IMG/VR virus record: IMGVR_UViG_3300009152_000195
Span: 1 to 24,654 of that record
Direction: 5' to 3' (one strand)
From: a virus
Length of the DNA: 24,654 nucleotides
Every line of letters begins with the position of its first letter. Positions within the stretch are counted from its first letter, which is position 1. Below the pieces are notes generated by a model. That model had not been told where the DNA came from. It searched no databases and saw only the letters and a list, made by a program, of their open reading frames with translations. A program made the translations under genes and the position numbers. Of this stretch, positions 1-24,654 are shown in pieces.

Positions 1-208
1 AGCCGTAACCTGTAGAGCAGCCTATTTCAAGAATATTTTTGCCTAATAGATTGCGGTTAGCCCATAGATAACGAGTGGCTTCTCTAGGATAGACGGGATC
101 GCCTTTTAGAAAAACTGCTCGCTCATAATTATTTGTTAATAAAAATCTATAATGATTTGGATCATGCTTTTTAAAGTATGCCAAAGCGTCTTGTGTTGTC
201 TTGTCCAT
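1..208 (-). CDS. Class I SAM-dependent methyltransferase, N-terminal part (cut by window edge)
   Basis: The first 69 residues of a gene that continues beyond position 1. The translation starts MDKTTQDALAYFKKHDP and reaches the motif ILEIGCSTGYG at about residues 59-69. This is the classic motif I (glycine-rich S-adenosylmethionine-binding loop) of Rossmann-fold methyltransferases. The ATG at 208 has a good ribosome binding site (AAAGG, 7 nt upstream) just after the stop of the collagen-like fibre gene, so it is probably the next gene in the same operon. The substrate cannot be told from this part: sugar, protein, small molecule and DNA methyltransferases all share the loop. Its place beside fibre genes is compatible with surface or glycan modification, but that is inference. 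The fold call is firm; the role is unknown. Confidence 0.85.
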   Translation of the reverse strand, partial: MDKTTQDALAYFKKHDPNHYRFLLTNNYERAVFLKGDPVYPREATRYLWANRNLLGKNILEIGCSTGYG

Positions 209-217
209 ATTAATCCT

Positions 218-3200
218 TTATTTTGGATATATTGCTAATACTCTATCACCTGAAGTTAATGCAGTTGTTGTAAATGTAGTGCCACCGCCAACTGTGCAAT
301 CAGTTCCATTTACTAATATAACACCATTTACTGATACTTGTATTTTGCTTGCAGTATAAGTTTGTGTTGTTGTAAATGAAGTTTGAGCCGCAGTTGCAGT
401 ATAAGCATCATATATTAATGATGCAGTTATAGTTCCTACATTAACTGTATAAAAAGCAATTGCTTCAACAACATCATTAAGTGTAGCACCTGTAGTCAAA
501 GTAAATGAAGTGCCATTAGTTGCAGTATAATCTGTGCCTAATTTTAAGAATGTTCCATTTTGGAATACTTCTAAATAGCCAACAGTATAAGCAACAGTAA
601 ATACAGTTTGAGAAGCAGTTGCCGCAAATTGAGTTCTAGTATAAGTAGCATTTAAAGCCGCTCCGCTATAACCTGAATAACCACTGATACCTGAATATCC
701 TGAATAACCTGATATTCCTGAATAACCACTAAAACCCGATCCACTATAGCCTGAAAATCCTGAAGCTCCATTAGCTCCACTAAAACCGCTAATACCTGAA
801 AATCCATTAATACCACTATAGCCTGATAAACCTTGTGCGCCACTAAATCCTGAATATCCACTAATACCTGAAGCGCCTACTGCACCTGAATAACCACTTA
901 TCCCTGATGCTCCATTGATGCCTGAATATCCACTAAAGCCACTTGTTCCATTAGCTCCGCTAATTCCTGAATAACCACTAATTCCGCTTGCACCTACCGC
1001 ACCGCTAAATCCGCTATAACCTGATGCACCATTAGCTCCGCTAAATCCTGAAGTGCCACTTGCACCATTAATACCTGAATAACCTGAATCACCTTTTAAT
1101 CCACTGTATCCACTAAAGCCACTGTAGCCTGAAAGACCAGGCGTTCCAACTTCACCACTATAACCGCTATAACCTGATTGACCTACAAATCCGCTATAAC
1201 CGCTAAATCCTGACCATCCACTTATTCCGCTATAACCTGAATCACCGATTAAACCTGAATAGCCACTATAGCCACTATAACCTGAAGTGCCTGGAGTTCC
1301 TACTTCACCACTGAAACCTGAATAACCACTGAAGCCTGAAGTTCCTACTGCTCCGCTATAGCCACTGTAACCACTAAATCCTGAATAGCCTGATATACCA
1401 TTAATGATTGCTAAAAATAATTGATGATTGTTTGCAAATCCTGTCGTGCCTGTGCCGCTAGATGAAACTAAAGATACGGGAACAGTCCAATAACTATTAG
1501 AAGTGCCTGGATTAATATTTGTTGGTGTTCCATTAACTAACCAAATTTGGTTGTTTGAGCTTACATTTCTATCTTGAATAGTAAATTGTTCGGTGTTTTC
1601 TAATCCAGCCAAGAAAATATCAATGTCAGTATTGTCTTCAGTTAAATGGTCAATATTAATTTGAGTGCCAAGAATTTGCACTGCATTGTTCCATAACAAA
1701 TGACCATTAGTTGGCTGACCGCTATAAGCAGTAGTATCAGCTTTATATAAGAATAAACTTGATGATCCGCCTGTAGCACCTTGAATACCTGAATATCCAC
1801 TGTAACCTGATTCGCCACTAAATCCACTTGTGCCACTAAATCCACTGATGCCACTCCAACCACTAAAACCTGATATGCCTGAAGCACCAACCATACCACT
1901 CCAGCCACTAAAACCTGAATCGCCTGAAGCACCGACTTCACCTGAAAAACCACTGTATCCACTGTAGCCTGAAATACCTACTTCACCACTGAAACCTGAT
2001 TCACCGCTCCATCCACTGTAGCCTGAAATTCCTGAAGCACCGACCTCGCCTGACCAACCGCTAAAGCCTGAATCACCTGATACGCCATCTTGACCTGAAT
2101 AACCTGATTCACCATTGATACCGCTAAAGCCTGATATACCTGAAAATCCTGATTCACCTGACCATCCACTTATTCCTGAATCGCCACTAAATCCACTGAT
2201 ACCTGAATCGCCACTGAATCCTGAATAACCGCTATCACCTTGCGGAACAAATAAAGTCCAAAGATAAGGTGTATAAGGCGGTTCAGGCTGACCAGGAGGA
2301 ACAATTCCATTTGCAATATAAGTATTGTTATTATAAGTAACAATGTCATTTAAATTATATCCAGCAAAAGGATTCCAAACGCCTTGAAAATATAATCCAA
2401 TACCTGAATACCCGCTAAAACCTGATTCACCTGAATAACCACTTTCACCTGACCAACCTGATATACCACTAAAACCATTAATGCCACTGTAGCCACTTAA
2501 ACCATTAATACCACTAAATCCTGACCAGCCTGAAATACCTGATTCACCACTCCAACCGCTTATGCCTGAATCACCGCTATATCCACTAATGCCGCTATCG
2601 CCACTAAAACCTGATATACCACTATCGCCTGAATAACCACTTATGCCTGAATCACCACTCCAGCCACTAATACCACTAGCACCTGATTCACCACTAAATC
2701 CTGAAATACCACTATCGCCTGACCAGCCTGAAATACCGCTATCACCTGAAAAGCCTGATATGCCACTATCACCGCTAAATCCTGATATGCCCGAATCACC
2801 GCTAAAACCTGAATAACCTGATTCACCACTGAATCCGCTTTCGCCAGGTGGTCCTACAATTTGACCAACATTAGTCCATGATGATCCTGTCCATACATAT
2901 AAATCACCATTAGATTGAACAATATATGCGTCATTAAGATTTCCGCTTGGTGGTAAATCTTCAGGAGTAGCTACAGAACCAATAACATTAATTGAAGTTC
3001 CTTGCTCACCACTGTATCCTGATTCACCACTAAATCCGCTATAGCCACTATAACCACTAGCACCTGAATAGCCTGAATAGCCAAAACCACTATAACCTGA
3101 AAATCCTGAATAACCTGAAGCACCTGATGATCCAGCAATACCACGATCAATCGTGATTTCAGTTGCAGAAGTAGGTGTTACATTGACAGTTAAATTATTA

Positions 3201-3232
3201 CTATCAACAACATCAATAGAATAATTAGCCAT
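218..3232 (-). CDS. Collagen-like tail fibre protein with Gly-X-Ser repeats
   Basis: A 1004-residue protein, probably a trimeric tail fibre or adhesin. After a short N-terminal beta segment (1-32) come four collagen-like tracts at about 33-78, 127-279, 331-488 and 611-857, in which Gly recurs every third residue and Ser mostly fills the third position (GYS, GFS, GDS, GIS, GWS). Non-collagen inserts lie at 79-126, 280-330 (aromatic, with YNLNDIVTYNNNTYIA like a carbohydrate-binding module) and 489-610. The C-terminus (863-1004) holds two copies of a beta module with the core NGxxLxxGTDYT, probably the receptor-contacting tip or trimerisation element. Across about 600 collagen-like residues there is a single Lys (713), no Arg and very few Pro, unlike animal collagen. 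The tracts break register at residues 50-51 and 830-832. The ATG lies 1 nt after the upstream stop, which suggests coupled translation. The fibre call is strong; the receptor is unknown. Confidence 0.85.
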   Translation of the reverse strand: MANYSIDVVDSNNLTVNVTPTSATEITIDRGIAGSSGASGYSGFSGYSGFGYSGYSGASGYSGYSGFSGESGYSGEQGTSINVIGSVATPEDLPPSGNLNDAYIVQSNGDLYVWTGSSWTNVGQIVGPPGESGFSGESGYSGFSGDSGISGFSGDSGISGFSGDSGISGWSGDSGISGFSGESGASGISGWSGDSGISGYSGDSGISGFSGDSGISGYSGDSGISGWSGESGISGWSGFSGINGLSGYSGINGFSGISGWSGESGYSGESGFSGYSGIGLYFQGVWNPFAGYNLNDIVTYNNNTYIANGIVPPGQPEPPYTPYLWTLFVPQGDSGYSGFSGDSGISGFSGDSGISGWSGESGFSGISGFSGINGESGYSGQDGVSGDSGFSGWSGEVGASGISGYSGWSGESGFSGEVGISGYSGYSGFSGEVGASGDSGFSGWSGMVGASGISGFSGWSGISGFSGTSGFSGESGYSGYSGIQGATGGSSSLFLYKADTTAYSGQPTNGHLLWNNAVQILGTQINIDHLTEDNTDIDIFLAGLENTEQFTIQDRNVSSNNQIWLVNGTPTNINPGTSNSYWTVPVSLVSSSGTGTTGFANNHQLFLAIINGISGYSGFSGYSGYSGAVGTSGFSGYSGFSGEVGTPGTSGYSGYSGYSGLIGDSGYSGISGWSGFSGYSGFVGQSGYSGYSGEVGTPGLSGYSGFSGYSGLKGDSGYSGINGASGTSGFSGANGASGYSGFSGAVGASGISGYSGISGANGTSGFSGYSGINGASGISGYSGAVGASGISGYSGFSGAQGLSGYSGINGFSGISGFSGANGASGFSGYSGSGFSGYSGISGYSGYSGISGYSGYSGAALNATYTRTQFAATASQTVFTVAYTVGYLEVFQNGTFLKLGTDYTATNGTSFTLTTGATLNDVVEAIAFYTVNVGTITASLIYDAYTATAAQTSFTTTQTYTASKIQVSVNGVILVNGTDCTVGGGTTFTTTALTSGDRVLAIYPK
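662..1402 (-). repeat. Collagen-like triplet repeat tract D (GYS/GFS/GIS/GAS type)
   Basis: Coding tandem repeat for residues about 611-857 of the fibre. It is the longest tract, with a neutral and aromatic X position (Y, F, I, A, L). It contains the only Lys of the collagen region and one register break (GYSGSGFSG). Confidence 0.85.
1769..2242 (-). repeat. Collagen-like triplet repeat tract C (mixed acidic and aromatic)
   Basis: Coding tandem repeat for residues about 331-488 of the fibre, mixing GDS/GES/GEV with GFS/GWS/GYS. The same tract read in another frame gives spurious open frames, as expected for a 9-nt periodic sequence. Confidence 0.85.
2396..2854 (-). repeat. Collagen-like triplet repeat tract B (acidic, GDSGIS type)
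   Basis: Coding tandem repeat for residues about 127-279, opening with GPPGESG. The X position alternates between Asp/Glu and Ile/Phe/Trp, so the tract is strongly acidic with no basic residue. Confidence 0.85.
2999..3136 (-). repeat. Collagen-like triplet repeat tract A (short)
   Basis: Coding tandem repeat for residues about 33-78, the N-terminal and shortest tract, with one register break (SGFGYSG near residue 50). Confidence 0.8.
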
Positions 3233-3233
3233 G

Positions 3234-3713
3234 TTAGTTCACCACGCCATCTGATCTAACTAGGAATAATAAAAAGATAATCATATCTTGAGCGGGAGTT
3301 GAACCTGAAGATGGAAAACCAATTTTAATACGACCACTAAAGCCTACACAATTTTCAGCATTAATGTCGAGTTGAGGATCGCTATCAATAACATCCCAAG
3401 TGGATTCATCAATAACTAAAGTAAAAGTGCCTGCCGCGCCATCAACATTTTCAATGCTTAATGAAACGGGATCAGGTGGTGGTGTGTAATCAGCTATGTC
3501 AAAGGTAAGACCATAACGACTATCATGGATATTAGTAACTGATCTGCGAATAATAGTAGCATCTATAGTAGCGTCTGTTAAATCAACAGGAGTGCCATCA
3601 GAATTAAATGCTAAATTCCAAAAAGTTTTTTGATTATAAACAAGTTCGCCAGCAATAATTTCATTATCAAAGCCCGACACTTGTTGAAGTGTATTTTTAT
3701 TAAAGATAGCCAT
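3234..3713 (-). CDS. Putative fibre/baseplate adaptor protein (function unknown)
   Basis: A 159-residue protein starting MAIFNKNTLQQVSGF. It looks almost entirely beta-stranded: a stretch near residues 40-58 (TPVDLTDATIDATIIRR) resembles the N-terminal beta-sandwich of phage baseplate upper or fibre-attachment proteins, and the C-terminal half alternates short strands and turns. No signal peptide or membrane segment is convincing; the hydrophobic MIIFLLFLV near the end is short and strand-like. The ATG has a good ribosome binding site (TAAGGAAACCAAATG) after a 61-nt spacer. The stop lies 1 nt before the start of the collagen-like fibre, so the two are probably made together and this may be the part that docks that fibre. 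I do not recognise a named family; the adaptor role comes from context. Confidence 0.6.
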   Translation of the reverse strand: MAIFNKNTLQQVSGFDNEIIAGELVYNQKTFWNLAFNSDGTPVDLTDATIDATIIRRSVTNIHDSRYGLTFDIADYTPPPDPVSLSIENVDGAAGTFTLVIDESTWDVIDSDPQLDINAENCVGFSGRIKIGFPSSGSTPAQDMIIFLLFLVRSDGVVN

Positions 3714-3774
3714 TTGGTTTCCTTACAAGGTTAATAACGCAAGCATCTCTCTGACGCAATGCGATGGTTTTATC

Positions 3775-4236
3775 TTATTTAAAGTTTTGTGTGTTTAAAA
3801 CCGCAATTAATTCTTCAACATTTTTTACTTCTTTAATTGCAGTTTCAAGTCTATTTGATTCTGTAATTATAGCACTTCTTTTATCTGCAATGTCTGTAGG
3901 AATATCAATATTTCTTTCAATCTTACGAATAACATACCAATCTGTAAAAGCTAGTAATTTGTTAGTTGTATCTTTGATTTGTGCAACAAAGTTAGTTTTA
4001 AGACCTTTAGTAACTGATCCATCTTCTTCTTCTTTGTCATCAATTGCTTTAGGTAAATTAACATCCCAATAAAATCTGTTATCAAAAACTTCAGGATCAG
4101 CTACTTCAGTAAGACCAATAGCTTCTTTTTCCTCTGCGCTTGAAAGGTTAAGCCAATTAGCAGGATATTGATTTCCATCTTTATCTGCAAAAGCTACACC
4201 TTGTTGAATTGTTTTTCCGTCTAATAAAAAAGCCAT
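3775..4236 (-). CDS. Probable tail fibre assembly chaperone (Phage_tail_APC-like)
   Basis: A 153-residue protein. The N-terminal part (MAFLLDGKTIQQGVAFADKDGNQYPANWLNL) is a small beta region naming an expected input. The C-terminal part (about 90-150) contains KLLAFTDWYVIRKIERNIDIP followed by two charged helices. The pattern Leu-Leu-x(2)-Thr-Asp-Trp, then xIP and an Arg-led helix, is what I know from phage tail fibre assembly chaperones that fold or trimerise adhesins. It sits directly between the LamG/SPRY fibre and the collagen-like fibre genes, which fits a helper for one of them. A strong ribosome binding site (AAGGAGT) precedes the ATG. It could instead be a minor structural protein. 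An opposite-strand frame here is an antisense shadow. Confidence 0.6.
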   Translation of the reverse strand: MAFLLDGKTIQQGVAFADKDGNQYPANWLNLSSAEEKEAIGLTEVADPEVFDNRFYWDVNLPKAIDDKEEEDGSVTKGLKTNFVAQIKDTTNKLLAFTDWYVIRKIERNIDIPTDIADKRSAIITESNRLETAIKEVKNVEELIAVLNTQNFK

Positions 4237-4246
4237 TTGTTACTCC

Positions 4247-6667
4247 TTAAAAAGCATTACTATTTTTGAATGGGTTAGCCGCAAATGCCATAAATATTAA
4301 TGTTCCTGAAGCATTAACCGCATTATTTGACCCTCTAATTTTAAATCCATTAGAAAGAATATCTATAACATCATAAATTGTGCCTGTGCCTTCAGCAAGA
4401 CTTAAATCGGCATATAAAACCAAATTGGTTAAATTATAACTAGGTCTTGCAGAATCAAATATCATCCAATCATTAGCAGTTCCTGTGCTTTTAATCATTA
4501 TAAATTTAGGTCTAAATCCACAATATACAAAAGGACCATCATTAGAAAGATTACCTGTGTAGCTTCCGAATTTGGAAAACCCTGCTATTTCTGCCCAACA
4601 ATAAGCTACTTGTGTAGAACTTCCTTGATTTCCTAATGAACCATCCCCCAAACTAAATACAGTTGAAGTAGGGCTTGTATTATTAAATGCACTAGAACTA
4701 GCTGCTGAAGCATTTGTTTGGTTAAGTCTTAAGTAATTTGTATTTCCTAAACTTGTATGATAAACCATCCAATCAAAAGTAGTTGAACGACCTTTAAAAA
4801 TAATCATTTTAGGTGCTACACCTAAACCATGTCCTACTGTTGCATTAGCACCTGTTCCTGTATAAGTCACCACACTAAACCCAGCAGTTGCATTTACAGA
4901 TACAGTAGATGTAATAGAGCCACTAGTATTAGATGATGAAGAACCTTGTCCAGCTTGCCATTGCCAACCTACAAAACTTATACCACTTTGGTTAAGAGTT
5001 GCATTTGTGCCAAGTTGAAACCCATTTGAATTAAAAGCAGTTAATGTTGTGCTATTTGTTGATTCAGCACTTGTAGAGTTTGAAGAAAGAAAATTATAAA
5101 CGCCCCTTACAGAATCAAATAATAAATGTGATTGAGCTTGCGCTCTATCTTTACCCCAAACAAAGTCAGGTTTAAAACCAGCAGTATTAGTTACTGCTAA
5201 ACTTGCTCCCGTTCCTGTATATAGCGTTGCATCCATATACTTATTACCTTGAGGAATAGTGCTTGAAGGTAGGTTAAAAGTGTTTAGTGGTAGATAGCCA
5301 CTAGGTGCGGTGTAAGTAAATGGTCTTTGACCAAAGTTAATAATAGCATTTCCTGTATCAAAACTTATTGCTGGTGAAATATCGCCTGTAATTCCTGTAT
5401 AAGCAGCAGATGCAGTAGCAAATGCTTGGTTTGTAGAACCACTACCATTAGCCCATGAACCACCAGCTCCTACATATAATGAACCTGTATCAGCATCATA
5501 AGCAATAGTAACAACTGTGTTTTGTGCTGGAGCAGCCATATAAGTTACATTTGAACCATTGTTAATTTTTTGACCACTATATGTATAAACAGCATATCCT
5601 GTAGATAAATAACCTATAGCGCCATTTAAATTAGCTAATGTTTCTTGGTTTTTAATAACTCCAACCATCATAAAATTATATGTTTGAGTAGGAACTACTG
5701 CTTCCCAATACCATTTTCCTGATGATGGTATATTCATTGTTCCTAAAATTGAACCCGCATTACCTGAAGAAGAAAACTTTAAATTAGCTTCTGAAATTGT
5801 TGTAGTTGAACCTGAACCTGTGCCATATCTTAATGGATTAAGTGTTGGGTAATTAGCCACAGTCGCACTTGTTAGCGTAGGAACATCTGTCATAGCATCA
5901 TAGGTTACGCCAGCAGTTACAGATATGTTATTAGTATTCCAATAGTTTCCGTTACCTGAATTGTCTTTACCTAGACCTGTGTTAGAGCCGCTTGTTAAAG
6001 CTATGCTATTAAAATTTAGATAATATCCATTAGTGCCATAAGAGCCTGTGTATTTAGCTGGTTGCCATACACCTGTGGTTGAGTTTGTATTGCCAAATGA
6101 TGATGGTGTTAGGGCTTGTCCGTCAATAAAATTAACTTCAGTCATGTATCCATCAAAAAATTGATCGCCTGAATAAATATCAATACCAATTCCGTGCGGA
6201 ACATTATTGTTCATCCATGTATTTCCATTTAGTGTTGGATATGATGCAGTTGAAAATGAAGTTACTTGTGATCCATTAATATAAATTTTTACACGATTTG
6301 CCGCAGTTGCTTGAGTTGTATCTATTGCAACAACTACATGATACCAAGCTGAAGGATCACGGAAATATTGAGTTGTGATTATATTTATGCCTGTTGAACT
6401 ATCTTCAAGATATAAAGCATTTGGTGTGGTGGTTGTCTTTCTAAATGACAATAAAGTATAATCACTAGAATTTCTAGCTGAAAATATTCGCCAATCACTT
6501 GTTGCGTCAGTTAATAAACCTCTTTTTATCCAGCCACTCCAAGTCCAAATTTGTCTATTGGTTGAACTTGCAGGTGTTCTTGATAAATAAGCACTTGCAC
6601 TACTTCTAAACCTTAAAGAATTAGTTAAGTTATAACCTGAAGGACCATTGGCACTATAATTAAGCAT
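4247..6667 (-). CDS. LamG-SPRY tail fibre / receptor-binding protein
   Basis: An 806-residue modular surface protein. Residues about 17-200 form a LamG/concanavalin-like lectin domain (IWTWSGWIKRG, AWYHVVVAIDTT, RVKIYINGSQV, FFDGYMTEVNFIDGQALTP). Residues about 295-450 look like a SPRY domain (GKWYWEAVV, GVIKNQ, AYDADTGSLYVG, ISPAISF, INFGQRPF). Residues about 475-800 hold three related repeats of roughly 100 residues, each with a GF/GL-x-P-K/D-F/M core, a Lys, a Trp or Leu, then FDS or YHTS, and a final strand (GWQW, YCWAEIAG, FMAFAANPF). Such proteins bind glycans or cell-surface receptors from the tail tip. An AAAGGATAAAAC ribosome binding site fits the ATG. The next gene looks like a fibre chaperone. 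Composition is rich in Ser, Thr, Gly and Asn, as usual for fibres. The fibre call is good; the receptor is unknown. Confidence 0.8.
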   Translation of the reverse strand: MLNYSANGPSGYNLTNSLRFRSSASAYLSRTPASSTNRQIWTWSGWIKRGLLTDATSDWRIFSARNSSDYTLLSFRKTTTTPNALYLEDSSTGINIITTQYFRDPSAWYHVVVAIDTTQATAANRVKIYINGSQVTSFSTASYPTLNGNTWMNNNVPHGIGIDIYSGDQFFDGYMTEVNFIDGQALTPSSFGNTNSTTGVWQPAKYTGSYGTNGYYLNFNSIALTSGSNTGLGKDNSGNGNYWNTNNISVTAGVTYDAMTDVPTLTSATVANYPTLNPLRYGTGSGSTTTISEANLKFSSSGNAGSILGTMNIPSSGKWYWEAVVPTQTYNFMMVGVIKNQETLANLNGAIGYLSTGYAVYTYSGQKINNGSNVTYMAAPAQNTVVTIAYDADTGSLYVGAGGSWANGSGSTNQAFATASAAYTGITGDISPAISFDTGNAIINFGQRPFTYTAPSGYLPLNTFNLPSSTIPQGNKYMDATLYTGTGASLAVTNTAGFKPDFVWGKDRAQAQSHLLFDSVRGVYNFLSSNSTSAESTNSTTLTAFNSNGFQLGTNATLNQSGISFVGWQWQAGQGSSSSNTSGSITSTVSVNATAGFSVVTYTGTGANATVGHGLGVAPKMIIFKGRSTTFDWMVYHTSLGNTNYLRLNQTNASAASSSAFNNTSPTSTVFSLGDGSLGNQGSSTQVAYCWAEIAGFSKFGSYTGNLSNDGPFVYCGFRPKFIMIKSTGTANDWMIFDSARPSYNLTNLVLYADLSLAEGTGTIYDVIDILSNGFKIRGSNNAVNASGTLIFMAFAANPFKNSNAF

Positions 6668-6690
6668 TGTTTTATCCTTTTAAATTTGTC

Positions 6691-7188
6691 TTATGCAACA
6701 CCTAATGAACGACCTTGTTCGTATAAGTTTGTGCCATCACTACGGAATACAAAGTAATCTCTTGCTGAAGCCGCAGTTGAAAGTGTAGGTGCAACGCCAC
6801 CTGTCCATTTAAATACTGCATTCCAAGTTAAAGTATTTGAGCCACCATTTTGAATAACGGCTAGAGCATAGAAAGCACCATTAACTAATCCTGAAGGTGC
6901 GCCCATAGTGCGATTAGATGATACGAATGTAAAGGTAGCCGTCTGTGCAGTTGAAGCCGCCCAAGCGACTGTAGCGCCATCGGTTAGGGCTACATTGCCA
7001 AAGTATTGTTGAGCAGTAAAGTTAGTAGCGGTTGCGGGAGCGACATAGTTTGTGCCAGCTACCCATGCCGTTGTTCCTGTTCCGCCATTAGCGGTTGGCA
7101 AAGTGCCTGTAACGCCTGTGGTTAAACTTGCTAATCCACTCGAATTAACATTATTTGCAAATTGTGATAAATTAAAGGCTTGTGTCAT
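6691..7188 (-). CDS. Short tail fibre-like protein
   Basis: A 165-residue protein with the segment TGVTGTLPTANGGTGTTAW at about residues 24-42. The GTLPxANGGTG motif is common in phage tail fibre and spike proteins, often at the boundary of a repeat shaft. The rest is predicted beta-rich (FVSSNRTMGAP, AFYALAVIQNGGSNTLTWN) and ends DYFVFRSDGTNLYEQGRS, which resembles the surface-exposed C-terminus of small fibre proteins. It lies between the J-like tip gene and the LamG fibre gene. The ribosome binding site is AAGGGGAAAAA just before the ATG. It may be an accessory tip decoration. Recognition rests on the short motif and position only. Confidence 0.6.
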   Translation of the reverse strand: MTQAFNLSQFANNVNSSGLASLTTGVTGTLPTANGGTGTTAWVAGTNYVAPATATNFTAQQYFGNVALTDGATVAWAASTAQTATFTFVSSNRTMGAPSGLVNGAFYALAVIQNGGSNTLTWNAVFKWTGGVAPTLSTAASARDYFVFRSDGTNLYEQGRSLGVA

Positions 7189-7197
7189 TTTTTCCCC

Positions 7198-10100
7198 TTA
7201 TGCCGCACCTGCGCGAGCGAATGATTGTTGTTGTAAAACAGTAATATTGTTATTCGGTGTATTCGCTAGGGTATAGCTATTTGTAGCAGTCGTATAATCT
7301 ACCCCTGTTTTGTATAATACACCATTTGCGTATATATTTAAAGCCCCACTTGTAAAGTTAAATGAATAACTAGCCGTTCCTGTTTCTGTAAAAGTTATCA
7401 CATTGACAGGTGTTCCCGTAGGTGTTGTTGTATTGTTTCCACTAAATTGAATAATTACTAGCTTGCCTGTAGTGGTAGAAGGCAGATTGGTATAAGTATT
7501 TCCTACAATATCATAGTCTTGATCGGGAACAATTGTGCCATTCATAAATGGTATTTCGTAACCTGATTCAAAAGCCCATTCTGTAGGTGTGTAATCTGAA
7601 GCCGCAGTTAAATTAACTTCATATCGGCTAAACACAGGATAAGATGAGCTTGGCGCTCTGTAAGTATAAATGCTATCGCTTACTGAAGCCGATACTGCAC
7701 CACTAAAAGTTATTTCGCGAGTTGTGTAATTAACACTTGTTACTGTATAAAGTGTGGGTGTGCCTGTATTGCTAAATGACATTTGATCGCCAACATTAAT
7801 TAATTGGAATGGCAATTGTGCTGAATCATAAGTAACAACATTAGAAGCTACATTAGAAACAATTAAATAAGTAGGTGCATAATAAACACCGCTTGATACG
7901 GCTCTCATTGAAACTGAAGTAACTATATCACCTACAGTTGCACCTACATTTAATGTAAATGTTGATGTTGTTTCTGTGTAATCTGAAGTTGATAATAATG
8001 CGCCATTTACAAAGATTAAATCTTGACCTGCAATATAACCTGAAACTCTTGATGATGGTGTAAAGACTGTTTGACTACTTGTTGCCGTAAAGTTTTGAAT
8101 AGTCATAAAGAAGTCATCAGGCGTTGTAAAGCCTACCACTCGACCATAAATGTCAATGGTTAAGGTTGAAGCTGATCCTGTCTTTGTAGTTGGTCCACCA
8201 AAGTCCAAAAATTGATCTAATGATGCTACAACTTGACCATCGCCTGTATTAATAACTCTAATCTGCCCTGTGCCTGTCGTTGTTGTTCCTGTGCCAATAA
8301 ACTGACCTGTCGTTGGTTGCAAGTCAATAATATTTGTGCCATCAGGTAAAGCTGACCATAATTTAGGATCAAATTTATTAGTAGTTGTAGGAACAAAAGA
8401 ACCTGATCCTGAAGCGTATGCGGCAAAGTCTGTATCAAAACTAAAGGTTTGATTTTGACGATTAGCAAAGATTAAATAAATATTAGTGCCAAAAGCTGGA
8501 TCGGCAAGATACCAATTATAGTCTGCAGGGTTAGTTGAAGGGCTTGTGCCTTCTTGATTATAAATGCCGTAGTAAAGTTTATTTCTAGGATTTAAATCAA
8601 AACCACCACCGCTTATATCGTCTGCATAAGCTACAGATAGATATTGATATGGAAATTGGAATGTTCTTGGTCGCCATGCTAATACTGTAGAAGCTAAACT
8701 AAATGGGCTTGTCGCTATGCTATTGACCATTCTACTAAAGAAGTAATAATCACCTGAAGGAAGTCCTGATAGCTCTACAGGTGATGTTGTATAATTAATG
8801 GTGTAAGGATTGCCATTAGGCTGAATAGCAGTAGTGCCACCAAATATTAATTGAGTAGTTGTTGGGTATTGATAAACTGAATACCATATTTCAACATATT
8901 GAGTAATACCTGCGCTTGAAGTGGTAGGCGTTACAAAGATACTAGGAATTGTAATAGATGGATATGATGCGCTAACAACAGGTGCGGGAATAGTTCCAAA
9001 TGTTACAGGGCTACCAATACCTGAATTTGGGCTAGGTGCAAATTGAGTTATATTAACATCATCATAAACTTGTGGATTATATTCCATTAAATTAAGTGAT
9101 GCGGTTACTTGACCTGTATCACTAAATTTTTCAATGACTTTATTAATTCTAAATAGTTTAGCTTCCCAACCATAATTAGCATTGGTCATAGTAACTATAT
9201 CACCTGCTTCTAATTCAAGCCCTATAAAGTTAATTTCGCATTGAATTTGTAAATCTTCTCTAGCCGCTTCAAGCATTCTATTAGCTAGATATTGAGCTTG
9301 GACATTGTTATTAACTAAATAAAGATTAACTGATTGTTTATTGACGGGTTCGTTAGCAAATAAAAGACTAGGATTAATTGTAGCCAAATCAAAAGTAGCA
9401 GAATTAAAACTGTCTTTAGCAGAACCATCAGGATATTTAACTTCAATAACATTAAATGAATTATTAAGATCAATAGGTGTTACTGTAATGCCACCAATCA
9501 TATTGGTGTTATTAATGTCCATAGCTACATCATAATCAGGTGTTTGAACAACAACACCCCAAAGACCTAAAATTTCATTATATCTAACCAAGCAATCGCA
9601 ACAATCAGACATAGCCTGAATATTTTGCATAATTTTAAGGTTAGTATCTAAAGAACCATTAAATGTAAATCTAGGTTGAGTTGTTGTATTGCCATCATAG
9701 TTTGTATAAGTAAATGATCCACTAGAGTAAGTATTTAAAGCATTTAATGAAGTTGTATTAATGTTAGCTAAAGGGATTGCCGCACCATAACGAGTTGAAG
9801 TTAAATAATCTAGGAAACATGATCCTGGTGCTGATCTTGCATTAGTTAATTGAAAACGAGTTTGATTTAATCCTGTTAAATTTCTATCAGCATTATATTT
9901 TAAATGAACAATAGCAAAAGCACAGGAACTCATTAATTTGGTATTATCCCAAGTATAAATAAGATTAGATGCGCTTAATACTGATATAGCTGATTGAGAA
10001 GTATTGGTTGGGCTATTTGATCCATTGTTATAAAGATATATATCCATATACCCTGTTATATCTTGAGTTTCGCCTGTGGATTCATCAAGCAATCCTGTAA

Positions 10101-10563
10101 CTGCCGCACCGCTACCAAAGATTACTTTTTTACCACCCCAATAGACATTTCCAAAAGTTATAACATCAGGAGTGCCACCTGATTCAGAATTAGTAACTTC
10201 AGATAAAGCAAACACCCAATAGATATCTTGATTATCTTCAGATATAGTCATATCAGTAATAATGCCACCTGTATAAGCTGATCCATAAATAACAGGAATT
10301 TTATTGTCGCCTGCGGGTGGAATTTGTTGGCGGTTGCCAGGATTAGGTTGTTGAGCATTAAGATTAGATTGACTAGGTGCATCAGGCGCAAATATTTTAG
10401 ATAAAATAGATGAAGCAACCATATTAATAGCAAAGGCTACTGTGCTTACAATCCAAGCTTCAGTTCCTGCCGCTAATATAGCAGTAGCAATAATAGTTCC
10501 AATTGCGTATGCGGGTGAGCATAGCAAAAAGAATATTAAAAAATTAATTATAAAAACAATCAT
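7198..10563 (-). CDS. Tail tip attachment / central fibre protein (lambda J-like)
   Basis: A 1121-residue tip protein counted from the ATG at 10563. That start forms an ATGA overlap with the acetyltransferase stop; a TTG 9 nt upstream also reads in frame but is less likely. The N-terminus is very hydrophobic (MIVFIINFLIFFLLCSPAYA) and continues with a second apolar stretch to about residue 57. Then PNPGNRQQIPP and KIPVIYGSAYTGG match the entry of J-like proteins. FLDYLTSTRYGAAIP (about 250-264), NVIEVKYPDGSAKD (about 371-384) and the hub part LELEAGDIVTMTNANYGW (about 449-466) followed by KLFRINKVIEKF are typical of the J/tip family. Residues about 510-640 look fibronectin-like. Two copies of the beta module shared with the collagen-like fibre lie near 822-890 and 1055-1119. 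SDCCDC at about 319-324 is a local cysteine cluster. The protein caps the tail and probably contacts the receptor. Confidence 0.85.
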   Translation of the reverse strand: MIVFIINFLIFFLLCSPAYAIGTIIATAILAAGTEAWIVSTVAFAINMVASSILSKIFAPDAPSQSNLNAQQPNPGNRQQIPPAGDNKIPVIYGSAYTGGIITDMTISEDNQDIYWVFALSEVTNSESGGTPDVITFGNVYWGGKKVIFGSGAAVTGLLDESTGETQDITGYMDIYLYNNGSNSPTNTSQSAISVLSASNLIYTWDNTKLMSSCAFAIVHLKYNADRNLTGLNQTRFQLTNARSAPGSCFLDYLTSTRYGAAIPLANINTTSLNALNTYSSGSFTYTNYDGNTTTQPRFTFNGSLDTNLKIMQNIQAMSDCCDCLVRYNEILGLWGVVVQTPDYDVAMDINNTNMIGGITVTPIDLNNSFNVIEVKYPDGSAKDSFNSATFDLATINPSLLFANEPVNKQSVNLYLVNNNVQAQYLANRMLEAAREDLQIQCEINFIGLELEAGDIVTMTNANYGWEAKLFRINKVIEKFSDTGQVTASLNLMEYNPQVYDDVNITQFAPSPNSGIGSPVTFGTIPAPVVSASYPSITIPSIFVTPTTSSAGITQYVEIWYSVYQYPTTTQLIFGGTTAIQPNGNPYTINYTTSPVELSGLPSGDYYFFSRMVNSIATSPFSLASTVLAWRPRTFQFPYQYLSVAYADDISGGGFDLNPRNKLYYGIYNQEGTSPSTNPADYNWYLADPAFGTNIYLIFANRQNQTFSFDTDFAAYASGSGSFVPTTTNKFDPKLWSALPDGTNIIDLQPTTGQFIGTGTTTTGTGQIRVINTGDGQVVASLDQFLDFGGPTTKTGSASTLTIDIYGRVVGFTTPDDFFMTIQNFTATSSQTVFTPSSRVSGYIAGQDLIFVNGALLSTSDYTETTSTFTLNVGATVGDIVTSVSMRAVSSGVYYAPTYLIVSNVASNVVTYDSAQLPFQLINVGDQMSFSNTGTPTLYTVTSVNYTTREITFSGAVSASVSDSIYTYRAPSSSYPVFSRYEVNLTAASDYTPTEWAFESGYEIPFMNGTIVPDQDYDIVGNTYTNLPSTTTGKLVIIQFSGNNTTTPTGTPVNVITFTETGTASYSFNFTSGALNIYANGVLYKTGVDYTTATNSYTLANTPNNNITVLQQQSFARAGAA

Positions 10564-10994
10564 TGCATCCAATTTTCTTCTATTTTTTGAAATCCAAATC
10601 TTGAGTAATCAAGATTAGGGCTAGTGGTCATTTTAGTTACAGTAAATAATTTAATTCTGCCTTCTTGTTTTAATTGATTGGCGTAATCAATATATTCTTT
10701 TAATAATCTTATACCTACTATTCCCATTCTGTATTCAGGTTTGACATACCAAGCTAATTCATACATAGCATAAGTTTTATCACACCATATTGTAGGTGTA
10801 ATAATTGCCATAATAAATCCTATATTATCTTCAATAAATATAATGCCTTTGCCAGCAATAATTGTATCTATTAAAGAATAAATATAATCAGGATTATCTA
10901 ATTCTTTGTATTGCTCAATAGGGCTTTCATCACGAAACATTTTTAACATTTCGCCTAATTGTATCTTGTCGTATTTTGTAGCTTTTTTAATCAA
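10560..10994 (-). CDS. GNAT-family N-acetyltransferase in the tail-tip cluster
   Basis: A 144-residue protein with a GNAT layout. There is a mixed N-terminal helix region, then YELAWYVKPEYRMGIVGIRLL at about 78-98, matching the strand-4, P-loop and helix-3 element that binds the pyrophosphate of acetyl-CoA. The loop reads R-M-G-I-V-G instead of the canonical R-G-x-G-x-G/A, so one Gly is replaced by Ile. The C-terminus ends YSRFGFQKIEE, the usual GNAT 'GF' strand. I chose the TTG at 10994 because it overlaps the upstream TGA (TTGA) and has GGAAA about 8 nt upstream; the first ATG would remove the N-terminal strand. The stop overlaps the tip gene (ATGA). GNATs acetylate amines; the substrate here is unknown. 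In lambda-like and gene-transfer-agent tail clusters this slot commonly holds an NlpC/P60 peptidase, which I do not see in this window. Confidence 0.75.
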   Translation of the reverse strand: MIKKATKYDKIQLGEMLKMFRDESPIEQYKELDNPDYIYSLIDTIIAGKGIIFIEDNIGFIMAIITPTIWCDKTYAMYELAWYVKPEYRMGIVGIRLLKEYIDYANQLKQEGRIKLFTVTKMTTSPNLDYSRFGFQKIEENWMQ

Positions 10995-11584
10995 ATATCT
11001 TTTCCAAACGAATAGTTAATAGTTTCAATAAAATTAACTCGATTCATAGATGTATCGCCATTGTTCCAAAATTGCCAAGCATTGTCATTGGTATAACGAC
11101 CAGCATTTCTATTTTGAAGAATTATTTGAATACTTGAAGCTGAAGCAGTTATAACACCTACATAAGCTCTAGCTTCTTCCATGTATTGTTCTGAAATAGA
11201 AAAAGAGCTTATATAACCTGTAAAGAATTTATAAAGACCGCCTGTGCCGCCTGTAGTAATTAATTCATTTTGGTCATTAAAAAATCCATGCCACATTTCA
11301 ATAAGTGAACCTTTAATGTCATGTCCTAATACAAAACCTAAAAGAGCAGTATCAATACCAACCAAAGTAACAGTTGTTTCATTTGCGGTTGATTTAATGT
11401 CGCGTTGAACATCATTAACTTTAACTAATGATCCAAGCGCATCAAAAGGAAGTGCATCAACGGCAGGAATTGTAAGAACAGAGGGAGTTGTAGCAAAACG
11501 ATAAACACCATTAGCAGTCGTAAGTCTTACGAAATCTGCCATTCGTATATTATTAGTATTTTGTATTGGTGCTATTTCGTTCAT
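10991..11584 (-). CDS. Tail hub / tip-complex protein
   Basis: A 197-residue protein with a beta-rich core: FVRLTTANGVYRFATTPS near the N-terminus, GLYKFFTGYISSFSISEQY in the middle, and a C-terminal RNAGRYTNDNAWQFWNNGDTSMNRV. The C-terminal pattern (GR-x-T/S-N, then Q, then D-T/S near a short strand) resembles hub proteins that connect the distal tail to the tip protein, as in DUF2163-type or L-like proteins. It overlaps the upstream gene by ATGA and is followed by the acetyltransferase at a TTGA overlap. I assign it to the tail tip by order and fold pattern; the exact family is uncertain. Confidence 0.6.
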   Translation of the reverse strand: MNEIAPIQNTNNIRMADFVRLTTANGVYRFATTPSVLTIPAVDALPFDALGSLVKVNDVQRDIKSTANETTVTLVGIDTALLGFVLGHDIKGSLIEMWHGFFNDQNELITTGGTGGLYKFFTGYISSFSISEQYMEEARAYVGVITASASSIQIILQNRNAGRYTNDNAWQFWNNGDTSMNRVNFIETINYSFGKDI

Positions 11585-12264
11585 AATACCGCTTCTATTG
11601 CTTTAAATGATCCTGACCATGAAATAAAAGAATCATTAGTCATAGGAACAAAAGTGTATGCAGGATATTCTTGAAGTATAACAGGGAATGTAACGCCAAT
11701 ATAAGTATCGCCACCTAGTGATTGAGTTATGCCATATTGACCTATAACGGCTTCCATAGGGCTTGTTAATGTAGTCATAATAGTTCTGTGAACAGGAATA
11801 GATACAGTTGATCCTACACCTCTTACTACATCCGCAGTTGCTATATAAGCATAACGATCAATTTGTAAAAAGTCGCCTGTTTTAACAATGTATTCAGTTG
11901 ATCCCATTGTAGGAAGTGATCCCAATACAATAGTTTTATTTGCTGAAGTAATTTCATATTCACAAGCTGATATTTCAGCAGAAGACATATCACCTTGATA
12001 AGCAATATAATTCCACCAACCTGTAGAGCCAAAATTTAAATAAGATTCAAATTGGCGATCCACTTCACGCAAGTTAGATAATAAACTTCTATTTTGACTA
12101 TAAAGCAAATAATTCATTGGCTTCATATCAAATTGAAATGGTTGAACAGTAAGTATTTCTGAAGTAGAAATGCGTTGATTTCGACTTAACATTTGACCAA
12201 CAAATCTATGGTCATTAATACCGACTGATTCTGAAATTGCTAATATTTGATTTAATGTAGCCAT
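11581..12264 (-). CDS. Distal tail / minor tail protein
   Basis: A 227-residue beta-rich protein directly downstream of the tape measure gene, the usual place of the distal tail protein (Dit- or M-like). Visible pieces are FQFDMKPMNYLLYSQNRSLL, FESYLNFGSTGWWNYIAY, a mid domain with YIVKTGDFLQIDRYAYIA, and the end TFVPMTNDSFISWSGSFKAIE. The ending resembles lambda-like minor tail proteins that join the tube to the hub. The ATG lies 3 nt after the tape measure stop with a GAGA-type ribosome binding site. No signal or membrane segment is seen. The function comes from position plus a weak family resemblance. Confidence 0.6.
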   Translation of the reverse strand: MATLNQILAISESVGINDHRFVGQMLSRNQRISTSEILTVQPFQFDMKPMNYLLYSQNRSLLSNLREVDRQFESYLNFGSTGWWNYIAYQGDMSSAEISACEYEITSANKTIVLGSLPTMGSTEYIVKTGDFLQIDRYAYIATADVVRGVGSTVSIPVHRTIMTTLTSPMEAVIGQYGITQSLGGDTYIGVTFPVILQEYPAYTFVPMTNDSFISWSGSFKAIEAVL

Positions 12265-12267
12265 ATA

Positions 12268-14007
12268 TTATCTCGATTGCGGTAGTGATCTTTGAGCAGA
12301 TTGGTTAGCACCCCAAACTGCTTGTTTATTTTTAGCCAAAAATTGTGTTGCGCTTTGTGTATCAATAGCGCTCATATTAGCAATGTAAGGTCCATTATAC
12401 ACTACAGAAGGACCACCGCCCATAAGTGAGTTTATTCCATGATTAGGAATAATAGTTCCTGCTGATTTTGGAACAAACATTTCAGGACCATTTTCACCTA
12501 CTAATGAAGGACCACTAATATCGCCACCACCAGCTTTTCCTATATGAATTGATCCACCAACTGATCCTGTTGATCCTGTGAACATTCCACTACCGCCACC
12601 ACCAAATCCTAATAAACCACCAATAGAACCAAGTATAGAAGTCATTTGAGCGCGCATTTGAATTTTAATAAGATCAGCAATAATGCTTCTAGCAAGATCA
12701 CCAAATTTAAGTTTGCCTGTATTTACAAAAGTATCTAACGCTTGTTCCATATTTGAAGTTACAGATACAAAAGCTTGTTCACCCATTTTAGCTGCATTAG
12801 TAGCATTTTCAACATAACTTGTATAAGCTTTTTTCCAACCATATTCAAAAGTTTTTTGACTTTGTGCAATTCTATATTCTTCTTCAATTCTTGCTTTTTC
12901 TAATTCGCCCCATTTAGCAATTTGTTGAGCATTCATTTTATCTTCTACTTTTAATAAAAGCATTTTTTGTTGAATGTCATAAATGTCTAAAGCGCGTTTC
13001 TTTTCTGCTTCACCTAAAAATTCTAACTTTTGTTCTTCTTTAACTCTGCCCATTTTGGCTTGAGATATTTGCATTTCTTTTTCATAAAATTCTTTTTGCT
13101 TTTTAATAGTGTCTGCATTAGCAGCAACAATTTCTCTTACATCTTTTTTATCAGCAGCAATACCACCAATACCTGATAATATTCCTGGAGCTTTTGCACC
13201 TTGAACTGATCCAAATTCAGGCGCAGCAAAATCAATTTTTTTAGAACCAATTTTATCTAGGAAGGCAGCTTGAAATCCATATCGTTTTGCAATCTCATCA
13301 AATCGTTTTTGTTTTGCTTCAGATTGATCTATATAATTTGCTTGAGCTTCAATAAGACCTGCAAAAGTTTCAGCTAAACTTACTTTAAGTTTTAACCATC
13401 CAACTGCAAACTTATCCATTGAAGCATTGATGCGTTTAAAAGCAACTTCAGCTTCTTCAAACTGACCTTTGCTTTTTTCCATGTCTTGCGACAAGCCTTT
13501 GATATCAACGCCTTTAATTGCTTTGCCAAACATTTCCATAGCAATAGCATTGCGTTTAACAGGGTCTTCAATAGCGCCTAATTGTTTTACTACTTTTTCA
13601 AATAATTCTTGAGGTGAAAGAGTTTTTAAGTCTTTAATTGAAACGCCCATGCGTTGAAATGCTGCATGTGCATCTTTTGATCCTTTAGCAGCTTCATCAA
13701 TTTTATTATTGAAAGAAGCCATAAGTCTGCCAGCACTATCAGCATCACCACCATTGATGGCTAATGCTTGCGACATCCTTAATACTGAAGCAACGGACAT
13801 CTCATTTGCTTTTGCAACATCCGTTATTTTATCGGCATAATCTATTGCGGCTTTAGTAGCACCTATAAAAGCGGTAGCAACAACCGCAAGTCCAGCTTTA
13901 GCGCCAATACTAAATCCTTCTACTTTGCTTTTAGCTGCGCCAAGTCCTGCATTAAACTCGCCTGCATCAAGCCCAAGTAAAACCGCTAATCTTGAAATAA
14001 TAGCCAT
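12268..14007 (-). CDS. Tail tape measure protein
   Basis: A 579-residue tape measure, short for the family, pointing to a short siphovirus tail (roughly 80-90 nm if the usual 1.5 angstrom per residue holds). The N-terminus (MAIISRLAVLLGLDAGEFNAGL, then AKSKVEGF) is typical of phage tape measures and is followed by an apolar helix (GLAVVATAFIGATKAA). Residues about 290-400 form charged coiled coils. The C-terminal part is rich in Gly (GGLLGFGGGGSG) and has VGENGPEMFVPKSAGTIIPN, a motif repeatedly found near tape measure C-termini. The tape sets tail length and is ejected at infection. The ATG overlaps the upstream stop as TAATG. No lysozyme or peptidase domain is visible. Confidence 0.9.
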   Translation of the reverse strand: MAIISRLAVLLGLDAGEFNAGLGAAKSKVEGFSIGAKAGLAVVATAFIGATKAAIDYADKITDVAKANEMSVASVLRMSQALAINGGDADSAGRLMASFNNKIDEAAKGSKDAHAAFQRMGVSIKDLKTLSPQELFEKVVKQLGAIEDPVKRNAIAMEMFGKAIKGVDIKGLSQDMEKSKGQFEEAEVAFKRINASMDKFAVGWLKLKVSLAETFAGLIEAQANYIDQSEAKQKRFDEIAKRYGFQAAFLDKIGSKKIDFAAPEFGSVQGAKAPGILSGIGGIAADKKDVREIVAANADTIKKQKEFYEKEMQISQAKMGRVKEEQKLEFLGEAEKKRALDIYDIQQKMLLLKVEDKMNAQQIAKWGELEKARIEEEYRIAQSQKTFEYGWKKAYTSYVENATNAAKMGEQAFVSVTSNMEQALDTFVNTGKLKFGDLARSIIADLIKIQMRAQMTSILGSIGGLLGFGGGGSGMFTGSTGSVGGSIHIGKAGGGDISGPSLVGENGPEMFVPKSAGTIIPNHGINSLMGGGPSVVYNGPYIANMSAIDTQSATQFLAKNKQAVWGANQSAQRSLPQSR

Positions 14008-14315
14008 TATTCGCCTTTAAATTTATCTATACTAAATCCTGGTGCTTGGCTCATAAATGTTAATAATGAATCACTAGGATCAGCTTCTTTATCTTCATAG
14101 ATATAACCATAAGCACTACCAATGACACCTTTTAGATCATAAGGCAAACTACTACTTGGGCGCATATAATTAAATACCCCCGCAGTAAGCGTTCCTAGGG
14201 TTGTTATAAGACTTTTATTTCCAAGTAACCCATCAGCATACATGATAGATATTTCATTCATTGTAGCTTCATCTAATGCGTCAATATGTTGTATTGTATG
14301 CCCGTTAAAGACCAT
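14007..14315 (-). CDS. Tail assembly chaperone C-terminal (T-like) part, probably expressed by -1 frameshift
   Basis: The 102-residue open frame from ATG 14315, but its reading frame stays open upstream to about 14366, inside the end of the preceding chaperone gene. The sequence (ALDEATMNEISIMYADGLLGN, then YMRPSSSLPYDLKGVIG) resembles the T-like part of siphovirus tail assembly chaperones. No ribosome binding site precedes the ATG (GTTAAAGCTGCT-ATG), unlike most neighbours. This is best read as the extension of a G-T type fusion of about 270 residues made by ribosomes slipping back one base at the AAAG just before the TAA of the first frame. Such fusions bind the tape measure during tail assembly and are absent from the virion. 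Independent translation from the ATG is possible but less likely. Confidence 0.7.
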   Translation of the reverse strand: MVFNGHTIQHIDALDEATMNEISIMYADGLLGNKSLITTLGTLTAGVFNYMRPSSSLPYDLKGVIGSAYGYIYEDKEADPSDSLLTFMSQAPGFSIDKFKGE

Positions 14316-14347
14316 AGCAGCTTTAACTTGAGTTCTTAACGAGCGAG

Positions 14348-14818
14348 TTACTTTGAGCGGACTTCCTTATAATCAGGAGCTATAACTTCATTAATTTTAT
14401 CAACTAAAGTTAATTGAACTGCAAGTGGAAATTCTGATTCCACATCTTCATAATTTAAATCTTCTAATGATCCTGTTTCGGGAATAAGTAATTTAATATA
14501 TTCTACAATTCTATATTGTAAAACATGCTTATTCTTGGCAGCTTCCCTCATTGATCTGCCATCCACAATAATATCATTATCTGTAACTTCTACACCTTCT
14601 TCAGTTGTAATACCTTGAAGGTCTTTAATCATTAATTGATAAGCTTCTTCTACTTTAACCTCATCAGGTGTTTTAAAGTAATTATAAATAGCTTCAATTT
14701 CATTTACTGCTGGAATTCTTACTTTAAAAGTATGATTTCCTAATTCAAATGTTCGAGTTAAAACAGATAGCCTATTTTCCTCGTATTTTTTACCAAGAGC
14801 TGATCCTAATTTACTCAT
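14348..14818 (-). CDS. Tail assembly chaperone (G-like)
   Basis: A 156-residue soluble, acidic, helix-rich protein immediately upstream of the tape measure region, the conserved slot of the tail assembly chaperone. The body shows FELGNHTFKVRIPAVNEIEAI, then helices with MREAAKNKHVLQYRIVEYIKLLIPE and a final helix pair. It ends VRSK at TAA 14348. A good ribosome binding site (AAAAGGAAAATAAG) precedes the ATG. The gene after it lies in the -1 frame without its own binding site, supporting a programmed frameshift product. Its role is to coat the tape measure while the tube assembles. The call rests on position, composition and the frameshift layout. Confidence 0.75.
   Translation of the reverse strand: MSKLGSALGKKYEENRLSVLTRTFELGNHTFKVRIPAVNEIEAIYNYFKTPDEVKVEEAYQLMIKDLQGITTEEGVEVTDNDIIVDGRSMREAAKNKHVLQYRIVEYIKLLIPETGSLEDLNYEDVESEFPLAVQLTLVDKINEVIAPDYKEVRSK
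14351..14366 (-). promoter_or_regulatory. Candidate -1 ribosomal frameshift site
   Basis: The last codons of the G-like frame read CGC TCA AAG TAA (stop 14350-14348). The -1 frame is open from 14366, just after an in-frame TAA, through the T-like coding region. A tRNA-Lys on AAG can re-pair with AAA one base back while UAA waits in the A site. The site is not a perfect X-XXY-YYZ heptamer (C-TCA-AAG), so efficiency may be modest. Confidence 0.5.
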
Positions 14819-14821
14819 ATC

Positions 14822-15385
14822 TTATTTTCCTTTTGTGGTTGGGTTTTTAGCTTTAAATTTTTCTATATTTATTTTTAAAAGATTGCCTAATAAATTTGAT
14901 ACTGCTTGTTGCTGACTTTCTAATGAAATTCTTAAATAAGGTTTAGCACCTCTATTTGCAGTTCCAAATTCGTTTGCTATAGCGCGAGCATCATAAAAAA
15001 CACCAGCTTCTCTATAAAAATTTTTTCTAGCCTTTTTGTATTCAGCACCTTTTAAATTTCCATGAGCCGCATTAAGAGCAGTTTTTAATTTTTTAGGGAT
15101 TGGTCTAGTGGTAACTAAAGCGATAGCGGAATCAGTAGGTTGAACATATTTTGATTTCATATCTCTATTTGTAGGTCTGCGACTTACAATAGATAAAGAT
15201 TGATCTAACAATCCTGTATCTTTAGGAACTAATCCTTTAGCCATAGCTAATACAGGCTTCATGGCTTCGGCAACAGTCTTTACAAGGATTCTACTTGTTT
15301 TTTTGCTATCACCTATTTGAGTTCTTAAATCCTCAAATACTTCAAGCGTTTCAGAAACTCCTGACACTTGAAATTTTGTTTCCAT
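14822..15385 (-). CDS. HK97 gp10-like head-tail / tail completion protein
   Basis: A 187-residue basic protein of the HK97 gp10 type. Visible features are FQVSGVSETLEVFEDL at the start, LVPKDTGLLDQSLSI (about 53-67, the DTG-x-L-x-x-S signature), and YDARAIANEFGTANRGAKPYLRISL (about 130-154), the usual 'Y-x-x-x-x-EFGT...PxLR' element. A lysine-rich tail ends the protein. Members join or complete the neck and tail end. The ATG overlaps the upstream stop (TAATG). It lies after the tail tube gene rather than before it, where gp10-like genes often sit. The family call is firm; the exact neck role is less certain. Confidence 0.8.
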   Translation of the reverse strand: METKFQVSGVSETLEVFEDLRTQIGDSKKTSRILVKTVAEAMKPVLAMAKGLVPKDTGLLDQSLSIVSRRPTNRDMKSKYVQPTDSAIALVTTRPIPKKLKTALNAAHGNLKGAEYKKARKNFYREAGVFYDARAIANEFGTANRGAKPYLRISLESQQQAVSNLLGNLLKINIEKFKAKNPTTKGK

Positions 15386-15612
15386 TAATCTGCCTTAATT
15401 ATTTTATGATAAATCGCATTATTTAATTTAATTGCATAATCAACTGCTTCTTCAGGTGTAAGTTTATCCGCATGGTGTTTTGCAATCTCATGCGCTAAAT
15501 TAATTCCTGTTAAGCGTTGTTGGGCAAACCCAAACCAATTCTTTTGACCTGAACCAGCTTGGGATACCAAATAACTTAATAGATCATCAGTTGTTTTAAC
15601 TTGTGTTGTCAT
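15385..15612 (-). CDS. Small protein of unknown function (75 aa)
   Basis: A 75-residue mostly helical protein (MTTQVKTTDDLLSYLVSQ, then NWFGFAQQRLTGINLAHEIAK, then a terminal helix). I chose the ATG at 15612 because AAAGGA lies 6-7 nt upstream and the gene then begins after the tail tube stop; the longer TTG start at 15645 would overlap the tube gene and has no binding site. The stop overlaps the gp10-like ATG (TAATG), so translation is coupled to it. Small helical proteins here can be neck or assembly factors, but I recognise no family. Confidence 0.7.
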   Translation of the reverse strand: MTTQVKTTDDLLSYLVSQAGSGQKNWFGFAQQRLTGINLAHEIAKHHADKLTPEEAVDYAIKLNNAIYHKIIKAD

Positions 15613-15618
15613 TTCTTT

Positions 15619-15624
15619 TCCTTT
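15619..15624 (-). promoter_or_regulatory. Ribosome binding site deciding the 75-aa gene start
   Basis: AAAGGA lies about 6 nt before ATG 15612 and just after the TAA of the tail tube gene. It favours this ATG over the upstream TTG at 15645. Confidence 0.75.
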
Positions 15625-15629
15625 TTTAA

Positions 15630-16124
15630 TTAGTTGTTTGTCCAACCATATAAGTTACCGCGCGGGTGAACTGTAAACATACATTTAGCTTCGGCAGTTG
15701 GATTTGAATCAACTTTAAATTCACCAACTCGACCTACAAAAGCGTATGCAACATCAGCACCTAAACCATCAGTAGCAAGAACAACAAAAGTTCTGTCAAT
15801 AGTGCCATTGTAGGCATCAGTTCTCATTAATTGTAATTGTGTATCAGCAGGATTCCATGCCGCAGTAATTGTCATTGAAGTAGGGGCAGCTTGAGTAGGA
15901 ATCTTATCAGATTGACGAGCGCCTGCTACACCAAAAGATGCAACTGCATCATCTTGACCAAATGCTGGAACTGCTTCTACAGGAATTACATTTGAGCTAA
16001 TAGCAATTGCATTTACATCAGCCCATGTATTTAATTCTTCAAGTGTTAATGGTGTTGGATTTGCGCCATCTTGAGCGTAAAGGGTTGCGCTAAACCCAGG
16101 TAAAACTTTATTTGGAAGTGCCAT
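15630..16124 (-). CDS. Major tail tube protein
   Basis: A 164-residue protein with the size, beta-rich pattern and position of siphovirus tail tube proteins. It begins MALPNKVLPGFSATLYAQDG, has PVEAVPAFGQDDAVASFG in the middle, then MTITAAWNPADTQLQLMRTD and ends FTVHPRGNLYGWTNN. Stacked hexameric rings of such proteins form the tail channel. It follows the putative tail terminator with a good ribosome binding site (AAAAGGAAATTTAATT-ATG) and precedes the gp10-like and chaperone genes. There is no Ig-like C-terminal extension of the kind seen in lambda V. It should be among the most abundant virion proteins. Confidence 0.75.
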   Translation of the reverse strand: MALPNKVLPGFSATLYAQDGANPTPLTLEELNTWADVNAIAISSNVIPVEAVPAFGQDDAVASFGVAGARQSDKIPTQAAPTSMTITAAWNPADTQLQLMRTDAYNGTIDRTFVVLATDGLGADVAYAFVGRVGEFKVDSNPTAEAKCMFTVHPRGNLYGWTNN

Positions 16125-16160
16125 AATTAAATTTCCTTTTCATTAAATAATCAAAAAATC

Positions 16161-16586
16161 TTATGTTGGAATATATAAGGTGCAATCCATAAAGATGTTA
16201 AATAGATTGATCTCATTGTCGTATCCATTATATAACCACACTACATCAGCTTTAGATATTGGAAAACTTGAAGGATCGGATGAATCACCAAATATTCCAC
16301 TATAACCATGAAGCGCTTGCAAAATACTATTTGCAGTTTCAAAACTGTTTGCCATTGAGGTAGAAAATACACTTATTTGAAAAGTAGGTGTATCAATACC
16401 TTTATTATCCTGAAACGAACCTGTATAAACAGGCTGATGCACATTTCTTAATTGCCAAGTTACAAAGTCAGGTTGTGTAGCAAAATTTCTGTTGAAATTA
16501 GCATACACAGGCACAGGTGATATTATATCACTTAACTGCCATTGTATCGACTTTGCATAATCATTTACATTCTGTTGAGTAGCCAT
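16161..16586 (-). CDS. Probable tail terminator protein
   Basis: A 141-residue protein in the order connector, closure, this gene, tube, where the tail terminator (lambda U or SPP1 gp17-like) is expected. It has ISPVPVYANFNRNF and FVTWQLRNV near the N-terminus, PTFQISVFSTSMANSFETANSILQALHG in the middle and a C-terminal FMDCTLYIPT strand. The helix after 'ISVFS' followed by a final strand matches the alpha-beta fold of terminators that stop tube growth and join it to the neck. The ribosome binding site is AAAGGTTTAAA-ATG. The call rests on size, order and fold pattern, not a clear motif. Confidence 0.6.
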   Translation of the reverse strand: MATQQNVNDYAKSIQWQLSDIISPVPVYANFNRNFATQPDFVTWQLRNVHQPVYTGSFQDNKGIDTPTFQISVFSTSMANSFETANSILQALHGYSGIFGDSSDPSSFPISKADVVWLYNGYDNEINLFNIFMDCTLYIPT

Positions 16587-16587
16587 T

Positions 16588-16932
16588 TTAAACCTTTGTT
16601 TCAGGATCAGAACGATAGCACATTAAGGTAACTGACATTCTGTCATTAGATTCAAGAACATCAGTAATACGCCAATCTTTAGCGCGCCAAGTAATAGAGT
16701 AAAGATTTTGATTGTCCACAACATCCTTCATCCAAGGCGTGTAATTCATTGTAAATTGGATAAGGTCTTGATATACACGATATCTTTCCGTAATAGCAAG
16801 TGAATTCTTTACATCAGACACTAAAGGTCTAGTTGTAAATTTCTTTGTTATTGTAGTGGTATATTGACCATAGGCATCAGTGCCAAATGTTAGATCATTA
16901 ACATCCACATTCTCGTAGCGTTTAATTGCCAT
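16588..16932 (-). CDS. Probable head closure protein
   Basis: A 114-residue, beta-rich protein between the gp6-like connector and the tail terminator. The pattern (DAYGQYTTTITKKFTTRPLVSDV, FTMNYTPWMKDVVDNQ, LYSITWRAKDWRITDVLESND, then a final RMSVTLMCYR strand) fits the small beta-barrel of head closure or stopper proteins, which close the connector after DNA packaging. 'WRAKDWRITDVLESNDR' resembles the 'GkrYrI..v...d..r..l.l.c' end of that family. Translation is coupled: ATG follows TAA of the connector directly. Moderate confidence. Confidence 0.65.
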   Translation of the reverse strand: MAIKRYENVDVNDLTFGTDAYGQYTTTITKKFTTRPLVSDVKNSLAITERYRVYQDLIQFTMNYTPWMKDVVDNQNLYSITWRAKDWRITDVLESNDRMSVTLMCYRSDPETKV

Positions 16933-17601
16933 TTACATCACCAATGGTTTATAAGGTCTTAAAAGTGCATCCACTCCGTAAGGTATATTTTGTAACTTGC
17001 TTAAAGTTGTTTCTGATCTATTGTTATAAAGATGAGTTAATAACAATAAAGCCGCTTGTTTGATAACAGGATAAGCCTGTAAGAAATTAGGATTAACTGT
17101 ATATTCAATAACAATAGGTGAGGTTACAACTGTATTAACATCGCTAGGCATTCCGCCTGGCAATATTACTTTGTTACCTGTTGGATCATAAACATAAGCA
17201 GAAGTAGCTAAAGTTGTAATAACTACAGGATTAGCATTGTTGTAATATTTAACACTATTAATAACAACGCCACCCGTATTAAAACTATCTTTATAAGATA
17301 CTTCAGGCAAATCTAAACAAACAGGATTAGCATACAAAGAACCAAGACCATAATAAGAACGATATGAAACAGGGAATATAGGCATACCAAGATAATCCTC
17401 AATGTGCATACGAACCGCTAATTCTAAACCTTCTAAATAAGAATCTTGTGATTCATCACCAAACAAATTTAATTGATTAGTGATTTCCTCTAATGTTAGC
17501 CAACTTGTTGTTAATGCACGATTGATTTGTTCAAACTTATCATAGTTGAACGGATTTCTAGTGCCACCACCAAATGGTATTTGTCCTAAAGTATCAGCCA
17601 T
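16933..17601 (-). CDS. Head-tail connector protein, HK97 gp6-like
   Basis: A 222-residue connector (adaptor) that forms a ring below the portal. The N-terminal helices (SWLTLEEITNQLNLFGD, then LEGLELAVRMHIEDYLGMPI) match the gp6/gp15-type 'position and length' pattern, with 'VRMHIEDYLG' the usual helix-to-strand turn. The middle is beta-rich. The C-terminus ends IKQAALLLLTHLYNNRSET, then LQNIPYGVDALLRPYKPLVM, which strongly resembles HK97 gp6 (a helix followed by 'P-x-G-V-x-A-L-L-x-P-Y'). It is slightly longer than many gp6 proteins because of a middle insertion. It follows the second capsid paralogue and precedes the closure gene. Confidence 0.85.
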   Translation of the reverse strand: MADTLGQIPFGGGTRNPFNYDKFEQINRALTTSWLTLEEITNQLNLFGDESQDSYLEGLELAVRMHIEDYLGMPIFPVSYRSYYGLGSLYANPVCLDLPEVSYKDSFNTGGVVINSVKYYNNANPVVITTLATSAYVYDPTGNKVILPGGMPSDVNTVVTSPIVIEYTVNPNFLQAYPVIKQAALLLLTHLYNNRSETTLSKLQNIPYGVDALLRPYKPLVM

Positions 17602-17603
17602 AA

Positions 17604-18668
17604 TTAACTCGCGTAAATAAACACACCAGCACTAGGATTTCTAACTGTAGAAACTACACGCTTTTCAGCATATAAAGTTACAAAGCCAGGTTTGGTTTGG
17701 TCGTAGCGTTTTAATGTCATTTCTTCATTGTCAGCAATAGTCATAAACTGATCCCAACAAGCTAAAGTTCCCATAAATGCACCAGCGCCAGCAGTTTGGA
17801 AATAAGAGTTAGGAATGACAGGAATGCCAAATAAATATAACAATGCTCCGCCATCTTTATCACCAACTTCTAAAAGCAATGGTAAACCACCTGTTGCAGT
17901 CATTAATCTTAATTTAGCAATAAGACTTGGGTGCATCATCCATGCAGTTGAAGGTAAATACCAATATTGTGCAGGAAGTTTATTTAAAGTATTAACTAAA
18001 TCTTCATAAGTTGGAGCAGTTGGACTAAATGCTTCATAAATTACTGTATGAAGTCCGTTAGTAATTGCAGTTCCGCTTGATCCGTATGAAGCCGCACTTG
18101 TGCTTCCAGGATATGTAATCAATCCTCGAACGCCATTAGTTGCGCCTGTAGTATAAGTTGTTGAGCCAGCTTGATCGACATTTAAAACCATAGCTGAAGC
18201 TTCTGCTTGAGAAAATTCAAGTATTAAATCGCTAACAATTGTTTCATCAATATTATTAATATCAGATAATAATGCAGTTCTTAATGGTAATTGTGCTGAT
18301 AAATTTCTTGTAGGTAATTGCCAAATTGAAGTAGCAATTCCTGGAGTGCCGTCATTAGGTGTAAATGTATAACCCCATGGATTATTAGGGCTTACTTGAT
18401 TTAAAACATTCCCTGTTTTAGCAACAAATTGAGCCGCTGAACCTGTAAAAGTTACCTCGCGCGCCCATCCTCTAAACGGATTTGCTAAACGGAGTGCCGC
18501 AAAAGCATCATCAAAATAAGTTCTTCCGCCTTTGTCTAGTCCGCTACCTGTAAGTTGAGATGCTTCATTTACATCTTGTTGGGCTTCTTTTTTTACAAGA
18601 TTAACTGTAGCTTTACCTTCAGTTAGTGCTTGTTTTATGCCATTTAAAATTCTTTCAGATGTATTCAT
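17604..18668 (-). CDS. Second major capsid protein paralogue (HK97 fold, short delta region)
   Basis: A 354-residue HK97-fold capsid protein that is a clear paralogue of the gene just upstream. Shared stretches include GGRTYFDDAFAALRLANPFRG (47-67) against GGRTAYDPVFFALRLANPMRG, the IWQL strand (115), LRTALLSDI (129-137) against IRTAALDDI, LILEFSQAEA (148-157) against MLLEFSQQEA, LPAQYW (231-236) against LPQQYW, and KRYDQTKPGFVTLYAEKR (320-337) against RRYDQTLPGYITFYGEKR. Its leader before the GGRT element is only about 46 residues, against about 129 in the other copy, so it lacks most of the coiled-coil delta domain. The ribosome binding site (TAGGAAAG) lies right after the T-run of the preceding hairpin. 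It may be a minor capsid, vertex or second major subunit. That it is structural is near certain; which role is open. Confidence 0.85.
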   Translation of the reverse strand: MNTSERILNGIKQALTEGKATVNLVKKEAQQDVNEASQLTGSGLDKGGRTYFDDAFAALRLANPFRGWAREVTFTGSAAQFVAKTGNVLNQVSPNNPWGYTFTPNDGTPGIATSIWQLPTRNLSAQLPLRTALLSDINNIDETIVSDLILEFSQAEASAMVLNVDQAGSTTYTTGATNGVRGLITYPGSTSAASYGSSGTAITNGLHTVIYEAFSPTAPTYEDLVNTLNKLPAQYWYLPSTAWMMHPSLIAKLRLMTATGGLPLLLEVGDKDGGALLYLFGIPVIPNSYFQTAGAGAFMGTLACWDQFMTIADNEEMTLKRYDQTKPGFVTLYAEKRVVSTVRNPSAGVFIYAS

Positions 18669-18679
18669 TTTTCTTTCCT

Positions 18680-18710
18680 AAAAAATTAGAGAGAGGGGGA
18701 TTGCTCCCCC
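18680..18710 (-). terminator. Hairpin with T-run between the two capsid genes (attenuator or weak terminator)
   Basis: On the minus strand, GGGGGA-GCAA-TCCCCC (18710-18695) forms a perfect 6-bp stem with a 4-nt loop, then TCTCTCTAA and TTTTTT (18685-18680). The 9-nt gap before the T-run is unusual for a canonical intrinsic terminator. It may reduce read-through into the second capsid gene or act as an mRNA-stabilising hairpin or processing site. It is the only hairpin of this kind I noticed between genes in the head region. Confidence 0.6.
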
Positions 18711-18732
18711 ACCCTGAACAACAAATTTAGAA

Positions 18733-20166
18733 TTAATCTAAATATTGTGCTGATCTATAACGAATGATACTGAATGGATCGACCACAGATGTTGCTAGAC
18801 GCTTCTCACCATAGAATGTGATATAGCCTGGCAATGTTTGGTCGTATCTACGCATAACCATATTTAAACGATCAACGATTGTATGACCGCGATTCCAATC
18901 ACCAAAGTAAATTGGGAAAGCGTTTGTATCTACTGAAGGACTTGGTGTAGTAGGAATAAGTGGGTTAGAAACATACTTATTAACTACAACATCAAAACCA
19001 AGTAAAGTGCCAACAATGCCGTCATCTCTTGATAAGCCGTCAATGTAAATTGGGCGACCATTGTCATCAACTAAACCGCGAATTGCTGCAAGCATTAGTG
19101 GATTGATAACAAATTTAGCAGTTGGTGTCCAATATTGTTGTGGTAAAGCATAGATGAAATTCACAATGTCTTTATATTGAACATTGTTAAATAGACCTAC
19201 ACCATTACCAGCACCTTCAGCATCAGAGCCATTAGGAATCAATTGGTCATAAGTAGCGATTGAATGTAAACCGCTTGATGAGCTTGTTCCTGTAGAACCA
19301 AATGCCGCAGTTGTTGTTTGACCACCAGCGTATGTGCCAGCCGCACCAGCATATTGATTAAGACCGCGTAAGCCGTCAGAACCGCCATAAGGTGTTGTGT
19401 TATCACCAACTGAAACCTCAACTTGATCGTTGTTTTGAATCATTGAAAGAGCTTCTTGTTGTGAGAATTCTAACAACATATCTGCTACAACATTTGATTC
19501 TAAACCATCGATATCATCAAGAGCAGCAGTTCTAATTGGGAATTGAACATTCAAATCTTGCAATGTTAATTGCCAAATGTTTGTATCCAAGCTATTTGGG
19601 TTTGGATGTGGGCTAGATGTGTTGTTATTAATACCATAACCCCACCAAGCGCCTGTGTTACCTGTTTTTGCTCTGAATTGGTAAGTAGCACCATCAGTTG
19701 CAACAGAACGAGATACACCACGCATTGGGTTAGCAAGTCTTAATGCAAAGAATACAGGATCATAAGCAGTTCTACCGCCCACGCCTGCACCACCACCAAT
19801 ACCAGCTGGGTTACCAATTGATGAAGCTTCTTTCATATAAGCATCATATTGACCAGCATCTTCGAACATTTTAAGTTCTTTTTCAACTTTCATACCGCTT
19901 TCATAGAAGCCTTTTAATTGTTCTTTAACAGAACGATTAACTTCTTGAGCAACAGTTTTGTAAGTTTTGATTAATGGAGTAGCTTCTTTGATTGAAGCAA
20001 CTTTAGCTTCAAGAGATGCAACTTTTTCTTCAAATGTTACTGCTTTTTCTTCAAAAGCTTTTGTAGCTTCCGCTAATTTAGCATCAACTTCAGTCTTAAC
20101 AGATTCAACTGCTTCAACTTGAGCTTGCTCAATAGCGTCTAACTTTTCGATAATTTTATCTGACAT
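18733..20166 (-). CDS. Major capsid protein (HK97 fold, with N-terminal delta/scaffold domain)
   Basis: A 477-residue capsid protein. Residues about 1-100 form a long charged coiled coil (KIIEKLDAIEQAQVEAVESV, then repeats of EEKAVTFEEKVASLEAKV). This is the delta domain that acts as internal scaffold and is normally removed by the prohead protease. A glycine-rich linker (NPAGIGGGAGVGGRT, about 119-133) probably contains the cut region. The folded shell domain follows (ALRLANPMRGVSRSV, IRTAALDDIDGLESNVVADMLLEFSQQEA, LPQQYWTPTAKFVINP, RRYDQTLPGYITFYGEKRL). The protease gene lies directly upstream, 3 nt away, with a good ribosome binding site (AAAGGATAAATC). By order and delta domain this should be the principal shell protein; the next gene is a paralogue. 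Confidence 0.9.
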   Translation of the reverse strand: MSDKIIEKLDAIEQAQVEAVESVKTEVDAKLAEATKAFEEKAVTFEEKVASLEAKVASIKEATPLIKTYKTVAQEVNRSVKEQLKGFYESGMKVEKELKMFEDAGQYDAYMKEASSIGNPAGIGGGAGVGGRTAYDPVFFALRLANPMRGVSRSVATDGATYQFRAKTGNTGAWWGYGINNNTSSPHPNPNSLDTNIWQLTLQDLNVQFPIRTAALDDIDGLESNVVADMLLEFSQQEALSMIQNNDQVEVSVGDNTTPYGGSDGLRGLNQYAGAAGTYAGGQTTTAAFGSTGTSSSSGLHSIATYDQLIPNGSDAEGAGNGVGLFNNVQYKDIVNFIYALPQQYWTPTAKFVINPLMLAAIRGLVDDNGRPIYIDGLSRDDGIVGTLLGFDVVVNKYVSNPLIPTTPSPSVDTNAFPIYFGDWNRGHTIVDRLNMVMRRYDQTLPGYITFYGEKRLATSVVDPFSIIRYRSAQYLD

Positions 20167-20169
20167 GAT

Positions 20170-20961
20170 TTATCCTTTAAGACGATTATTTAAAATTTTA
20201 AGCAATTCTCTTTCCGCAAAAGCGTTAAGAATTTTTTGCTCATCTACCACCGCATCAGCATCACTCTGAATAGGTGCTTTTTCATCAATGATTTTAGGCT
20301 CATCACGAGTTTCTATAACCTTTTTGAAAATTGAAGACGCGGTGGTCGCATCTTTTCTTGAAAGTTTTGCATCACGCAATGCTTTCTCGATTAGTTTTAA
20401 GTCTAAAGAACCATCAGCTCTAAAGCACTCTAATTTCGAGATATTGCATTCTAAATTGTTAGGTTGCATAACAATTGATACTTCTCTTAAACCGCCTTTA
20501 GTAATTTGGAAGAAACCATCTTCATCAGCGCCTACTTCCATACCTTCAGCATCAACCATTGCATATTCATCAGCATAAGCGCCAACAGATACACCGCCAA
20601 CCATAGCTGGACTTTCTTTCATAATAGTATATAAGTCTTTACCAGCCGTTGTATTAGTAAACAAACGACCTTTTGCATCCATACCTTCATCAGTAAATGA
20701 AAACTCTTGCCATTCACCTACAGGCATTGACATATCATTGTGTTGAAAATACATTGGAAGGGGTTTACCTGATTTTGCGAATTCATCCGCCCATTGAGCA
20801 AAGCCTTCAGCTTTATAATTAAATTTACGACCATCAGCACCTTCGCGAGCGCCCCAAGTCGTTACAGTAGCTTCAATTTCGCCACTACCGCCTTCAGCTT
20901 CATCGGCTTTGACACCTAGAGCAACTTTTGATTCAAATAGAAACTTAATATCTTTAGTCAT
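20170..20961 (-). CDS. Prohead (HK97 gp4-like, U35) serine protease
   Basis: A 263-residue maturation protease that removes the delta domain from the capsid protein during prohead maturation. Likely catalytic residues are His74 in MYFQHNDMSMPVGEW and Ser125 in GGVSVGA, with Glu160 in LREVSIVMQP as the family's third position. The N-terminal strand (IEATVTTWGAREG) and the 'DAKGRLF' turn are typical. The C-terminal part (about 175-263) is charged and helical (LDLKLIEKALRDAKLSRKDA, then LNAFAERELLKILNNRL) and probably works as an assembly tether. GGGAG lies 9 nt before the ATG, inside the end of the 36-residue gene, which overlaps by 8 nt. The family call is strong. Confidence 0.9.
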   Translation of the reverse strand: MTKDIKFLFESKVALGVKADEAEGGSGEIEATVTTWGAREGADGRKFNYKAEGFAQWADEFAKSGKPLPMYFQHNDMSMPVGEWQEFSFTDEGMDAKGRLFTNTTAGKDLYTIMKESPAMVGGVSVGAYADEYAMVDAEGMEVGADEDGFFQITKGGLREVSIVMQPNNLECNISKLECFRADGSLDLKLIEKALRDAKLSRKDATTASSIFKKVIETRDEPKIIDEKAPIQSDADAVVDEQKILNAFAERELLKILNNRLKG

Positions 20962-21064
20962 TTATTGGAACTCCCTTTGATTTCATCCCGTTAGTTTCAA
21001 CAGGTTTAGGTTTGCGCTTTTTAGCCTGTTGGGTTAATTTGTTGAGCAACTCTTTTAATGTCAT
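20954..21064 (-). CDS. 36-residue coupled mini-protein between portal and protease
   Basis: A short gene of 36 codons (MTLKELLNKLTQQAKKRKPKP, then a 15-residue tail ending GVPIND). It starts in a TAATG overlap with the portal stop and ends by overlapping the protease ATG by 8 nt, so it bridges the two genes without leaving a gap. The first 18 residues can form a basic amphipathic helix (Leu3, Leu6, Leu7, Leu10, with a KKRK cluster at 15-18). I recognise no family. The coupling and lack of spare DNA support translation, but a short open frame cannot be proven by eye. It might be an assembly factor, a portal or scaffold accessory, or just a translational relay to the protease. Confidence 0.5.
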   Translation of the reverse strand: MTLKELLNKLTQQAKKRKPKPVETNGMKSKGVPIND

Positions 21065-22473
21065 TAGGCTTTACCTGCCTGACCTGTTTTGCCAACGCTA
21101 GAAGTATTGCCACCGCCACCTGTATCTTGAGGTGTAGTGCCACTTATAGGTTTAGCTTGTTTTGATGTATCTTTTAATTCGTCTGCGCCTTGCAAGTTTT
21201 GTTTGCCTAGATATTCTCGCGCTTCATTAGGTGTCATTATACCACTATTCACACCTGCTACTGCGTAATTCATTTGATCTAGTGGTGCGCCTTTTAAAAA
21301 ATCTTCAGTTTGGAATTGAATACAAAGATTTGGATAACCAGCAAGAAGACTTGCTTTAAATTTTTGTTCAATATTAGTAATTAACGGACACATTGTTGAT
21401 TTATAGAATTCATCAAGCATTGTTTGTGTATTGTTATACTTTTGATCTGCAATTCCAAGCATAGCAGGTGGCACTCCAAACAATCCGCAAATACGCTTCA
21501 TAGTTTGTTCTTTTAATGCTCTTGCATCCGCATCTTGAAGTGTAAGCATATTGAGTGGCATATATTTCATGCCATTATCTAATAACATGCCTTGACCTGG
21601 TTTAGATAGATCAGTAGAGCGAGAACCTGTTAAAGATGTCCAAGCTTCTTTAAGTCTTGCGGCAATTTCTTTAAATTTAGCATCAGGAATTACTTGGTCT
21701 GTAACAAACATACCTGAAGGTTTAGCTCCATTAAGCATAATAAAGTTTGCATAAAGATCAATATCTTGATCTAAAGATACTAATTCGTTACACAAAATAC
21801 CTTTATTAAAACCAGCACTACCTTGCCAAGCCATTTCACTTGCATGAATAACTTGGAAATATTCTAATGGTTCATCTTTATTAAAACCATAAGTGCTAGT
21901 CGATAATCTATAAGTAGGATAACGAGTAGGAGTGATTTGAGCGGTTATTAAAGTTGAATCCAATAGATACATTTCCATTGGTGTTAGCGTAGAGTTTGTT
22001 TGCTCTTTGCGCCATAAAGCAGTAAATGTTTCACCTGATAAGTCATACCACATTGACCATTGATACCAAAATTCGTATGCAGATTGATAATTATTAGGAT
22101 TAGTTAATAAGTTATAAACTGCTTTAGCTTTAGCTTTATCGCGAGTTGAAACATTTGAATCTGTTACCGCATCTACTAATTTACCATCATCGCCATAAGC
22201 CATGATTTTAATGGGCAATTGAGCTAATGCACGAGCTTTAGCATTGACACAAGCCATAACAGTAGAGTTACGGGATAGTGTGGACATATCCAATACTCGA
22301 CCTGCGGTATTAACGGATGATGTCGTTACATATAATAATTGATTAGAAGATTGAACTCCTTGAGCTTTAACATTGCGGAGTATGTTGTTACCGAGGGCAG
22401 TTTGACCAAAAAGAGTATTACTTTCTTGCGCGTTTTGATTTGGTTTTCTTTTGAATATATCTAGTATAGCCAT
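21064..22473 (-). CDS. Portal protein, HK97-type
   Basis: A 469-residue portal that forms the dodecameric DNA entry ring at one capsid vertex. The N-terminus is MAILDIFKRKPNQNAQ, typical of this family, then STLSRNSTVMACVNAKARALAQLPIKI (about 62-90), the usual 'V-x-x-C-V-x-x-x-A-x-x-x-A-x-L-P' helix. The middle has FWYQWSMWYDLSGETFTALWR, and FGVPPAMLGIADQKYNNTQTMLDEFYKSTMCPLI (about 325-358) matches the family's 'P-P-x-M-L-G' and helix. The C-terminal tail (420-469) is disordered and Gly-rich (TTPQDTGGGGNTSS). The ribosome binding site is AAAGGAAAAAC-ATG, and the start lies 9 nt after the large terminase stop. Confidence 0.9.
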   Translation of the reverse strand: MAILDIFKRKPNQNAQESNTLFGQTALGNNILRNVKAQGVQSSNQLLYVTTSSVNTAGRVLDMSTLSRNSTVMACVNAKARALAQLPIKIMAYGDDGKLVDAVTDSNVSTRDKAKAKAVYNLLTNPNNYQSAYEFWYQWSMWYDLSGETFTALWRKEQTNSTLTPMEMYLLDSTLITAQITPTRYPTYRLSTSTYGFNKDEPLEYFQVIHASEMAWQGSAGFNKGILCNELVSLDQDIDLYANFIMLNGAKPSGMFVTDQVIPDAKFKEIAARLKEAWTSLTGSRSTDLSKPGQGMLLDNGMKYMPLNMLTLQDADARALKEQTMKRICGLFGVPPAMLGIADQKYNNTQTMLDEFYKSTMCPLITNIEQKFKASLLAGYPNLCIQFQTEDFLKGAPLDQMNYAVAGVNSGIMTPNEAREYLGKQNLQGADELKDTSKQAKPISGTTPQDTGGGGNTSSVGKTGQAGKA

Positions 22474-22482
22474 GTTTTTCCT

Positions 22483-24141
22483 TTATATGCTTCTAAATCC
22501 AAATGATGTAGAAACCAATGGATGATCTAGTGAGCAGTGCATCGCAATAATAAGCGCTATTATACCATCAACCTTGGCTGACTTATCTGCTTCATTCTTG
22601 CGAATTTTAATATTGCCATTGACATCGGTATAAACTTCACAGTTACCTAATTGCCAACCCACAAATGGATTTCCATTGTGTTTGATAGCGTTTTGCATGA
22701 TGAGCTTTTCAACATGCTTGGATGGGTTATTTAAAACCGCCATGCCTTGTCCAACTTTTTTAACAGGGATACTATTATCGTGTAGTCGAGCAACTAAAGA
22801 AGCCGCATTGTAAGCGTCATAGCCTACTTCTTTAACATTGTATAAAGTAGCTTGTTGTTTTATATATTCGGAAATCTCTCGATCATCCATAACATTGCCT
22901 TCTGTGATATGCAATATTTTAGATTGAACGGCTTGGTCAAATATACCACGATAATGAGTTGGAATCAAGGATAACGCTTCTTCAGGCAAAAAGAATTTGA
23001 AATCAGCATAATAATCTTCGGAAGCATATCGTTTTAAAGTGCAAACTGCATTTAAGTCGCGAGTTGCCGCCAAGTCAAATCCAATAAACACTTCTTCAGG
23101 ATCAGCTTTATCTTCGCCTATAGACTTATCCCAATAATCGCGATCAATCCATGCAGTGTTAGCGGATACATATACATTAAGAGTTTTGCAAAGAAATTCA
23201 TTTAATGCTGGTGGTTTAAGTTTAGCTTGTTCGCATCGTTCTTTAATAGCTTCTTGATAAACTGATATGCCGTGCATAGGATTAGCTTTAGCCCAAGTTG
23301 TTTCATCTTTCCAATTGTCTTGCGGATCAAGTCCATATAACAAACCAAACCAATGAGGATTGTCAGGAGCATCGCCATTAAGCATTGTTTCAAGCGCAGT
23401 TAAGTCTTCAAAAAACTTTGTATCTTTAGTAAATGATGCGGTAGTAATATAAATTCTTAAAGGATTCTTTCGGGCAACCATGCCTGAAAATATAACCTCA
23501 ATAGAGTTACGATCAATAATCTGTGCGGCTTCATCTATAATGGCGCAACTTGCATTCTTACCATCGCCTGATTTTTTATTGTCGCGAGATAAAGCGCGGA
23601 ACATAGTTTGACTATCATTAGCTTTGCCAATCTCATATTTGCTTACTCGATACCATGCTTTAATTTCATCAGGCATAGATTCAACCATTGAGCGAGCCGC
23701 ATCAAAAACAATAGTTGCTTGTTCTCTATTAGTTGCAAGTGTAAAGACTTCAGCACCAGCTTCATTGAATGCTAATTCATATAAACCTATAACTGCGGTA
23801 AGAGTTGATTTGCCAGCTTTGCGAGGAATGAAAACAATGACATCGGTGGTCATTCTTTTTTCATGGTCTTTCTTATGGCGAAAACCATAGATACCACAAA
23901 TAAGTAAAACTTGGAAAGGTTCAAGGACTATTGGCTTTCCAGCATCAGGTCCTTTGGTGTGTTTAAGAACAGATACAAAATCTAATACATGCTCAACATA
24001 TTCAGGAAAGAACTCATATTCCCAATGCTTGTCTTCCATAAAATTGAGGAAACGCTGACATGCTAATTTTATATTATTGCAAACTTCAATATTGCCCTTA
24101 ACTACATCTTGAGCATATTGAACACCTATAAGAAAACTCAT
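22483..24141 (-). CDS. Terminase large subunit (Terminase_1/HK97-like)
   Basis: A 552-residue packaging motor. The N-terminal ATPase has a Walker A motif PRKAGKST (106-113), preceded by a strand (DVIVFI), and a Walker B motif AIIDEAAQ (200-207, with Asp203 and Glu204). YITTAS (231-236) is the coupling motif. The C-terminal nuclease shows GFDLAATRDLNAV (354-366, Asp355), VGYDAYNAASLV (439-450, Asp442) and the late acidic KVDGIIALI (523-531, Asp525), as expected for an RNase H-like metal site. It cuts concatemeric DNA and pumps it into the prohead. The start overlaps the small subunit stop (ATGA), so the two are translationally coupled. Confidence 0.95.
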   Translation of the reverse strand: MSFLIGVQYAQDVVKGNIEVCNNIKLACQRFLNFMEDKHWEYEFFPEYVEHVLDFVSVLKHTKGPDAGKPIVLEPFQVLLICGIYGFRHKKDHEKRMTTDVIVFIPRKAGKSTLTAVIGLYELAFNEAGAEVFTLATNREQATIVFDAARSMVESMPDEIKAWYRVSKYEIGKANDSQTMFRALSRDNKKSGDGKNASCAIIDEAAQIIDRNSIEVIFSGMVARKNPLRIYITTASFTKDTKFFEDLTALETMLNGDAPDNPHWFGLLYGLDPQDNWKDETTWAKANPMHGISVYQEAIKERCEQAKLKPPALNEFLCKTLNVYVSANTAWIDRDYWDKSIGEDKADPEEVFIGFDLAATRDLNAVCTLKRYASEDYYADFKFFLPEEALSLIPTHYRGIFDQAVQSKILHITEGNVMDDREISEYIKQQATLYNVKEVGYDAYNAASLVARLHDNSIPVKKVGQGMAVLNNPSKHVEKLIMQNAIKHNGNPFVGWQLGNCEVYTDVNGNIKIRKNEADKSAKVDGIIALIIAMHCSLDHPLVSTSFGFRSI

Positions 24142-24611
24142 CTTTTAACTTGTGGTCCTAACATTAGCTTTCCTAATATTGAACTTGGCATTGAACTAGT
24201 TTTAGCAAGCCTAGATTTTGGAGTAAGTCCAAGCTCATTCATTAAAAGAATAATTTGCTTGAGAGCTTCTTTGCGAATAGATACATAGGGCGATGGACCA
24301 ATAGTCTTTCCATCATTAAAGGTTGTTACTAATCCTTCAACGGCAATATGACGATTGCAATCAACATAGGTATCAATCTGATCTGTCAGCATAGTTAAGA
24401 CATGGCGCTCTTGATCCGAACCTATGCCATAAACATCATAAAGATATTCAGAGGTTTCATCATAAAATCTTTTTTTGCTCCAGGCTTCAGGATTGTCCAT
24501 CCACTCTGATTCAGGAATTCTTCGCTTCACCGATTCGGGAAGGAGCGTTCCCATTTTTTCGCCTTTAGTTCCATGGATTAGATGGACTTCGGCTGGTATC
24601 CTTGCAGTCAT
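24138..24611 (-). CDS. Terminase small subunit, P27 family
   Basis: A 157-residue DNA-recognition partner of the large terminase. Family features are the N-terminal AEVHLIHGTKGEKMGTLLPES (residues 7-27, the 'lHGn' lead of P27 proteins), IPESEWMDNPEAWSKKRF, the helices SDQERHVLTMLTDQIDTYVDCN and YVSIRKEALKQIILLMNELGL, and the end LTPKSRLA. I chose ATG 24611 because a GGGGGG-rich ribosome binding site sits 8 nt upstream. The alternative GTG at 24620 overlaps this G-run and cannot use it. It overlaps the large subunit by ATGA. It is probably the first gene of the packaging-head operon in this window, since a terminator-like hairpin lies just upstream. Confidence 0.85.
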   Translation of the reverse strand: MTARIPAEVHLIHGTKGEKMGTLLPESVKRRIPESEWMDNPEAWSKKRFYDETSEYLYDVYGIGSDQERHVLTMLTDQIDTYVDCNRHIAVEGLVTTFNDGKTIGPSPYVSIRKEALKQIILLMNELGLTPKSRLAKTSSMPSSILGKLMLGPQVKR

Positions 24612-24619
24612 TTGATACA

Positions 24620-24628
24620 CCCCCCTTT
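24620..24628 (-). promoter_or_regulatory. Ribosome binding site deciding the small terminase start
   Basis: AAAGGGGGG lies 8 nt before ATG 24611, ideal spacing. It excludes the upstream in-frame GTG at 24620 as the main start. Confidence 0.75.
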
Positions 24629-24654
24629 AAAAACCCAATTTGCGAAAGATTGGG
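24629..24654 (-). terminator. Terminator-like hairpin upstream of the small terminase gene
   Basis: The minus strand reads CCCAAT-CTTTCGCAA-ATTGGG (24654-24634) followed by TTTTT (24633-24629): a 6-bp stem, 9-nt loop and T-run. The stem may extend beyond the window. It probably ends an upstream minus-strand transcript before the packaging genes. Confidence 0.6.

Follow-up and report, generated by a model that had tools for sequence, protein, structure and literature searches.

Tandem HK97-fold capsid paralogues in a lineage of small-genome tailed phages, with a proposed vertex role for the shorter copy

In most well-studied HK97-type phages, one protein occupies both the five-fold and the six-fold positions of the shell (PMC9958956). 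The viral contig IMGVR_UViG_3300009152_000195 (the window, analysed over its full 24,654 nucleotides) carries two adjacent capsid-type genes, encoding proteins of 477 and 354 residues (LONG and SHORT), and raises the question of what part a second capsid protein could play in a tailed phage. An earlier note, made from the nucleotide letters, had read the two as capsid proteins that arose by duplication next to a U35 protease. Both reading frames lie exactly where that note placed them (Table 1), and the neighbouring protease gene matches PF04586 (Peptidase_S78), which we take to be the family once named U35. By Pfam and PHROG matches, the operon runs in the order terminase, portal, S78 protease, LONG, SHORT, head-tail adaptor.

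Table 1. Features of the capsid locus, in window coordinates
Feature	Position	Strand	Basis
Terminase large subunit	22483..24141	-	PF20441 + PF03354
Portal protein	21064..22473	-	PF04860, 200.9 bits
Prohead protease (Peptidase_S78)	20170..20961	-	PF04586, 37.5 bits (cut-off 21)
LONG, 477-aa HK97-fold major capsid protein with delta-type N-terminal extension	18733..20166	-	PF05065, 96.6 bits; PHROG 10
LONG N-terminal extension, residues 1 to ~128 (boundary approximate)	19783..20166	-	Alignment with SHORT; predicted helices
Terminator-like hairpin in the LONG-SHORT gap, with GGGGGAGCAATCCCCC core and T-rich tail	18679..18714	-	Equivalent in 215/225 loci
SHORT, 354-aa HK97-fold capsid paralogue, proposed vertex (penton) subunit	17604..18668	-	PF05065, 60.8 bits; PHROG 10
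SHORT N-terminal extension, residues 1 to ~46, one predicted helix (3-17)	18531..18668	-	Alignment; model
Head-tail adaptor, next gene after SHORT	16933..17601	-	PHROG 40 + 442; PF05135, 25.8 bits

The paralogy of the two proteins is borne out by direct comparison. BLASTP of the pair gave 34% identity over 340 columns (179 bits, E 2e-56), so the similarity is not due to chance; both proteins also pass the cut-off of 24.2 bits for Phage_capsid (PF05065), and the PHROG family matched by both is annotated 'major head protein'. The motifs quoted in the earlier note (GGRT, ALRLANP-RG, LEFSQ-EA, LP-QYW and RYDQT-PG) are all present. In an alignment of relatives, the LONG and SHORT groups have the same residue at 57 columns, with a conservation of 90% or more in each group, and 11 columns are conserved within each group but differ between them.

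A structural model of SHORT (mean pLDDT 70) is predicted to adopt the HK97 fold across the shell domain. Its best Foldseek match is the capsid protein of RcGTA (E 6.6e-18), with two structural matches to this capsid (Z 22.6 and 22.1, with 261 residues at rmsd 8.6 and 256 at rmsd 4.7, respectively) and one to the HK97 prohead (Z 18.4, with 247 residues at rmsd 3.7). The structure-based search that the earlier note had proposed for challenging its reading thus places SHORT inside the capsid fold. Outside its N-terminal helices and a portion of the C-terminal half, the LONG model is poor, too poor for comparing interfaces; the fold of LONG was assigned from sequence (PF05065 and an RcGTA capsid profile match, E 5.7e-9). 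By profile and by fold, the RcGTA capsid (Rcc01687) is the closest solved relative of both proteins. Unlike the present phage, RcGTA has no second capsid gene, and its single capsid protein forms pentamers and hexamers, adopting bent forms in the pentamers (PMC7296036); a vertex protein is therefore not required by the fold.

The only phage-collection record with a relative of SHORT is Methylophilaceae phage P19250A (KX815270; 38.7 kb), an isolate from a lake bacterium whose genome was reportedly described by Moon et al. in 2017. Its tandem (P19250A_0005 and P19250A_0006; 77% identical to LONG and 65% to SHORT by tblastn) has the same gene order and neighbours as the window, and its SHORT is annotated as a hypothetical protein, for which no report of a role was found in the literature searched. 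The pair is common in IMG/VR, where a single query returned at least 592 relatives. Exactly one LONG and one SHORT were present in all 165 informative family loci, defined as those reaching from the protease or portal gene through to the adaptor; a contig was in some cases fetched more than once, and SHORT or LONG served as the query for most fetches, but the loci fetched with a LONG query, which are unbiased regarding SHORT, show the same pattern. The duplication is thus clade-wide, and since the tandem is present in the isolate genome and in every informative related contig, an assembly error, already doubted in the earlier note, is excluded. The only protease/portal-to-adaptor locus lacking SHORT belongs to an out-group Rhizobium phage (L159). 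Homologous capsid genes also follow the portal and protease genes in more distantly related phages, namely Azospirillum phage Cd, Rhizobium phage RHph_X2_25, Pseudomonas phage PARCL1pr and Desulfofustis phage LS06-2018-MD02, each of which has one capsid gene only, as checked near the match. The tandem is also carried by five contigs that are filed under bacterial or archaeal MAGs. A wide scan of bacterial genomes for the background rate of tandem PF05065 genes overlooked SHORT in one genome that does carry it. One of the tandem-bearing phage contigs (L154) is filed in an archaeal Candidatus Nitrosotalea MAG, probably through a binning error.

The transition from one capsid gene to two is strongly indicated, from sequence comparisons, to have been a single old duplication. 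LONG proteins share a mean identity of 69% among themselves and SHORT proteins 59%, and the two groups share 38% whether compared within one genome or between genomes, a pattern that does not suggest continuing gene conversion. A tree built from 69 proteins, none from T4, recovered LONG, SHORT and the single-capsid out-groups as one group each (support 82, 100 and 100), with LONG and SHORT joining before any of the tested out-groups, which were PHROG-10 relatives; the stem of SHORT (1.25 changes per column) is longer than that of LONG (0.32), and LONG is nearer than SHORT to the out-groups by profile scores. These features fit one duplication after which LONG kept the old role. Acquisition of SHORT from an unrelated phage is not favoured by the joining of the two groups before the out-groups, but this was a quick tree with long out-group branches and a support of only 82 for LONG, so that origin by duplication is likely rather than certain. 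Median dN/dS over 40 pairs was 0.10 for LONG and 0.09 for SHORT, and both genes are under purifying selection.

The two proteins differ at the N-terminus. LONG has its GGRT motif at residue 130 and SHORT at residue 47, which makes SHORT shorter by ~83 N-terminal residues, in keeping with the loss of about 80 suggested previously. The extension of LONG contains long predicted helices (2-61, 72-89 and 104-116) and is presumed to be a delta (scaffold) domain, which the S78 protease would presumably trim, perhaps along with the N-terminus of SHORT. Some relatives depart from this arrangement. Three loci (L106, L130 and L100) have an extra domain of ~100 aa that precedes SHORT in the same frame and is not separated from it by a stop; it matches PHROG 2859, of unknown function (E 5.6e-31), and may be fused to the SHORT N-terminus. 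In another locus (L133), the KTGNAT and NPWGY motifs of SHORT are separated by an insert of ~65 aa, which probably lies in the E-loop.

The two genes also appear to differ in expression. The gap between LONG and SHORT is mostly 40-80 bases, while the flanking genes in the window are tightly packed. A G+C-rich hairpin followed by a T-rich tail occupies this gap in 96% of loci, redundant contigs included (75 non-redundant loci are listed singly), compared with 0-9% at other junctions, and the 107 different stem sequences indicate that the structure has been kept while its sequence changed. An Rfam scan of the gap gave nothing near gathering scores, all matches falling far below them. The share of C-ending codons in five two-fold families is 0.474 in LONG, 0.345 in SHORT, where usage resembles that of the connector genes, and 0.27-0.38 in most other genes; it was lower in SHORT than in LONG in 97% of 176 loci. 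Codon bias and the conserved hairpin together point to production of LONG in larger amounts, LONG probably being the main building block and SHORT a subunit present in fewer copies; this evidence suggests a lower supply of SHORT and is silent on its location in the shell. An enlarged gap with extra sequence was seen in two loci (L141 and L143).

A major and a minor HK97-fold paralogue in one shell are already known as a kind. In phage T4, gp24 derives from gp23 and forms 11 pentamers, losing 10 residues on maturation compared with 65 in gp23 (PMC9958956). The T4 pair is the nearest working model for the present one: SHORT too is an HK97-fold paralogue of a major capsid protein, its reduced N-terminal extension would parallel the short propeptide of gp24, and its codon usage and the hairpin agree with a lower supply. 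T4 differs in its large prolate head, contractile tail, separate scaffold proteins and gp21 protease, whereas the present lineage has a genome of about 39 kb (P19250A), an S78 protease and a scaffold seemingly built into LONG. The analogy is one of function and implies no descent shared with gp24 after its split from gp23. On this analogy, there is about an even chance that SHORT is a dedicated penton subunit working like gp24. The ancestral capsid gene would have duplicated once, before the phage group diversified, with LONG retaining the ancestral role as the protein made in bulk that forms hexamers, its long helical extension acting as built-in scaffold. SHORT would have specialised as a lower-copy subunit with a cut-down N-terminus, joining proheads organised by the LONG extensions and forming the pentamers at all vertices except that of the portal; taking the head to be T=7, we infer about 360 copies of LONG and 55 of SHORT. 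A single S78 protease may trim both proteins near the shared EAS-L-TG...GGRT segment, and the putative terminator may reduce transcription of SHORT as well as of the connector and tail genes downstream. Such a dedicated pentamer subunit could remove the compromise of bending one protein for pentamers, as in RcGTA.

SHORT could instead be part of a two-component co-polymer, mixed with LONG in hexamers or making up a subset of capsomers, and tuning size, stability or surface. The capsid fold in both proteins and the 57 shared conserved columns agree with such a lattice, and Family 2B encapsulins (PDB 9bje and 9bix), both of which the SHORT model matches, build one shell from two HK97-fold proteins, although they are not phage heads and have no portal, protease or packaged genome. 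The codon bias and the hairpin favour unequal amounts of the two proteins, however, so that a vertex role fits better than an equal co-polymer, and we regard the co-polymer as unlikely.

The same supply evidence raises the possibility that SHORT belongs to the portal vertex or neck, where it would surround or replace capsid subunits at the vertex that bears the tail, and aid attachment of the portal or adaptor, since SHORT shares its codon usage and its side of the terminator with the connector genes; it also lies directly before the adaptor gene. In the structures examined, such as that of JBD30 (PMC11445458), ordinary capsid hexamers ring the portal, and no precedent for such a subunit was found, which makes this role rather improbable. 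Slightly more improbable again is an assembly factor or outer-layer protein outside the lattice, with SHORT sizing or starting the prohead or replacing a decoration protein: the Desulfofustis phage does have a small 'capsid protein' gene in the slot of SHORT after its capsid gene, but a factor of this type would not obviously need a full capsid fold and strongly conserved shell motifs. A decaying or redundant duplicate, or an erroneously assembled tandem, has a negligible probability and was rejected on the universal retention of SHORT in informative loci, its low dN/dS and the complete isolate genome.

The vertex reading would extend a known kind of shell to a different type of phage. No description of such a capsid pair in a siphovirus was found in the literature searched, which was mostly open-access and not exhaustively covered, and the same search returned no clade-wide pair combining a ~39 kb genome, an S78 protease, a scaffold-like extension and a conserved terminator. 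Elsewhere, the 'vertex protein' band of phiCbK is the processed major capsid protein (PMC3556154), and the vertex protein of phAPEC6 is still to be identified (PMC7247149). It falls somewhat short of an even chance that, in small-genome tailed phages with a built-in scaffold, a vertex capsid protein evolved independently by duplication, convergent with gp24, its supply set by a lineage-conserved intergenic terminator. If so, a lineage with a cultured isolate, P19250A, would allow tests of why vertex proteins evolve and of how small a head can hold one. It would also put right how SHORT is annotated across a widespread group of phages, since SHORT can be called hypothetical or taken for another major capsid protein; such labels matter when capsid genes are used as markers or as predictors of head size.

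Two further features of the operon were observed. The gap between portal and protease is occupied by a 36-aa open reading frame (MTLKELLNKLTQQAKKRKPKPVETNGMKSKGVPIND; window 20954-21064, minus strand), likely an unannotated small gene; small reading frames with an NGM..K.V motif are present at this gap in many relatives, and in one further locus a gap of 644 bases encodes a 171-aa protein resembling a homing endonuclease. A 164-aa protein without a family match (window 15630-16124, minus strand), perhaps a tail protein, is doubled in tandem (copies of ~164 and ~172 aa) in 30 of the 130 loci that were informative, including L019, L037 and L040.
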